Below, in pieces: positions 1 to 64,000 of a stretch of 64,000 nucleotides of DNA. The notes below the pieces were generated by a model. The model did no database searches and had not been told where the DNA came from. It worked only from the letters and a program-made list of their open reading frames with translations. The translations under genes and the position numbers were made by a program. Where the stretch lies: contig NZ_CP016312.1 in NCBI RefSeq assembly GCF_001880325.1, positions 558,001 to 622,000 on the forward strand, written 5' to 3'. The DNA is from Thermus brockianus (GTDB lineage: Bacteria > Deinococcota > Deinococci > Deinococcales > Thermaceae). The number at the start of each line of letters is the position of its first letter. The stretch's first letter is position 1.

Positions 1-2
1 TC

Positions 3-584
3 CTTCTCCTCGTCCTCCTTAGCGCCTGCAAGGGTGAGAGCATGAAGCCCCTTCCCTACCTTTCGGAAAAGCCCGTGCGCTCCTTCAAGGCCCCTGAGCC
101 GGTGCTAAAGCCCGGCAAGGACTACTACGCCCGCCTCAGGACCACCCAAGGGGATATCCTCTTGGACCTTCTGGAGAAGGAAACGCCCAACACGGTGAAC
201 TCCTTCGTCTTCCTGGCCCTTCACCGCTACTTTGACGGGGTGGTCTGGCACCGGGTCATCCCCGGCTTCGTGGCCCAGACGGGGGACCCCACGGGCACGG
301 GCCGGGGTGGGCCCGGCTACACCTTTGGCCTGGAGATCGTCCCGGGCCTGGCCTTTGACCGGGAGGGCCTGGTGGGCATGGCCCGCACCCAGGACCCCAA
401 CTCCAACGGGAGCCAGTTCTTCATCACCCTGGCCCCCACCCCCCACCTCACGGGGCAGTACACCCTCTTCGCCAAGGTGGTGGAGGGGATGGAGGTGGTG
501 CGCCGCCTGGCCCCCACGGAGGGCCCCGGGGCCAGGGCGACCCCGGACCGCATCCTCAGCGTGGAAATCCTCGTGAAGGAATGA
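3..584 (+). CDS. Cyclophilin-type peptidyl-prolyl isomerase, lipoprotein (5' end outside window)
   Basis: Catalyses cis-trans isomerisation of prolyl bonds, here probably at the cell envelope. The reading frame is open from base 3. The residues before the first internal Met (base 42) read as the end of a lipoprotein signal peptide with lipobox L-S-A-C, Cys codon at 27-29, so the true start lies upstream of the window. The cyclophilin core is complete: WHRVIPGF with the catalytic Arg, the QTGDPTGTG turn, and [10 protein letters not shown]. Its TGA stop overlaps the hisZ ATG (ATGA), suggesting cotranscription with the his genes. The isomerase call is firm; lipidation is inferred from 13 residues. 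Confidence 0.88.
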
Positions 585-1659
585 TCCCCGAAGGCACCCG
601 CTTCCTCCTCCCCCCCGAGGCCCGGCTCAAGGCCGAGCTCCAAAGGCGGCTCCAGAAGCTCTTCTGGCAGCACGGCTACGAGCCCGTGGAGCTTCCCGCC
701 CTCGAGGCCTTTGACCCTAGCCATCCCCTGGCGGAAAGGGCCTTCAAGCTGGTGGACAAGACGGGGGAGGTGCTCGCCCTAAGGAGCGAGTTCACCACCC
801 TTCTCGCTAAGCTCCTAAGGCCCCACCTGAAGGAAGGGGCCCACCGCTTCCAGTACGCCGGGGCCCTTTGGCTACGGGAAGGGGATGCGGAGCTTGGGCG
901 GCTTCGCGAGTACACCCAGGTGGGGCTAGAGCTCATCGGGGTCACGGGGCCCAAGGCGGACGCGGAGGTCCTCCACCTGGCCTTTGCCGCCCTCGAGGCC
1001 CTGGGCCTAGACGGGGTGGTGGAGGTGGGCCTGCCGAGCCTGGTGGGGGAGGTGCTCAAGGCCTCGGGCCTGCCGGAAGGGGCTAGAAGGGCGGCGCAGG
1101 CCGCCATCCACCGCAAAAACCTCCCCGAGCTTTCCGCCCTCCTCGCCCGCCACCCGGTGCCGGAAGGGGTGAAGAAGGCCCTCCTCGCCCTCCCTGACCT
1201 CTACGGGGAACCAGAGGTCCTAAAGGAGGCCAAGGCCCTGCCCCTCCCCCCAAGGCGCAGAAGGCCCTGGCCGACCTGGAGAGGACCCTGAAGCTTCTGG
1301 AAAGGCCCGTCCTCCTGGACCTGGGTATGGCCCGGCGGTACGAGTACTACTCGGGCATCTTCTTCCGGGCCTACACCCCGGGCTTCGGCCTGCCCCTCCT
1401 GGGGGGTGGGCGGTACGATGGGGCCCTTCTGCCCCAAGCGGCGGGCTTCGCCTTGGGGGTGGAACGGGCCCTGGAGGCCCTAAAGCTTCCCCAGGCGGAG
1501 GAACCCCCTGAGGTCTTGGCCCTGGACCTGAAGGCCCTCCGCCACTTCGCCCGGGAAAGGCGGGTGGAGCTTTACCACGGGGAAGACCCCGTGGCCTACG
1601 CCAAGGCCAAAGGCATCCCCTACCTGGCGGAAGGGGAGCGCATCTGGGAGGTGGTGTGA
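581..1659 (+). CDS. hisZ: ATP phosphoribosyltransferase regulatory subunit HisZ (frameshifted in this sequence)
   Basis: HisZ is a histidyl-tRNA synthetase-like protein without synthetase activity. It partners the short form of HisG in the first step of histidine synthesis. The N-terminal part (581 to about 1250) holds the class II synthetase-like core, including [11 protein letters not shown]; the C-terminal part continues in another frame ([19 protein letters not shown]). The frames join at the C6 run at 1246-1251. One extra C would give about 359 aa in a single frame, the normal family size. As written, translation stops at 1291. hisG follows with a 4-bp overlap and is the short form that needs HisZ, so a real null is unlikely. 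Confidence 0.85.
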
Positions 1660-2279
1660 AGCGCTACGCCCTCACCGTGGCCCTGCCCAAGGGAAGGATG
1701 TTCCAGGAGGCCTACGAGGCCCTCCGGCGGGCGGGCCTTCCCCTTCCCCCCATCCAGGACCCCCGGGCCCTCCTCCACGGGGAGGAAGGGGGCGTGGCCC
1801 TTCTGGAGCTCCGCAACAAGGACGTGCCGGTCTACGTGGACCTGGGCATCGCCGAGATCGGGGTGGTGGGGAAGGATGTCCTCCTGGACTCGGGGCGGGA
1901 CCTCTACGAGCCCGTGGACCTGGGCTTTGGCGCCTGCCGGCTCTCCCTCATAAGGCGCCCGGGGGACACCTCCCCCATCCGCCGCATCGCCACCAAGTAC
2001 CCCAACTTCACCGCCCGCTTCCTCAAGGAACGGGGCTGGGTGGCGGACGTGGTGGAGCTTTCCGGCAACATTGAGCTCGCCGCGGTCACGGGCCTGGCGG
2101 ACGCCGTGGTGGACGTGGTGCAGACCGGGGCCACCTTGAGGGCGGCGGGGCTTGTGGAGGTGGAGGTCCTCGCCCACTCCACCGCCCGGCTCGTGGTGAA
2201 CCGGCAGGCCCTCAAGCTCAAGCGCTCCCTCCTCAAGCCCCTCATCGCTAAGCTGAGAAACCGTGACCGAGACCCGTAG
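1656..2279 (+). CDS. hisG: ATP phosphoribosyltransferase catalytic subunit, short form
   Basis: Condenses ATP with PRPP to phosphoribosyl-ATP, the committed and feedback-controlled step of histidine biosynthesis. The 207-aa length marks the short HisG class, which lacks the C-terminal regulatory domain and depends on HisZ. The N-terminus [10 protein letters not shown] is typical. The segment ending [14 protein letters not shown] is the PRPP-binding motif. A GTG start overlaps the hisZ stop (GTGA), and the 3' end overlaps trmH by 17 bp, so hisZ-hisG-trmH is one translationally coupled unit. Confidence 0.94.
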
Positions 2280-2838
2280 AAAGCGCATAGAAGAGGTGCT
2301 CAAGCGAAGGCAGCCCGACCTCACGGTGCTCCTGGAGAACGTGCACAAACCCCACAACCTCTCCGCCATCCTCCGCTCCTGCGACGCCGTGGGGGTCCTC
2401 GAGGCCCACGCCGTGAACCCCACGGGGGGCGTGCCCACCTTCAACGAGACCAGCGGGGGAAGCCACAAGTGGGTCTACCTGCGGGTCCACCCGGACACCC
2501 CTTCCGCCTTCCGCTTCCTCCGGGAAAGGGGCTTCCGCATCTACGCCACCGCCCTCCGGGAGGACGCCCAGGACTTCCGCGAGGTGGACTACACCAAGCC
2601 CACCGCCATCCTCCTCGGGGCGGAGAAGTGGGGGGTTTCCGAGGAGGCCTTGGCCCTGGCGGATGGGGCCATCAAGATCCCCATGTTTGGGATGGTGCAG
2701 AGCCTCAACGTGAGCGTGGCGGCGGCGGTCATCCTCTTTGAGGCCCAACGGCAACGCCTAAAGGCGGGGCTCTACGAAAGGCCCCGCCTGGACCCCGAGC
2801 TCTACGCGAGGGTGCTGGCGGACTGGCTTAGGAAGTGA
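2263..2838 (+). CDS. trmH: tRNA (guanosine-18-2'-O)-methyltransferase TrmH
   Basis: SPOUT-class enzyme that 2'-O-methylates G18 in the tRNA D loop using SAM. All three SPOUT motifs are visible in the 191-aa protein: motif 1 with N32 and catalytic Arg38 ([13 protein letters not shown]), motif 2 ([11 protein letters not shown]), and motif 3 with the knot residues ([17 protein letters not shown]). The N- and C-terminal helical extensions are close to the T. thermophilus enzyme. It starts with GTG inside the end of hisG and converges on ilvE with an 11-bp overlap. Confidence 0.95.
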
Positions 2839-3780
2839 CGTAGGTGAGCCAGCCCTCGTACTCGGGCCGCCTGCCCGTCACCACCTCCAAATAGACCTCC
2901 CGCAGGCGCAAGGCGATGGGCCCCGCGGTGCCTTGCCCGATGGGGCGCCAGTCAATCATGGACACGGGGGTCACCTCGGCGGCGGTGCCCGTCATGAAGA
3001 CCTCGTCCGCCATGTAGAGCTGGTCGCGGGTGGCCCGCACCACCTGGACCTCGTAGCCTAGGTCCTGGGCGAGGCGGATCACGGTGTCCCGGGTGATGCC
3101 CTCGAGGTTCACCGAGTGCTCCAGGGCGTAGATGACCCCGTCCCGCACGAAGAAGAGGTTCTCCCCGCTCCCCTCGGCCACGTAGCCCTCCTCGTCCAGA
3201 AGGAGGGCCTCATCGGCCCCTGCGGCCACCGCCTCCATCTTGGCCAGGGCGGAGTTCACGTAGTTCCCCCCACCTTGGCCTTGCCCGGCATCACGTTAGC
3301 GGGGAAGCGGGCCCAGGAGCTGGTGATGAGCTTGGCGCCCTTGCGCACCGCCTCCTCTCCCAGGTAAGCCCCCCACTCCCAGGCGGCCACCATGACCTCC
3401 GCCGGATTGTTGGGCAGGGGGTTTACCCCTAAGGCCTTCGCCCCCATCCAGGCCAGGGGACGGATGTAGCAGCTTTTGTAGCCGTTTCGCCGCACCACCT
3501 CCTTTATGGCCTCCTCTAGCTCCTCGGGAGCGAAGGGGATTTCCATGCGCAGCACCTTGGCGGAGTTGTAAAAGCGCCGCACGTGTTCCTTCAAGCGGAA
3601 GATGGCGGGGCCTTTGGGGGTTTCGTAGGCCCGGATGCCCTCAAACACGCTGGTCCCGTAGTGCAGGGCATGGCTTAAGACGCTGGTCTTGGCCTCCTCC
3701 TGGGGCACCAGCGCCCCGTTCATCCAGATAAGCCCCGCTTTGATGTGCACATCCCCGCCTTTGGCCTCAGGCTTGGTCAT
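2828..3780 (-). CDS. ilvE: Branched-chain amino acid aminotransferase (frameshifted in this sequence)
   Basis: PLP-dependent class IV aminotransferase for the last step of Leu/Ile/Val synthesis. The first 174 codons run from ATG 3780 to KAKVGG, then leave the frame at the six-base run at 3266-3271 (G6 on the coding strand). The rest, beginning [11 protein letters not shown], is in the adjacent frame down to 2828. One extra G restores a 317-aa protein of normal length. GSGENLFFV and the PLP-phosphate turn [10 protein letters not shown] are present. A GGAGG ribosome-binding site precedes the start, which overlaps the end of the upstream oxyR-like gene by 14 bp. Confidence 0.88.
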
Positions 3781-4720
3781 GGCGAACCTCCGCCCCCATC
3801 ATAACGCCATCTTCCCCGTGGGAAAAAAGGCGTAGGGCGTCGAAGACCTCCCGGGCCTCCTGCGCCAAAGCCTGGGCCACCGAGGCCTTGAGGCTCCCTT
3901 CCCGGTGGATGAGGTAAACGGTGCGCCCGGCCCCAGGGGGTAGGAGGGGCCTTAGGTGGGCCCGCTTCCCGGGAGGGAGGGTCCAAAGGGCCACCTCTGG
4001 CAGGAGGGTGAGCCCTCCCACCTCCTCCACCAGGCGCATGAGGGTTTCCAGGTCTCCGCTTTGGAACTCCACGGCCCGCCTCCTAAGGCTTGGCCGGCAA
4101 ACGGAAAGGACCTGGTCGCGGAAGCAGTGCCCCTCCGAGAGCACCCACGTGTCCTCCAGCGGGATCTCCAAGGGGTGAAGGGCCGTCTTGGCATAGAGAG
4201 GGTGGCGTGGGGAAATGTAGGCCAGGAAAGCCTCGGTGAAGAGGGGGTAGGCCTTAAGGCCGGGCACCTTCTCCTCCGTGCCCACCAGGCCCGCATCCAG
4301 TTGGCCTTCCTCTAGGCCCCTAAGGATACCCGGGGTAAGCTCCTCCCGCACCGCCACCTCGATGGCCGGATACTTTTCCGTAATCCGCGGGAGCAGGCGG
4401 GGAAGGAGGTAGGGGGCCAGGGTGGGGATGACCCCGATGCGAAAAGACCCTTGGAATACCCCTTCCTCCCCCCGGGCCAAGGCCTTCAGGCGCTCCACCT
4501 CCTCCAACACCCGCCGCGCCTGGGCCACCACCGCCTGCCCCACCTCCGTGGGCCTGCCCTTCTTACGGTCAAAAAGCCGCACGCCCAAAGCCTCTTCCAG
4601 CTTCCGGATCTGAACGCTCAGGGCGGGTTGGGTGAGGTACACGCGCTCCGCCGCCCGGGTAAAGCTCCCCTCCTCGGCCAAGACCACGAGGTAGCGCAGC
4701 TGGGCTAAGGTGATGTTCAT
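3767..4720 (-). CDS. oxyR: LysR-family regulator, OxyR-type peroxide sensor
   Basis: A 317-aa LysR-family activator with an N-terminal winged helix (about residues 1-60, FTRAAERVYLTQPALS) and a periplasmic-binding-protein-like sensor domain. Two cysteines sit in GHCFRDQVLSVC at residues 199 and 208, the same positions and spacing as the peroxide-sensing disulfide of E. coli OxyR. It diverges from the manganese catalase gene, the expected target. The start is supported by a leaderless promoter, TAAAAT plus 6 nt before ATG. The family is certain; the peroxide-sensing role is a strong inference from the Cys pair and the neighbour. Confidence 0.85.
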   Translation of the reverse strand: MNITLAQLRYLVVLAEEGSFTRAAERVYLTQPALSVQIRKLEEALGVRLFDRKKGRPTEVGQAVVAQARRVLEEVERLKALARGEEGVFQGSFRIGVIPTLAPYLLPRLLPRITEKYPAIEVAVREELTPGILRGLEEGQLDAGLVGTEEKVPGLKAYPLFTEAFLAYISPRHPLYAKTALHPLEIPLEDTWVLSEGHCFRDQVLSVCRPSLRRRAVEFQSGDLETLMRLVEEVGGLTLLPEVALWTLPPGKRAHLRPLLPPGAGRTVYLIHREGSLKASVAQALAQEAREVFDALRLFSHGEDGVMMGAEVRHDQA

Positions 4721-4726
4721 AATGCT

Positions 4727-4732
4727 ATTTTA
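4727..4732 (-). promoter_or_regulatory. -10 element of leaderless oxyR promoter
   Basis: On the minus strand TAAAAT is followed by AGCATT and then the ATG of the oxyR-like gene. This 6-nt gap predicts an mRNA beginning at or next to the start codon. The element lies in the 109-bp divergent region shared with the catalase gene, so regulator binding there could control both. Confidence 0.55.
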
Positions 4733-4761
4733 TGGGCAGAAACAACGCAATCTATTGGACT

Positions 4762-4767
4762 TATAAA
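4762..4767 (+). promoter_or_regulatory. Possible -10 element of manganese catalase promoter
   Basis: TATAAA is the best -10 match before the catalase gene. No good -35 hexamer lies 16-18 bp upstream, as expected for a promoter that needs an activator such as OxyR. I could not find a full four-part OxyR box. The call is tentative. Confidence 0.35.
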
Positions 4768-4790
4768 TCCCCCTTGCCTAAGGTGGAAAG

Positions 4791-4825
4791 TGCCGGGCGG
4801 GAAAGCCCGCCCAGGCAAAGGAGGT
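4791..4825 (+). promoter_or_regulatory. 5'-UTR hairpin and Shine-Dalgarno of manganese catalase
   Basis: GGGCGGG (4795-4801) pairs with CCCGCCC (4806-4812) around an AAAG loop. TGCC (4791-4794) can extend the stem with GGCA (4814-4817) across one bulged A. The strong ribosome-binding site AAAGGAGGT (4817-4825) starts where the stem ends, with ATG at 4830. It could stabilise the mRNA or modulate initiation. Confidence 0.5.
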
Positions 4826-4829
4826 AGGT

Positions 4830-5735
4830 ATGTTCCTGAGAATAGACCGGTTGCAGATTGAGTTGCCCATGCCCAAGGAGCAGGACCCCAACGCCGCCGC
4901 CGCGGTGCAGGCCCTTCTGGGCGGTCGCTTCGGGGAGATGTCTACCCTGATGAACTACATGTACCAGTCCTTCAACTTCCGGGGGAAGAAGGCGCTTAAG
5001 CCCTACTACGACCTCATCGCCAACATCGCCACGGAGGAGCTTGGGCACATTGAGCTCGTTTCCGCCACCATCAACAGCCTCCTGGCCAAAAACCCCGGAA
5101 AGGACCTGGAGGAAGGGGTAGACCCCGTGAGCGCCCCCTTGGGCTTCGCCAAGGACGCCCGCAACGCCGCCCACTTCATCGCCGGGGGGGCCAACACCCT
5201 GGTGATGGGGGCCATGGGAGAGCACTGGCACGGGGAGTACGTCTTCACCAGCGGCAACCTCATCCTGGACCTTCTCCACAACTTTTTCCTGGAGGTGGCG
5301 GCCCGCACCCACAAGCTCCGGGTCTACGAGATGACGGATAACCCCGTGGCCCGGGAGATGATCGGCTACCTCCTGGTGCGGGGTGGGGTCCACGCCGCCG
5401 CCTACGGCAAGGCCCTGGAAACCCTTACCGGGGTGGAGATGACCAAGATGCTCCCCATCCCCCGGATTGACAACAGCAAGATCCCCGAGGCCAAGAAGTA
5501 CATGGACCTGGGCTTCCACCGCAACCTCTACCGCTTTAGCCCCTCCGATTACCAGGACCTGGGCCTTATCTGGAATGGGGCTTCCCCCGAGGACGGGAGC
5601 GAGGTGGTGGTGGACGGCCCCCCCACGGGCGGCCCCGTGTTTGACGCCGGCCACGACGCCGCCGAGTTCGCCCCCGAGTTCCACCCCGCCGAGCTCTACG
5701 AGATCGCCAAGAAGCTCTACGAGAAGGCCAAGTAG
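4830..5735 (+). CDS. Manganese (non-heme) catalase
   Basis: Dismutates hydrogen peroxide at a dinuclear manganese centre in a four-helix ferritin-like bundle. All five metal ligands of the T. thermophilus enzyme are at the same numbers in this 301-aa protein: Glu36, Glu70, His73 (TEELGHIE), Glu155 (NFFLE) and His188 (RGGVHAA). No signal peptide is present, so it is cytoplasmic. A strong Shine-Dalgarno sequence precedes ATG 4830. The divergent OxyR-type gene is its likely peroxide-responsive activator. Confidence 0.97.
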   Translation: MFLRIDRLQIELPMPKEQDPNAAAAVQALLGGRFGEMSTLMNYMYQSFNFRGKKALKPYYDLIANIATEELGHIELVSATINSLLAKNPGKDLEEGVDPVSAPLGFAKDARNAAHFIAGGANTLVMGAMGEHWHGEYVFTSGNLILDLLHNFFLEVAARTHKLRVYEMTDNPVAREMIGYLLVRGGVHAAAYGKALETLTGVEMTKMLPIPRIDNSKIPEAKKYMDLGFHRNLYRFSPSDYQDLGLIWNGASPEDGSEVVVDGPPTGGPVFDAGHDAAEFAPEFHPAELYEIAKKLYEKAK

Positions 5736-5744
5736 CCGCCTTCG

Positions 5745-6746
5745 CTAGCCTGGCCCGTAGCGCCCTCCGGGAAGGGCCCGGGCCAGGCCCTTGATCTCCA
5801 GGAGGGCGAGAAGGGAAAGCACCCTTTCCGGGGGCAATCCCGCGGCCTGGGCCAGGTCCTCCGGCAGCGCTTCCCCCTGGGAAAGGAGGGCGTAAAGGGC
5901 GGCCTCCTCCGGGGAAAGCTCCGGAGGGGCCTTGGGCTTAGGGGAAAACCCTAGGTAGGAAAGGACGTCCCCGGCCTCGAGGACGGGGTACGCCCCGTCC
6001 TGGATGAGGCGGTTTGCCCCCAAGGAGGCGGGGTCCGTGGGCCGGCCCGGCACCGCCAGGACCTCCTTTCCCAGTTCCAGGGCGTGCTTGGCCGTGATGA
6101 GGGCCCCGGAGTCCAGGGGAGCCTCCACCACCAACACCGCCCGGGCAAGCCCAGCGATGAGCCGGTTCCGCCTGGGGAAGAACTCGGGCTTAGGCCCTGT
6201 CCCCAAGGGAAACTCGGAAACCAGGTCCATGCGCCCCGCCAAGGGGCGGTGTTCGGGCGGATAGACCCGGTCCAGGGCGCTCCCCAAAACGCCCAGGGTC
6301 CGCCCGCCCCCTTCCAAAGCCCCCAGGTGGGCCTCCCGGTCTATGCCCCGGGCCAGGCCCGAAACCACCCAAAGCCCCGCCTCCGCCAGCTCCCGGGCAA
6401 GCCTCCGGGCGAAGCCCAGGGCCCAGGGGGAGGCCTTGCGGGTACCCACGACGGCCACCGCCCGCTCCTCCGGAGGCAACGCTCCCCGAAGGTACAGGTG
6501 GGTGGGGGGCTGGGGAAGCCTCCTTAAGCTTTCAGGAAAATCCTCCTCCCAAAGGCCGAGGATGCGTATCCCCAAACTCTCCGCCCGTCTTCTTTCCCCT
6601 TCCGCGCGCCTTTCCGCTTCCGGGTAAAGGCTTACCACCTCGGGAAAGCGCTCCCGGAGAAAGGCCAAAGGCTCTTCCTGGGTAAGGGCCTCCAGAAGTC
6701 GCTTGGGGCCAATCCCGGGGAGGAAGGCCAAGGCCAAGGGGTCCAC
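5745..6746 (-). CDS. dprA: DNA-processing protein DprA
   Basis: Binds incoming single-stranded DNA and loads RecA during natural transformation, a trait for which Thermus is well known. The 333-aa call has an N-terminal helix-hairpin-helix region (FLPGIGPKRLLEAL), the Rossmann-like DprA core (VVGTRKAS, SGLARGIDREAH, FPRRNRLIAGL, GALITAKHALELG) and a C-terminal winged-helix segment. The frame stays open much further upstream, but that part is antisense to era. I chose GTG 6746 because TATACT lies exactly 7 nt before it and it begins just before the first conserved residues. Confidence 0.92.
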   Translation of the reverse strand: MDPLALAFLPGIGPKRLLEALTQEEPLAFLRERFPEVVSLYPEAERRAEGERRRAESLGIRILGLWEEDFPESLRRLPQPPTHLYLRGALPPEERAVAVVGTRKASPWALGFARRLARELAEAGLWVVSGLARGIDREAHLGALEGGGRTLGVLGSALDRVYPPEHRPLAGRMDLVSEFPLGTGPKPEFFPRRNRLIAGLARAVLVVEAPLDSGALITAKHALELGKEVLAVPGRPTDPASLGANRLIQDGAYPVLEAGDVLSYLGFSPKPKAPPELSPEEAALYALLSQGEALPEDLAQAAGLPPERVLSLLALLEIKGLARALPGGRYGPG

Positions 6747-6753
6747 GGCCTGG

Positions 6754-6759
6754 AGTATA
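6754..6759 (-). promoter_or_regulatory. -10 element of leaderless dprA promoter
   Basis: On the minus strand TATACT, then CCAGGCC (7 nt), then the GTG start. This supports both the start choice and transcription of dprA independent of distant upstream genes. Confidence 0.55.
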
Positions 6760-6827
6760 CTGAATAGCCTGGAAGGTCCGGCTTCTGGCCCCTTGGCCAA
6801 ATCCAGGAAGCCGGGATCACCTAAACC

Positions 6828-7733
<906 letters not shown>

Positions 7734-7777
7734 GCCCGGGGGTTTTCCCTTGGGCACGGGAAGGGTAGCATAACCCT

Positions 7778-8659
7778 ATGCCCTGGCTCCTTCCCCGCGA
7801 AATCGCCCCCCTGCACCAGAAGGCCCTGGACCGCTACTTGGGAAGCCTCACGGAAAAGCTTTCCGACCCCGGCGTGGACCGGAACGCCCTGGTGCGGGAG
7901 GAGCTTGCCCGCCTCCTCTATGGCCGGCCCTACCCCGAGCTCCTGGAAGTGAACCCCTTGGCGGCCATGGCCTTGGACCCCGAGGGCATCACCTTTGAGG
8001 CGGAGTACTACGCCGCCACCGACCTGGAGAAGTTCCGAAAGGTGAAGCCCCTCCTCTGGTTCTGGAAGGTCCTGGACCTCACCCCCATCGGCCAGTCCGT
8101 CCATTCCGGGGTGGCCCTACGGCGGGCCTTGGCCCCCTTCATCTTCAAGCGGGTGGGGAAAAACCCCAAGTTCTTCCAGAACGTGGAGTTCTCCGTGGGC
8201 TACAACCTGGAGCTAGGGGACGACGTGGTGGTCCACCGCTACGTCTTCTTGGACGATATCGGGGGGATTAAGATCGGCGACCGGACCTCCCTTTCCGATT
8301 ACGTCAACGTCTACAGCCACACCCACCACGTCCTGGCCTCCCCCGACGTGACCCTGAAGGAAACCCTCATCGGCAGCGGGGTGCGCATCACCTACCACGC
8401 CACCATCCTGGCCGGGGTGCGCATCGGAGACGACGCCATGGTGGGCACGGGGGCCGTGGTTACCCGGGACATCCCCCCCCACGCCATCGCCTTGGGCATC
8501 CCCGCCCGCCCCGTGCGCTACAAGGTGCGCCACGACTGCCCCTACTGCCGCAAGGGGGAGCCCCACCCCTCGGACCTCGTCCCGAGGCTTCCCGACCGCA
8601 AGGGCAACCCCGACTACCCCGACTTCCTCCCCCCCGGCTTCGGCACCCGGGAGGCCTAG
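7778..8659 (+). CDS. Hexapeptide-repeat (left-handed beta-helix) acyltransferase
   Basis: A 293-aa protein with an alpha-helical N-terminal region (about 1-120) and a C-terminal left-handed beta-helix of imperfect hexapeptides (about 135-245). His residues in SHTHHVL and TYHATILAG fit the maltose/galactoside O-acetyltransferase type. The tail carries a CPYC pair, possibly metal binding. The acceptor is unknown; a sugar or cell-envelope substrate is only a family guess. TAGCAT lies 6 nt before ATG, suggesting a leaderless start. The next gene begins one base after its stop. Confidence 0.75.
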   Translation: MPWLLPREIAPLHQKALDRYLGSLTEKLSDPGVDRNALVREELARLLYGRPYPELLEVNPLAAMALDPEGITFEAEYYAATDLEKFRKVKPLLWFWKVLDLTPIGQSVHSGVALRRALAPFIFKRVGKNPKFFQNVEFSVGYNLELGDDVVVHRYVFLDDIGGIKIGDRTSLSDYVNVYSHTHHVLASPDVTLKETLIGSGVRITYHATILAGVRIGDDAMVGTGAVVTRDIPPHAIALGIPARPVRYKVRHDCPYCRKGEPHPSDLVPRLPDRKGNPDYPDFLPPGFGTREA

Positions 8660-9469
8660 ATGTGGACCAAGGAGGAACTGGACCGCTACCACCGGCAGAT
8701 GATCCTGCCCCAGGTGGGGCCGGAAGGGCAGGCCCGGCTTAGGGAGGCCTCCGTGGCCGTGGTGGGGGCCGGGGGCCTAGGCGTGCCCGTCCTCCAGTAC
8801 CTGGTGGCGGCGGGCGTGGGCCGGGTGGGGATTGTGGAGATGGACCGGGTGGAGCTTTCCAACCTCCACCGCCAGGTGCTCTACGCCACGGAGGACGTGG
8901 GCAAGCCCAAGGCCCTGGCGGCCAAGGAGCGCCTCCAGGCCCTAAACCCTCTGGTCCGGATTGACGCCTACCCCGTCCGCCTCACCTCGGAAAACGCCCT
9001 GGAAATCCTCAAGGACTACCAGGTCCTGGTGGACGCTTCCGACAACTTCCCCACCCGCTACCTGGTGAACGACGCCGCCGTTCTCCTCAACAAGCCCCTG
9101 GTCTTCGGGGCCATCTACCAGTTTGACGGACAGGTGGCGGTCTTCCACCACCCCACGGAGGAAGGGACCATGGGGCCTTGTTACCGGTGCCTCTTCCCCA
9201 AACCCCCGCCACCCGGCTCCGTCCCCTCCTGCGCCGAGGCCGGGGTCTTCGGCGTGCTTCCGGGCGTGGTGGGGGCCCTGATGGGGGCGGAGGTCCTCAA
9301 GGTCCTCTTGGGCCTGGGTAAGCCCTTGGCGGGCCACCTCCTCCTCTACGATGCCCTGGAGGCCAGCTTCCGCAAGCTCAAGGTGCGCCGCAACCCCACC
9401 TGCCCCGTGTGCGGGGATAACCCCACGCAACGGGAACTCATAGACTACGAAGCCTTTTGTGGCCTGTAA
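8660..9469 (+). CDS. ThiF/MoeB-type E1-like sulfur-carrier adenylyltransferase
   Basis: Adenylates the C-terminal Gly-Gly of ubiquitin-like sulfur carriers (MoaD, ThiS or TtuB type) for thiolation of molybdopterin, thiamine or tRNA. The 269-aa protein has the GAGGLGVPV nucleotide loop, SNLHRQVLY, the DASDNFPTRYLVND loop, CYRC and CPVC zinc-binding pairs, and a Cys in PSCAEAGVFG near the expected catalytic position. In Thermus one such enzyme (TtuC) serves several pathways, and this may be it, but the carrier is not encoded nearby. SoxC downstream needs molybdopterin. Confidence 0.87.
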   Translation: MWTKEELDRYHRQMILPQVGPEGQARLREASVAVVGAGGLGVPVLQYLVAAGVGRVGIVEMDRVELSNLHRQVLYATEDVGKPKALAAKERLQALNPLVRIDAYPVRLTSENALEILKDYQVLVDASDNFPTRYLVNDAAVLLNKPLVFGAIYQFDGQVAVFHHPTEEGTMGPCYRCLFPKPPPPGSVPSCAEAGVFGVLPGVVGALMGAEVLKVLLGLGKPLAGHLLLYDALEASFRKLKVRRNPTCPVCGDNPTQRELIDYEAFCGL

Positions 9470-9471
9470 AA

Positions 9472-9500
9472 GGGGCCTGGGGCCTTACGCCCCAAGCCCC
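9472..9500 (-). terminator. Intrinsic terminator of citrate synthase gene
   Basis: GGGGCCTGGGG (9472-9482) pairs with CCCCAAGCCCC (9490-9500) with one mismatch. Read on the minus strand the hairpin is followed by TTTTAC, giving a U-tract for the citrate synthase transcript. On the plus strand there is no T-run. Confidence 0.6.
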
Positions 9501-9509
9501 CCAAGGACC

Positions 9510-10652
<1,143 letters not shown>

Positions 10653-10692
10653 TTACGCACCCCAAGGGTGCTTCGCCTCCCATCATACCCCC

Positions 10693-11838
10693 TCAGAGGG
10701 CATCCTCTTGCAGGATGAGCGTCTTGAGGTAGAGGCTTTCCGGCACGTGGAGGCTCCAGGGGTGGTCCTGGGGCTGGTAGGTGACGGTGTGCACCCGCAA
10801 GCGCACCCCCCGGTCTGCGGCAGCCCGACGGGCCACCTCCAGAAGGTCCTCCACCTTGAGGTAGTAGCTGCAGGCGGAAAGCCAGAGGTACCCCCCTGGG
10901 GCGAGGAGCCTCAGGGCCTCCCGCGCGAGGTCCACCAGGTGGCGCTTCATGGCGGGAAGCTCCTCCGGGCGCTTCACCAGGGTGGGCGGGTCCAGGAGGA
11001 CATGGTGGAACGGGCCCTCCAGCGCCTTTAGCACCTCCAGGGCCTCGCCTTGGCGGATATCCACCCGAAGCCCCGCCCGCAGGGCCGCCCGGTCCAGGAC
11101 AGAAAGAGCCGCCAGGTCCTTGTCCACCGCCAGGGCGTAGGCCCCTTTCCGCGCGGCCCGGAGGGCGAAGCCCCCCACGTAGCTAAACACGTCCAGAACC
11201 CGCTCCCCGGGCCGGACCAGGGCCTCAAAGAGGCGGCGGTTTTCCCGCTGGTCCAGGTAAAACCCGGTCTTCTGGGCCAGGGCCAAGGGGATGGGGAAAA
11301 GGAGACCGTCCTCCTCCACCTCCAAGACCTCCGGTACCTCCCCATGGACCACCCCCACCCGCTCGGGCAAACCCTCTTGCCGCCTCGCCTCCACGTCGCT
11401 CCGCTCGTAGACGCCCTTGGGCGAGGTGGCCTCGAGGAGAGCGGGCAACCACACCCCCCGCAAGGCCTCCATGCCCCGGGAACGCACCTGGAGGACCAAT
11501 ACCTCCCCAAAGCGGTCCACCACGAGCCCAGGAAGCCCGTCCGCTTCCCCATGGACCAGGCGGTAGAACACCCCAAGCCCTTCCCGCTTCCGCAAAGCCC
11601 TCTGGAAGCGGCCGATGAAAAAGCGGCGGTCCAAGGGCCCAGGGTCAAAGCGGAAGGCTCGGAAAGGCACCTTGGAGCGGGGATCGTAGTAGCCCACCGC
11701 CAGGAAACCCCCATCCGCCGCCACCGCTTCCGCTACCCCCGCCTCGGGAGGAGCCTCCTGGATCTCGTCCCGGTAGAGGTTGGGGTAGAAGTTCCTCAGT
11801 TTCCGCTCCTTGCCTGGCCGGACCACCACCCGCAACAC
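10693..11838 (-). CDS. PUA-domain rRNA cytosine-C5 methyltransferase (RlmI/RlmO type)
   Basis: Class I SAM-dependent RNA methyltransferase. The 381-aa protein has an N-terminal PUA-like region (about 1-75), a central dimerisation segment, and a Rossmann domain with motif [14 protein letters not shown], motif IV DPPTLVK and a Cys in SACSYY at the expected catalytic position for m5C enzymes. The family includes E. coli RlmI and T. thermophilus RlmO (23S m5C). It starts with GTG, with TATCCT 6 nt upstream (leaderless). The exact target nucleotide is inferred from the family. Confidence 0.87.
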
Positions 11839-11844
11839 GGCCTA

Positions 11845-11850
11845 AGGATA
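11845..11850 (-). promoter_or_regulatory. -10 element of leaderless rRNA methyltransferase promoter
   Basis: On the minus strand TATCCT is followed by TAGGCC (6 nt) and the GTG start. The remaining divergent region to sppA (11851-12026) holds a small GC hairpin at 11875-11892 and the sppA promoter; I see no gene in it. Confidence 0.5.
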
Positions 11851-11991
11851 CCCTGAAGGGCTAGGCATTCGAGCCGCGCCCGAGGGGGCGCGTAAACCCC
11901 TGGCGAAGCCAGCCTTCCCAACCCCCGTGCCAAGACCCCCCAAAGGCTTTCCCCCTAAGCCCAGGACAACGGGAACACACAGCCTTCCCCA

Positions 11992-12020
11992 TTGCTTTTT
12001 TGAAAAGGGAATGTTGAACT
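11992..12020 (+). promoter_or_regulatory. Candidate sppA promoter
   Basis: TTGCTT (11992-11997), a 17-bp spacer, and TGAACT (12015-12020), followed by 6 nt and the ATG. It fits the leaderless pattern seen elsewhere in this window, though the -10 match is weak. Confidence 0.4.
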
Positions 12021-12026
12021 AGGGTT

Positions 12027-12956
12027 ATGAACCAGAAGCGCTGGCTAGCCCTCCTCCTCTTCCTAGGGGTTGTGGCCCTGGTGGTGGTGGGCCTCGGCCG
12101 CCTGGGCTTCCGGGAGGCGGGAAGGACGTGGCGGGAATCTACCCTATACGGCACAGGGGAAAAGGTCCTCCTCCTGGAGCTAAAGGGAAGCATCCCCACA
12201 GGCAAGGCCCTGGAGGACCTCCTCTCCCAGGTGCGCCAGGCCCGGGAGGACGAAAGCGTACGGGCCGTGGTGCTCCTGGTGGACAGCCCCGGAGGCGGGG
12301 TCACGGAAACCGAGGCCATCCACCGGAGCCTGAAGGCCCTGGCGGAGGCCAAGCCCCTCGTGGCGGCTTTGGGCAGCGTGGCGGCAAGCGGCGGCTATTA
12401 CGCCGCCACCGCCGCCCAGGAAATCTTCAGCCCACCCACGGCCCTCACGGGCTCCATCGGGGTCATCTCCGTCATCCCCGAGGTGAGCGGCCTTCTGGAA
12501 AAGCTAGGGCTTAGGGTGGAGGTCTTAAAGGAGGGTGCCCTGAAGGACATGGCCTCCGGGCTCAAGCCCCTCACGCCGGAGGAAAAGGCCGTGCTAAAGG
12601 CCTACATGCGGGAGGCCTACGAGCTTTTCGTCCGCAGGGTGGCCGAGGGAAGGAACCTTCCCTTGGAAAGGGTGAGGGCTTTGGCCGATGGCCGCATCTA
12701 CTCGGGCCAGCAAGCGGTGGCCCTGGGCCTCGTGGACCGGGAAGGCTACCTGGAGGACGCTGCCCAAAGGGCAGCGGAGCTCGCTGGCCTTAGCACCTTC
12801 CGGCTCGTGCGGTACGAGAAGCCCAAGAGCCTCCTCCAGGAGCTTATCGGCGAGGAAAACCCCCTTGGCCTGGGGGAAGCGGAAGCCCTCCTCGGCCTCC
12901 TCTCGCAAAGCCGCTTCCGCCTGGAGTACCGCTACTTGGGAGGTGGGCTATGGTAG
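12027..12956 (+). CDS. sppA: Signal peptide peptidase SppA (S49 family, short form)
   Basis: Membrane serine protease that cleaves remnant signal peptides. The 309-aa protein has an N-terminal transmembrane helix (about 5-25) and one S49 domain: DSPGGGVTETE, the nucleophile Ser121 in GSVAASGGYYAA, and TGSIGVI. A Lys in LKDMASGLKP is the probable general base. The short length matches Bacillus/archaeal-type SppA, not the doubled E. coli form. It overlaps the next gene by 7 bp. Confidence 0.93.
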   Translation: MNQKRWLALLLFLGVVALVVVGLGRLGFREAGRTWRESTLYGTGEKVLLLELKGSIPTGKALEDLLSQVRQAREDESVRAVVLLVDSPGGGVTETEAIHRSLKALAEAKPLVAALGSVAASGGYYAATAAQEIFSPPTALTGSIGVISVIPEVSGLLEKLGLRVEVLKEGALKDMASGLKPLTPEEKAVLKAYMREAYELFVRRVAEGRNLPLERVRALADGRIYSGQQAVALGLVDREGYLEDAAQRAAELAGLSTFRLVRYEKPKSLLQELIGEENPLGLGEAEALLGLLSQSRFRLEYRYLGGGLW

Positions 12957-13369
12957 TGGCGAGCCCCTGGCGGCGGCTTGTGGCTTCCTTGCTGGACAGC
13001 CTGGTCCTCGTGCCCCTCTCCCTCCTCCTCATGGCCCTAGCGGGGGTAAACCCCTTGGGCCCCACCACCCTGGCCCAGGACCTCCTCTTCCAATGGCTAC
13101 CCGGTTGGGCCTACTACGTGGCCTTCACCGCCCTTTACGGGGCCACCCCCGGGAAGATGCTCTTGGGGATCAAAGTGGTGCGGCTGGACGGGAAACCGGT
13201 GGACTGGCTCACCGCCTTCATGCGGGAGGTGGTGGGCAAAACCCTTTCCACCCTGCCCCTTCTCCTCGGCTACCTCTGGGCCTTCTTCCACCCCAAGCGC
13301 CAAGCCTGGCACGACCTCATCGCCGACACCTTGGTGGTGCGGGTGGAAAACCCAAACCCCGGGCCCTAG
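12950..13369 (+). CDS. RDD-family membrane protein
   Basis: A 139-aa protein with about three hydrophobic segments and the RDD signature: an Arg near the N-terminus (WRRLVASLLDSLVL) and acidic residues in helices. The family has no agreed function; some members are implicated in ion transport. Overlap with sppA suggests coexpression. Its TAG stop lies inside a perfect palindromic terminator. Confidence 0.8.
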   Translation: MVVASPWRRLVASLLDSLVLVPLSLLLMALAGVNPLGPTTLAQDLLFQWLPGWAYYVAFTALYGATPGKMLLGIKVVRLDGKPVDWLTAFMREVVGKTLSTLPLLLGYLWAFFHPKRQAWHDLIADTLVVRVENPNPGP

Positions 13370-13378
13370 GGCCCGGGG
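13357..13378. terminator. Palindromic bidirectional terminator between RDD gene and tRNA-Ile
   Basis: A perfect 22-bp palindrome, CCCCGGGCCC-TA-GGGCCCGGGG, containing the stop codon of the RDD gene at 13367-13369. On the minus strand it is followed by a T-rich stretch (TTTGGGTTTTCC), so it probably ends tRNA-Ile transcription as well. Confidence 0.6.
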
Positions 13379-13384
13379 TCTCCG

Positions 13385-13461
13385 TGGTGGGCGATGGTGG
13401 ACTTGAACCACCGACCTCACGCTTATCAGGCGTGCGCTCTGACCAGCTGAGCTAATCGCCC
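13385..13461 (-). tRNA. tRNA-Ile (anticodon GAT)
   Basis: A 77-nt cloverleaf including an encoded CCA. The acceptor stem is GGGCGAT/ATCGCCC, the D arm has AGCTCAGCTGGTCAGAGC, the anticodon stem CACGC/GCGTG encloses CTGATAA (anticodon GAT), and the T arm has GGTTCAAGTCC. It is isolated and not part of an rRNA spacer here. It has its own consensus-like promoter at 13477-13505. Confidence 0.97.
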
Positions 13462-13476
13462 CCGCACGCAACGTCT

Positions 13477-13505
13477 AGCTTAGCCAGGAATACCCAGCGC
13501 GTCAA
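13477..13505 (-). promoter_or_regulatory. tRNA-Ile promoter
   Basis: On the minus strand: -35 TTGACG (13505-13500), 17-bp spacer, -10 TAAGCT (13482-13477). The predicted start is a few bases before the tRNA. The hexamers are identical to those of the diverging rpoBC promoter. Confidence 0.7.
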
Positions 13506-13524
13506 GACCTTCCGGCTTTGGGGA

Positions 13525-13554
13525 TTGACGGGGCTAGGCCACCTCCTGTAAGCT
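13525..13554 (+). promoter_or_regulatory. rpoBC promoter
   Basis: -35 TTGACG (13525-13530), 18-bp spacer, -10 TAAGCT (13549-13554). The predicted transcript starts near 13561, giving a leader of about 120 nt before rpoB. No rplKAJL genes lie upstream, so rpoBC is transcribed on its own. Confidence 0.65.
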
Positions 13555-13561
13555 ACAGTTT

Positions 13562-13628
13562 GTGCTCTTTGGTCGGGCCAAGGGAGCACGGTAAGAGCCA
13601 GCCACCGCAAGGGGCACTCCCCTTGCGG
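13562..13628 (+). promoter_or_regulatory. Structured leader of rpoBC: two consecutive hairpins
   Basis: Hairpin 1: GTGCTCTTTGG pairs with CCAAGGGAGCAC (ending 13589) with one bulged base and a short TCGGG loop; it begins essentially at the predicted +1. Hairpin 2: CCGCAAGGGG (13605-13614) pairs perfectly with CCCCTTGCGG (13619-13628) around CACT. Neither has a U-tract. They could protect the mRNA 5' end or serve regulation; the function is unknown. Confidence 0.55.
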
Positions 13629-13681
13629 AAGAACCCTGTTAGCTTACCTCGGGCGGCCCGCTTACCCCTTTGAGGTGACGC

Positions 13682-17038
<3,357 letters not shown>

Positions 17039-17049
17039 CTGGAGGAAAG

Positions 17050-21624
<4,575 letters not shown>

Positions 21625-21638
21625 GGGCGGGCTTATGG

Positions 21639-21665
21639 GGCGGCGGGGCTTCCCCGCCGCCTTTT
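21639..21665 (+). terminator. rpoBC intrinsic terminator
   Basis: GGCGGCGGGG (21639-21648), loop CTT, CCCCGCCGCC (21652-21661), then TTTT. This is a perfect 10-bp stem 14 bp after the rpoC stop. Confidence 0.85.
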
Positions 21666-21669
21666 CCCG

Positions 21670-21675
21670 CATAAT
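21670..21675 (+). promoter_or_regulatory. -10 element of leaderless aldolase-family gene
   Basis: CATAAT is followed by GGGGCC (6 nt) and ATG 21682. It starts only 4 bp after the rpoC terminator U-tract, so the -35 region overlaps the terminator stem. Confidence 0.45.
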
Positions 21676-21681
21676 GGGGCC

Positions 21682-22260
21682 ATGCTGGCTAGGCTCTACA
21701 CCGCCTTCCGCCAGGTGGGGGAGGACCTTTTCGCCCAGCGCCTCATCTCCGCCACCGCCGGCAACTTTTCCGCCCGCACTAAGGAGGGCTTTCTCATCAC
21801 CAAAAGCGGGGTACAGAAGGCGCGGCTCACCCCGGAGGACCTCCTGGAGGTGCCCCTGGAGGGCCCCTTCCCCCCGGGGGCCAGCGTGGAGAGCATCATC
21901 CACCGGGAGGTCTACCGGCGCACGGACGCCATGGCCCTGGCCCACGCCCACCCTCGGGTGGCGGTGGCCCTTTCCCTGAGCTTGGAAAAACTTGTGCCCC
22001 TGGACCTCGAGGGCCAGATCTACCTCAAAGAGGTCCCCGTCCTCTCCCCCAAGACCACCTCCGCCACGGAAGAGGCGGCCCTGGCGGTGGCGGAGGCCCT
22101 GCGGCACCACCCCGTCTGCCTCCTCAGAGGGCATGGGGCCTTCGCCAAAGGGACGAAGGAAAAGCCGGAGGAGGCCCTTCTGGAGGCCTATAGCCTCCTC
22201 ACCACCCTGGAGGAGAGCGCCGAGGTCCTCCTCTACCACCGGCTTTGGGGAAAGGGATGA
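21682..22260 (+). CDS. Class II aldolase/adducin-family protein
   Basis: A 192-aa zinc-dependent lyase fold related to L-fuculose-phosphate aldolase and L-ribulose-phosphate epimerase. Zinc ligands are visible in AHAHPRVAVA and in GHGAF near the C-terminus; SATAGNFSAR matches the phosphate-binding loop. No sugar-catabolic genes are adjacent, so the substrate cannot be named. The 3' end overlaps the next small gene (ATGA). Confidence 0.82.
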   Translation: MLARLYTAFRQVGEDLFAQRLISATAGNFSARTKEGFLITKSGVQKARLTPEDLLEVPLEGPFPPGASVESIIHREVYRRTDAMALAHAHPRVAVALSLSLEKLVPLDLEGQIYLKEVPVLSPKTTSATEEAALAVAEALRHHPVCLLRGHGAFAKGTKEKPEEALLEAYSLLTTLEESAEVLLYHRLWGKG

Positions 22261-22496
22261 GGGTGCTTTTCGTGGAGGGCAAGGATCGGAAGGCCTTGGA
22301 GGCCCTGGCCCACAAGCTTCCCCACCCCTGCTGGCTCCTCGCGGGGGAAGGGGTCTTCCTCCTGGAGGTCTTCGGGGCCTCGGAGGAGGCCAGGGCCCTG
22401 GCGGAAGGCCTCCCGGGGGTTCGGGTCTGGGCCTTTACCCTGGAGGATGGGGTAGTCTATAGGGGATGCGGGAAGAAATCGGCTACATCCCCGTAG
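22257..22496 (+). CDS. Conserved-looking small protein of unknown function
   Basis: A 79-aa protein starting at an ATG that overlaps the aldolase-family stop (ATGA), so it is probably translated from the same mRNA. It has no signal peptide, membrane segment or motif that I recognise. The composition alternates hydrophobic and charged residues, like a small alpha/beta domain. Its end overlaps the next gene, whose promoter-like TAGTCT lies inside it. Coding is supported mainly by position and the overlapping stop/start. Confidence 0.55.
   Translation: MRVLFVEGKDRKALEALAHKLPHPCWLLAGEGVFLLEVFGASEEARALAEGLPGVRVWAFTLEDGVVYRGCGKKSATSP
22453..22458 (+). promoter_or_regulatory. -10 element of leaderless hydrolase gene
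   Basis: TAGTCT, then ATAGGGG (7 nt), then ATG 22466, inside the preceding small ORF. Confidence 0.45.
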
Positions 22497-23314
22497 GGGA
22501 GGCGGAGCTTTACGTGGAGGACGTGGGGGATCCCCACGCCCCCGCCCTTCTGGTCCTCCACGGGGGGCCCGGGGGCAACGCCTACGTCCTCCGGGAAGGG
22601 CTCCAGGACTACCTGGAGGGCTTCCGCGTGGTCTACTTTGACCAGCGGGGCTCGGGGCGGAGCCTGGAGCTTCCCCAAGACCCCAGGCTTTTCACCGTGG
22701 ACGCCTTGGTGGAGGACACCCTGGCCCTGGCCGAGGCCCTGGGGATAGAGCGGTTTGGCCTCCTGGCCCACGGCTTCGGGGCGGTGGTGGCCCTGGAGAT
22801 CCTCCGCCGCTACCCCGAGGCGGAAGGGGCCGTGCTCCTCGGGCCTTGGGTGAGCTTTCCCTGGCTTGCCGCCCGCCTGGCGGAGGCAGCGGGCCTGACC
22901 CCAGGGGAAGACCCCGAGGAAAACCTCAAGGCCGCCTTGGCTAAGGCCGAGCCCAAGCTCCTCTTTGACCGGCTCATGTTCCCAAGCCCAAGGGGGCGCC
23001 TGGAGTACGAGTGGCTGGCGGAGGGCTCGGGGATCCTAGGCCCCGACACCCCGGCCCTGGCCTTCCTGCAAAACGGGCTTTGGCGCCTGGACTACACCCC
23101 CTACCTCACCCCCTCCTCCAAGGCCTTGGCGGTGGTGGTGGGGGAGCGGGACGGCACCAGCTACCCCTACGCCGAGGAGGTGGCGGAGCGCCTTCGGGCA
23201 CCCATCCGCGTGGTGCCGGAGGCCGGGCACTACCCCTGGATTGACGCCCCCGAGGCCTTCGGCGAGGCCTTCCGCAGCGCCCTCACCCAGGTCCTCACCC
23301 CCCAAGGGTGGTAG
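22466..23314 (+). CDS. Alpha/beta-hydrolase of the proline iminopeptidase family, nucleophile Ser absent
   Basis: The 282-aa protein has the family oxyanion motif HGGPGG (about 32-37) and DQRGSGRS (59-66). The acid (GERDG) and the catalytic His (EAGHYPW) are conserved. The nucleophile elbow reads A101-H-G103-F-G105 where GxSxG is expected, with GGC (22772-22774) in place of a Ser codon. It is either inactive, uses another residue, or has a non-peptidase role. I recall the T. thermophilus counterpart being called proline iminopeptidase-related, which fits. It sits directly upstream of the thiamine riboswitch. Confidence 0.8.
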   Translation: MREEIGYIPVGEAELYVEDVGDPHAPALLVLHGGPGGNAYVLREGLQDYLEGFRVVYFDQRGSGRSLELPQDPRLFTVDALVEDTLALAEALGIERFGLLAHGFGAVVALEILRRYPEAEGAVLLGPWVSFPWLAARLAEAAGLTPGEDPEENLKAALAKAEPKLLFDRLMFPSPRGRLEYEWLAEGSGILGPDTPALAFLQNGLWRLDYTPYLTPSSKALAVVVGERDGTSYPYAEEVAERLRAPIRVVPEAGHYPWIDAPEAFGEAFRSALTQVLTPQGW

Positions 23315-23323
23315 ACTGAGGGC

Positions 23324-23428
23324 GTCACCGGGGGTGCCCCAAAAGGGGCTGAGAGATACCCTTGGAACCTGATCCGGGTAATGCCGGCGTAGGGAAGGTG
23401 ACGGGCCCCTCCCGGTGACAAGGAGGGG
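23324..23428 (+). promoter_or_regulatory. TPP (THI-box) riboswitch with Shine-Dalgarno-sequestering hairpin
   Basis: The canonical THI element is present: GGGGTGCC, CTGAGA (23349-23354), then ACCTGATCCGGGTAATGCC and GCGTAGGGAA. Stem P1 is GTCACC (23324-23329) with GGTGAC (23397-23402). The expression platform is CCCCTCC (23406-23412) pairing with GGAGGGG (23422-23428), which hides the ribosome-binding site before ATG 23433; TTTT after the stem may also permit termination. A second GGTGAC at 23414-23419 offers a competing partner. TAGACT (23312-23317) overlapping the previous stop is a possible -10. Confidence 0.95.
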
Positions 23429-23432
23429 TTTT

Positions 23433-24467
23433 ATGCGGAAAGCCTTGGCGCTCCTTTTCCTTTTGGCCTTCGGCCTGGCCCAAGAGGTCACGCTCCTCAC
23501 CCACCAAAGCTTCTCCCTGGACAAGGGCCTCATCGCCCAGTTTGAGCGGGAAACGGGCCTCAAGCTCCGCATCCTCAAGGCGGGGGATGCCGGGGAGACC
23601 CTGAACCGGGCCATCCTCACCAAGAACGCCCCCATCGCCGACGTGCTCTACGGCTTTGACAACACCTTCCTTTCCCGGGCGTTGGAGGCGGACATCCTCC
23701 TCCCCTACCGGAGCCCGGCGATCCAAAGCCTCAAGGCCACCCTGCTCCTGGACCCCACCTTCCGGGCCCTCCCCGTGGACTACGGTTGGGTAAGCCTGAA
23801 CTACGATAAGGCCTACTTCCAGAATAGGCCCCTGCCCAAGGCGCCCGAGGACCTGGCGCGGCCCGAGTACGCCCGGCTCCTCGTCGTGCAAAACCCCGCC
23901 ACCAGCTCCCCCGGCCTCGCCTTCCTCATGGCCACCGTGGCCCGTTTCGGCGAGGACGGCTACCTGGACTTCTGGGCCAGGCTTAGGGACGGCGGGGTGC
24001 GGGTGGCCAAGGGCTGGAGCGAGGCCTACTACACCCACTTCACCCTGTACAAGGGGGATAGGCCCCTCGTGGTCTCCTACACCACCAGCCCCGCCGCCGA
24101 GGTCTACTACTCCGAGGGCAAGTACCAAGAGCCCCCCACGGGGAACCTCTTCCCCGAGCTTGCCTTCTTCCAGGTGGAGTTCGTGGGCATCCTAAAGGGC
24201 ACCAAGAACCTGGAAGGGGCGAGGAGGCTCGTGGACTGGCTCCTCTCCCGCCCCGTGCAGGAGAACATCCCCACGGAGATGTGGATGTACCCCGCCCGCC
24301 GGGACGCCAAGCTCCCCGAGGTCTTCCGCTTCGCCCCGGAACCCTTGGGAAGCGTCCGGCTTGACCCCAAGCGCATGGCGGAGAACCGGGAGCGCTGGAT
24401 TGAGGAGTGGACCAAGGTGGTCCTCCAGGGGCAAAGCCCGGAGGCGGTGCGCCGGGGGCGGCGCTAG
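23433..24467 (+). CDS. thiB: Thiamine ABC transporter substrate-binding protein
   Basis: A 344-aa periplasmic binding protein with a signal peptide (MRKALALLFLLAFGLAQ) and the ThiB-type fold: TLLTHQSFSLDKGLIAQFE near the mature start, a DVLYGFDNTF loop, and PVDYGWVSLNYD. An in-frame start 18 bp upstream exists, but ATG 23433 has the GGAGGGG site and a normal signal peptide. TPP-riboswitch control supports thiamine (or thiamine phosphate) as the ligand. thiP follows after 3 bp. Confidence 0.92.
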   Translation: MRKALALLFLLAFGLAQEVTLLTHQSFSLDKGLIAQFERETGLKLRILKAGDAGETLNRAILTKNAPIADVLYGFDNTFLSRALEADILLPYRSPAIQSLKATLLLDPTFRALPVDYGWVSLNYDKAYFQNRPLPKAPEDLARPEYARLLVVQNPATSSPGLAFLMATVARFGEDGYLDFWARLRDGGVRVAKGWSEAYYTHFTLYKGDRPLVVSYTTSPAAEVYYSEGKYQEPPTGNLFPELAFFQVEFVGILKGTKNLEGARRLVDWLLSRPVQENIPTEMWMYPARRDAKLPEVFRFAPEPLGSVRLDPKRMAENRERWIEEWTKVVLQGQSPEAVRRGRR

Positions 24468-24470
24468 GGG

Positions 24471-25955
24471 ATGGCGCGGCTCGCCGGGGGGTTGGTCCTC
24501 CTTTTCCTCGGCTTCGCCCTCTTCTACCCCCTCTTCCGGATCCTCCTTTTGGGCCTAGGGGAAGGGTTCTGGAGCGCCTGGACCAACCCCTACTACTGGG
24601 AACGCTACCGCTTTAGCCTGGGGTACGGCCTGACCTCGGCCCTCCTCACCCTTACCCTCGCCCTTCCCTTGGCCTTCCTCTTCCGGCGGCGATTTCCCCT
24701 AAGGGCCTTTTACCTTTCCCTTTCCACCCTGCCCTTCGTCCTCCCTACCCCGGTGGTGGCCCTGGGGTTTTTGGCCCTTCTGGGCCCCCGGGGGGTCTTG
24801 GGGGTGGACCTTTACGGCACCTTCGCCCTCCTCCTCCTGGCGGCCGTCTTCTACAACCTGGGGCTCGCCCTAAGGGTCCTCCTCCCGGTGGCCTTGGGCC
24901 TCGAGGGGCCCCTGGCGGCGGCGAGGACCCTGGGGGCTACCCCGTTCCGCGCCTTCCTGCGGGTGGGGCTTCCCCTCCTCCTCCCCGCCCTGGGGGGAGC
25001 GGGGCTTCTCGTCTTCCTCTACACCTTCTCCGCCTTCGGGGTACCCCTCCTCCTGGGGGGGCCTAGGTACGCTACCCTGGAGGTGGAGGTCTACACCCTC
25101 CTCGCCCACCGCCTGGCCTTCCCCGAGGCGGCCGCCCTCATGGCCTGGCAGCTTTTTACCCTGGCCATGGCGGTTTTCCTCTACCTGCGCCTCCGGGCCT
25201 ACCCCCTTCCCCCAGGCCCCCTCCTCCCCACCGCCTCCTGGGCCTACCCGGTGGGGCTTGGGGTCTTTTTCCTCCTCCTCTACGCCCCCCTTTTCGCCCT
25301 TTTCCTCCGGGCAAGCCCCCAGGCCTTCCTCTCCGCCTGGACCTCGGAGGACTTCACCCCCCTTTCCCTAGCCCTGGCCAACACCTTGCGCTTTAGCCTC
25401 CTCACCCTCCTCCTGGCCTTGCCCCTAGGGGTGGCCTACGGGGTGGCGGCGAGGCGGAGCGGGCTTTTGGACCTCCTGGGCCTCCTTCCCCTCATGGTGA
25501 GCCCGGTGGCGGTGGGGCTTGGCTACCTGGTGGCCTACCCTGGCCTTCGGGGCTCTTTCGCCCTCCTCCTCACCGCCTACGCCCTCCTCGCCTACCCCCT
25601 CCTCGCCCGCGCCCTTCTCCCGGCCCTAAAGAGCCTCCCCCCAAGCCTCCTGGAGGCGGCGAGGACCCTGGGGGCTACCCCGTTCCGCGCCCTCCTACGG
25701 GTGGAGCTCCCCCTTCTCCGCCCCGCCCTGGCCTCCGGGGTGGCCCTGGCCCTGGCCGCCATCCTGGGGGAGTTCGGGGCCAGCCTGGTGCTCTGGCGGC
25801 CCGAATGGACCACCCTCACCCTCGCCATCTACGAGCGCCTGGGCCGGCCTGGGGAAGGGCCTTTTCGGGAAGCCCTCGCCCTAGCGGCCTTCCTCGCCCT
25901 CCTCTCCGGGCTCCTCTTCTACCTCCTGGACCGGGGGCGGGGCAGGGTGGGCTAG
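24471..25955 (+). CDS. thiP: Thiamine ABC transporter permease (fused double permease)
   Basis: A 494-aa inner-membrane protein made of two homologous permease halves, about six helices each. Each half carries an EAA-type loop for the ATPase (AARTLGATPFRA at about residues 149-160 and again at 395-406). It is coupled to thiB. No ATPase gene follows; a candidate lies at 52223-53173. The two loops share a 37-bp perfectly identical DNA repeat. The stop codon interlocks with the convergent gene through the CTAG at 25952-25955. Confidence 0.92.
   Translation: MARLAGGLVLLFLGFALFYPLFRILLLGLGEGFWSAWTNPYYWERYRFSLGYGLTSALLTLTLALPLAFLFRRRFPLRAFYLSLSTLPFVLPTPVVALGFLALLGPRGVLGVDLYGTFALLLLAAVFYNLGLALRVLLPVALGLEGPLAAARTLGATPFRAFLRVGLPLLLPALGGAGLLVFLYTFSAFGVPLLLGGPRYATLEVEVYTLLAHRLAFPEAAALMAWQLFTLAMAVFLYLRLRAYPLPPGPLLPTASWAYPVGLGVFFLLLYAPLFALFLRASPQAFLSAWTSEDFTPLSLALANTLRFSLLTLLLALPLGVAYGVAARRSGLLDLLGLLPLMVSPVAVGLGYLVAYPGLRGSFALLLTAYALLAYPLLARALLPALKSLPPSLLEAARTLGATPFRALLRVELPLLRPALASGVALALAAILGEFGASLVLWRPEWTTLTLAIYERLGRPGEGPFREALALAAFLALLSGLLFYLLDRGRGRVG
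24917..24953 (+). repeat. 37-bp internal direct repeat in thiP, copy 1
   Basis: Identical to 25655-25691. It encodes the EAA-loop segment of the first permease half (AARTLGATPFRA). The match breaks at both flanks. Confidence 0.9.
25655..25691 (+). repeat. 37-bp internal direct repeat in thiP, copy 2
   Basis: Second copy of the 24917-24953 sequence, in the second permease half. Identity at third codon positions exceeds what protein conservation requires. Confidence 0.9.
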
Positions 25956-26458
25956 GAGGCCCCCTCCAGGAACTCCCGCACCACCCCAAGGAAGCGCCTT
26001 CCGTCCAGAAGGAGGGCCAAAAGGGCCCAGAGCAAGGCCATGCGGAAGGCCTCGGGGGCGAGGAAGGCGGCGAAATAGAAGGGGGCGAAGGTGGCGGGCA
26101 CCTGGAGGAGCATGGAGAGGCTCTTGCTGGGGTAGCGGAGGAGGAGGGTGAGGGCCACGACCATCCAGGCGAGGCCAGGGCCCACGGGCACTAGGCCCGC
26201 CCCCACCAGGTAGGCGAAGCCCGCCCAGGCGAGGCCGGCGTCCAGGGGATAGTCCCAGGGGGCGAGGGGGGAGGGCCGCCTCGAGGCCCGGGCCAGCATG
26301 CCGTCCAGAACGTCCAGGGTCCAGCCCAGGAGGAGGAGGTGCACCACCTTCGCCAAGGCTTCCGGCCCCTCCCCCACCTCTCCCAGGAGGAGAAGGACCA
26401 CCCCGCCCCGGCCCAGGGTGCACAGGTCGGCGAGGAGGCGCAGGCTAGCCTTCCCCAT
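25952..26458 (-). CDS. CDP-alcohol phosphatidyltransferase-like membrane protein
   Basis: A 168-aa protein with several hydrophobic helices. DVLDGMLAR matches the start of the CDP-alcohol phosphotransferase signature (DxxDGxxAR), but the second half is altered: the expected Gly is missing before DYPLD, though two Asp residues at the right mutual spacing remain. It may make a phospholipid or be divergent. ATG 26458 overlaps the end of the sirtuin gene by 14 bp, so the two are probably cotranscribed. An upstream in-frame start at 26473 is possible. Confidence 0.62.
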   Translation of the reverse strand: MGKASLRLLADLCTLGRGGVVLLLLGEVGEGPEALAKVVHLLLLGWTLDVLDGMLARASRRPSPLAPWDYPLDAGLAWAGFAYLVGAGLVPVGPGLAWMVVALTLLLRYPSKSLSMLLQVPATFAPFYFAAFLAPEAFRMALLWALLALLLDGRRFLGVVREFLEGAS

Positions 26459-27182
26459 AGACCAAGGCCCCAAGCCCCTCCACCGCCCCCTGGCGCAAGG
26501 AGAGGTGGGCCAAGGGGGTCAAGGGGGTGGGCTCGGGGTTCACCTCCACCAGGTAAGCCCCGGCGGCGAAGGCGATGCGCCCCAAGGAGGCGGCGGGCTC
26601 CACCTCGGCGCTGGTGCCCACCACCAGGGCCACGTCCGCCTCGGCGAAGGCGCTCTCCGCCCTCTCCCAGGCCCCTTCGGGCAAGAACTCCCCAAACCAG
26701 ACCACATCGGGCCGGGCCCGGTGGCCGCAAGCCGGGCAGAAGGGCGGGGGCGTGAAGGCCTCGGGAAGGGGGAAGCGCACCCCGCAGGCCTCGCACCGGG
26801 CCCGGAGGAGGTTGCCGTGGAGCTCCACCAGGTTCTGGCTCCCCGCCCAGGCATGGAGGCCGTCCACGTTCTGCGTCACCAGGAGGAAGCTTCCCCCCCG
26901 GGCGAGCACCCTCCTTTCCAGCTCCACCAGGGCGTGGTGGGCGGGGTTGGGCTTGGCCTCCCGCACCTTGGCGATGCGCCAGGCGTACCAGGCCCAGACC
27001 TTCTCCGGGTCCCGGGCATAGGCCTCGGGGGTGGCGTACTCCAAGGGGTTAAAGTTCCGCCAAAGCCCCTCGGCGTCCCGGAAGGTGGGGATGCCCGAGG
27101 GCTTGGAGATGCCGGCCCCCGTGAGGACCGCCACCCGTTTGGCCTCCTCAAGCCGCTTGCGCGCCTCGGCAAGCCCTGCCAT
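26445..27182 (-). CDS. cobB: NAD-dependent protein deacylase (sirtuin)
   Basis: Removes acyl groups from lysine using NAD+, giving nicotinamide and O-acyl-ADP-ribose. The 245-aa protein has GAGISKPSGIPTFRD, TQNVDGLHAWAG with the catalytic His in VELHG, two zinc CxxC pairs (CEAC, CPAC) and VVGTSAEVEPAA. ATG 27182 was chosen over GTG 27188. It diverges from an NAD(P)HX repair gene. Confidence 0.93.
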   Translation of the reverse strand: MAGLAEARKRLEEAKRVAVLTGAGISKPSGIPTFRDAEGLWRNFNPLEYATPEAYARDPEKVWAWYAWRIAKVREAKPNPAHHALVELERRVLARGGSFLLVTQNVDGLHAWAGSQNLVELHGNLLRARCEACGVRFPLPEAFTPPPFCPACGHRARPDVVWFGEFLPEGAWERAESAFAEADVALVVGTSAEVEPAASLGRIAFAAGAYLVEVNPEPTPLTPLAHLSLRQGAVEGLGALVYGEG

Positions 27183-27203
27183 CCTCACCCCATCCTAGCG
27201 CGG

Positions 27204-27209
27204 TAGGCT
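27204..27209 (+). promoter_or_regulatory. -10 element of leaderless nnr gene
   Basis: TAGGCT, then AAAGGGG (7 nt), then ATG 27217. The 7-nt gap could also act as a weak ribosome-binding site. Confidence 0.5.
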
Positions 27210-27216
27210 AAAGGGG

Positions 27217-28662
27217 ATGCGGCTTTTCACCCCCGAGGCCATGCGGGAAGCGGACGGAAAGGCGGCGGCCATGGGCTACCCCACCCTCCTCCTCATGGAG
27301 TGGGCGGGGATGAAGGCGGCCCGCGTTTACCGGAGGCTTTTCGGTAAGGCCCCCGCGGTGGTCCTCGCCGGCAAGGGGAATAACGGCGGGGACGGCCTGG
27401 CCCTGGCCCGGCACCTCCTCCTTGGGGGGGTGCCCGTGCGGGTCTACGCCGCCAGCGGGCAAGGGGGGGATGCCCTCCAAATGCGCCAGGCCCTGGAGGC
27501 CCTAGGCCTTCCCCTCCTCCCCCTGGAGGAGGCCTCCTGGCGGGAAGGAGAGGTGTTGGTGGACGCCCTTTTCGGCACCGGGCTCAAGGGACCCCTGGAG
27601 GGGTTTTACGCCGGGCTCGTGGACCGGGTGAACGCCTCGTGCCTCCCCGTCCTCGCCCTGGACCTCCCCTCGGGCCTTCCCTTCTCCCCCCACGTGCGGG
27701 CCACGGCCACCCTCGCCTTCGCCGCCCTGAAAACCCCCCACCTCCTCTACCGGGAGGCCTGCGGCAAGCTCTTCCTGGCCGAGATCGGCCTGCCCCAAGC
27801 CCTCCTGGAGCGGGAAGACCTCCCCGAGGTGGCAACCCCCCAGGCCCTAAGGCCCCTCCTCCCCAAGCGCCCCCTCACCGCCCACAAGGGGAGCGTGGGC
27901 CGGGTGGGGGTGCTCGGGGGCTACCGCGGGGATGGTCTCCGCTACGCCGGGGCTCCCCTCCTCGCCGCCCTGGGCGCCTACCGCATGGGGGCGGGGCTCG
28001 TGCACCTCGTCCTCCCGGAGGGAACGCCCCTGGAACCCCTGGAGGCCGTCTTCCACCCCGTGCCCGCCCCTGCTCTCCCCCCCGTGAAGGTGGAGGCCCT
28101 GGCGGTGGGCATGGGCGGGGGACCCTGGGGGAAGGCCTGGGCCCTGGAAGCCCTCAAGGCGGGCCTCCCCACGGTCTTGGACGCCGACGCCCTGCACCTC
28201 GAGGTGGTGGCCCTCTACCGCCAGGCCGGCGTGAAGGCGGTCCTCACCCCCCACGCTGGGGAGGCGGGAAGGCTGCTTGGCGCCCCCCCAGAGGCGGTGG
28301 CCCAGGACCCCTTGGCCGCCGCCCGGGCCCTGGCGGAGGCCACGGGCCTCACCGTGGTCCTCAAGGGAAACCCCACGGTGGTGGCGGAGGGAGGCCGGCT
28401 TTCCGTGAACCCCACGGGCAACCCCGCCCTGGCCACCGGGGGCACGGGGGACGTCCTGGCGGGGGCCATCGCCGCCCTCCTGGCCGCAGGGCTTCCCCCC
28501 TTTGACGCCGCAAGGCTCGCCGTCTACCTCCACGGCCTTGCCGGGGACCTCCTGGCGGAGGAAAGGGGGGTGGGCCTCCTGGCCCGGGAGGTGGCGGAGG
28601 CCCTGCCCCGGGCGCGGCGGGCCTTGGAAAAGGGCCTAGGCCTCCCCTTCGCCCTGGTATAG
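27217..28662 (+). CDS. nnr: Bifunctional NAD(P)H-hydrate epimerase / ADP-dependent dehydratase
   Basis: Repairs hydrated NAD(P)H (NAD(P)HX). The N-terminal YjeF_N epimerase domain (about 1-200) carries VVLAGKGNNGGDGLALARHL and an Asp in LVDALFGTGL. The C-terminal kinase-like dehydratase domain (about 210-475) carries LDADALHL, LTPHAGEAGRLL and the active-site NPALATGGTGDVLAG. Its 481-aa length is normal for the fused form. The neighbouring sirtuin also uses NAD+. Confidence 0.94.
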   Translation: MRLFTPEAMREADGKAAAMGYPTLLLMEWAGMKAARVYRRLFGKAPAVVLAGKGNNGGDGLALARHLLLGGVPVRVYAASGQGGDALQMRQALEALGLPLLPLEEASWREGEVLVDALFGTGLKGPLEGFYAGLVDRVNASCLPVLALDLPSGLPFSPHVRATATLAFAALKTPHLLYREACGKLFLAEIGLPQALLEREDLPEVATPQALRPLLPKRPLTAHKGSVGRVGVLGGYRGDGLRYAGAPLLAALGAYRMGAGLVHLVLPEGTPLEPLEAVFHPVPAPALPPVKVEALAVGMGGGPWGKAWALEALKAGLPTVLDADALHLEVVALYRQAGVKAVLTPHAGEAGRLLGAPPEAVAQDPLAAARALAEATGLTVVLKGNPTVVAEGGRLSVNPTGNPALATGGTGDVLAGAIAALLAAGLPPFDAARLAVYLHGLAGDLLAEERGVGLLAREVAEALPRARRALEKGLGLPFALV

Positions 28663-28682
28663 TCTTGGGCGAGGGCTTCGCC

Positions 28683-29555
28683 ATGGCACCCCGCCTCTAC
28701 GTCCCCGCCACCCTGGCCAACCTGGGCTCGGGCTTTGACGCCCTGGGCGCGGCCTTGGACCTCTACCTGGAGGTGGAGGCCACGCCGGCCCGGGAGGACG
28801 CCTTTCTCTACGAAGGGGAGGGCAAGGTGGAGGGGACGGACAACCTCATCCACCAAGGCTACCGGGCGGGGATGGCGGCTTTGGGCCTGAAGGCGGAGCC
28901 CCTCTTCATCCGCGCCTTCAACCCCATCCCCTTGGCCCGGGGTATGGGGAGCTCCTCCGCCGCCCTGGTGGCGGGGGTGGCCTTGGCGGACTGGGTTTCC
29001 GGGGGGCGGCTGGGCCGGGATGGGGTCTTCCGGGTAGCGGCCCGACTGGAGGGCCACCCGGACAACGTGGCCCCCGCGGTCTACGGGGGATTTGTGGCCG
29101 CCCTTAGCGAACCCCCCCTGGCCATCCCCCTGCCGAGGCCTGAAGGGGTGCGCTTCGTCCTCGCCGTGCCTCCCTACGCGGTGCCCACCCCCTTGGCCCG
29201 GGCGGCCCTACCGGAAAGGGTGCCCTTGGCCGATGCCGTCTACAACCTGGCCCGAAGCGCCCTTTGGCCCGCTGCCCTATGCTCCGGGCGCCTCGAGGCC
29301 CTAAAGGAGGCCTGCCGGGACCGCCTCCACCAACCCCACCGGGCCCACCTCATGCCCGGGGTCCTGGAGGCCCTGGAAGGGGCCCTGGAGGCGGGAGCCT
29401 TGGCCGCCTTCGTGGGCGGGGCTGGCCCCACCGTGGCCGCCTTGGTGCGCCAAGGGGAGGAGGAAAGGGTAGCCCAGGCCCTGGAGGCCTACCGCGGCCA
29501 GGGCCAGACCTTGGTCCTGAACCTAGGGGAGGGATACTTTTGGAAGGGAACCTGA
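28683..29555 (+). CDS. thrB: Homoserine kinase (GHMP family)
   Basis: Phosphorylates homoserine with ATP on the way to threonine. The 290-aa call has the N-terminal ATLANLGSGFDALG, the GHMP phosphate loop PLARGMGSSSAALVAG (about 80-95), EGHPDNVAPAVYGG, and the C-terminal GAGPTVAAL. ATG 28683 gives the normal N-terminus; an in-frame TTG at 28665 would add six residues. The end overlaps the following TTG-initiated gene by 16 bp. Confidence 0.92.
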   Translation: MAPRLYVPATLANLGSGFDALGAALDLYLEVEATPAREDAFLYEGEGKVEGTDNLIHQGYRAGMAALGLKAEPLFIRAFNPIPLARGMGSSSAALVAGVALADWVSGGRLGRDGVFRVAARLEGHPDNVAPAVYGGFVAALSEPPLAIPLPRPEGVRFVLAVPPYAVPTPLARAALPERVPLADAVYNLARSALWPAALCSGRLEALKEACRDRLHQPHRAHLMPGVLEALEGALEAGALAAFVGGAGPTVAALVRQGEEERVAQALEAYRGQGQTLVLNLGEGYFWKGT

Positions 29556-30280
29556 ACACCATCCCTCTTACGGAGCTTCTAGAGCTCATCCACGGCCACC
29601 GCCGCTCGGGGGTTTTGGCGGTGCAGGTGGGCCCCTTGCCCCTCTCCTTGCGCTTTTCCGCCGGGGAGGTGGTGGGGGCGGCCATCCTGGACTGGGAGGG
29701 CCTCGAGGCCCTCTTCACCTTCCCCCTCCACCCCAAGGAAGGCCCCTTCCGCTTCCAGCCCAGCCCCCCTTCCCAAGAACCCCCTCTCCTCCCCTTCGCC
29801 GCCCTGCTGGGGGAGTGGGCCCGGGTCAACGACGAGTGGGATCGCTTCCGCACCCTGGTGGACTCCCCGAGCCGCGTCCTGGAGGCCATCCGCCCCAAAC
29901 CGCCCCTAGAGGTCTTCCAGGGGGGGAAAAGCGTCCGGGCCGCCGCCAAGGCCTGGGGCGTACCCCTCCTCATCGCCATGGAGCGGGCCTACATGGGGGT
30001 CAGGGAAGGGGACCTCTACCCCTTGCGCCGCTACGCCTGGTACGCCCTGCGCATCCGCTACCAGGGCCGGAAGGGCAAGACGCTGGAGGAGTACGGCCAG
30101 CTCCAGGCCCTCCTGGACGGCACCCGCAACCTGGGCGAGGTCATCGCCAGCGGGGTGCCCGTGGGCCTGGTGCGCCGTTACCTGGTCCAGGCCCTAAGCA
30201 CCGGGGAGGTCGCACCCCCGGGGCGGGGCTGGCTCTTAAGGGACCTCACCTGGGAGATGGAAAAGGAAGGGGAAGCCTAG
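29540..30280 (+). CDS. DUF4388 (PATAN-like) domain protein
   Basis: A 246-aa soluble protein. Its N-terminus (LTELLELIHGHRRSGVL, then LRFSAGEVVGA) matches the DUF4388 pattern common in Thermus and delta-proteobacteria and often tied to gliding, polarity or signalling systems. The rest is helical without known catalytic residues. I chose TTG 29540 because GGGGAGGG lies 7 nt upstream inside thrB; longer frames run antisense or through thrB. The stop lies in a perfect 26-bp palindrome. Confidence 0.72.
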   Translation: MEGNLNTIPLTELLELIHGHRRSGVLAVQVGPLPLSLRFSAGEVVGAAILDWEGLEALFTFPLHPKEGPFRFQPSPPSQEPPLLPFAALLGEWARVNDEWDRFRTLVDSPSRVLEAIRPKPPLEVFQGGKSVRAAAKAWGVPLLIAMERAYMGVREGDLYPLRRYAWYALRIRYQGRKGKTLEEYGQLQALLDGTRNLGEVIASGVPVGLVRRYLVQALSTGEVAPPGRGWLLRDLTWEMEKEGEA

Positions 30281-30296
30281 GCGCGCCTAGGCTTCC
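30271..30296. terminator. 26-bp perfect palindrome, probable convergent terminator
   Basis: GGAAGCCTAGGCG followed by its exact reverse complement. It contains the DUF4388 stop codon (30278-30280) and lies 12 bp beyond the Thx stop on the other strand. On the minus strand it is followed by CCTTCCTTTTCC, a weak U-tract, so it likely ends the S20-Thx transcript and could also serve the plus-strand gene. Confidence 0.55.
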
Positions 30297-30308
30297 AACC
30301 CCCTTCGG

Positions 30309-30392
30309 TTACTTCTTCTTGCGGGGGCGGTACTTGCCGTAGGAGCCCCGCCAGATCTTGCCCCTGCGGGTGCGACGGTCGCCCTTGCCCAT
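30309..30392 (-). CDS. thx: 30S ribosomal protein Thx
   Basis: A 27-codon gene for the very basic peptide that binds the head of the Thermus 30S subunit. The sequence starts [14 protein letters not shown] and ends in KYRPRKKK, differing from the T. thermophilus peptide as I remember it by perhaps one residue. AAGGAGGG lies just upstream of the ATG. It follows the S20 gene by 11 bp, so S20 and Thx form an operon. Confidence 0.95.
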
Positions 30393-30403
30393 GCCTTCCC
30401 TCC

Positions 30404-30703
30404 TTAGGCGCTAGCCCCTTGGGCGGAAAGGAGCTGGTGCACCTTGCGCATCAGCCGGGACTTCCTGCGGGCGGCGGCGTTCTTGTGCAGGGTAGACCCC
30501 TTGGCCGCCTTGTCAATGAGGCTCTCGGCCTTGCGCAGGATCTTGATGGCCTCCTCCGCCTTGCCCTCCTGGGCCAACTGGACGGCCTTCTTGCTCAGGG
30601 TCTTGATGGCCGACTTCTTGGCCTTGTTGCGAAGCCGGCGCTTCAAGGACTGCCGGTGCCGCTTTAAAGCGGAAAGGTTCCTCTTGGGCTTCTTCTGCGC
30701 CAT
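30404..30703 (-). CDS. rpsT: 30S ribosomal protein S20
   Basis: A 99-aa, Lys/Arg-rich, all-helical primary 16S-binding protein. The N-terminus [16 protein letters not shown] and the segment [20 protein letters not shown] are diagnostic. The C-terminus is a few residues shorter than in T. thermophilus. GGGGAG precedes ATG 30703. It is the first gene of a two-gene operon with thx and has its own promoter. Confidence 0.97.
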
Positions 30704-30742
30704 CGTTCTCCCCTTATGCCCCCTCGGGGCAGACCAGGCCTA

Positions 30743-30761
30743 AGTGTAGCACACCCCCGCC

Positions 30762-30772
<11 letters not shown>
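30743..30772 (-). promoter_or_regulatory. rpsT-thx promoter
   Basis: On the minus strand: -35 TTGCCC (30772-30767), 18-bp spacer, -10 TACACT (30748-30743). The -35 lies in the last codons of the upstream gene. The leader is about 30 nt and contains GCCCCGAGGGGGC, which can form a small hairpin. Confidence 0.6.
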
Positions 30773-33626
<2,854 letters not shown>

Positions 33627-33632
33627 GGCGCC

Positions 33633-33638
33633 ACTATA
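33633..33638 (-). promoter_or_regulatory. -10 element of leaderless transsulfuration-family gene
   Basis: On the minus strand TATAGT, then GGCGCC (6 nt), then ATG 33626. Confidence 0.55.
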
Positions 33639-34188
33639 CGCCCTCCATGGGCCTCAGGGGCACCTCGTGGCCCGTGGCGTAAAGGGTGCCCGCCTCCGCC
33701 TCGAGGCGCAGCCGGGGCAGGGGGAACCGGGGTGGACCGTACACCGCCTTTCCGCCCAGCAAGGGGTCAAAGGCGCCAAAGTGGCAGGGGCAACCCAGAA
33801 AAGGCCTCTCGTAGCGGAAGTTGTAGAGGATGGAGGCGGCCTCGGGGTCGGGGACGTAGTTCAGGGTGCACCCCTGGTGGGTGCAGATACGGCTAAAGGC
33901 GATGTAGTGCTCCCCCTCTAGGGAAAGCCCCCCAGGGGCGGGCTCGGGAAGCCTTAGGAGGAAGGACTTAAGCTCCCCTAGGGGCAGGGGATAGGCAAAG
34001 GGCTTCGCCTGCCATACCTCTAGCTCCCCCAGGCGGGCCACCGCCACCTTGGGACCATCGTTCCAAGTGGGCTCCCCTACCTCCGGCCGGGGCCGGAAAC
34101 GAAGGTTATAGGTGCGCAGGCCGAACCAGGCGAAAAAACCCCCGGCCACGGCCACGGGCACGTAGAAGAAGAGGTCCCTCCGCCTCAT
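33634..34188 (-). CDS. Rieske [2Fe-2S] protein
   Basis: A 184-aa membrane-anchored electron carrier. The N-terminal RRRDLFFYVPVAVAGGFFAWF resembles a twin-arginine signal or uncleaved anchor. Cluster motifs CTHQGC and CPCHFGAF supply two Cys and two His. Tail-to-head coupling with the CcmI-cytochrome gene (ATGA at 34185-34188) makes it the last gene of the ccm unit. No cytochrome b gene is adjacent, so it may serve a bc-type complex encoded elsewhere or a different redox role. Confidence 0.88.
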   Translation of the reverse strand: MRRRDLFFYVPVAVAGGFFAWFGLRTYNLRFRPRPEVGEPTWNDGPKVAVARLGELEVWQAKPFAYPLPLGELKSFLLRLPEPAPGGLSLEGEHYIAFSRICTHQGCTLNYVPDPEAASILYNFRYERPFLGCPCHFGAFDPLLGGKAVYGPPRFPLPRLRLEAEAGTLYATGHEVPLRPMEGV

Positions 34189-35165
34189 AGACCCTGGAGG
34201 TAGGCCAAAAGCGCCGCAAGCTCCCCCTCGGAGAGGGGCACGGGGGGCATCTGGCCCCTTCCCTTGAGCACGATCTCCCGCACCGCCTCCGGCGCCTTCA
34301 GGATGGGGTTTCCCTTAAGCCTCGGCCCCACACCCCCTTCCCCTTCCGCCCCGTGGCAAAGGGCACAGCGGGCCAGGTAGACGCTTTGCCCATCCTTGCC
34401 CCCTTGGGCCTGGGCCCGGGCCATGGCGATGAGGCCTTCCACCCTTTCCTTGGCCTCGCCCCCCACCTCCAGGTAGCGCTCCCAAGCGGCGATGGCCCGG
34501 TCCATCTCCCCCTTTTGGAAGTAGAGGTTGCCCAGGAAAAGCCAGCCCTCTGCGGCCTTGGGATCGGCGTGCTGGGCGATTTCCAGGAACATCTGGGCTT
34601 CCTCTAGCCTTCCCCCCATGAAGAGGAGGATGCCCACCCGCCGCACGGCCTCCACGTTCCTGGGGTCTTTCTTCAGCACCTCCAGGTAGGCCTCCGCCGC
34701 CTGGTCAAAGGCCTGAAGCGCATAGGCCCTCCGGCCCCAGGCAAGGAGGTCCTCCACCGCCCCCGTCCTCCTCGCCTTGTCCGCCAAGGCCTTGAGCTCC
34801 CGAGCCTCGGCCCGCTGCGTCACCGTGGTCTCCCCGGGCAGGCGGGGAAGGGTGTAGCGCCAAAGGCCCACCCCTAGGAGGACCACCACCCCCAAGGCCA
34901 GGGCCACGGGCAAGGGGTTGAGGGGGCGCTTCTCCGGCGGGCGGTAGCCCTCCAGGGCCTTTTCCAAGGCCACCATGCGGGCGAGGGCCAGCTTTTTCTC
35001 CTCGCCCTCGAGGGCCTCCACCTCGGCCCGCAAAACCTCCAGCTCCCTAAGAAGCTCCTCCCGCCTGGGCGGCTCGGGAAAGGGCTCCTTTGGGCCCAGG
35101 AGGGGCCTGAGGGCCAGGGCGAGCCCCAGGAGGAAAAGGATGAGGAAAAGGAGGGTGGCGGTCAT
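34185..35165 (-). CDS. ccmI: CcmI-like TPR protein fused to a cytochrome c domain
   Basis: A 326-aa protein in three parts. The N-terminal part is CcmI-like, with helix 3-20, a charged coiled coil (about 30-75) and a second helix 85-103. TPR repeats follow (about 125-245). The C-terminal mono-heme c domain has C267ALCH271 and probable Met ligand M306. CcmI presents apocytochrome c to the heme lyase CcmF/H; fusion to a cytochrome is unusual. ATG 35165 overlaps the ccmH stop. Confidence 0.83.
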   Translation of the reverse strand: MTATLLFLILFLLGLALALRPLLGPKEPFPEPPRREELLRELEVLRAEVEALEGEEKKLALARMVALEKALEGYRPPEKRPLNPLPVALALGVVVLLGVGLWRYTLPRLPGETTVTQRAEARELKALADKARRTGAVEDLLAWGRRAYALQAFDQAAEAYLEVLKKDPRNVEAVRRVGILLFMGGRLEEAQMFLEIAQHADPKAAEGWLFLGNLYFQKGEMDRAIAAWERYLEVGGEAKERVEGLIAMARAQAQGGKDGQSVYLARCALCHGAEGEGGVGPRLKGNPILKAPEAVREIVLKGRGQMPPVPLSEGELAALLAYLQGL

Positions 35166-35578
35166 GCCGGGGGCTCCTTCAGGCGGCGCTCCGCCTCCTC
35201 CAGAAGGTCCTGGGGTACCCTCTTGGGGCGGAAGTAGGCGAAAAGGCCCAAGCCCAAGAGGAGAAGGGCCAAGCCGGGCAACACCCACGCCCAAAGGGTC
35301 ACCCCCCGCCTAGGGGGCTCGTACAGGATCCACTCCCCGTACCGGTCCACGAAGAAGGCCTTGATCTCCTCCTCCGTCTTGCCCTCCTGAAGCATCTCGG
35401 CGATGAGGCGCCGCATCTCCACCGCCACCCCCGAGTTGCTCTCGGCGGCGCTCTCCCCTTGGCACACGGGGCAGCGGAGCTCCCGGGCGATGCGGAAGAC
35501 CTCCGGGGAAAGGTCAGGGGGAGGCCCCGCTTGACCCAGGGCGGGCACAAGCAAAAGGGCGAGGAGAACCCACCTCAC
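35162..35578 (-). CDS. ccmH: Cytochrome c maturation protein CcmH
   Basis: A 138-aa membrane-anchored thiol reductase of apocytochrome CXXCH cysteines. It has a signal peptide, the diagnostic RCPVCQGESAAESNS motif, and a C-terminal transmembrane helix. It is coupled by 4-bp overlaps to ccmG upstream and ccmI downstream. Confidence 0.95.
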   Translation of the reverse strand: MRWVLLALLLVPALGQAGPPPDLSPEVFRIARELRCPVCQGESAAESNSGVAVEMRRLIAEMLQEGKTEEEIKAFFVDRYGEWILYEPPRRGVTLWAWVLPGLALLLLGLGLFAYFRPKRVPQDLLEEAERRLKEPPA

Positions 35579-36111
35579 GGCAACACCTCCTTTAGGTACT
35601 TCTCCAAGGTGGCCTGGTCTATGGCCCCGGCGTGGCGGGCCAGGACCCGCCCCTCCCGGTCTATGAAGAAGGTTTCCGGCACCCCGTACATCCCGTAGTC
35701 CACCCCCACCCGGCCCCGGGGGTCAAAGACCTGGGGGAAAGTGAGGCCAAACTGGGCGATGAACCGGAGGGCCTCCGGCTCCTTGTCCTGGGTGTTCACC
35801 CCAAGGAAAAGCACCCGGCCCCGATGGGCGCGCCAAGCGGCCTCCAGCACCGGGGCCTCCTCGTAGCAGGCAGGGTAACACCAGCTGGCCCAGAAGTTGA
35901 GGACGATGGGCTGCTGGCCCAGGTGGTCCGCAAGGCGGAACGCCTCCCCCCACTCCGCCCGGTAAGGGGGTAGGACGGGCAGGGTGAAGTCGGGGGCGGG
36001 ACGCCGCTCCTTGGCCAGAACCGAGGGGAGCTCCTTGGGGTTCCGCTGCATGCCCCAGAGGAATAACCCCCCCAAGGCCAATACGAGAAGCACCCAAAGC
36101 CAGGCCCTCAT
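35575..36111 (-). CDS. ccmG: Thioredoxin-like CcmG/DsbE, atypical CxxxC site
   Basis: A 178-aa membrane-anchored thioredoxin fold that normally reduces CcmH and apocytochrome c. It has the N-terminal anchor (LWVLLVLALGGLFLWGM), the DFTLPVL entry, and the active-site context WASWCYPACYEEAP. The cysteines are separated by three residues (C-Y-P-A-C), not the usual two. The cis-Pro region (MYGVPETFFIDREG) is normal. It sits between ccmF and ccmH with 4-bp overlaps. Confidence 0.92.
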   Translation of the reverse strand: MRAWLWVLLVLALGGLFLWGMQRNPKELPSVLAKERRPAPDFTLPVLPPYRAEWGEAFRLADHLGQQPIVLNFWASWCYPACYEEAPVLEAAWRAHRGRVLFLGVNTQDKEPEALRFIAQFGLTFPQVFDPRGRVGVDYGMYGVPETFFIDREGRVLARHAGAIDQATLEKYLKEVLP

Positions 36112-38039
36112 GCCGGGCTCACCCCCCGGGCCTCCTCCCTACGGGAAACCGGCCAAAGGATGTACAGGGTCCCCAAGGCCATGAGCCCTCCCGCCACCCA
36201 CATCCAGAAGACCAGGGGCGTGACGATGAGGCGCAAGGAGGCCCACTCCCCCTTCTCCCGGTCAAAGTCCATGAGGAGGAAGTAGTAGTCGTTCCCCGGG
36301 GTGTACACCACCTTGGGGGCCGGCAAGGGAGCGTTCATCTGGGGGTAGAAGTGGAGCCTAGGCCTCACCTCGCCAAAGCGGTTCGTCTGGACCAGGGCCT
36401 CCACGGCGAAGCGCCGCCCCTCGTCCAAGGCCCGCACACCCTGGAAGGTGAGCCTTAGGCCCGCCACCTCCCAGCTCTGCCCCCGGTAAAGGGTCTTTTC
36501 GCTTTCCAGGCGGTAGGTCTGGCTGAAGGCGATGGCAAGGCCCATGAGGGCCACGGCGAAGTGGACCACGAGGCTTCCCACCCGCCTTTGGTTCTCCAAA
36601 AAGCCCCAGGGGGAAAGCCCCGCCGCAACCCGCGCCAAGACCCCTTCCCGCACCAGGAGGAGGATGGCGGCCACGTTGTAGAGGAAAAGCCCCACCGCCA
36701 GGGAAGCCCCCACGGTATACCCCCACAGAAGGCCTCCCAGGGTACCCAGGAGGAGAACCCCAAGGAGCAGGTAGAGGTTGCGGAAAACCTCCGCCCTGGG
36801 CCTGCGCCAAGGGAGCAAGGGCCCTACCCCCATAAGGAGCAGGATCCCGGCCCCGATGGGGGCGGAAAGCTGGTTGAAGAAGGGGGCCCCCACGCTCACC
36901 TTGGCCCCGGCAAAAGCCTCCACCAAAAGGGGGTAGAAGGTGCCCAGGACCACCACCAAGGCCCAGCCCGCAAAGAAGAAGGCCCCAAGGAGCAAGGCGC
37001 CCTCCCGGGAAAAGGGGTGGAAGAAGACGACGTCCCGCACCTCCCGGGAAACCCGGGAAAGGAGCCCTAGGCCCAGGGAGGTGGCGAGGAGGAAGAAGCC
37101 CAAGAAGGCCGGGCCCACGGGCCCCTCGGCGAAGGCATGCACGGACTGGATCACACCGCTACGGGTGAGGAAGGTGCCGAGGACCGTGGCGGCAAAGGCC
37201 AGGGTAATGAAGGCGAAGTTCCAGGCCTTGAAAGCCCCCCGGGTCTTCTGCACGAGGGCGGTGTGGAGAAAGGCCGTGGCGAGAAGCCAAGGGACGAAGC
37301 TGGCGTTCTCCACCGGGTCCCAAGCCCAGTACCCGCCCCAGCCCAGGACCTCGTAGCTCCACCACATCCCCGCCACCTTGCCCGCGGTGAGGAAGCCCCA
37401 GGCCACCAGGGTCCACCACCGCGTCTCCTCCACCCAGGTCTGGTAGCGGCGGGTGGCCATGGCGGCGATGGCGTAGGCGAAGGGAACGCTCAGGCCCACG
37501 AAGCCCAGGTACATGAGCACGGGGTGGACGGCCATCATCCAGTGGTTCTGCAGGAGGGGGTTGGGGCCTACCCCGTCCTGGGGAGGGTTGGGGAGGGTGG
37601 CGAAGGGGCTTGCGATGGTGGCCATGACCCCAAAAAAGAAGGCCTGGACGCCGAAGAGCACGGCGAGGACCAAGGAGGCCCGCCAGGGGTCCAGGCCCCG
37701 GCGGCTCGCCAAAAGGGTGTAAAGGGTTTGCAAGAGCCCCCAGAGGAGGATGCTTCCCTCCAGGGCCGCCCAAGGGGTGACCAGGGTGACCCAAAGGGGA
37801 TCCTGGAGGGAGTGGTTCCGGGCCACGTAGGCCAAGGAGAAGTCGTGGGTGAGAAGCGCCCACTCCAGGGCCAAAAAGGCGGCCAAGGCGGCGAGGAAGG
37901 CGGGGAGGACCAGGCGCCTCGCCCCTTGCAGGAAACGGCCATCCCCCTGCCCGTAGGCGAGGAGGGCGAGGGCCAGGCCCAGGAGGCTAAAGGCCAGGGC
38001 CAGGCTCACGCCCAGGTGGCCCAAAAGGGCAGGGGTCAT
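36108..38039 (-). CDS. ccmF: Cytochrome c heme lyase CcmF
   Basis: A 643-aa polytopic membrane protein that ligates heme from CcmE to apocytochrome c. The tryptophan-rich heme-handling WWD domain is present (GWGGYWAWDPVENASFVPWL), with flanking His residues and about 14 hydrophobic helices. Length and position in the ccm order are standard. Confidence 0.96.
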   Translation of the reverse strand: MTPALLGHLGVSLALAFSLLGLALALLAYGQGDGRFLQGARRLVLPAFLAALAAFLALEWALLTHDFSLAYVARNHSLQDPLWVTLVTPWAALEGSILLWGLLQTLYTLLASRRGLDPWRASLVLAVLFGVQAFFFGVMATIASPFATLPNPPQDGVGPNPLLQNHWMMAVHPVLMYLGFVGLSVPFAYAIAAMATRRYQTWVEETRWWTLVAWGFLTAGKVAGMWWSYEVLGWGGYWAWDPVENASFVPWLLATAFLHTALVQKTRGAFKAWNFAFITLAFAATVLGTFLTRSGVIQSVHAFAEGPVGPAFLGFFLLATSLGLGLLSRVSREVRDVVFFHPFSREGALLLGAFFFAGWALVVVLGTFYPLLVEAFAGAKVSVGAPFFNQLSAPIGAGILLLMGVGPLLPWRRPRAEVFRNLYLLLGVLLLGTLGGLLWGYTVGASLAVGLFLYNVAAILLLVREGVLARVAAGLSPWGFLENQRRVGSLVVHFAVALMGLAIAFSQTYRLESEKTLYRGQSWEVAGLRLTFQGVRALDEGRRFAVEALVQTNRFGEVRPRLHFYPQMNAPLPAPKVVYTPGNDYYFLLMDFDREKGEWASLRLIVTPLVFWMWVAGGLMALGTLYILWPVSRREEARGVSPA

Positions 38040-38464
38040 TTGGCCTCCTCAATCAGCTTGCGCACCTCCTCCGGGGTCCAGCCCGCCTTGGGGGCCTGGT
38101 AGGTCTCCGAGTGCTTCACCAGGAGGTTGGTGCCCTGGAAAACCCCGTCTTGGAAGCGCCCCTCCACCACCACCCCCTGCCCCTCCTTGAACATCCCCGG
38201 GGGGGTGCCCTTGTGGAGGACGGGGACCTCCGCCACCCCATCCGTGAGGACGAAGCGGAGCTCCAGCCGGTCCTTGTCGTACTGCACCGTGCCCTGCTTC
38301 ACCAGGCCCCCCAGGCGCACGGGGCGGTTTTGGTAGCGGGCCTGGTCCTGGAGGTACTCCGAAGGGGTGAGGAAATAGACCAGGTTCTGCCCCAGGCCCC
38401 CAAAGATGAGGTAGCCCAAGGCCCCCAGGATGACGGCAAGGCCTAGGAGATACTTGGCCCTCAT
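38036..38464 (-). CDS. ccmE: Heme chaperone CcmE
   Basis: A 142-aa periplasmic beta-barrel protein with an N-terminal anchor, which carries heme covalently from CcmC to CcmF. The heme-attachment His lies in KHSETY, equivalent to the HxxxY signature. ATG 38464 overlaps the stop of the tiny ccmD gene, and its end overlaps ccmF. Confidence 0.94.
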   Translation of the reverse strand: MRAKYLLGLAVILGALGYLIFGGLGQNLVYFLTPSEYLQDQARYQNRPVRLGGLVKQGTVQYDKDRLELRFVLTDGVAEVPVLHKGTPPGMFKEGQGVVVEGRFQDGVFQGTNLLVKHSETYQAPKAGWTPEEVRKLIEEAK

Positions 38465-38559
38465 CGGACCCTCCTATAGCGCCAGAAGAGGTAGGCCAGG
38501 TAGCCGAAGACCGTGAGGTAGGTGAGGGCGTAGACCCAGGTGACGAAGACCTCGTTCAC
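38461..38559 (-). CDS. ccmD: CcmD-like small membrane protein
   Basis: A 32-aa gene, too short for routine ORF lists. It has a GTG start overlapping the ccmC stop and a TGA stop overlapping the ccmE start. The peptide is one transmembrane helix (VYALTYLTVFGYLAYLFW) followed by a basic RYRRVR tail, the CcmD layout. CcmD releases holo-CcmE from the CcmABC complex. Position and topology support the call; CcmD sequences are poorly conserved. Confidence 0.88.
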   Translation of the reverse strand: MNEVFVTWVYALTYLTVFGYLAYLFWRYRRVR

Positions 38560-39242
38560 GCCTCCTCCTTCCTGGCCTCGAGGGCCGCCACCAAAGCCCT
38601 AAAGCGCACGAAGCCCAGGTAGAGCAGGGTGAAGACGAGGAGGTTGAAGAGGAGGGCCTGGAGCATGGCGGGGTCCATGTGGATCTTGCCCGTGGTGAGG
38701 TCAATGGACTGGGTCTGGTGCAGGCTCCGCCACCACTTCACCGACATGTAGCTGATGGGCACGTTGATGAAGCCCAAAACCCCCACCGCCGCCGCCGCCT
38801 TGGCCCGAAGCTCCGGGTCCTCTATGGCCCCCCTAAGGAGGAAGTAGCCCACGTACACGGCGAAAAGGATGGCGGTGGTGGTGAGCCTGGGCTCCCAGGT
38901 CCAGTACACCCCCCAGGTGGGGCGGGCCCAGAGCATCCCCGTCACCAAGGCCAGGCCCATGAAGACGAGGCCGATTTCGGCGCTGGCCATGGCCACCCGG
39001 TCGTACCGGGGGTCCTGGCGAAAGAGGTAAAGGAGGGAGTAGAGGAAGGTGACGAAAAAGGCCAGGTAGCCAAGCCAAGCCCCCGGCACGTGCAGGTACA
39101 TGATCCGGGCCAGATAGCCTTGGTTCACGTCCGGCGGGGCGGAAAGGGCCAGGTAGAACCCCACCGGCAAAAGGAGAACCCCTAGGCCCAAGAAGGCCCA
39201 GGTGAGGGCATCCGGTCGTTCAGGGTGTGCCGCTTTAAGCAT
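38556..39242 (-). CDS. ccmC: Heme exporter/heme handling protein CcmC
   Basis: A 228-aa six-helix membrane protein that loads heme onto CcmE. The WWD domain appears as TWGVYWTWEPRLTTT, with a conserved His in MYLHVPGAW and a second His in SLHQTQS. It starts at 39242, with a 57-bp gap to ccmB that holds no clear signal. Confidence 0.96.
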   Translation of the reverse strand: MLKAAHPERPDALTWAFLGLGVLLLPVGFYLALSAPPDVNQGYLARIMYLHVPGAWLGYLAFFVTFLYSLLYLFRQDPRYDRVAMASAEIGLVFMGLALVTGMLWARPTWGVYWTWEPRLTTTAILFAVYVGYFLLRGAIEDPELRAKAAAAVGVLGFINVPISYMSVKWWRSLHQTQSIDLTTGKIHMDPAMLQALLFNLLVFTLLYLGFVRFRALVAALEARKEEA

Positions 39243-39299
39243 CGCTTGCCTCCACGCACCTAAGCATAGCCGGCCCCCCGGTGAAAAATCTGTGGCCGT

Positions 39300-40010
39300 C
39301 TACCCTTCCATAACCAAGGGGAAAAGCAACGCCCCCGCCGTGAGGTAGACCAGGTCAAAGACCAGGAGGAGTTGCCACCAGGAAGCCACCTCCGCCACGG
39401 GAAACCCCTCCAAGAGCCCCACCGTGGCCCTCACCCCCGCCAGGACCACGGGTACCACCAAGGAAAAGAGGAGGAGGGGCAAAAGCACCTCCCTTCCCCT
39501 TAGCCGGGCGAGGAGCCCGGCGTAAAAGGTGGCCACGCTGGCGTAGCCAAGCCCCCCCAGGGCCAGGGTGAGGAAGAGGGTAAGGGCCTTTTCCAGGGGC
39601 AGATAGAAAAGGCCCGCTGCCAGGAAAAGGGCCAGGGCGGAAAGGGGCAAGAGGAGGAGCATCTGGAAAAGGAGCTTCCCAAAGTAAACCCACTCCTTGC
39701 CCCCGGGGGTGAGGAGGAGGTCGTCCAAGGTGGCGTCCTCCACCTCCAGGGCGAAGGCCCGGGTGGAAAGGAGGGTGGCGAGGAAGGCCAAGGCCACCCA
39801 CAAGACCCCCGGGGCGGCCCGGCGCAACGCCCCCTCCTCCGGGCCCAGGGCCAGGGCCATGACGAAGAGCATCACCGCCAAGAAGGTGAGGGCGGAAAGC
39901 ACCCCCGCCCGGTCCCGCACCTCAAGGCGCAGGTCCCGGAGGGCAAGGAGCCAGACCCGCCCCACCCCCAAGCCCCCCTTTCCCGGGCGCCCTCGCGTTT
40001 CCGCCCTCAC
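39300..40010 (-). CDS. ccmB: ABC transporter permease CcmB
   Basis: A 236-aa membrane subunit of the CcmAB ABC transporter that powers release of holo-CcmE. It has six hydrophobic helices and the family segment EDATLDDLLLTPGGKEWVYFGK. GTG 40010 overlaps the ccmA stop (GTGA). An internal GTG before WLLALRDLRLE would give a shorter form nearer the E. coli length. Confidence 0.9.
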   Translation of the reverse strand: MRAETRGRPGKGGLGVGRVWLLALRDLRLEVRDRAGVLSALTFLAVMLFVMALALGPEEGALRRAAPGVLWVALAFLATLLSTRAFALEVEDATLDDLLLTPGGKEWVYFGKLLFQMLLLLPLSALALFLAAGLFYLPLEKALTLFLTLALGGLGYASVATFYAGLLARLRGREVLLPLLLFSLVVPVVLAGVRATVGLLEGFPVAEVASWWQLLLVFDLVYLTAGALLFPLVMEG

Positions 40011-40573
40011 GCCGCCCCCAGCCAAAGGACCCGGTCCGCCGCCTCCTCCGCCAGGGCCCGGTCGTGGGTGGCGAGGACCACCCCGCCTCCCTTCCGCCCC
40101 TTGCCCAAGGCCTTTAGAAGGAGTTCCCGTCCCTCTGTGTCCAGGGCGGTTTCCGGCTCGTCCAAAAGCCAAAGGTCTGGGGAGAGAAGCTCCAGGCGGG
40201 CGAGGGCCAGGCGCTTTTTCATGCCGCTGGAAAAGGCGGCAAGGGGCAGGTCCTCGGGAAGGCCGTACCGGGCCAAGGCCCCTTGCCAGTCCCCTTCCCG
40301 GCCGTGGAAGGCCAGGTCGTAAAGGAGGTGCTCCCGGGCGGTGAGGTGGCGGTGGAAGGCGGGGGGGTTGGGGAGGAAAAGCGCCCGCCCCTCCCGCACC
40401 ACCCGGCCCCGGGTGGGCTTCAAGAGCCCCGCCATGAGCTTCAGGAGGGTGGTCTTGCCCGAGCCGTTGGGCCCGAGAAGGGCCACCACCTCCCCCCGGG
40501 CCAGGGTAAAGGTGAGGTCCTTCAGGACCCAGTCCCGGCCAAAGCGCTTGGAAACGGCCTCGAGGCGCAACAT
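40007..40573 (-). CDS. ccmA: Heme exporter ATP-binding protein CcmA
   Basis: A 188-aa ABC ATPase with Walker A GPNGSGKTT, signature SSGMKKRLALARL and Walker B LWLLDEPE. It pairs with CcmB. ATG 40573 (MLRLEAVSKRFG) matches the usual N-terminus. It is the first gene of the ccmABCDEFGHI set, immediately downstream of ccdA. Confidence 0.93.
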   Translation of the reverse strand: MLRLEAVSKRFGRDWVLKDLTFTLARGEVVALLGPNGSGKTTLLKLMAGLLKPTRGRVVREGRALFLPNPPAFHRHLTAREHLLYDLAFHGREGDWQGALARYGLPEDLPLAAFSSGMKKRLALARLELLSPDLWLLDEPETALDTEGRELLLKALGKGRKGGGVVLATHDRALAEEAADRVLWLGAA

Positions 40574-40615
40574 GCTCCCCTTCAGTTTAGGGGTATCCCC
40601 GGGGGACAAGCGTCC

Positions 40616-41284
40616 CTAGAGGTACTTCTGCAGCCACTCCGGCGTGATCCGCAGGAAAAAGGTGTTCAGGGCGGAATACGTCCCGGTGAAGAGGAGCACC
40701 CCCACCAGCACCAGCACCACCCCGGCGAAAACCTCCACGTAGTGGGAAAGCCGCCCCGCCCGCCTAAGCCACCCCTTGAGCCGTTCGGCGAAGAGGGCCA
40801 CCAACAAGAAGGGCACGGCAAGGCCCAGGATGTAGGCGAGGAGGAACCCCACCCCACCCCCCACGGCGGTGAGGGTGAGGATGGCCCCCAGGATGGGGCC
40901 GATGCAGGGGGTCCAGCCCAGGGCCAGGGTGGCCCCGAGGAGGAAGGCCCCCAAGGGACGGCCCGTCTCCCCTTCGTAGCGGAGGGGAACCCCCCACTTG
41001 GGTCTCAGGCCCAGCATGTAAAGCCCGAAGAGGACCAGGACCACCCCCCCTATGCGGGCCAGGGTCTGGCGGTGCTCAAAGAGGAGCCCCCCAAGGAGGG
41101 TAAAGGGAAGCCCCAGGAGAAAAAACACCGCCCCAAAGCCCAAAACGAAGAAGAGGGCGTTGAAAAGGGGGCGCCCCCTTTCCCCCCCCAGGTAAAAGAG
41201 GTAGGTGGGCACCAGGGGAAGCACGCACGGGGAGAGGAAGGAGAGCACCCCCGCCAAAAAGGCTGCGCCTAGGGAAAGGGTCAT
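40616..41284 (-). CDS. ccdA: Cytochrome c biogenesis protein CcdA
   Basis: A 222-aa membrane protein with six helices that carries reducing power from cytoplasmic thioredoxin to CcmG and to periplasmic thioredoxins. The reactive Cys pair is visible as FLSPCVLPLVP (helix 1) and WTPCIGPILGA (helix 4). It sits between soxD and ccmA, linking the sox and ccm groups; the SoxW-like thioredoxin may also depend on it. Confidence 0.94.
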   Translation of the reverse strand: MTLSLGAAFLAGVLSFLSPCVLPLVPTYLFYLGGERGRPLFNALFFVLGFGAVFFLLGLPFTLLGGLLFEHRQTLARIGGVVLVLFGLYMLGLRPKWGVPLRYEGETGRPLGAFLLGATLALGWTPCIGPILGAILTLTAVGGGVGFLLAYILGLAVPFLLVALFAERLKGWLRRAGRLSHYVEVFAGVVLVLVGVLLFTGTYSALNTFFLRITPEWLQKYL

Positions 41285-41293
41285 GCCTCCATC

Positions 41294-41842
41294 CTAGGGC
41301 AGGGTGAGCCAGGGGAAGCGGCGCTTGGTCTCCGGGTCCACGTCCAAAAGCTCCCGGGCCGGCATGCGCACCTGGGGCAGGGTCTTCTGGTTGATGGGCT
41401 CGTCCGCCTCAATGATGCCGTTCATGTAGAGGAGGAAGGCCACCAGGTGGTAGACCTCCTCGTCCGTGAGGGTTCCCGGGGCCCCGAAGGGCATGGCCCG
41501 GCGGATGTAGTCGTAAAGGGTGGTGGCGTAGGGCCAGTAGTTGCCGATGGCGTACTCCACGGGCTCCGTGTCCGGGGTGATGGGGAAGGGCTCGGCCACC
41601 AGGCGGTTAAAGGGGTAGCCCTCCCCCCTGGCCCCGTGGCAAGAGGCGCACTTCTCGGCGTAGATGCGCTCCCCCTCCGCCACCTTTCCCTCCCCCGGGG
41701 GAAGCCCCCGGCCATCGGGCAGGACCACGGGCCTCAGGTCGTACTGGGCGGCGAGCTCCTCGGAAATGGGGGTGCCGAGGCCGTAGCGCGCCCCCAGCGC
41801 CAAACCCAAAAGAGCCACCACGAAGAAGACCTTCTTAGCCAT
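41294..41842 (-). CDS. soxD: SoxD-like cytochrome c subunit of sulfur dehydrogenase
   Basis: A 182-aa secreted mono-heme cytochrome c: N-terminal signal peptide (MAKKVFFVVALLGLALG), heme site CASCH, and Met residues in AMPFGAPG and YMNG as candidate distal ligands. It is shorter than the di-heme Paracoccus SoxD. It follows soxC with an 8-bp overlap, the usual soxCD order. In SoxCD it removes six electrons from the SoxY-bound sulfane. Confidence 0.87.
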   Translation of the reverse strand: MAKKVFFVVALLGLALGARYGLGTPISEELAAQYDLRPVVLPDGRGLPPGEGKVAEGERIYAEKCASCHGARGEGYPFNRLVAEPFPITPDTEPVEYAIGNYWPYATTLYDYIRRAMPFGAPGTLTDEEVYHLVAFLLYMNGIIEADEPINQKTLPQVRMPARELLDVDPETKRRFPWLTLP

Positions 41843-43118
41843 CAAACACCTCCCCGTCGCACCCACCCACGGGGCCCACGGCCCGCACGCCCAGGGGCCT
41901 ATCCCCGTTGACCACCCGGCCATCGGGCAGGATACGCCAGGCCTGGATGGCGTTGTAGTGGTAGCGGTTGTTCTTGCCCCAACGCCGGAAGAACTCCTCC
42001 CGGGTGGGCTGGGTGTTGCCCTTCTCGTCCCAGGCCCGGCTCCAAAGCACCACCTCCTCGCCCCGCCACTGCCAAGGCATCTTGAAGCGGACGAAGGCGT
42101 AGCGCTCCACGGGGGCCTCGAGGGTGGCCTGCCGCCAGGTCCTGCCCTCGTCCAAGGAGATCTCCACCTTGGTGATGCGGCCAAAACCGCTCCAGGCGAG
42201 GCCCCTAATCTCGTGGAAGCCCGGCTTGATCACCTGCCCCCCCGAGGGGTAGGTGACGATGGACTGGGGCTCCATCACCCAGGTGAAGGCGAGGACCTTG
42301 CCGTCCGCCATGACGTCCGTGTACTCGCTGGTTTCGTCCTTGGCCATGGCGGGCTGGTCCGTGACCAGGATACGCCTCAGCCACTTCACCTGGATGCTCC
42401 CCTCCCAGCCCGGCACCACCAGGCGCACGGGATAACCCTGCTCGGGGCGCAAGGCCTCCCCGTTTTGCGCATAGGCCACCAGGACGTCCTCCATGGCCTT
42501 CTCCAGGGGCAGGGAGCGGGTGTACATGGCGGCGTCCATGCCCTCGGGGATAAGCCACCTGGCCCCCGGCTTCACCCCCGCCTCCTTGAGGAGGAGGGCC
42601 AGGGGTACCCCGGTCCAGCTGGCGTTGGAGGCGAGGCCCCGGCTCCGGGTAGCGGTGAGGTTGGGGTCTGGGGGTTCCCGGTAGCCGTTTTGCCCGTTGC
42701 CGGCGCACTCAATGAAGTAGGTGCGGGTCACGGAGGGAAAGCGCTTGAGGTCCTCCAAGGTGAAGACCAGGGGCCTTTCCACCATCCCGTGGATCACCAG
42801 GCGGTAGCTTTTGGGGTCCACCTGGGGCACCCCGGCGTGGTGGCGCTCAAAGTGGAGGCCGTTGGGGGTGATGACCCCCTCCAGCCGCTCCAAGGGGGCG
42901 AAATCCGCCCCCGAGTGGCGGGTGCGCAGGTTGGGGGAGATGTAGCGCACCACCCCTTCCTCAAAAGGGCTTCGGCTCCCGTACTCGGAAAGGGGAGCCC
43001 CCAGGGTCTTGGTAGGGGCGAAGGTCTCCTCGTCCCAAGGGGGTGTCTGGGCCCTGGCCTTGAGGAAGCCGAAGAGGCTTCCTGCCCCCAACAGCCGGAA
43101 AAACTTCCTTCGGTCCAT
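41835..43118 (-). CDS. soxC: SoxC-like molybdopterin sulfur dehydrogenase subunit
   Basis: A 427-aa sulfite-oxidase-family protein exported by Tat (MDRRKFFRLLGAG). The molybdenum-coordinating Cys lies in YFIECAGNGQNGY, and the C-terminal Mo-co dimerisation domain is complete (GFGRITKVEISLDEG). ATG 43118 has GGGAGGG upstream. A strong intrinsic terminator separates it from soxF, so soxCD may be expressed below the level of the rest of the operon. A stand-alone sulfite dehydrogenase is the alternative. Confidence 0.88.
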   Translation of the reverse strand: MDRRKFFRLLGAGSLFGFLKARAQTPPWDEETFAPTKTLGAPLSEYGSRSPFEEGVVRYISPNLRTRHSGADFAPLERLEGVITPNGLHFERHHAGVPQVDPKSYRLVIHGMVERPLVFTLEDLKRFPSVTRTYFIECAGNGQNGYREPPDPNLTATRSRGLASNASWTGVPLALLLKEAGVKPGARWLIPEGMDAAMYTRSLPLEKAMEDVLVAYAQNGEALRPEQGYPVRLVVPGWEGSIQVKWLRRILVTDQPAMAKDETSEYTDVMADGKVLAFTWVMEPQSIVTYPSGGQVIKPGFHEIRGLAWSGFGRITKVEISLDEGRTWRQATLEAPVERYAFVRFKMPWQWRGEEVVLWSRAWDEKGNTQPTREEFFRRWGKNNRYHYNAIQAWRILPDGRVVNGDRPLGVRAVGPVGGCDGEVFDG

Positions 43119-43147
43119 ATACCCTCCCATCGTATCGTTCAGGCGCA

Positions 43148-43176
43148 AGAAAAACCCGCCCCCCTAGGGGGGCGGG
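43148..43176 (-). terminator. Terminator/attenuator between soxF and soxCD
   Basis: CCCGCCCCCC-TAGG-type perfect 22-bp palindrome (43155-43176), followed on the minus strand by TTTTTCTTG. It is a textbook intrinsic terminator inside the sox gene series, just 37 bp upstream of the soxC start. Confidence 0.8.
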
Positions 43177-43186
43177 AACGAAGGCT

Positions 43187-44476
43187 TCAGGCGGGGCCGA
43201 ACATGTCGTTCCAAATCCCCGTGGCCCAGCCAAAGGCCGCTTGGCCGTTGGCCTGGGAGCGCTGGTTGTCCACGGCGCTTTGGGCCCGGATCTGCCTGGC
43301 CGCCTCGTCCCAAGAGTAGTTGGCGGAGACCCAGATGGCCTCCTCGGAGTCCACGAAGGAGTAGCAGATGTTCTGGGGAAGCTCGGGGGGGATTTCCGCC
43401 AGGGGCTTGCCCCGAAGCCTTTCCGCCAGGTGCCGGGCCACGATGGTGCCGGAGACGTAGGCCACCATGCCGCTTTTGGGGTAAGGGGTGTTGCCGGTGA
43501 TGTCCCCCACCAGGTAGATGCGGTCGTCCTGCTCGGAGAGGAAGTAGGGGATGCGCACGTTGGCCCAGCGCTCCCCAAGCCCCGCCACCCGGACAAGCTC
43601 CCCCGCCTTCATGGGGGGGATGATGTTGGCAAGGGTAAAGGGCACCTCGCCCAGCTCTGTAAGCACCCGTTTCTTCTCGTAGTCCAGGCCCGTGATGCGG
43701 GTGTTGGGCACATACTCCAGGTAGTCCTTGTAGAGCTCGTTGTAGGCGGCGAGGAAGCCCGGGGCCTTGGAAACGGGCTGGGGATTGGCGTCCAGGACGA
43801 TGAGCTTGCCCTTCACCCCCTTGCTCTTAAGCCGCCAGGCCAGCATGGCCGCCCGCTCGTAGGGGCCCGGGGGGCAGCGGTAGGGAGGGGTGGGAATGTA
43901 CATGACGAGCTCGCCCCCCGTCTCGTCAAACTGGTCCAGCATGCGCCTTAGGGCGATGTGCTCAAAGGGCTTAAAGCCCACGGGCAGGAGGTGCTTGGCC
44001 TCGGCGTAGCCGGGGATGGCCTCGTACATGTAGTCAATGCCGGGGGCAAGCACCAGGAAGTCGTAGGCCAAGTAACCGCCCGTGGTCCGCACCAGGCGGC
44101 GGTCGCGGTTGATGTCCAAGACCTTCTCCTGGACAAAGATCACCCCGTCCTTGACCACATTGGTGTAGTCAAAGACGAGCCACTCCAAGGGCTTGACCCC
44201 CGCCAGGAAGAGGTTGGACATGGGGCAGGACATGAAGATGGGCTTCTGCTCCACCAGGACCACCTCCACGTCCACCCCCGACTGGGCGAGCTTCCGCGCC
44301 ACCGTGGTCCCGCCCCAGCCGCCCCCGATGACCACCACCCGGGGCTTGCGGGTCCGGGGGAGCAGGGTAGCGGGGCGGGCGTAGAACTCCTGGGCGAAGG
44401 CCTTGCCCCCTAAAGCCCCGGCCGCCGCCAGGGCAGCCCCCGTCTTCAGAAGATCCCTCCGGTTCACCTTTCCCAT
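43187..44476 (-). CDS. soxF: SoxF-like flavocytochrome c sulfide dehydrogenase, flavoprotein subunit
   Basis: A 429-aa FAD protein of the FCSD/sulfide:quinone reductase superfamily, exported by Tat (NRRDLLKTGAALA). The dinucleotide fold is VVVIGGGWGGTTVA. Redox Cys residues occur in FMSCPMSNLF and near the C-terminus in QNICYSFVD. It oxidises sulfide or reduces periplasmic sulfur intermediates in other Sox systems. The 3' end abuts a terminator. Confidence 0.88.
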   Translation of the reverse strand: MGKVNRRDLLKTGAALAAAGALGGKAFAQEFYARPATLLPRTRKPRVVVIGGGWGGTTVARKLAQSGVDVEVVLVEQKPIFMSCPMSNLFLAGVKPLEWLVFDYTNVVKDGVIFVQEKVLDINRDRRLVRTTGGYLAYDFLVLAPGIDYMYEAIPGYAEAKHLLPVGFKPFEHIALRRMLDQFDETGGELVMYIPTPPYRCPPGPYERAAMLAWRLKSKGVKGKLIVLDANPQPVSKAPGFLAAYNELYKDYLEYVPNTRITGLDYEKKRVLTELGEVPFTLANIIPPMKAGELVRVAGLGERWANVRIPYFLSEQDDRIYLVGDITGNTPYPKSGMVAYVSGTIVARHLAERLRGKPLAEIPPELPQNICYSFVDSEEAIWVSANYSWDEAARQIRAQSAVDNQRSQANGQAAFGWATGIWNDMFGPA

Positions 44477-44487
44477 AGCTCCCTCCT

Positions 44488-45339
44488 CTATTGGCCAGGG
44501 CGGTAGGGCTCCCCGCCCACGGCTTCCAGGATGCCCGTCATCACCTGCCTGGCCTCTTGGAGCATTGTAACCGCTGGCGAGCCCATGACCCCGGGCATGA
44601 TGGTCATGAGCATGGGCTCAATGGCCCCCACCAGCACATCAGGGCCCATCTGCATGGCGAAGAAGCGGCAAGGGGCGGCGAAACCGCCGGCGGGCTGGGT
44701 GAGGAACATGATCCGGGCCCACTCGCTCTTGCAGGGCATGATCACGGTCACCGGGCCTACCTTCACGTTGGGCAAGAGGTTGAGGCCGGCGGAGGTGAGT
44801 TCGGTCTCCACCATGAGGACCACGTCCTCCACCTTGGCCCCCCGCACCCGGTAAAGGAGGGCGGGCATCATGCCGCTACCGGGGTCCGGCATCATGGCCG
44901 GCGAGACCTTGCGCACCAGGCCGAGCCGGCCCAAGGCCGCCTCGAGGCGCCAGGTGAGCCGTTCCACCTGGCCCCCGTAGACCCCGAGCATGCTGAATAG
45001 GAGCCTTCCGTCAAAGGTGCCCACCAGGTACTTATCCCCTTCCCCGATGATGTAGACCGTGGGGGGCAGGACGATGGCCGCCATGGGGTTCTTGCTCACC
45101 GCCTCCAGGCTCCCCTGCTCCGGCTTCAGAACCACCAGGCGGTAGTCCGGGAAGCCCGGGCCCGTGACCTGGCGCACCTGCTCCCCCAGGTTCAAGACCC
45201 GGTCGGGCTCCAGGCCCACCCCCTTCAGGGCCTCCAGCACCCGGGCTTCCACGCTTTCCAAGCTGCCCTGAACCTGCACCACCAAGGACTGGGCCAAGGA
45301 GAGGCCCAACGCCACCACCAGTGCCAATACCTTTTTCAT
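44488..45339 (-). CDS. Secreted DUF302 domain protein, Met-rich, within sox operon
   Basis: A 283-aa protein with a signal peptide (MKKVLALVVALGLSLAQ) and two DUF302-like halves. The middle and C-terminal parts are Met-rich (AMMPDPGSGMMPAL; EPMLMTIMPGVMG) with two Cys (IMPCKSEWAR, AAPCRFFAMQM). The biochemical role of DUF302 is not settled. Its place between soxF and the rhodanese implies a part in periplasmic sulfur or metal handling. It overlaps the rhodanese gene by 4 bp. Confidence 0.75.
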   Translation of the reverse strand: MKKVLALVVALGLSLAQSLVVQVQGSLESVEARVLEALKGVGLEPDRVLNLGEQVRQVTGPGFPDYRLVVLKPEQGSLEAVSKNPMAAIVLPPTVYIIGEGDKYLVGTFDGRLLFSMLGVYGGQVERLTWRLEAALGRLGLVRKVSPAMMPDPGSGMMPALLYRVRGAKVEDVVLMVETELTSAGLNLLPNVKVGPVTVIMPCKSEWARIMFLTQPAGGFAAPCRFFAMQMGPDVLVGAIEPMLMTIMPGVMGSPAVTMLQEARQVMTGILEAVGGEPYRPGQ

Positions 45340-45767
45340 GTTCCTCCCTCCACTTCCAGGCCGGCGTCCAGCCAGCCCTTGAACCCGTGGGCGATATTCT
45401 TAGCGTTTTTGTAGCCAAGAGCTTGCAAAAAGGCCGCCACCACCGCAGAAACGCTCCCCGAGTTGCAGTAAACGAGGATGAGGGCCTCCTTGTCCTTGGG
45501 GAGCTCCGCCAAGCGGTCCGGCACCTCGCCGGCGTAGATGTGCACGGAGCCCGGGATATACCCCCTTTTCCGCTCCTCCGCCGTGCGCACGTCCAGGATG
45601 AAGGGCTCAAAGAGGAGGAGGTCCTTGGCCTCGGTGGGGTAGACCAGGTAGCTCGCCGGGGGCACGCCTTTCAGAAAGGCCCCAAAGGCCCTCACCCAGT
45701 CCTCCCCTTCCCCCCGGGCCTGGAGGAGGAAAAGGGGCAAAAGGGCAAAGAGGTGGCGGCGGCGCAT
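45336..45767 (-). CDS. Periplasmic rhodanese-domain protein
   Basis: A 143-aa protein with a signal peptide and one rhodanese domain. The active loop is VYCNSGSVSA, whose Cys would carry persulfide sulfur, and LFEPFILDVRTAEE is the domain start. Within the sox operon it may shuttle sulfane sulfur from SoxYZ or SoxA. It starts 2 bp after soxA (copy 2). Confidence 0.85.
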   Translation of the reverse strand: MRRRHLFALLPLFLLQARGEGEDWVRAFGAFLKGVPPASYLVYPTEAKDLLLFEPFILDVRTAEERKRGYIPGSVHIYAGEVPDRLAELPKDKEALILVYCNSGSVSAVVAAFLQALGYKNAKNIAHGFKGWLDAGLEVEGGT

Positions 45768-45769
45768 GG

Positions 45770-46570
45770 CTAGCGGGTGAAGAAGGGCAACTCCTCAAAG
45801 GAGTGCCCGGCTTTGGTAGCCTCGGCCAGCATGTACAGGGTAAGGGCAATGTAGGGCTCGGAGTAGAACTCGGGGGCGGGAATGGCGATGGACTCGTAGC
45901 AGAAGGCGATGCGGTCCTCCATGGTGTAGAGCTTGTCCGCCTCAAAGCGGTAGGCGGGCCACTCGTTCCCTAGGCCCTCCTTGGGGCTCCGCACCGGGGA
46001 AAGCCGCACCCGCCGCCCGGCGTACTGGTCGTGGCAGACGGCGCAGCTCATGTCCCGGGCCCCCGCCCGCTGGTACCAGAGCTCCCGCCCCAGGTTGTAC
46101 ATGGCAAGCTCCACCGGGTGCTTGGGAACCACCTGAATCTTGGCCTTGGAGGAGAAGGAAGCGATGTAGGCGGTAATGGCCTTCACCTCGTCCCGCTTAA
46201 TCTCTTCGGGTTTAAAGCCCTGCACCCGTTGCATGCAGGTGTAGACCCGGGTTTCCAGGTCCTCCACCCGCTTGGTGTCCGGGAAGTACTTGGGCAAGAT
46301 GGCGTAAACCCCTTCCAAGACCCCAGGGCCTTTGCCGAAGTCGCAGGCCTCGAGGGTCTTGCCGCTTGGGCCTTTACGGAAGAAGAGCTCCTTGCCCTCC
46401 TCCACGAAAAGCTCCCCCGGCAGGACCCCGAAGGTTTCCAGGTACATCTGCCGCTGGCGCATGGCCTCCTCAAAGGGGTCCAGGGGCTTCTGCCCTTGGG
46501 TGTAGGCCCAAAACCCTCCAAGGACGCCCAAGGCCGCAAGACCCAGAAGGAGAAGTCGTTTCCTCCGCAC
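45770..46570 (-). CDS. soxA: SoxA, copy 2 (mono-heme L-cysteine S-thiosulfotransferase subunit)
   Basis: A 266-aa secreted protein that with SoxX attaches thiosulfate to the SoxY cysteine. C76 and C112 mark the domain that lost its heme in this mono-heme class. C176AVCH180 binds the active heme, and C224 in MEDRIAFCYES fits the persulfide-ligand Cys. It lies directly after soxX copy 2 (3-bp gap), downstream of soxB. Confidence 0.9.
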   Translation of the reverse strand: MRRKRLLLLGLAALGVLGGFWAYTQGQKPLDPFEEAMRQRQMYLETFGVLPGELFVEEGKELFFRKGPSGKTLEACDFGKGPGVLEGVYAILPKYFPDTKRVEDLETRVYTCMQRVQGFKPEEIKRDEVKAITAYIASFSSKAKIQVVPKHPVELAMYNLGRELWYQRAGARDMSCAVCHDQYAGRRVRLSPVRSPKEGLGNEWPAYRFEADKLYTMEDRIAFCYESIAIPAPEFYSEPYIALTLYMLAEATKAGHSFEELPFFTR

Positions 46571-46573
46571 GGC

Positions 46574-47134
46574 TCACCTCCGGTTGATGGGGGACTCGGG
46601 GTCCAAGAGGAAGGCCACCAGATCGGCGGTTTCCTCCGGGGTGAAAAGCCCATGGACCCCGCCCCGGTACATGAGGGAGCAGGGGACGAAGGCCCAGGCG
46701 TTGTAGATCTTCTCGTAGGTGTAGCGCACCACCGCCTCTGCGGTGCCCCGCTGGCCGTAGCCCGTGAGGCTTGGCCCCATGGTGCCGTGGGCCACCTCGT
46801 TGGGGTCCCCGGCGTGGCAGGCGTAGCAGTTGCCCCGCCTGGGATCGGTGAAGACCTTCTCCCCGTTTTTCCAATCCCCCATGAGCTTCCCGTTGGCCGG
46901 GTACTTAATCAGGGCCTTCTGCTCCGCCAAAAACTGCGGGATGAGGTCCGGGGGAAGCTTGTCCCGGTACTGGGAGCAAAGGGCCTGGGCCTTGTCCTGG
47001 GAAAGCATGACCTGGGCGAACTCATGCCCTCCCGAGTGTAGGGCGGCCTCGAGGCGGGCTCGGAAAGGACCCGCCTGGGCAAGGACGAGGCCGAGAAGGA
47101 TAAGCCCTAGCGCCGCAATGCCTATTCGCTTCAT
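46574..47134 (-). CDS. soxX: SoxX, copy 2 (cytochrome c subunit)
   Basis: A 186-aa secreted mono-heme cytochrome with signal peptide MKRIGIAALGLILLGLVLAQ, heme motif CYACH, GTMGPSL after the heme, and probable Met ligand in PCSLMYR. The N-terminal helical extension (about 25-85) is shared with copy 1. It overlaps soxB by 4 bp. Confidence 0.9.
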   Translation of the reverse strand: MKRIGIAALGLILLGLVLAQAGPFRARLEAALHSGGHEFAQVMLSQDKAQALCSQYRDKLPPDLIPQFLAEQKALIKYPANGKLMGDWKNGEKVFTDPRRGNCYACHAGDPNEVAHGTMGPSLTGYGQRGTAEAVVRYTYEKIYNAWAFVPCSLMYRGGVHGLFTPEETADLVAFLLDPESPINRR

Positions 47135-48852
47135 CCCATCACCTCCGGTATCCGGTAGTTACGGCCCAACACCTTCACGTTGGGCTCGGGCACCACCCTG
47201 ACCCGCCCAACCCCCTTCAGGTACTCCTCCAGTACGGCATAGATGGGCCTGGGCTCGTGGCCCGGCTTGGCCTCCCCAAGCCGCTGGAGCCTACCCCCAT
47301 AGGCCGCCACCAGATAACGGCGGTCCGGCTCCAAAGCCTTACCCCCCACGGACACCTCCCGCACCCGCTTGCCCGTGGGGGCGTCGGGGTCCAGGACGTA
47401 GGAAAGGCCAAAGGTCCGGCTCACATCCCCCCCTTGCTGGTAGAAGGGGTCAGGGGTAAAGACGTTGCTGGCGATGTCCTCCAAAACGCTCTGGATTTGC
47501 GCCCCCCGCAAGTAGAAGAGGTAAAGCTCGGGATAGGTGAAGCCGGTGTAGGCGTAAAGGTGGTCCCGGGTAATGGCCTGTCCCGGGAGCAACGTGGTGC
47601 CCCAGCGCACCGCCGGGCTAAAGACCACCTCCACCTCCGGATAAAGGGCCCTTACCGCCTGACCCACCAGCTGGTCCCAGGTGGAGTACAGGGTATCCCG
47701 CTTGTAAAGGAGGGTTTCCGTAACGGCTAAGGGCGCAAAGAGGTGCTCCCGGTGCGGGGCTACCTTTTCCCTAAGCCACGCCTCCACGTCCTCCGCCTTG
47801 GGCAGGTGGTCCGCCAAAACGGGCAGGACCCGCACCCGGAGGTTGGCGAGGCCGCCTTTCCTCAGCTTTAGGTCCAACCGCATCAGGGCTTTGCCGGCGG
47901 CGCTTCCCGCCACGATCCAGGTCTTGCCCACCCGCCAGGGCAAAGGGGTCAGGTCGTGGGTATGGCCGGAAAGGATCAGGTCAATGCCCCGGATGCGCTC
48001 CGCCAAGGCGGCGTCCAGCTGCATGCCTTGGTGGGAGAGGAGGACCACGGCGTCCGCCCCCTCGGCCCGGGCGGCGTCCACCGCCTCCTGCAGGCGCTTC
48101 TCGTCCAGGGCAAAGGAAAGCCCCTCGGTCAAGCTTTCCGGGTGGGATACCTTCACGTACGGGTAGGCCGCCCCCACCACGGCCAAGGTGTAGCGGCCTG
48201 CGGGATGGAGCCGGTAGGCGGGGAAAAGGGGGTCGCCGAAGAGTTCGTCCACCACGTTATAGGCCAGGTGCTCCCCGCGGAATTGCCCCAAAAGGGCCTC
48301 CACCCGCTCCCGCCCCAAGGTCCACTCCCAGTGGGAGGTCATGTGGTCTACCCCCGTGAGGTTCTGCCACTCCACCAGGGCTTCCCCTTGGGTGAGAAGG
48401 GAAAGGCCGGAGTTGGTCCAGGTATCCCCCCCGTCCAGGACCAGGACCTTGGCCCCTTCCGCCTCCGCCCGGGCCTTTTGGTCGCGGATGAGGGCGGTGA
48501 GGGCGGAAAACCCCCCTATAGGGCCGAAGGCGCGGGCAAGGGCCACAAAGTCCAGGTGGGAGAGCAGGTACGCAAGGGGCGTTCCCCTCCCCACCCCGTA
48601 GTAGCGGAGAATGGCCTCCCCCGTGAGGTAACCGGGCCGCCCCATCAAGGCCTTGGGGGCGATGAGATTAGGGGGCTCCATGAAGTAGTGAGGAAAGGCT
48701 TGGGCGTGGAGGTCGGAGAAGTAAAGGAGGGTGGCCTCCCCATAGGGGGGAAGCTCGTAGAGGCGGGCCGGGTTTTCCAATACCTGGGCGAGGGCCTTGG
48801 GCCCCAAGCCCGCAAGGGTGGAGAGGAGAAAAAGGACGTCCCTACGGTTCAT
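47131..48852 (-). CDS. soxB: SoxB thiosulfohydrolase
   Basis: A 573-aa dimanganese hydrolase of the 5'-nucleotidase/metallophosphatase superfamily that releases sulfate from SoxY-thiocysteine-S-sulfate. Metal-binding segments LDGGDTWTNSG, TSHWEWTLG, LLSHQGMQLD and LILSGHTHDLTPL are in order, with a C-terminal substrate domain. The export signal has a twin Arg (NRRDVLFLLS). It is the centre of the A-X-B-X-A gene order, overlapping both neighbouring soxX genes by 4 bp. Confidence 0.96.
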   Translation of the reverse strand: MNRRDVLFLLSTLAGLGPKALAQVLENPARLYELPPYGEATLLYFSDLHAQAFPHYFMEPPNLIAPKALMGRPGYLTGEAILRYYGVGRGTPLAYLLSHLDFVALARAFGPIGGFSALTALIRDQKARAEAEGAKVLVLDGGDTWTNSGLSLLTQGEALVEWQNLTGVDHMTSHWEWTLGRERVEALLGQFRGEHLAYNVVDELFGDPLFPAYRLHPAGRYTLAVVGAAYPYVKVSHPESLTEGLSFALDEKRLQEAVDAARAEGADAVVLLSHQGMQLDAALAERIRGIDLILSGHTHDLTPLPWRVGKTWIVAGSAAGKALMRLDLKLRKGGLANLRVRVLPVLADHLPKAEDVEAWLREKVAPHREHLFAPLAVTETLLYKRDTLYSTWDQLVGQAVRALYPEVEVVFSPAVRWGTTLLPGQAITRDHLYAYTGFTYPELYLFYLRGAQIQSVLEDIASNVFTPDPFYQQGGDVSRTFGLSYVLDPDAPTGKRVREVSVGGKALEPDRRYLVAAYGGRLQRLGEAKPGHEPRPIYAVLEEYLKGVGRVRVVPEPNVKVLGRNYRIPEVMG

Positions 48853-49423
48853 CTAGACCCCACCGCCGGCTTGGTGTTGAACTCGGATTCCGGGTCCAAA
48901 AGGTAGGCCACCACGTCAGCGATCTCCTCGGGGCTAAGAAGGCCTTGGGCGCCGAAGCGGTACATCACCGTGCAGGGGAAGTAGGCCCACGCGTTGTAAA
49001 TCACCTCATACGTGTAGCGCTGTACCGCTTCCGATTGGCCCCTCTTAAGCCCATACTTCTCCAAGCTGGGCCCCACGTCCCCCCAAGGTGTACCGGGGAT
49101 CCGAAGTGGCAGGAGAAGCAGTTGGCCTTTTGCAGGTTGTTGAAGATGGCCCCGCCCTTCTTCCAGTCCCCCATTAGCCTCCCGTTCTGCGGGTACTTGA
49201 TGAGGGCCCGCTGCTCCTCCAGGAACTGGGGTAGGAGGTCGGCAGGTAGGCGGTTTCGGTGGAGGGAACAAAGGGCCTGGTCCGGGCGCTGGTTTTGGAA
49301 GACCCCCGCGTAGGCCTTACCCCCGCTTTGAATGAGCTGAAGCTCCTTCTCGCTAAAGTAGCGCTGGGCCAAGCCCCAAGCTACCAAGGAAAGAACCGAG
49401 AGGACCAAAATAGCCTTCTTCAT
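48849..49423 (-). CDS. soxX: SoxX, copy 1 (frameshifted in this sequence)
   Basis: A second SoxX-type cytochrome. The first frame gives a signal peptide, the N-terminal extension and heme site CFSCH. The frame is lost at the six-base run 49079-49084 (G6 on the coding strand). The C-terminal part in the adjacent frame (GDVGPSLEKYG, Met ligand region PCTVMYRFGAQG, LLDPESEF) aligns directly with copy 2. One extra G gives a normal 191-aa protein. It lies between soxA copy 1 and soxB. Confidence 0.85.
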
Positions 49424-49432
49424 GCTCCCTCC

Positions 49433-50212
49433 TCACCGCACAAAAGCGGGCCACTCCTCCACCACCGCCCCGTTGTTGTGATAGGCCAGGAAGAGCTCCA
49501 AGGCGAGGATGGGCAAAGAGTAGAGGTCCGGCTGGGGGTGGGCGATGTTGCCGTAGCAGGCCCGGATGCGGTCCTGCATGGTCCAGGTCTGGTCGTTGGA
49601 GTAGCGGTACGCAGGCCAGTGGGTCCAAGACTGATCCTTGCCCAGCACGTCGGCGTAGGGCAGGACGCCAGCCCGCTTGCCCACGTAGGTCACGTGGCAG
49701 GTGGCGCAGCCCACATCCCTGGCCCCGGTGCGGGCGTAGAAGAGCTTCTCCCCGAGGGCATAAAGCTCCTTCTCCTGGGGGAAGAGGAGGCGGACGTTAA
49801 TCCTATGGCCTGTGGACTTGCTGGCGATGTAAAAGGCCACCGCCACCACCTCGGACCGCTTCACCGCTTCCCTTGGGAATCCCTGCACCTTGGTCATGCA
49901 GGTGAGGATGCGGTGATCCAGGTCCTCCACCCGGCCCGTGTCCAGGAAATAGCGGGGAAGCCGGGCTGCTGCCCCTTCCAAGACCCCTTTTCCCAGGCCG
50001 AAATCGCATTCGGCCATGGTCTTGCCGCTAGGGCCTTTCCGGTGGAAAAGCTCCTCACCCTGCTGGACCACGAGCTCCGTGGGCAGGATGCCTGCGGTCT
50101 GGAGGAGGAGCTCCTTTTGCCTTTTGGCCTCCTCCCGGGGGTCTACCTCTTGGGCCAAGCCAAGGAGCAAAAGAAGGGCCGCACCTACCACCCACCACGC
50201 CTTGGGCCGCAT
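49433..50212 (-). CDS. soxA: SoxA, copy 1 (mono-heme L-cysteine S-thiosulfotransferase subunit)
   Basis: A 259-aa SoxA paralogue with a signal peptide. C69 and C105 are the relics of the lost heme domain, C169ATCH173 binds heme, and C219 in MQDRIRACYGN is the presumed persulfide ligand. It is clearly homologous to copy 2 along its whole length but diverged. It follows soxZ after a strong hairpin and has its own GGAGG site. Confidence 0.92.
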   Translation of the reverse strand: MRPKAWWVVGAALLLLLGLAQEVDPREEAKRQKELLLQTAGILPTELVVQQGEELFHRKGPSGKTMAECDFGLGKGVLEGAAARLPRYFLDTGRVEDLDHRILTCMTKVQGFPREAVKRSEVVAVAFYIASKSTGHRINVRLLFPQEKELYALGEKLFYARTGARDVGCATCHVTYVGKRAGVLPYADVLGKDQSWTHWPAYRYSNDQTWTMQDRIRACYGNIAHPQPDLYSLPILALELFLAYHNNGAVVEEWPAFVR

Positions 50213-50227
50213 ATATCCACCTCCATA

Positions 50228-50253
50228 AAGGCGCCCGGGAATCCGGGCGCCTT
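50228..50253 (-). terminator. Intra-operon hairpin between soxZ and soxA copy 1
   Basis: AAGGCGCCCGG (50228-50238), loop GAAT, CCGGGCGCCTT (50243-50253): an 11-bp perfect stem ending in only a short U stretch (TTT) on the minus strand. It probably acts as a partial terminator or a 3' stabiliser for the soxW-Y-Z mRNA. Confidence 0.6.
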
Positions 50254-50256
50254 GCC

Positions 50257-50583
50257 TTAGGCCAGCTCCAGCTTGACCTGAGCCTCCCCCGTGTCGCCGC
50301 TGGTGTCCTTAAGCTTCACCGTGAAGGTCCCCGGCTTTTCCGCCTTGAACTTGAAGCCGTAAAGGGGGTTGGCGCTGGTGGAGGGGCCAGGCCGGGCCTC
50401 CGCCACCTTTTCCCCTTCAAAGTAGACCTCCACCAGGTTGATGTAATTGGCGGGGATGAGGTTACCCTGGGCATCCCGGCGGGTGCCAGGTTCGTTGGGA
50501 TGCTGGGCTACCGCCTGGAGCCGGAACTCCTCTCCCGCCTTGGGCTTGGCCGGGGTCAGGCGAACGATGGTGCGGATGGGCAT
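50257..50583 (-). CDS. soxZ: SoxZ, sulfur-carrier complex subunit
   Basis: A 108-aa immunoglobulin-like protein without a signal peptide, exported as a complex with Tat substrate SoxY. The N-terminus (RTIVRLTPAKPKAGEEF) and the segment ending in the beta-strand TFTVKLKDTSGDTG are typical. It is preceded by an AGGAGG site and lies 16 bp after soxY. Confidence 0.95.
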   Translation of the reverse strand: MPIRTIVRLTPAKPKAGEEFRLQAVAQHPNEPGTRRDAQGNLIPANYINLVEVYFEGEKVAEARPGPSTSANPLYGFKFKAEKPGTFTVKLKDTSGDTGEAQVKLELA

Positions 50584-50599
50584 CTTCTACCTCCTTTCC

Positions 50600-51052
50600 T
50601 TAACCGCAGCCCCCCACGGTAACGCGGGTGCTGGCCGAGGCCAGAAGCAACTTGCCGTCGGCGGTCTCCACCACGGCCCGGACAGCGGTGGTCTCCGCCA
50701 GGCGGACCCGGGTGGCGTAGTAGGGAAGGGCCTTCATGGGCATGAAGGTCACCAACCGGGGCGTGGGGTTCTTGTCGGCGAAGAGGTGGATGGCCTTGAC
50801 CTGATTGGAGGGCAGGCTCACCTCCACCTCGGCGGGCACGTTGGCCCCGCTTTCGGCGATGGCGGGCATGGTGAGCTTCACCAGGTTGGAGGGGGTGAGG
50901 TCCTTGAAGCCCTTGCCCAAGGCCTCCTGTAAGGCCTTCTCCAGGTTGGCCAGGTCCTCCCCTTCCAGCCCTTGGGCCATGGCCGGTAGCCCCGCCACGG
51001 CGAGGGCGGAAAGGGCCACACCGGTTGCCTTCAAAAAAGCTCGCCTATTCAC
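50600..51052 (-). CDS. soxY: SoxY, sulfur-carrier protein
   Basis: A 150-aa protein with a Tat signal (NRRAFLKATGVAL) and the sulfur-carrying Cys at the very C-terminus, ending VGGCG; the common ending is GGCGG. Sulfur intermediates stay bound to this Cys through the SoxAX, SoxB and SoxCD steps. GTG 51052 has GGAGG 5 nt upstream and overlaps the thioredoxin gene by 8 bp. Confidence 0.94.
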   Translation of the reverse strand: MNRRAFLKATGVALSALAVAGLPAMAQGLEGEDLANLEKALQEALGKGFKDLTPSNLVKLTMPAIAESGANVPAEVEVSLPSNQVKAIHLFADKNPTPRLVTFMPMKALPYYATRVRLAETTAVRAVVETADGKLLLASASTRVTVGGCG

Positions 51053-51473
51053 ACACACCTCCCTTGGCGCACATCTGGCGCAACTCCATGAGGAACTGCG
51101 CCCGGGGCCGGCTGCCAAAAAACCGGCCCACCTCTTCCCACGCCCCCTTCCTGGGGACGAGGAAGACAAAGGTGGGGGTGCCCGGCACGCGGAAGCGCCG
51201 GGCCAGGTCCTGCCCCTCCGGGGTTTCCGTGCCCACGGAGGCCACCACGAAGCGCTCCTCCAAAAGGCGGCTTACCCCAGGATCGGAGAGGACAAAGGTG
51301 TTCATCTGGTCGCAGTAGGGGCAGTGGGGGCTATGGAAGTACACCATGAGGACCCGGGTGTGCTCCTGGGCCAGGACCTGGGCCTCACGGAAGGGATACC
51401 AGCGGCCAAAATCCGGCGCGGCCAAGGCCAGGCCCATCAGCAGCGTCAGCCAAAGTACCCGGTACGCGTACAT
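51045..51473 (-). CDS. Periplasmic thioredoxin of the SoxW/SoxS type
   Basis: A 142-aa secreted thioredoxin fold: signal peptide, active site SPHCPYCDQM, cis-Pro in VPGTPTFVFLVP, and a second Cys pair near the end (CAKGGVCE). In other Sox systems such thioredoxins keep SoxY reduced. It is the first gene of the sox operon, with CcdA as its likely electron source. Confidence 0.85.
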   Translation of the reverse strand: MYAYRVLWLTLLMGLALAAPDFGRWYPFREAQVLAQEHTRVLMVYFHSPHCPYCDQMNTFVLSDPGVSRLLEERFVVASVGTETPEGQDLARRFRVPGTPTFVFLVPRKGAWEEVGRFFGSRPRAQFLMELRQMCAKGGVCE

Positions 51474-51509
51474 ACTTTACACCGCCTCGGTACACCCAAG
51501 GACATTTGT

Positions 51510-51539
51510 ACCTTACCAGGTTTACCAGCTAAAAATCAA
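51510..51539 (-). promoter_or_regulatory. Candidate sox operon promoter with direct repeats
   Basis: On the minus strand: TTGATT (51539-51534), 18-bp spacer, TAAGGT (51515-51510). The spacer holds two CTGGTAA copies (plus-strand TTACCAG at 51513-51519 and 51522-51528) with 9-bp spacing, the second touching the -10, a plausible operator. The predicted leader is about 30 nt. Confidence 0.5.
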
Positions 51540-51569
51540 GGGGTAGTTACACACGCTAGAGCAATCCTT

Positions 51570-51593
51570 CACATTATACCCCGTGTAATAGTG
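51570..51593. promoter_or_regulatory. AT-rich imperfect palindrome in sox-cycA intergenic region
   Basis: ATTATAC (51573-51579) and GTGTAAT (51583-51589) match as inverted repeats at 6 of 7 positions, flanked by CAC and GTG. It also contains a perfect TATAAT on the minus strand. It stands out in a very GC-rich region between divergent transcription units. Confidence 0.4.
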
Positions 51594-51674
51594 CATATAA
51601 GAAGTGGAAACGCATACCCCTCTCCCGTAAAGCGCCTTGGGCGCAGAGCTTAAGGTTTCCTAAAGGCATCCCCC

Positions 51675-51703
51675 TTGACGGGCTTGAAGGGACAAACTAC
51701 CCT
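51675..51703 (+). promoter_or_regulatory. Cytochrome c552 promoter
   Basis: TTGACG (51675-51680), 17-bp spacer, TACCCT (51698-51703), followed by GGAGGG and ATG 51722. Confidence 0.55.
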
Positions 51704-51721
51704 ATACCCCGGAGGGTAAAG

Positions 51722-52168
51722 ATGAAGCGGACCCTTATCGCTCTCCTCCTTCTCGGCGGCCTGGCCTTGGCCCAGGCGGACGGCGCTAAGCTTTACGCCC
51801 AGTGCGCAGGTTGCCACCAAGCCAATGGCCAAGGCCTGCCCGGGGCCTTCCCGCCCCTTGCCGGCCACGTGGCGGAGATCCTCGCCAAACAGGGGGGGCG
51901 GGAGTACCTGATCAAGGTCCTCCTTTGGGGCCTCCAGGGGCAGATTGAGGTCAAGGGGATGAAGTACAACGGGGCTATGCCCGGCTTCAATGGGCTCAAG
52001 GACGAGGAGATCGCCGCCCTTCTCAACCACATCGCCACCGCCTGGGGGGATGACAAGAAGGTCCAGGGCTTCAAGCCCTTCACCGCCGCCGAGGTTAAGG
52101 CCTTGCGGGACAAGAAACTCACCTCCCAACAGGTGCTGGAGGAGCGGAAGAAGCTGGGGCTCAAGTAA
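51722..52168 (+). CDS. cycA: Cytochrome c552
   Basis: A 148-aa secreted mono-heme cytochrome c. The mature part starts QADGAKLYAQ, with heme site C28AGCH32, FPPLAGHVAEIL, and the Met-containing loop GAMPGF. The sequence is very close to T. thermophilus c552, which donates electrons to ba3 oxidase. It diverges from the sox operon across 248 bp, consistent with accepting electrons from Sox. A terminator follows. Confidence 0.95.
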   Translation: MKRTLIALLLLGGLALAQADGAKLYAQCAGCHQANGQGLPGAFPPLAGHVAEILAKQGGREYLIKVLLWGLQGQIEVKGMKYNGAMPGFNGLKDEEIAALLNHIATAWGDDKKVQGFKPFTAAEVKALRDKKLTSQQVLEERKKLGLK

Positions 52169-52180
52169 GGAGCCTGGGTG

Positions 52181-52206
52181 GGCCCGGGGCCTAAAGGCCC
52201 TGGGCC
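52181..52206 (+). terminator. Terminator of cytochrome c552 gene
   Basis: GGCCCGGGGCC (52181-52191), loop TAAA, GGCCCTGGGCC (52196-52206): an 11-bp stem with one G-T pair, then TTGCTTT. The -10 element of the next gene begins 4 bp later. Confidence 0.75.
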
Positions 52207-52210
52207 TTGC

Positions 52211-52216
52211 TTTAAT
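52211..52216 (+). promoter_or_regulatory. -10 element of leaderless ABC ATPase gene
   Basis: TTTAAT, then GGAGGG (6 nt), then GTG 52223. It supports this start over an in-frame GTG at 52178 that lies inside the terminator hairpin. Confidence 0.5.
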
Positions 52217-52222
52217 GGAGGG

Positions 52223-53173
52223 GTGCTTGCCCTCGCTTTGGCAAAGGGCTTTCCCGGGTTTCGCCTGGAGGTGAGCCTGGAGGTAAGGGAAGGGGAGGTT
52301 CTGGCCCTCCTAGGCCCCTCGGGAAGCGGCAAGAGCACCTTGCTCCGCCTGGTGGCCGGGCTCCTCACCCCGGACCGGGGCTACGTGCGCCTAGGCCCCC
52401 TGGACCTCACCCCTCTGCCCCCCGAGAGGCGGGGGGTGGGTTTCCTCTTCCAGGACTACGCCCTTTTCCCCCACCTCACCGTGGCGGAGAACATCGCCTT
52501 TCCCTTGGTGGAGGCCCGCTGGCCCCGGGAGAAGCGGGAAGGGCGGGTGCTGGAACTCCTTCGCCGCATGGAGCTCACCCCCCATGCCGGGAAGCGCCCC
52601 GAGGCCCTTTCCGGTGGGGAAAAGCAGCGGGTGGCCTTAGCCCGAGCCCTGGCGGCAAGGCCCCGGCTTCTCCTCCTGGACGAGGCCTTGGGGGCCTTGG
52701 ACTTAAGGCTCAGGGAAGAACTCCTTTTCTTCCTGCGGAAAACCCTACGGGAGGAAAAGATCACCACCCTCCTCGTGACCCACGACCAGAAGGAGGCCTT
52801 CCTCCTCGCCCACCGGGTCGCCCTTCTACGGGAGGGCCGGCTTGTGCAGGTGGGCCGGCCCGAGGAGGTGTACGCCCGGCCCAAGGATGCCTGGACCGCC
52901 CGCTTCCTGGGGCATAAAAACCTCCTTGGCCCCGAGGAAAGCGCCCGCCTGGGCCTACCCCCTAAGGTCCACCTCCTCCCTCCTAGGGCCCTCTCCTTGG
53001 GTGGAGCGTGGCGGGGCGTGGTGGCGGAAAGGCTCTTCTACGGGGGGCGGGTGGGGCTATGGGTGCGGCTGGAAGGGCTACGGCTTTACCTCGAGGCCCC
53101 CGAAGGCCCGGAAGAGGGCGAGGCGGTGGGGCTCCACCTGGACCTCGCACAGGCGGTAGCCTTGGAGGGATGA
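52223..53173 (+). CDS. ABC transporter ATP-binding protein, probable thiamine transporter ATPase
   Basis: A 316-aa PotA/FbpC-type ATPase with Walker A GPSGSGKST, Q-loop FLFQDYALFPHLTVAEN, signature LSGGEKQRVALARAL, Walker B LLLLDEALGALD, H-loop VTHDQKEA and a C-terminal regulatory extension (about 235-316). No permease or binding protein is adjacent. Its stop overlaps thiN (ATGA), and thiB-thiP elsewhere in the window lacks an ATPase, so it probably serves as ThiQ. The ATPase call is certain; the substrate is inferred. Confidence 0.85.
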   Translation: MLALALAKGFPGFRLEVSLEVREGEVLALLGPSGSGKSTLLRLVAGLLTPDRGYVRLGPLDLTPLPPERRGVGFLFQDYALFPHLTVAENIAFPLVEARWPREKREGRVLELLRRMELTPHAGKRPEALSGGEKQRVALARALAARPRLLLLDEALGALDLRLREELLFFLRKTLREEKITTLLVTHDQKEAFLLAHRVALLREGRLVQVGRPEEVYARPKDAWTARFLGHKNLLGPEESARLGLPPKVHLLPPRALSLGGAWRGVVAERLFYGGRVGLWVRLEGLRLYLEAPEGPEEGEAVGLHLDLAQAVALEG

Positions 53174-53781
53174 GGCGCTTCGCCCTCTTCCTGGGAGGCC
53201 CCCTTCTGGTTAGCGAGGCCCTGCGGGAAAGGCTCAAGGGTTTCCGCTTCCTGGCGGCGGACTCGGGGGGAAGGCACGCCCTGGCCTTGGGGTTCACCCC
53301 GGAGGTTTGGCTTGGGGACTTTGACTCAAGCCCCCCTTGGCTCCAGGAGGCCCTCGCCGCCCCCAAGGAGGTGTTGCCCCGGGAAAAGGACCTCACGGAC
53401 GGGGAAGCCCTCCTGCGGAAGGCCCTAGCCCTGGGGGCGGAGGAGGTGCTCCTGCTTGGGGGGATCGGGGGGAGGCTGGACCACACCCTGGCGCACCTGG
53501 CCCTGGCCTTCGCCCTGGCGGAAAGGGGGGTGAGGGTGGCCCTCACGGACGGGCTCACCTGGGCCTACCCCCTCCTTCCCGGGGAACACGCCTTCCCCTT
53601 GGGGGCGGGTACCCCCTTTAGCCTCGTCCCCTTCCTCGAGGCCACCCTGGCCCTGGAAGGGGCCCGCTTTAACCTTCCCCCAACCCCCTTGGCGGCCACC
53701 GCCCGCACCTTGGAGAACGAGGCCCTGGGGGAGGTGCGGGTGGTGGTGCTGGCGGGGCGGGCGGTGCTCTACGTCTATTGA
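53170..53781 (+). CDS. thiN: Thiamine pyrophosphokinase
   Basis: Converts thiamine and ATP to TPP. The 203-aa protein has ADSGGRHALALG, the catalytic acidic motif GDFDS, KDLTDGEALL, and GGIGGRLDHTLAHL, followed by the C-terminal thiamine-binding beta domain. ATG 53170 is coupled to the upstream ATPase by a 4-bp overlap. The longer frame reading back to 53008 is inside the ATPase gene. Import followed by pyrophosphorylation is a coherent salvage route. Confidence 0.92.
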   Translation: MRRFALFLGGPLLVSEALRERLKGFRFLAADSGGRHALALGFTPEVWLGDFDSSPPWLQEALAAPKEVLPREKDLTDGEALLRKALALGAEEVLLLGGIGGRLDHTLAHLALAFALAERGVRVALTDGLTWAYPLLPGEHAFPLGAGTPFSLVPFLEATLALEGARFNLPPTPLAATARTLENEALGEVRVVVLAGRAVLYVY

Positions 53782-53806
53782 CAGGGGAAAAAGGGGGGGC
53801 TACACT
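53778..53806 (+). promoter_or_regulatory. tRNA-Lys promoter
   Basis: Perfect -35 TTGACA (53778-53783), 17-bp spacer, -10 TACACT (53801-53806). It overlaps the thiN stop codon. The predicted start is about 8 nt before the tRNA. Confidence 0.8.
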
Positions 53807-53820
53807 AGCTTTTGGCGTTT

Positions 53821-53896
53821 GGGCCGCTAGCTCAACCGGTAGAGCAACCGACTCTTAATCGGTGGGTTACAGGTTCGAGTCCTGTGCGGCCCACCA
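53821..53896 (+). tRNA. tRNA-Lys (anticodon CTT)
   Basis: A 76-nt cloverleaf with encoded CCA: acceptor GGGCCGC/GCGGCCC, D arm AGCTCAACCGGTAGAGC, anticodon stem CCGAC/ATCGG region with loop CTCTTAA (anticodon CTT), T arm CAGGTTCGAGTCCTG. Confidence 0.96.
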
Positions 53897-53900
53897 GAAG

Positions 53901-53926
53901 ACCCCCGGGGAAACCCGGGGGGTTTC
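53901..53926 (+). terminator. tRNA-Lys terminator
   Basis: CCCCCGGG (53902-53909), loop GAAA, CCCGGGGG (53914-53921), then GTTTCTT. Confidence 0.75.
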
Positions 53927-53927
53927 T

Positions 53928-53933
53928 TATCAT
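53928..53933 (+). promoter_or_regulatory. -10 element of leaderless DUF815 gene
   Basis: TATCAT, then GGGCCC (6 nt), then ATG 53940, immediately after the tRNA terminator. Confidence 0.45.
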
Positions 53934-53939
53934 GGGCCC

Positions 53940-54965
53940 ATGGACCATCCCAAGACCCCCTTAGACCTCCTGTCCCTGGACCTCCCGGAGGGGGAACCCT
54001 GGGGCTACGCCCTGGCCCAGGCTCTCCTCAAGGCCCCTTGGGCCTTCCGCGCCCTAAGGCCCACCCCGGGGCTTTTGGACCTCATCCGACTGGACCTGGA
54101 GGCCCTCTACCTGGAACTGGAGCGTCTGCGGCAGGAATACCCTTTGGGAAACCTAGGGGAGCGCCCACCCCACCCGGCGGAGGAGGGGGCGCTTCGGGCC
54201 CTTCTCGCCCGCGACCCCCTCGCCCTGGTGGAGGTCCTAAGGGCCCACGGGCCTTGGCCTTTCGCCCTCTACCGCGCCTTCCGCTTTGACGGGGAGGTGC
54301 ACCCCCTTCCCTCCCCCCGCCTCCCCCGGGAGGATGAGCTCGTGGGCTACGAGGCCCAGCGCCAGGCCCTGGAGGAAAACGCCCGGCGCTTCCTCTCGGG
54401 CAGGCCCGCCCTCCACACCCTCCTCTACGGGGCGCGGGGCACGGGGAAAAGCACCGCCGCCAAGGGGCTTTTGCGCTTGGAAGGGGCCCGGATGGTGGAG
54501 GTGGAGCCCCGGGCGCTTTCCCGGCTAGAAACCCTTCTGGAAACCCTCGCCCTCCTCCCCCACCGCTTCTTCCTCTTCCTGGACGATCTCTCCCTGGACC
54601 CCGACGGCGAGGCCTTCCACCACCTAAAGGCCCTGTTGGAGGGGAGCCTGGAGGGCCCTCCGGAAAACGTCCTCCTCGTCGCCACCTCCAACCGCCGCCA
54701 CCTGGTAAGGCGCTTAGGGGAAAACCCCTTGCCCGGGGAGGCCCCCGAGGCCTGGGACGCCCTTCAGGACACCCTGGCCCTTTCCGAGCGCTTTGGCCTC
54801 GTCCTCACCTTCCCGCCCTTTGACAAGGCCCTTTACCTCAAGGCGGTGGCCCACCACCTGGGCCGGCCCCTCAGGGGGCAGGAAGAGGAGGAGGCCCTCC
54901 GCTTCGCCCTGCAAAAGGGGTTTTCCGGCCGGGTGGCCCGGCAGGCGGCAAGCCTCCTCCGCTAG
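53940..54965 (+). CDS. DUF815-family AAA+ ATPase
   Basis: A 341-aa P-loop ATPase: Walker A LLYGARGTGKSTAAKG (about residues 160-175), Walker B FFLFLDDLSLD, sensor-1-like VLLVATSNRRHLV and an Arg-rich sensor 2 region near the end ([15 protein letters not shown]). The N-terminal 100 residues are helical. The family is widespread but has no agreed function. ATG 53940 excludes an extension that would run through tRNA-Lys. The stop interlocks with pyrG at CTAG. Confidence 0.85.
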   Translation: MDHPKTPLDLLSLDLPEGEPWGYALAQALLKAPWAFRALRPTPGLLDLIRLDLEALYLELERLRQEYPLGNLGERPPHPAEEGALRALLARDPLALVEVLRAHGPWPFALYRAFRFDGEVHPLPSPRLPREDELVGYEAQRQALEENARRFLSGRPALHTLLYGARGTGKSTAAKGLLRLEGARMVEVEPRALSRLETLLETLALLPHRFFLFLDDLSLDPDGEAFHHLKALLEGSLEGPPENVLLVATSNRRHLVRRLGENPLPGEAPEAWDALQDTLALSERFGLVLTFPPFDKALYLKAVAHHLGRPLRGQEEEEALRFALQKGFSGRVARQAASLLR

Positions 54966-56605
54966 CCGTGGCGCAGGGCCGCCTCCACGAAGCCGGCGAA
55001 GGGAGGGGAAGGGCGCATGGGGCGGCTTTTGAACTCGGGGTGGCTCTGGAGGGCCACGAAGAAGGGGTGGTCCCTGAGCTCAATGGCCTCCACCAGCCCC
55101 GCCCCCCGGCCCCGCATCCCCGGGGTGATGGCGGAGATGACGAGCCCGGCCCGCTCCAGCTGGTCCACGTAAAGGGGGTTCACCTCGTAGCGGTGGCGGT
55201 GGCGCTCCATGGCCTCCTCCTTGCCGTAGAGGCGGCGGAGGAGGGTGCCTTCCCGGATGCGCATGGGCCAGTCGCCGAGGCGCATGGTCCCCCCTAGGCC
55301 CTCCACCTCCAGCTGCTCCGGCATGAGGTCAATCACGGGGTGGGGGGTGTAGGGGTCAAACTCCGTGGAGTTGGCCCCCTTAAGCCCCGCCACATGGCGG
55401 GCGAACTCAATCACGGCGATCTGGAGGCCCAAGCAGATGCCCAGGTAGGGGATTTTCCGCTCCCGGGCGTACTGGGCCGCCCGCACCTTGCCCTCAATCC
55501 CCCGCACGCCAAAACCTCCGGGCACCAGGATGCCGGAAACGTCGGCGAAGGCCTCGTCCAGGTCCCCGGCCTCCAGGGCCTCGGCGTCCACCCACTTCAC
55601 CTCCACCCGGGCCCGGTTCTTGATGCCCGCGTGCTTCAGGGCCTCGAGGAGGGAAAGGTAGGCGTCGGGCATCTTCACGTACTTGCCGGCGATGGCGATG
55701 CGCACCGTGCGCTCGGGATGCTTCAAGACCCTCACCGCCTCCTGCCAGAAGGAGAGGTTGGGGAAGACGGGCTCAAGCCCCAAGGCCTTCTCCACCGCCC
55801 GGCCCAGGCCCTGCTCCTCCAGAAGGAGGGGTACCTCGTAGAGGTGCTCCACGTTGGGGCTGGAGAAGACGTGCCCGGGACGGACGTTGGTGAAGAGGGC
55901 CACCTTTTTCCTCACCTCCTCAGGCACGGGCTTCACCGAGCGCAAGACGATGGCGTCGGGCTGGATGCCCACTCCCCTTAGGGTGGCCACGGAGTGCTGC
56001 GTGGGCTTGGTCTTGAACTCCTCGCTGGTTTCCAGGTAGGGGACCAGGGTGAGGTGGATGTAGAAGGTGTTCTCCTCCCCTTCGTCAAAGCGGAACTGGC
56101 GGATGGCCTCCAGAAAGGGGAGGCTTTCAATATCCCCCACCGTGCCCCCCACCTCCACCACCACCACCTCCGCCCTCTGCTCCTCCGCCACCTTGCGGAT
56201 GCGGTCCTTGATCTCGTCGGTGATGTGGGGGATGACCTGGACCGTCTGGGAGAGGTACTCGCCCCGGCGCTCCTTCTGGATCACGGACAGGTAGACCTGG
56301 CCCGTGGTGAGGTTGTTCCCCCGGGAGAGGTCCATGTCCAAAAAGCGCTCGTAGTGGCCGATGTCCAGGTCGGTTTCGGCCCCGTCGGCGGTGACGAAAA
56401 CCTCCCCGTGCTCGTAGGGACGCATGGTGCCCGCATCCACGTTCACGTAGGGGTCAATCTTGATGGCCGTGACCCGGTACCCCCGGGCCCGGAAAAGGGC
56501 CCCCAGGGAGGAGGTTAGGATCCCCTTCCCCAGGCTAGACACCACGCCCCCGGTGACGAATACGTACTTCCTGGGCCTTTTTGGGCTATCGGAAACCCCG
56601 TTCAC
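54962..56605 (-). CDS. pyrG: CTP synthase
   Basis: Aminates UTP to CTP with glutamine and ATP. The 547-aa protein has an N-terminal synthetase domain ([42 protein letters not shown]) and a C-terminal class I glutamine amidotransferase domain with nucleophile Cys in YLGICLGLQ and a His/Glu region ([11 protein letters not shown]). The start is GTG 56605. Confidence 0.97.
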
Positions 56606-56649
56606 GGGACTTTAGCCTACCACATCTGGCGGAAGGGCTTGGTTTGTGG

Positions 56650-56655
56650 TAGAGT
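56650..56655 (+). promoter_or_regulatory. Extended -10 promoter of rplM-rpsI
   Basis: TGG-TAGAGT forms an extended -10 (TGn upstream of the hexamer at 56650-56655). No clear -35 is present. The start is predicted near 56662. Confidence 0.45.
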
Positions 56656-56665
56656 CTTCTTTGGC

Positions 56666-56700
56666 GTTCTTGCGGGGTCCCCCGATCCCCCGGCAAGAAC
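56666..56700 (+). promoter_or_regulatory. Hairpin leader of the L13-S9 operon
   Basis: GTTCTTGC-GGGG pairs with CCCC-GGCAAGAAC with one bulge around a short loop, placed between the predicted start and the AGGAGG site (56705-56710). This is a plausible site for L13 autoregulation, as known for other r-protein leaders, though I cannot match it to a described motif. Confidence 0.45.
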
Positions 56701-56719
56701 TTTCAGGAGGGCCCTGGTC

Positions 56720-57145
56720 ATGCAGACGTACGTGCCGAAGGAGATTGAGCCCCGTTGGGTTCTGATTGACGCCGAGGGCAAGACCCTGGGGCGGCTCGCC
56801 ACCCAGATCGCCACCCTCCTTAGGGGCAAGCACCGCCCCGACTGGACCCCCAACGTGGCCATGGGGGACTTCGTGGTGGTGGTCAACGCCGACAAGATCC
56901 GCCTCACGGGGAAGAAGCTCAAGCAGAAGATCTACACCCGCTATAGCGGCTACCAGGGGGGCCTTAAGGAGATCCCGGCGGAAAAGATGCTCGCCACCCA
57001 CCCCGAGCGGGTGCTGGAGCATGCGGTGAAGGGCATGCTCCCCAAGGGTCCCTTGGGCCGGAAGCTCTTCAAGCGGCTTAAGGTCTACGCCGGGCCCACC
57101 CACCCCCACCAGGCGCAGAAGCCCGTGAAGCTGGAGGTCCAGTGA
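56720..57145 (+). CDS. rplM: 50S ribosomal protein L13
   Basis: A 141-aa primary 23S-binding protein with the family core [16 protein letters not shown] and [24 protein letters not shown] 56720 has AGGAGG 9 nt upstream; the longer frame back to 56639 crosses the promoter and leader. Its stop overlaps rpsI (TGATG). Confidence 0.97.
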
Positions 57146-57531
57146 TGGAGCAGTATTACGGCACCGGTAGGCGTAAAGAGGCGGTGGCCCGGGTATTCCT
57201 AAGGCCCGGAAGCGGCAAGGTCACCGTGAACGGCCAAGACTTCCAGGACTACTTCCAGGGCATCGTGCGGGCGGTGGCCGCCCTGGAGCCCCTTAGGGTG
57301 GTGGACGCCTTGGGCCGCTTTGACGCCTACATCACCGTGACGGGCGGGGGCAAGAGCGGCCAGATTGACGCCATCAAGCTGGGGGTGGCCCGGGCCCTGT
57401 TGCGCTACAACCCCGACTACCGCGCCAAGCTCAAGCCCTTGGGCTTCCTCACCCGTGACCCCCGCATGGTGGAAAGGAAGAAGTACGGCAAGCACAAAGC
57501 CCGCCGGGCGCCCCAGTACTCCAAGCGCTAG
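57145..57531 (+). CDS. rpsI: 30S ribosomal protein S9
   Basis: A 128-aa protein with YYGTGRRKEAVARVFLRPG at the start and the C-terminal tail APQYSKR that reaches the P-site tRNA. ATG 57145 overlaps the rplM stop codon; L13-S9 is the universal bacterial pair. Confidence 0.98.
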   Translation: MEQYYGTGRRKEAVARVFLRPGSGKVTVNGQDFQDYFQGIVRAVAALEPLRVVDALGRFDAYITVTGGGKSGQIDAIKLGVARALLRYNPDYRAKLKPLGFLTRDPRMVERKKYGKHKARRAPQYSKR

Positions 57532-57546
57532 GCGTTTCCCCCTTGG

Positions 57547-57578
57547 CCCCCCGGGCTCACCCCGGGGGGTCTTCCTTT
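57547..57578 (+). terminator. Terminator of rplM-rpsI
   Basis: CCCCCCGGG (57547-57555), loop CTCAC, CCCGGGGGG (57561-57569), then TCTTCCTTT. The stop codon of the convergent addA-like gene lies in the loop. Confidence 0.75.
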
Positions 57579-60112
57579 AGGGCCTTCCGAAGGTCCTCTT
57601 GGGAAAAAGCGTGGACTTCGCCGTGCCGCAGGTAGACGAGCCGGGCCTCCGCCTCCACCCCGAGGGCCCTTCGCACCGCCTCGGCGTAGAGGGCGAGCTG
57701 GAAGCGGTACTCCTCGGGGCGCATCTTCTGGTCGGTCTTGTAGTCGTCCAAGAACCACTTATCCCCCACCCGGTAAAGGCGGTCCAGAACCCCGTACCAG
57801 ACGGTGCCCTCCAGGGGAAGGACCAGGGGGAGTTCGGGGTGGTCCTCGGCCCGGTCCGCAAGGGCAGGCAGGGCCCCGCCCAAAAGGGCGTGGTAGCGGG
57901 AAAGGAGGCCCTTCACCTCGGCGAGGAGGGCCTCCCTTTCCTCCTCGGCAAAGGGAAAGACCACCTCCTGGAGGAGGAGGGCTTCCATGACGGCCCTGTC
58001 CCTGGGGTCCAGGTTGCGGGCGATGGCGTAGTGGACCAGGGTGCCCAGGGCCCGGGCGTGCTCCGGCATGGCCTCCCCCTCCAAGGCTTCCGCCAGGGGC
58101 TTCGGCTCTTCCTTGCGCAGGGCGCTCGGGGAGTAGACCCGGGGCAAGGGGCTTGGGGCGAGGCGCCAGCCGGCGTAGGGGGCAGGTTTGGGGTTCTCCT
58201 CCACCCTCTTCAAAGGCGCCTTGGGGATGGGGCCCAGGACGTGGCGGTGCACTAAGGGGTCTTCCCCATCGGGTCCTAGGCCCAGGGCTAAGAGGGCCTC
58301 CGCCCAGGGCCCGGGGCGCCCGGAGAGGCTTCCCGTGAGGAGGAGGACGTCCCTGGCCCGGGAAAGGGCCACGTAGAGGAGGCGCCGGGCCTCTTCCCTT
58401 TGGGCCTGCCTAAGGGCTTTGGCCAAGGGCAGATAGCCTGGGGTACCCCTCAGGGCCACCTCTCCCCCCTCCCCCACCAGGAGGGGTTCCTGGTCCGGGG
58501 GCTCCCCCCGGGCCAGGTCAAAGACCGCCACCACCGGCCACTCCAGGCCCTTAGCGGCGTGGACGGTGAGGAGCTGCACGCCCTCGCCCCCCTCGGGGAG
58601 TTCCCCGGCCTCGGGGTCCTGGGCCCGCACCTTAAGCCACTCCAGGAGGGCCTCGAGGTCCGGGAAGCGCTCGCGGGCGGCTAGGAGGAGAAGGGCGTCC
58701 AGGTTGGCCCGGGCCCGGGGAGGAAGCCTCTTTAAGAAACCCTCCTCCTGGGCCAAAGTCCTTAGGGCCTCCAAAGGCCTCCTATTCGCCAAACCCTTAA
58801 GCCAATCCAGGCGCACCCTGGCCTCCTCGGGCAGGCGGGGCAAGGGGTCTTCCTCCTCCAAGGCCTCCTCCACCTCCCCCAGGTCCAGGCCCATAAAAGG
58901 CCCCCGCAGGAAGGCGAGGAGGGAAAGGTGCTCCTCGGGGGTAGGGGGGCCATCCAGGAGGGAAAGCCTCAGGGCGTGGTAGAGGTCCCGCACCTCGGGC
59001 CGGGTGAAAAAGCTCTGCCCCCGCCGCAGGACATAGGGCACCCCCTGCGCCCGGAAGGCCCTTTCCAGAAAGGGAAGGCTCGCGCGGCTTCGCACCAAGA
59101 CGGCCATCTCCCCGAAGCCCACCCCTTCCCCGTGGAGCGCTTTAAGCCTCTCCGCCAAGAGGTGCGCCTCAAAGGCCCGCTTGGCCTCCAAGGAGCCCTC
59201 CCCCACCACCCAGTGCACCTCCACCCGGCCCTCCTCCGCCCTACGGGGCTCCAGGGAAGCTCGCTCTTCCTTCGGGAATAGATCCAGGAAGCGGTTGAGG
59301 AAGGCGGCCACCGCCTTGGCATGGCGATAGCTTTCCCGAAGCTCACACCTCTCCGCCCGGGATAGGGCCTGGCGGAAAACCTCCACCCGGGCGTTGCGGA
59401 AGAGGTAGATGGACTGCTTGGGGTCCCCCACCGCCACCACCCTGGCCCCCGCCTCCTCCAGGGCCTGGAAAAAGCGGGCCTGCACGGGGTTCACGTCCTG
59501 GTACTCGTCCACAAAGAGGTGGGGAAAGCGCCCCACCAGGCGGGAAAGGGCCAGGGGGTTTTCCACGAGGCGGAGGGCCAGGGCCTCGAGGTCGCCCGGG
59601 CCTAAGGCTTCCAAGAGCCGCTTGCGGTAGCCCGAAAGGGCCTCCCCGTAAAGGGTGACGAGGAAGCGGTTCTCCTCTCCAGCGGGGGAAAACGCCTCCG
59701 CCAAGGAGCGTTTCTGGTATAGCTTCTGTAGGAGCTCCTCCCAATCCGAGGGAAGGCCCTTGAGGTAAAGGAGGCTTCGCACCTCCTCCAAGAAGATGCC
59801 CTCCGCCAGAAACTCGTCCAAAACGGCGAAGTCGGGGTCTAGGGAAAGGAGGGGCGCGGTGTGGCGCAAGGCCTCGGCCATGAAGCCGTGGATGGTGGTG
59901 AAGACCGCCCCATGGGCCTCCCGTTTCGCCTCCCCGTCCCCCAGGGCAGCCACCGCCTCCAAGATGCGCTCCCTTAGCTCCTCTGCCGCCTTGCGGGTGA
60001 AGGTGATGGCGGCCATGCGCCTTAGGGGCACCCCCTCCCTAAGCCTCGCCAAAAGCTCCTGCACCAAGGCGTGGGTCTTTCCCGTACCCGCCGAGGCCAC
60101 GTAGAGCTTCAT
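57557..60112 (-). CDS. addA: AddA-like UvrD-family helicase-nuclease
   Basis: An 851-aa double-strand-break end-processing enzyme. Superfamily 1A helicase motifs: Walker A ASAGTGKT, Ia FTRKAAEELRER, II LFVDEYQDVNPVQ, III VGDPKQSIYLFR, IV ESYRHAKAV, V VQLLTVHAAKGLEW, VI LLYVALSRARD. The C-terminal RecB-type nuclease is intact (GVLDRLY with LDDYKT). ATG 60112 overlaps the addB-like stop (ATGA); the longer frame is antisense or out of context. It acts as a complex with the next protein. Confidence 0.9.
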   Translation of the reverse strand: MKLYVASAGTGKTHALVQELLARLREGVPLRRMAAITFTRKAAEELRERILEAVAALGDGEAKREAHGAVFTTIHGFMAEALRHTAPLLSLDPDFAVLDEFLAEGIFLEEVRSLLYLKGLPSDWEELLQKLYQKRSLAEAFSPAGEENRFLVTLYGEALSGYRKRLLEALGPGDLEALALRLVENPLALSRLVGRFPHLFVDEYQDVNPVQARFFQALEEAGARVVAVGDPKQSIYLFRNARVEVFRQALSRAERCELRESYRHAKAVAAFLNRFLDLFPKEERASLEPRRAEEGRVEVHWVVGEGSLEAKRAFEAHLLAERLKALHGEGVGFGEMAVLVRSRASLPFLERAFRAQGVPYVLRRGQSFFTRPEVRDLYHALRLSLLDGPPTPEEHLSLLAFLRGPFMGLDLGEVEEALEEEDPLPRLPEEARVRLDWLKGLANRRPLEALRTLAQEEGFLKRLPPRARANLDALLLLAARERFPDLEALLEWLKVRAQDPEAGELPEGGEGVQLLTVHAAKGLEWPVVAVFDLARGEPPDQEPLLVGEGGEVALRGTPGYLPLAKALRQAQREEARRLLYVALSRARDVLLLTGSLSGRPGPWAEALLALGLGPDGEDPLVHRHVLGPIPKAPLKRVEENPKPAPYAGWRLAPSPLPRVYSPSALRKEEPKPLAEALEGEAMPEHARALGTLVHYAIARNLDPRDRAVMEALLLQEVVFPFAEEEREALLAEVKGLLSRYHALLGGALPALADRAEDHPELPLVLPLEGTVWYGVLDRLYRVGDKWFLDDYKTDQKMRPEEYRFQLALYAEAVRRALGVEAEARLVYLRHGEVHAFSQEDLRKALKEDPPG

Positions 60113-62313
60113 AGCGCCTCCTTGCGGCAGACATCGCCCAGGGAGCAGGTATAGCAGTGAGGGCCTGGCCTTGGGGGGAAAACCCCCGCTTCCCAACCCC
60201 GCAGGGCCTCCTCCAAGTGTGGGTGGATCTCCTTCGCGGCGGGCACGGACTGGTCCCTGCGGTAAGGGGTTTGCCGTTGGAGCCTAGGGGCCTCAAGCCA
60301 GGTCCAGGTCCAGAGGTAAACCCTGTCCACGTCTTCCCGTTGCAAGAGGGCCTCCAAGGCCATCCATTCTGTCCAGCGGCTCTTAGGGTCCAGGTCGGGG
60401 CTTTTCCCCTGGGGCAGGAGGCGGTAGAGGTGCAGGGTCTTCCCCTCCCGCCGCACCCCATCCAGCCGAAGGGCATAGCGCTTGCCCCGCCAAGGCCTCC
60501 AAAACGCCATTCCCTCCAGGTGGTCCTGGTGCGCCCTAAGCCAAGGGCCCACCTCGGGGTCTTCCTTTAGGCGCGCAAGCTCCTTGGGCAGAAGGTGCCA
60601 GCCCGCGCCTTCCTCCCTATCCCAAAGCCCAAAGCGCTCCGCATAGGCGCGGAAGGGGCACTCCTGGTAGCGGCGGAGGACCTCGAGGTGGGGCGGCGGG
60701 GCCTGGCTCCGGGGCGAAGGGGGGGTGAAGGGCTCCCAGGGGAGGGCCTCCAAAAGGCTTGCCGGGGGCAAGGGCTCGGGCCTTTCCCCCTTTTCCAAGG
60801 GCGCATAGGGCCCCGAGGGCCCCGCCTCCGGATAAAGGAGGAAGACCTCCTCCCCCCGGCTTGCCATCTCCTCTTGGAACAGGGGGTCTAGCCCCCGAAG
60901 CCGCCGGGGAAGCCTCTGGAGAAGGCCTCTCTCCCGCAACTCCTCCAGGAGGAAGTAGTCCTCCCTCTCCCCCAGGGTGTACCGCCCGGCGAGCCACTCC
61001 AGGACGTAAACCCGCCGGGCCCTCACCCCCGTGGCCCGCAAGGGGGGAAGGAGGGGGAGGCCCTGCTCCGGCTCGGGCGGCAGGGTCTCGTCCAGAAGGA
61101 GGCTCCGCCACCAGGGAAGGGGGTTTATCCGGTCCACCCGCAAGGCCAGGCGGAGCCGGGCGAGGAAGGGCTCCTTGGCGGAAACCCCAAGCCGCTCCAG
61201 GACCGCCTCCCCCCAGGCCAAGGGGTCCCCCCCTGGAACCCTTAGGGCGCAGAAGGCCTGCCACTCCTCCAATAGGCCTTCCCGCTCCGCCAGGGCCCTC
61301 AAGGCCTCCTCCCCCGCCAGGCCCAGGCGGAGGGCCTTCCGCCCCAAGTGGGAAAACCCCAAGGCCAAGAGGTCCCTTCCCGTGGGAAAGGGGTTGAGGA
61401 GGGCGAGGACCCTTTCCCCCTCCTCCGTGTCCGCCAAGGCCCGCTCCCTGCCGTCCACCAGGGGAAGGCCGTACTCTTCCTTGAGGACGAGGAGCCCGGG
61501 GATGCGCCCTTCCGGGGCCACCACCAGGATCTCCTCCGGGCTAAGCCCCTCCCCGCCCAGCTCCTTGGGGGCGAGGGCCCGCTTCAGGGCCCGGAGGAGG
61601 TAGCGGCTTTCCTCCACGGGGTTGGCGAGGGCGTAAACCCGGCGCCGGATGGGCCTTGGCGAAAGCTCCTTTATAGGCTCAAGCCCCTCGGGGAGGAGCT
61701 CCAGGGTGAGGAGGACGGGGACCTCCTGCGCCAGGCGGCGGAGGAAGCGGAGGTCCAAGGGGCCGATTTCCCGGAAGCCGTCCACCACCACCAGGCCCGG
61801 CCTCGGGAAAAGCCTTAGGGGCACCTTCCCGGCCAGGTGGCGGAAGTCGTCGTAGTCCAGGGCCTTTCCCTTAAGCCGCTCGTAGAGGAAGTAAACCCGC
61901 CTTAGCCGCCCCGCCTCCCCCTCCTTGGGCAGGGCAAAGGGGGGTAGGCCAAAGCGCTTGAGCTCGGCGATGGCCCGGGCGAAGAGGCGGGCCTCCCCCG
62001 GGGCCACCTGGGGCCCGAAAAGCGTGCGCAAGGCCTCCCCCACCAGGGCCACCCGCCCCGCCCCGGGCAGAAGGGGGCGAAGCCTTCCCGCCTCCGCCAC
62101 CACCCGGTAGTAAAGGGCTTGGAAGGAGAGGAACTCCAAGCCCAAAAAAGCCCCCCTCTGCGCCAGGAGGCGGTAGAGGTAGGGGCGCTGGTGGGGAAGC
62201 CCCACCCACCAGACCCGTTCCCGCCGCCCCAGGGCTTTTAAGGCCTCTTCCAGGGCCCAGGTGGTCTTCCCCGAAGCCGGCGGCCCCACCACGGGATAGA
62301 GGCCCGGCTTCAT
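60109..62313 (-). CDS. addB: AddB-like subunit with Fe-S cysteines and degenerate nuclease
   Basis: A 734-aa partner of the AddA-like helicase. It has an N-terminal P-loop (VVGPPASGKTTWA) and a helicase-like fold without the full motif set. Four Cys suit an AddB-type 4Fe-4S pin: one in ECPFRAYAERFG and three in the C-terminal CYTCSLGDVC. The nuclease region keeps LRLDGV, but the following Asp-x-Lys is replaced (LHLYRLLP), so nuclease activity looks lost. It is short for AddB (usually over 1000 aa). Confidence 0.8.
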   Translation of the reverse strand: MKPGLYPVVGPPASGKTTWALEEALKALGRRERVWWVGLPHQRPYLYRLLAQRGAFLGLEFLSFQALYYRVVAEAGRLRPLLPGAGRVALVGEALRTLFGPQVAPGEARLFARAIAELKRFGLPPFALPKEGEAGRLRRVYFLYERLKGKALDYDDFRHLAGKVPLRLFPRPGLVVVDGFREIGPLDLRFLRRLAQEVPVLLTLELLPEGLEPIKELSPRPIRRRVYALANPVEESRYLLRALKRALAPKELGGEGLSPEEILVVAPEGRIPGLLVLKEEYGLPLVDGRERALADTEEGERVLALLNPFPTGRDLLALGFSHLGRKALRLGLAGEEALRALAEREGLLEEWQAFCALRVPGGDPLAWGEAVLERLGVSAKEPFLARLRLALRVDRINPLPWWRSLLLDETLPPEPEQGLPLLPPLRATGVRARRVYVLEWLAGRYTLGEREDYFLLEELRERGLLQRLPRRLRGLDPLFQEEMASRGEEVFLLYPEAGPSGPYAPLEKGERPEPLPPASLLEALPWEPFTPPSPRSQAPPPHLEVLRRYQECPFRAYAERFGLWDREEGAGWHLLPKELARLKEDPEVGPWLRAHQDHLEGMAFWRPWRGKRYALRLDGVRREGKTLHLYRLLPQGKSPDLDPKSRWTEWMALEALLQREDVDRVYLWTWTWLEAPRLQRQTPYRRDQSVPAAKEIHPHLEEALRGWEAGVFPPRPGPHCYTCSLGDVCRKEAL

Positions 62314-62328
62314 AGGGCCTTAGTTTAC

Positions 62329-62724
62329 TCAAGGGGAAAAGCCTTCCAAGGGCAACGGGGAAAAATCCTTTGCCAGGCGCAAAACCCCCACCACCCGCCC
62401 CCGGTAGAGGATGAAACAGCGGTACTCCTTCTCCCCCACCGCCACGAAGCGGGCCAGGGTGAGTTCGCGCAGGAAGGGCAGGGGCCGCTTGCCCAAGGGG
62501 CGGCCTCGAGGGGGTCCGGCGTGGGGCATGGGCCTTCCCCCCTCGAGGGCCACAAGGAGAAGGGGGCGCTCCCGGCCCAGCAGGACCAGGACCACCCCAT
62601 CCTCCCGGTAGAGCGCCTGCACCTCCAGGGTCCGCACCACCTCCACGCAACGGGCAAGGGCCCGCTCCTCCCCTCCTTGGGCCCAGGCCAGGCCCAAAAG
62701 GAGGAGAAGGGCGAGCCCCCGCAT
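62329..62724 (-). CDS. Small secreted protein of unknown function
   Basis: A 131-aa protein with a clear signal peptide (MRGLALLLLLGLAWAQG). The mature part has two Cys (LARCVEVV, YRCFILY) that may form a disulfide, and alternating beta-like stretches. I recognise no family. Its ATG directly follows the TAG of the upstream secreted protein, so the two are cotranscribed. Confidence 0.65.
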   Translation of the reverse strand: MRGLALLLLLGLAWAQGGEERALARCVEVVRTLEVQALYREDGVVLVLLGRERPLLLVALEGGRPMPHAGPPRGRPLGKRPLPFLRELTLARFVAVGEKEYRCFILYRGRVVGVLRLAKDFSPLPLEGFSP

Positions 62725-63279
62725 CTAGAAGCCCCTTTCCGCCGAAACGAGGGCCAAAGCCGCCCGGGCCAGGAGAAAAGCCCTACCCGGCTCCTTCTCC
62801 AGCCTGCCCTTGGCCTCCGCCACCAGGTCCCTCACCAAGGGGTCCTGGGCGCGGTAGTAGGCGAGCTCCTTCTCCGCCCGGTCCACGGCAAGCCTGGCCC
62901 GCTCCGCCACCCGGGAGGCCATCTCCCTTCCCTTCCAGCCCCCATCCCTAGGGCCGTAGCCGTGGCGGAAGCCCATGCGGGGGGCAGGGCGGGCGGGCGC
63001 CTTCACCTGAGGCTCCCCCTGGGCCGCCCGGTAGAGGAGGAGGGCCGCCTGGGCCTCCCGGGCCGCCTTGAAGTAGGCCTTGGCCTCAAAGGCCTTCTCC
63101 GCCCTGGTCTTCACCGCCTTGGCCCAGTCCAGAAGCTTGGCCTCCCCCTGGGCGGTCTGGGCCACGGCCTGCAGCCGGGCCAAGGCCGAGGCCGCCAGGG
63201 CCGCCTGGCGGTACTCCGTCCCTTGGGCCAAGGAAAGGCCCACCACCAAAAGGAACACACCGAAAAGCGCTTTGCGCAT
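62725..63279 (-). CDS. Secreted helical protein of unknown function
   Basis: A 184-aa protein with signal peptide (MRKALFGVFLLVVGLSLAQ). The mature chain is Ala-, Glu- and Arg-rich and predicted mostly helical or coiled coil, with a basic Pro/Gly linker in the middle (about 95-120, RPAPRMGFRHGYGPRDGG). ATG 63279 was chosen because GGAGG lies 8 nt upstream; two upstream starts are in frame. It follows the histidine kinase gene, so it may be part of the same signalling unit. Confidence 0.68.
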   Translation of the reverse strand: MRKALFGVFLLVVGLSLAQGTEYRQAALAASALARLQAVAQTAQGEAKLLDWAKAVKTRAEKAFEAKAYFKAAREAQAALLLYRAAQGEPQVKAPARPAPRMGFRHGYGPRDGGWKGREMASRVAERARLAVDRAEKELAYYRAQDPLVRDLVAEAKGRLEKEPGRAFLLARAALALVSAERGF

Positions 63280-63302
63280 CCCCATCACCTCCCACCCCCA
63301 AC

Positions 63303-64000
63303 CTAGCCCCCTTGGCCAAAGCCCGCAGCGGGGGAAACCTTAAGCCAAGCCAAAGGCAGGTAAAGCCCCACCGCCGCCCCACCCCGGTTTTCCGCCCGGG
63401 CCTTTCCCCCGTGGGCCCGAGCCACCGCCGCCACCAGGGCAAGCCCGAGCCCCGTTCCCCGCCCCCCGTGGACAAAAGGCTCCAGGACCCGGGGGAGGAG
63501 GTTTTCGGGAAAGCCGGGGCCGCTGTCCACGAGCCAAAGCCAAACCCCCTCGCCCTCCTTGAGGATTTCCGCCCGCACCGGAGGTTTCCCGTGGCGGCGG
63601 GCGTTTTCCAAGACGTTCTCCACCGCCAGGGCCAGAAGCTCGGGATCGGCCAGGACCCGGGCCTCCCCCTCCACCGCCACCCCCCTTTCCCTGAGGAAGG
63701 CCCCCAGGTCCAGGGGAAGGGAGCGCAGGGGGGTGGCCTCCAGTTGGGAAAGCCTAAGGAGGCCCGAGAGGAGGCCCTCGAGGCGCCCCACCTCCCGCAA
63801 GGCCCCCTCCAGGGCCCTGGGCTCGCCCTTGCGGGCCAGGACCTCCAGGTACCCCTTTAGGGCGGCCAAGGGGTTCCGGAGCTCGTGGGAGGCGTGGCGG
63901 GCGAAGCGGCGGGCCTGGGCCTCCTTCTCGGAGAGCTCCTCAAGAAGCCCCCGCACCCGGGCGAGGAGTCCGTTGAGCGCCTCCACCACGGGCCTAAGCT
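63303..64000 (-). CDS. Sensor histidine kinase, C-terminal part (start outside window)
   Basis: The frame is open through the window edge. Visible parts in order: the end of a HAMP linker (LRPVVEALNGLLARV), the HisKA helix with phospho-acceptor His in ASHELRNPLAAL, N box ENVLENARRHG, G1 box DSGPGFPENLL and G2 box GGRGTGLGLALVAAV. The catalytic core is complete. The sensor domain and response regulator are beyond base 64000. Two secreted proteins follow downstream. Confidence 0.92.
   Translation of the reverse strand, partial: LRPVVEALNGLLARVRGLLEELSEKEAQARRFARHASHELRNPLAALKGYLEVLARKGEPRALEGALREVGRLEGLLSGLLRLSQLEATPLRSLPLDLGAFLRERGVAVEGEARVLADPELLALAVENVLENARRHGKPPVRAEILKEGEGVWLWLVDSGPGFPENLLPRVLEPFVHGGRGTGLGLALVAAVARAHGGKARAENRGGAAVGLYLPLAWLKVSPAAGFGQGG

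Follow-up and report, generated by a model that had tools for sequence, protein, structure and literature searches.

Two diverged SoxAX pairs around soxB in Thermus brockianus and other Thermaceae, and their possible roles on a single SoxYZ carrier

Introduction

In the sox cluster of Thermus brockianus two soxA and two soxX genes lie around soxB in the symmetric order soxA1-X1-B-X2-A2, which raises the question of whether the two SoxAX pairs do the same job or two different ones. How SoxAX works and which substrates it accepts are unsettled matters, in part owing to the difficulty of studying the enzyme mechanistically (PMC4423706) and to its being required under conditions in which the current model would not need it (PMC5336275). 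The duplication itself is not new: the 13-gene cluster of T. brevis PS18, which is highly expressed on thiosulfate, contains two copies each of soxA and soxX that are around 50% identical (PMC13019369), and in T. thermophilus HB8 the genes TTHA1422 to TTHA1410 follow the order soxW-Y-Z-A-X-B-X-A-sulfurtransferase-hypothetical-FCC-C-D, with both pairs derepressed together (PMC10318464). However, in the accessible part of the first report the copies are not compared by phylogeny, domain, loss pattern or active site, and in that of the second the first pair is annotated only as L-cysteine S-thiosulfotransferase and the pairs are not compared. The system had originally been predicted to be under-described, which no longer holds for the existence of the copies or, from what is available of these reports, for their co-regulation, but does hold for their roles, since our literature search found no work separating the functions of two SoxAX pairs.

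Results and discussion

Organization of the sox locus

The window analyzed here comprises 64,000 nucleotides of the T. brockianus genome (NZ_CP016312.1, positions 558,001 to 622,000). The five genes soxA1-X1-B-X2-A2 occupy positions 50212-45770, all on the minus strand, and were found as originally predicted, within the minus-strand order soxW-Y-Z-A1-X1-B-X2-A2-rhodanese-DUF302-FCC-soxC-soxD-ccdA (Table 1). SoxXA, SoxYZ, SoxB and SoxCD are all present, which makes this a complete Sox system with SoxCD, with X2A2 intact and X1 frameshifted. The cut-off for SoxX (TIGR04485, 61 bits) was passed by X2 and, despite the split, by the C-terminal fragment of X1 (64.6 bits). The two SoxA proteins are 50% identical (E 6e-82) and the two SoxX proteins 51% identical over the 100 residues compared. 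The haem and Met ligands previously noted in both SoxX copies occupy positions that are kept in the X1 and X2 families alike.

Table 1. Features of the sox locus in the window (positions of the window; statements taken from PMC10318464 rest on the part of that report that is accessible).
Feature	Position	Strand	Remarks
soxY	50600..51058	-	Sole SoxY carrier of the genome, GGCG arm; TIGR04488 142 bits, cut-off 125
soxZ	50257..50583	-	TIGR04490 93 bits
soxA1	49433..50212	-	Mono-haem SoxA; TIGR04484 221 bits, cut-off 110
soxX1	48849..49423	-	Two frames (frameshift); TIGR04485; stop overlaps soxB start
soxX1 frameshift site	49079..49084	-	Run of 6 G on coding strand (C6 forward)
soxB thiosulfohydrolase	47131..48852	-	TIGR04486 701 bits
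soxX2	46574..47134	-	TIGR04485 86 bits; start overlaps soxB stop
soxA2	45770..46570	-	Mono-haem SoxA; TIGR04484 229 bits, cut-off 110
Rhodanese-like protein	45336..45767	-	PF00581 66 bits; directly after A2 in Thermaceae (synteny)
DUF302-like secreted protein	44488..45339	-	PF03625 weak, E 9e-4; labelled translation initiation factor 2 in other annotations
Flavocytochrome c sulfide dehydrogenase-like flavoprotein (FCC/SoxF)	43187..44476	-	Synteny; annotation of TTHA1412 (PMC10318464)
soxC	41835..43118	-	Synteny; TTHA1411 (PMC10318464)
soxD	41294..41830	-	Synteny; TTHA1410 (PMC10318464)

The arrangement had been described as a mirror-image duplication, a misleading term: a literal mirror duplication or inverted repeat is ruled out by the copies not being on opposite strands, and as nothing is inverted the locus has a symmetric gene order and no inverted repeat.

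Two further elements of the locus were observed. The X1/B (48849-48852) and B/X2 (47131-47134) junctions are ATGA overlaps in Thermus, of the type associated with translational coupling. Between soxZ and soxA1 there is a GC-rich hairpin (50229-50252), found in nearly all Thermus with varying loops, with the same shape and another sequence in an Allomeiothermus genome (G023, locus L065), and retained ahead of X2 in the Thermus genome G049 described below; none was evident in Meiothermus-type genomes or in f4 (see below). This hairpin may set the ratio of SoxYZ to SoxAX.

A variable A1-X1-B unit beside a constant X2-A2 pair

Conservation was evaluated in the genomes with SoxA, namely 45 of Thermaceae and two of another family of the same order (hereafter f4). 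The A1-X1-B-X2-A2 order was found in 42 of the 45 sox-bearing Thermaceae, 39 of them with a contiguous cluster (window included) and three with the cluster split over contig ends, a recurrence that is not attributable to chance. In a plasmid collection the order appeared once more, in Allomeiothermus silvanus and in no other organism, while a scan of genome contigs gave matches from Thermus only and two scans of viral contigs gave no SoxA. All copies are under purifying selection, with dN/dS values of 0.17 for A1, 0.17 for X1, 0.19 for B, 0.23 for X2 and 0.21 for A2.

The order is altered in three genomes, all of Thermus (G049, G054 and G055). G054 and G055 have lost A1-X1 and retained SoxB: an in-frame deletion has fused codon 42 of A1 to the 13 final codons of X1, leaving the soxB overlap unharmed. 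In G049, a 99% complete genome, A1, X1 and B are gone, no SoxB was found anywhere in the genome, and X2-A2-rhodanese-DUF302-FCC-C-D remain. This is not a primitive state, since an X1-like tract persists inside X2 and an A1-like start in the DNA preceding X2, which indicates that the A1-X1-B unit was lost there. The two f4 genomes (G017 and G020, loci L088 and L089) have a W-Y-Z-X-A-C-D cluster with FCC, in which X-A is of the X2-A2 type; A1 and X1 are missing, and SoxB was not found in these genomes (84% and 71% complete). All sox-bearing genomes examined therefore retain X2-A2, and what varies between them is A1-X1-B or its A1-X1 part. Given that these genes disappear together and X2-A2 does not, the symmetric order is best interpreted as an A1-X1-B unit placed beside an X2-A2 pair. 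The absence of A1-X1-B from f4 may mean loss there or, instead, that the unit was gained as a cassette.

The number of carriers was also considered. One SoxY gene was found per genome in the seven genomes searched (7/7), which makes it most likely that the two SoxAX enzymes share a single carrier; as a matter of anatomy, the earlier proposal of two SoxAX enzymes on one SoxYZ stands. A single-copy SoxY would also suit a division by carrier state, with one pair priming bare SoxYZ and the other loading SoxY that already bears sulfane sulfur. Bare SoxYZ lies outside the main pathway and has to be activated, and SoxAX was unexpectedly required for the thiosulfate-independent oxidation of sulfane-bearing SoxYZ (PMC5336275). 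Reconstitutions with the Paracoccus pantotrophus proteins, however, run on one SoxAX, and we consider this reading improbable, the least likely of those discussed here.

Two observations concern variation elsewhere in these clusters. SoxB of G057 and G071 (loci L051 and L064) is of a different type, 62% identical to that of the window, as against more than 80% for most Thermus, and groups apart from the main Thermus SoxB, which suggests either replacement or retention of an old type. Plasmid pMESIL01 of A. silvanus carries at the start of its record (L066) a second, partial copy of the cluster, consisting of the end of A2, rhodanese, DUF302, FCC, soxC and soxD.

The reading frame of X1 in T. 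brockianus

The frameshift predicted in X1 is present in the sequence: the run at 49079-49084 has six G, and seven are needed for the frame that is conserved among all relatives read. A programmed frameshift is ruled out, since none of the relatives read at this site is out of frame. The assembly of strain GE-1 is based on PacBio data only, with a stated QV50 (PMC5292009), which makes a homopolymer error quite possible; real decay is plausible as well, because the nearest relatives, G054 and G055, have deleted A1X1. If real, the frameshift would also break the X1-B overlap (gap 148). That A1X1 is already broken in this strain, X1 being truly frameshifted and A1 bound to follow, is distinctly possible in view of the missing G and of these relatives, yet we lean against it, considering that A1 is intact, that the gap sits in a G homopolymer of a PacBio-only assembly and that X1 is whole in all other genomes that have it complete. 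This estimate is separate from those given for the functional readings and is compatible with any of them.

Age of the two copies

In the SoxA tree A1 forms one clade and A2 another, each extending across the family, which rules out a duplication within Thermus. SoxA of f4 was sister to A2 (98/93), and forcing A1 and A2 together was 8.6 lnL units worse (p-AU 0.03). In the SoxX tree f4 fell outside X1+X2, and a grouping of f4 with X2 was not rejected (p-AU 0.15). With only one, long branch as outgroup, the root is uncertain. The phylogenies support a split of A1 and A2 that would be older than the genera of Thermaceae and, going by the SoxA tree, older than the separation from the sister family, in agreement with the old, well-diverged duplication originally predicted.

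Concerted evolution of the SoxA N-terminal domain

The divergence is not uniform along SoxA. Within one genome, the identity of A1 and A2 amounts to 55-86% over the N domain and to 39-46% over the C domain, and over columns 70-94 paralogues of the same genome are 71-82% identical, compared to 43-64% for Thermus/Meiothermus-type orthologues. Slower evolution alone is ruled out as the origin of this likeness, since paralogues exceed orthologues in identity. Informative columns that group the sequences by genus number six in the N domain and none in the C domain, while those grouping them by copy number three and 22, respectively (Fisher p 1e-4); in line with this, the tree of columns 62-120 divides by genus (89/98), and A1 monophyly was 22 lnL units worse (p-AU 0.049). 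The N domain of A2 in G071 is for the most part 86-100% identical to that of the A1 in the same genome, including a 60-bp tract of identical DNA, and the likeness falls near column 140, the breakpoint, to the level of other A2 sequences. This is a clear gene conversion, limited to the N-terminal half of SoxA. An X1-like tract within X2 was seen in G062 and G069 as well as in G049.

As judged from these alignments, the two SoxA copies undergo concerted evolution in the N-terminal domain and have diverged deeply in the catalytic domain, a feature described here for the first time. Gene conversion would keep the N-terminal domains alike and the catalytic domains would be held apart; a common interface with SoxX is one possible reason for the homogenization.

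The divergence of the catalytic domain bears on the possibility that both pairs carry out the same transfer of thiosulfate to SoxYZ and are kept for dose or robustness, one being droppable at little cost. Both are under the same operon control, as in a regulator mutant of T. thermophilus TTHA1419/1418 rose 25-33 fold and TTHA1416/1415 16/9 fold, according to the accessible part of PMC10318464; the cluster is strongly expressed in T. brevis grown on thiosulfate (PMC13019369, likewise as far as accessible); and G054 and G055 dropped A1-X1 and kept SoxB. On the other hand, pure redundancy seldom retains two copies throughout a family, and the catalytic domains of A1 and A2 are only around 42% identical, with fixed differences, compared to 63-73% for Thermus-Meiothermus orthologues. 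Redundancy of this sort seems rather unlikely, albeit the second most likely of the readings.

Active site and type of the two enzymes

Both SoxA copies had been said to keep the haem site and a putative persulfide Cys, which is the active Cys (C219 in A1, C224 in A2), and this is general: the CxxCH haem site and the distal Cys ligand are present in 41/41 A1 and 44/44 A2 sequences. The relevant residues are C169-C172-H173, C219, R215, R203, S205 and G182 in A1, and C176-C179-H180, C224, R220, R208, R189 and E210 in A2. The proteins belong to type II (mono-haem SoxA), with an N domain devoid of CxxCH, a retained Cys pair (C69/C105 in A1) and PDB 3OA8, the type II SoxAX of Starkeya novella, as best PDB match. 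The latter is the best fold match of the predicted A1 and A2 (TM 0.77-0.80 by target) and the top sequence match of A1 and X2, and shares with them the mono-haem SoxA and the N-terminal extension of SoxX, but its SoxA is only 36-40% identical to A1/A2 in the fold alignment. The predicted structures have low pLDDT at the active-site loops. To our knowledge, Starkeya novella has no second SoxAX pair.

Thiosulfate is held in TsdA by Arg109 and Arg119; SoxA has Lys or Ser at the first of these positions, Arg at the second, and another invariant Arg (PMC4423706). TsdA of Allochromatium vinosum has a homologous catalytic domain with a Cys-ligated haem (PMC4423706), but matches the predicted folds only weakly (E 0.04 and 0.009) and joins two thiosulfates without SoxYZ. 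Positions were assigned by their distance from the Cys, with an inferred offset of 26 residues for Arg232. On this basis, the residue 14 before the active Cys, which corresponds to the first thiosulfate position, is Ser in 41/41 A1 and Glu in 44/44 A2, while the positions equivalent to Arg119 of TsdA and Arg232 of R. sulfidophilum SoxA are Arg in all A1 and A2. The sequences place a fixed Ser (A1) or Glu (A2) at the putative Lys/Ser position of SoxA, a difference that is new here. A1 has Gly (G182) where most SoxA, including A2 (R189), have Arg, and therefore is not simply canonical.

Glu is also found at the thiosulfate position in four SoxB-less plasmid clusters (Methylobacterium, Roseomonas and two of Neorhizobium), the residue being Lys, Ser, Thr or Ala in clusters that do contain SoxB; this association amounts to about two independent origins. 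SoxA of f4 has Ser at this position, and Thr in place of the Arg equivalent to R. sulfidophilum Arg232, which is called invariant. In three plasmid loci (L133, L134 and L136) a SoxB-less soxX-Y-Z-A, whose SoxA has Glu, adjoins genes for a (2Fe-2S)/molybdopterin enzyme and a flavoprotein, and the carrier, where so annotated, is of the SoxY-related type with an AACIE arm.

A possible division of labour

The gene content, conservation, loss pattern, domain-wise evolution and residue differences described above would fit two complete type II SoxAX enzymes acting on one SoxYZ. A1X1 travels with SoxB, as an A1-X1-B unit with overlapping stop and start codons, and its pocket, at the position that differs, would resemble the one in the Starkeya type II enzyme. 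It would most likely join thiosulfate oxidatively to SoxYZ, and SoxB would then hydrolyse the resulting S-thiosulfonate. X2A2 travels with rhodanese, DUF302, FCC and SoxCD and has the fixed Glu where this enzyme family would hold thiosulfate. It would most likely load or process another sulfur donor, such as sulfide-derived sulfane, or polysulfide, supplied by FCC, and might not depend on SoxB.

The divergent catalytic domain and the fixed Ser/Glu difference only suggest different substrates for A1X1 and X2A2. We tentatively favour the assignment of thiosulfate, with SoxB, to A1X1 and of another donor to X2A2, which we put at nearly an even chance, above any of the other readings; both the activity and the substrates are inferred. 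The full proposal, in which A1X1 would be dedicated to thiosulfate and tied to SoxB, X2A2 would be a SoxB-independent loader of sulfide-derived sulfur marked by Glu, and the N domain would be shared through gene conversion with the catalytic domains apart, is considerably more doubtful and, taken whole, unlikely. Against divided donors, f4, which also lacks SoxB, has Ser at the Glu site and has lost an otherwise conserved Arg. In addition, SoxB has X2A2 as the only intact pair in G054, G055 and possibly in the window strain, so that X2A2 may also serve thiosulfate.

The assignment could likewise be the reverse, X2A2 being the general thiosulfate loader and A1X1 a specialized, dispensable accessory. 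The universal retention of X2A2, even in genomes without A1X1, and the presence in it of the Arg missing from A1 would agree with this, but X2A2 is kept in the SoxB-less G049, where the usual processing of the S-thiosulfonate could not take place, and A2 has Glu at the thiosulfate position. We find this reversal unlikely, a little more so than redundancy, although less so than a division by carrier state.

Returning to divided donors, nearly all the sulfur-oxidizing relatives of T. brockianus in the Thermaceae carry two SoxAX enzymes, and there are hints that these do two different jobs. A natural, heat-stable SoxAX pair with one shared carrier, in organisms whose close relatives grow on thiosulfate, offers a direct route to the specificity of SoxAX for donor and carrier state, with a handful of residues as targets for exchange in laboratory enzymes and with gene disruption already done in T. 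thermophilus HB8, as described in the accessible part of PMC10318464. If the proposed division is true, Glu at the thiosulfate site would mark SoxB-independent SoxAX more widely.
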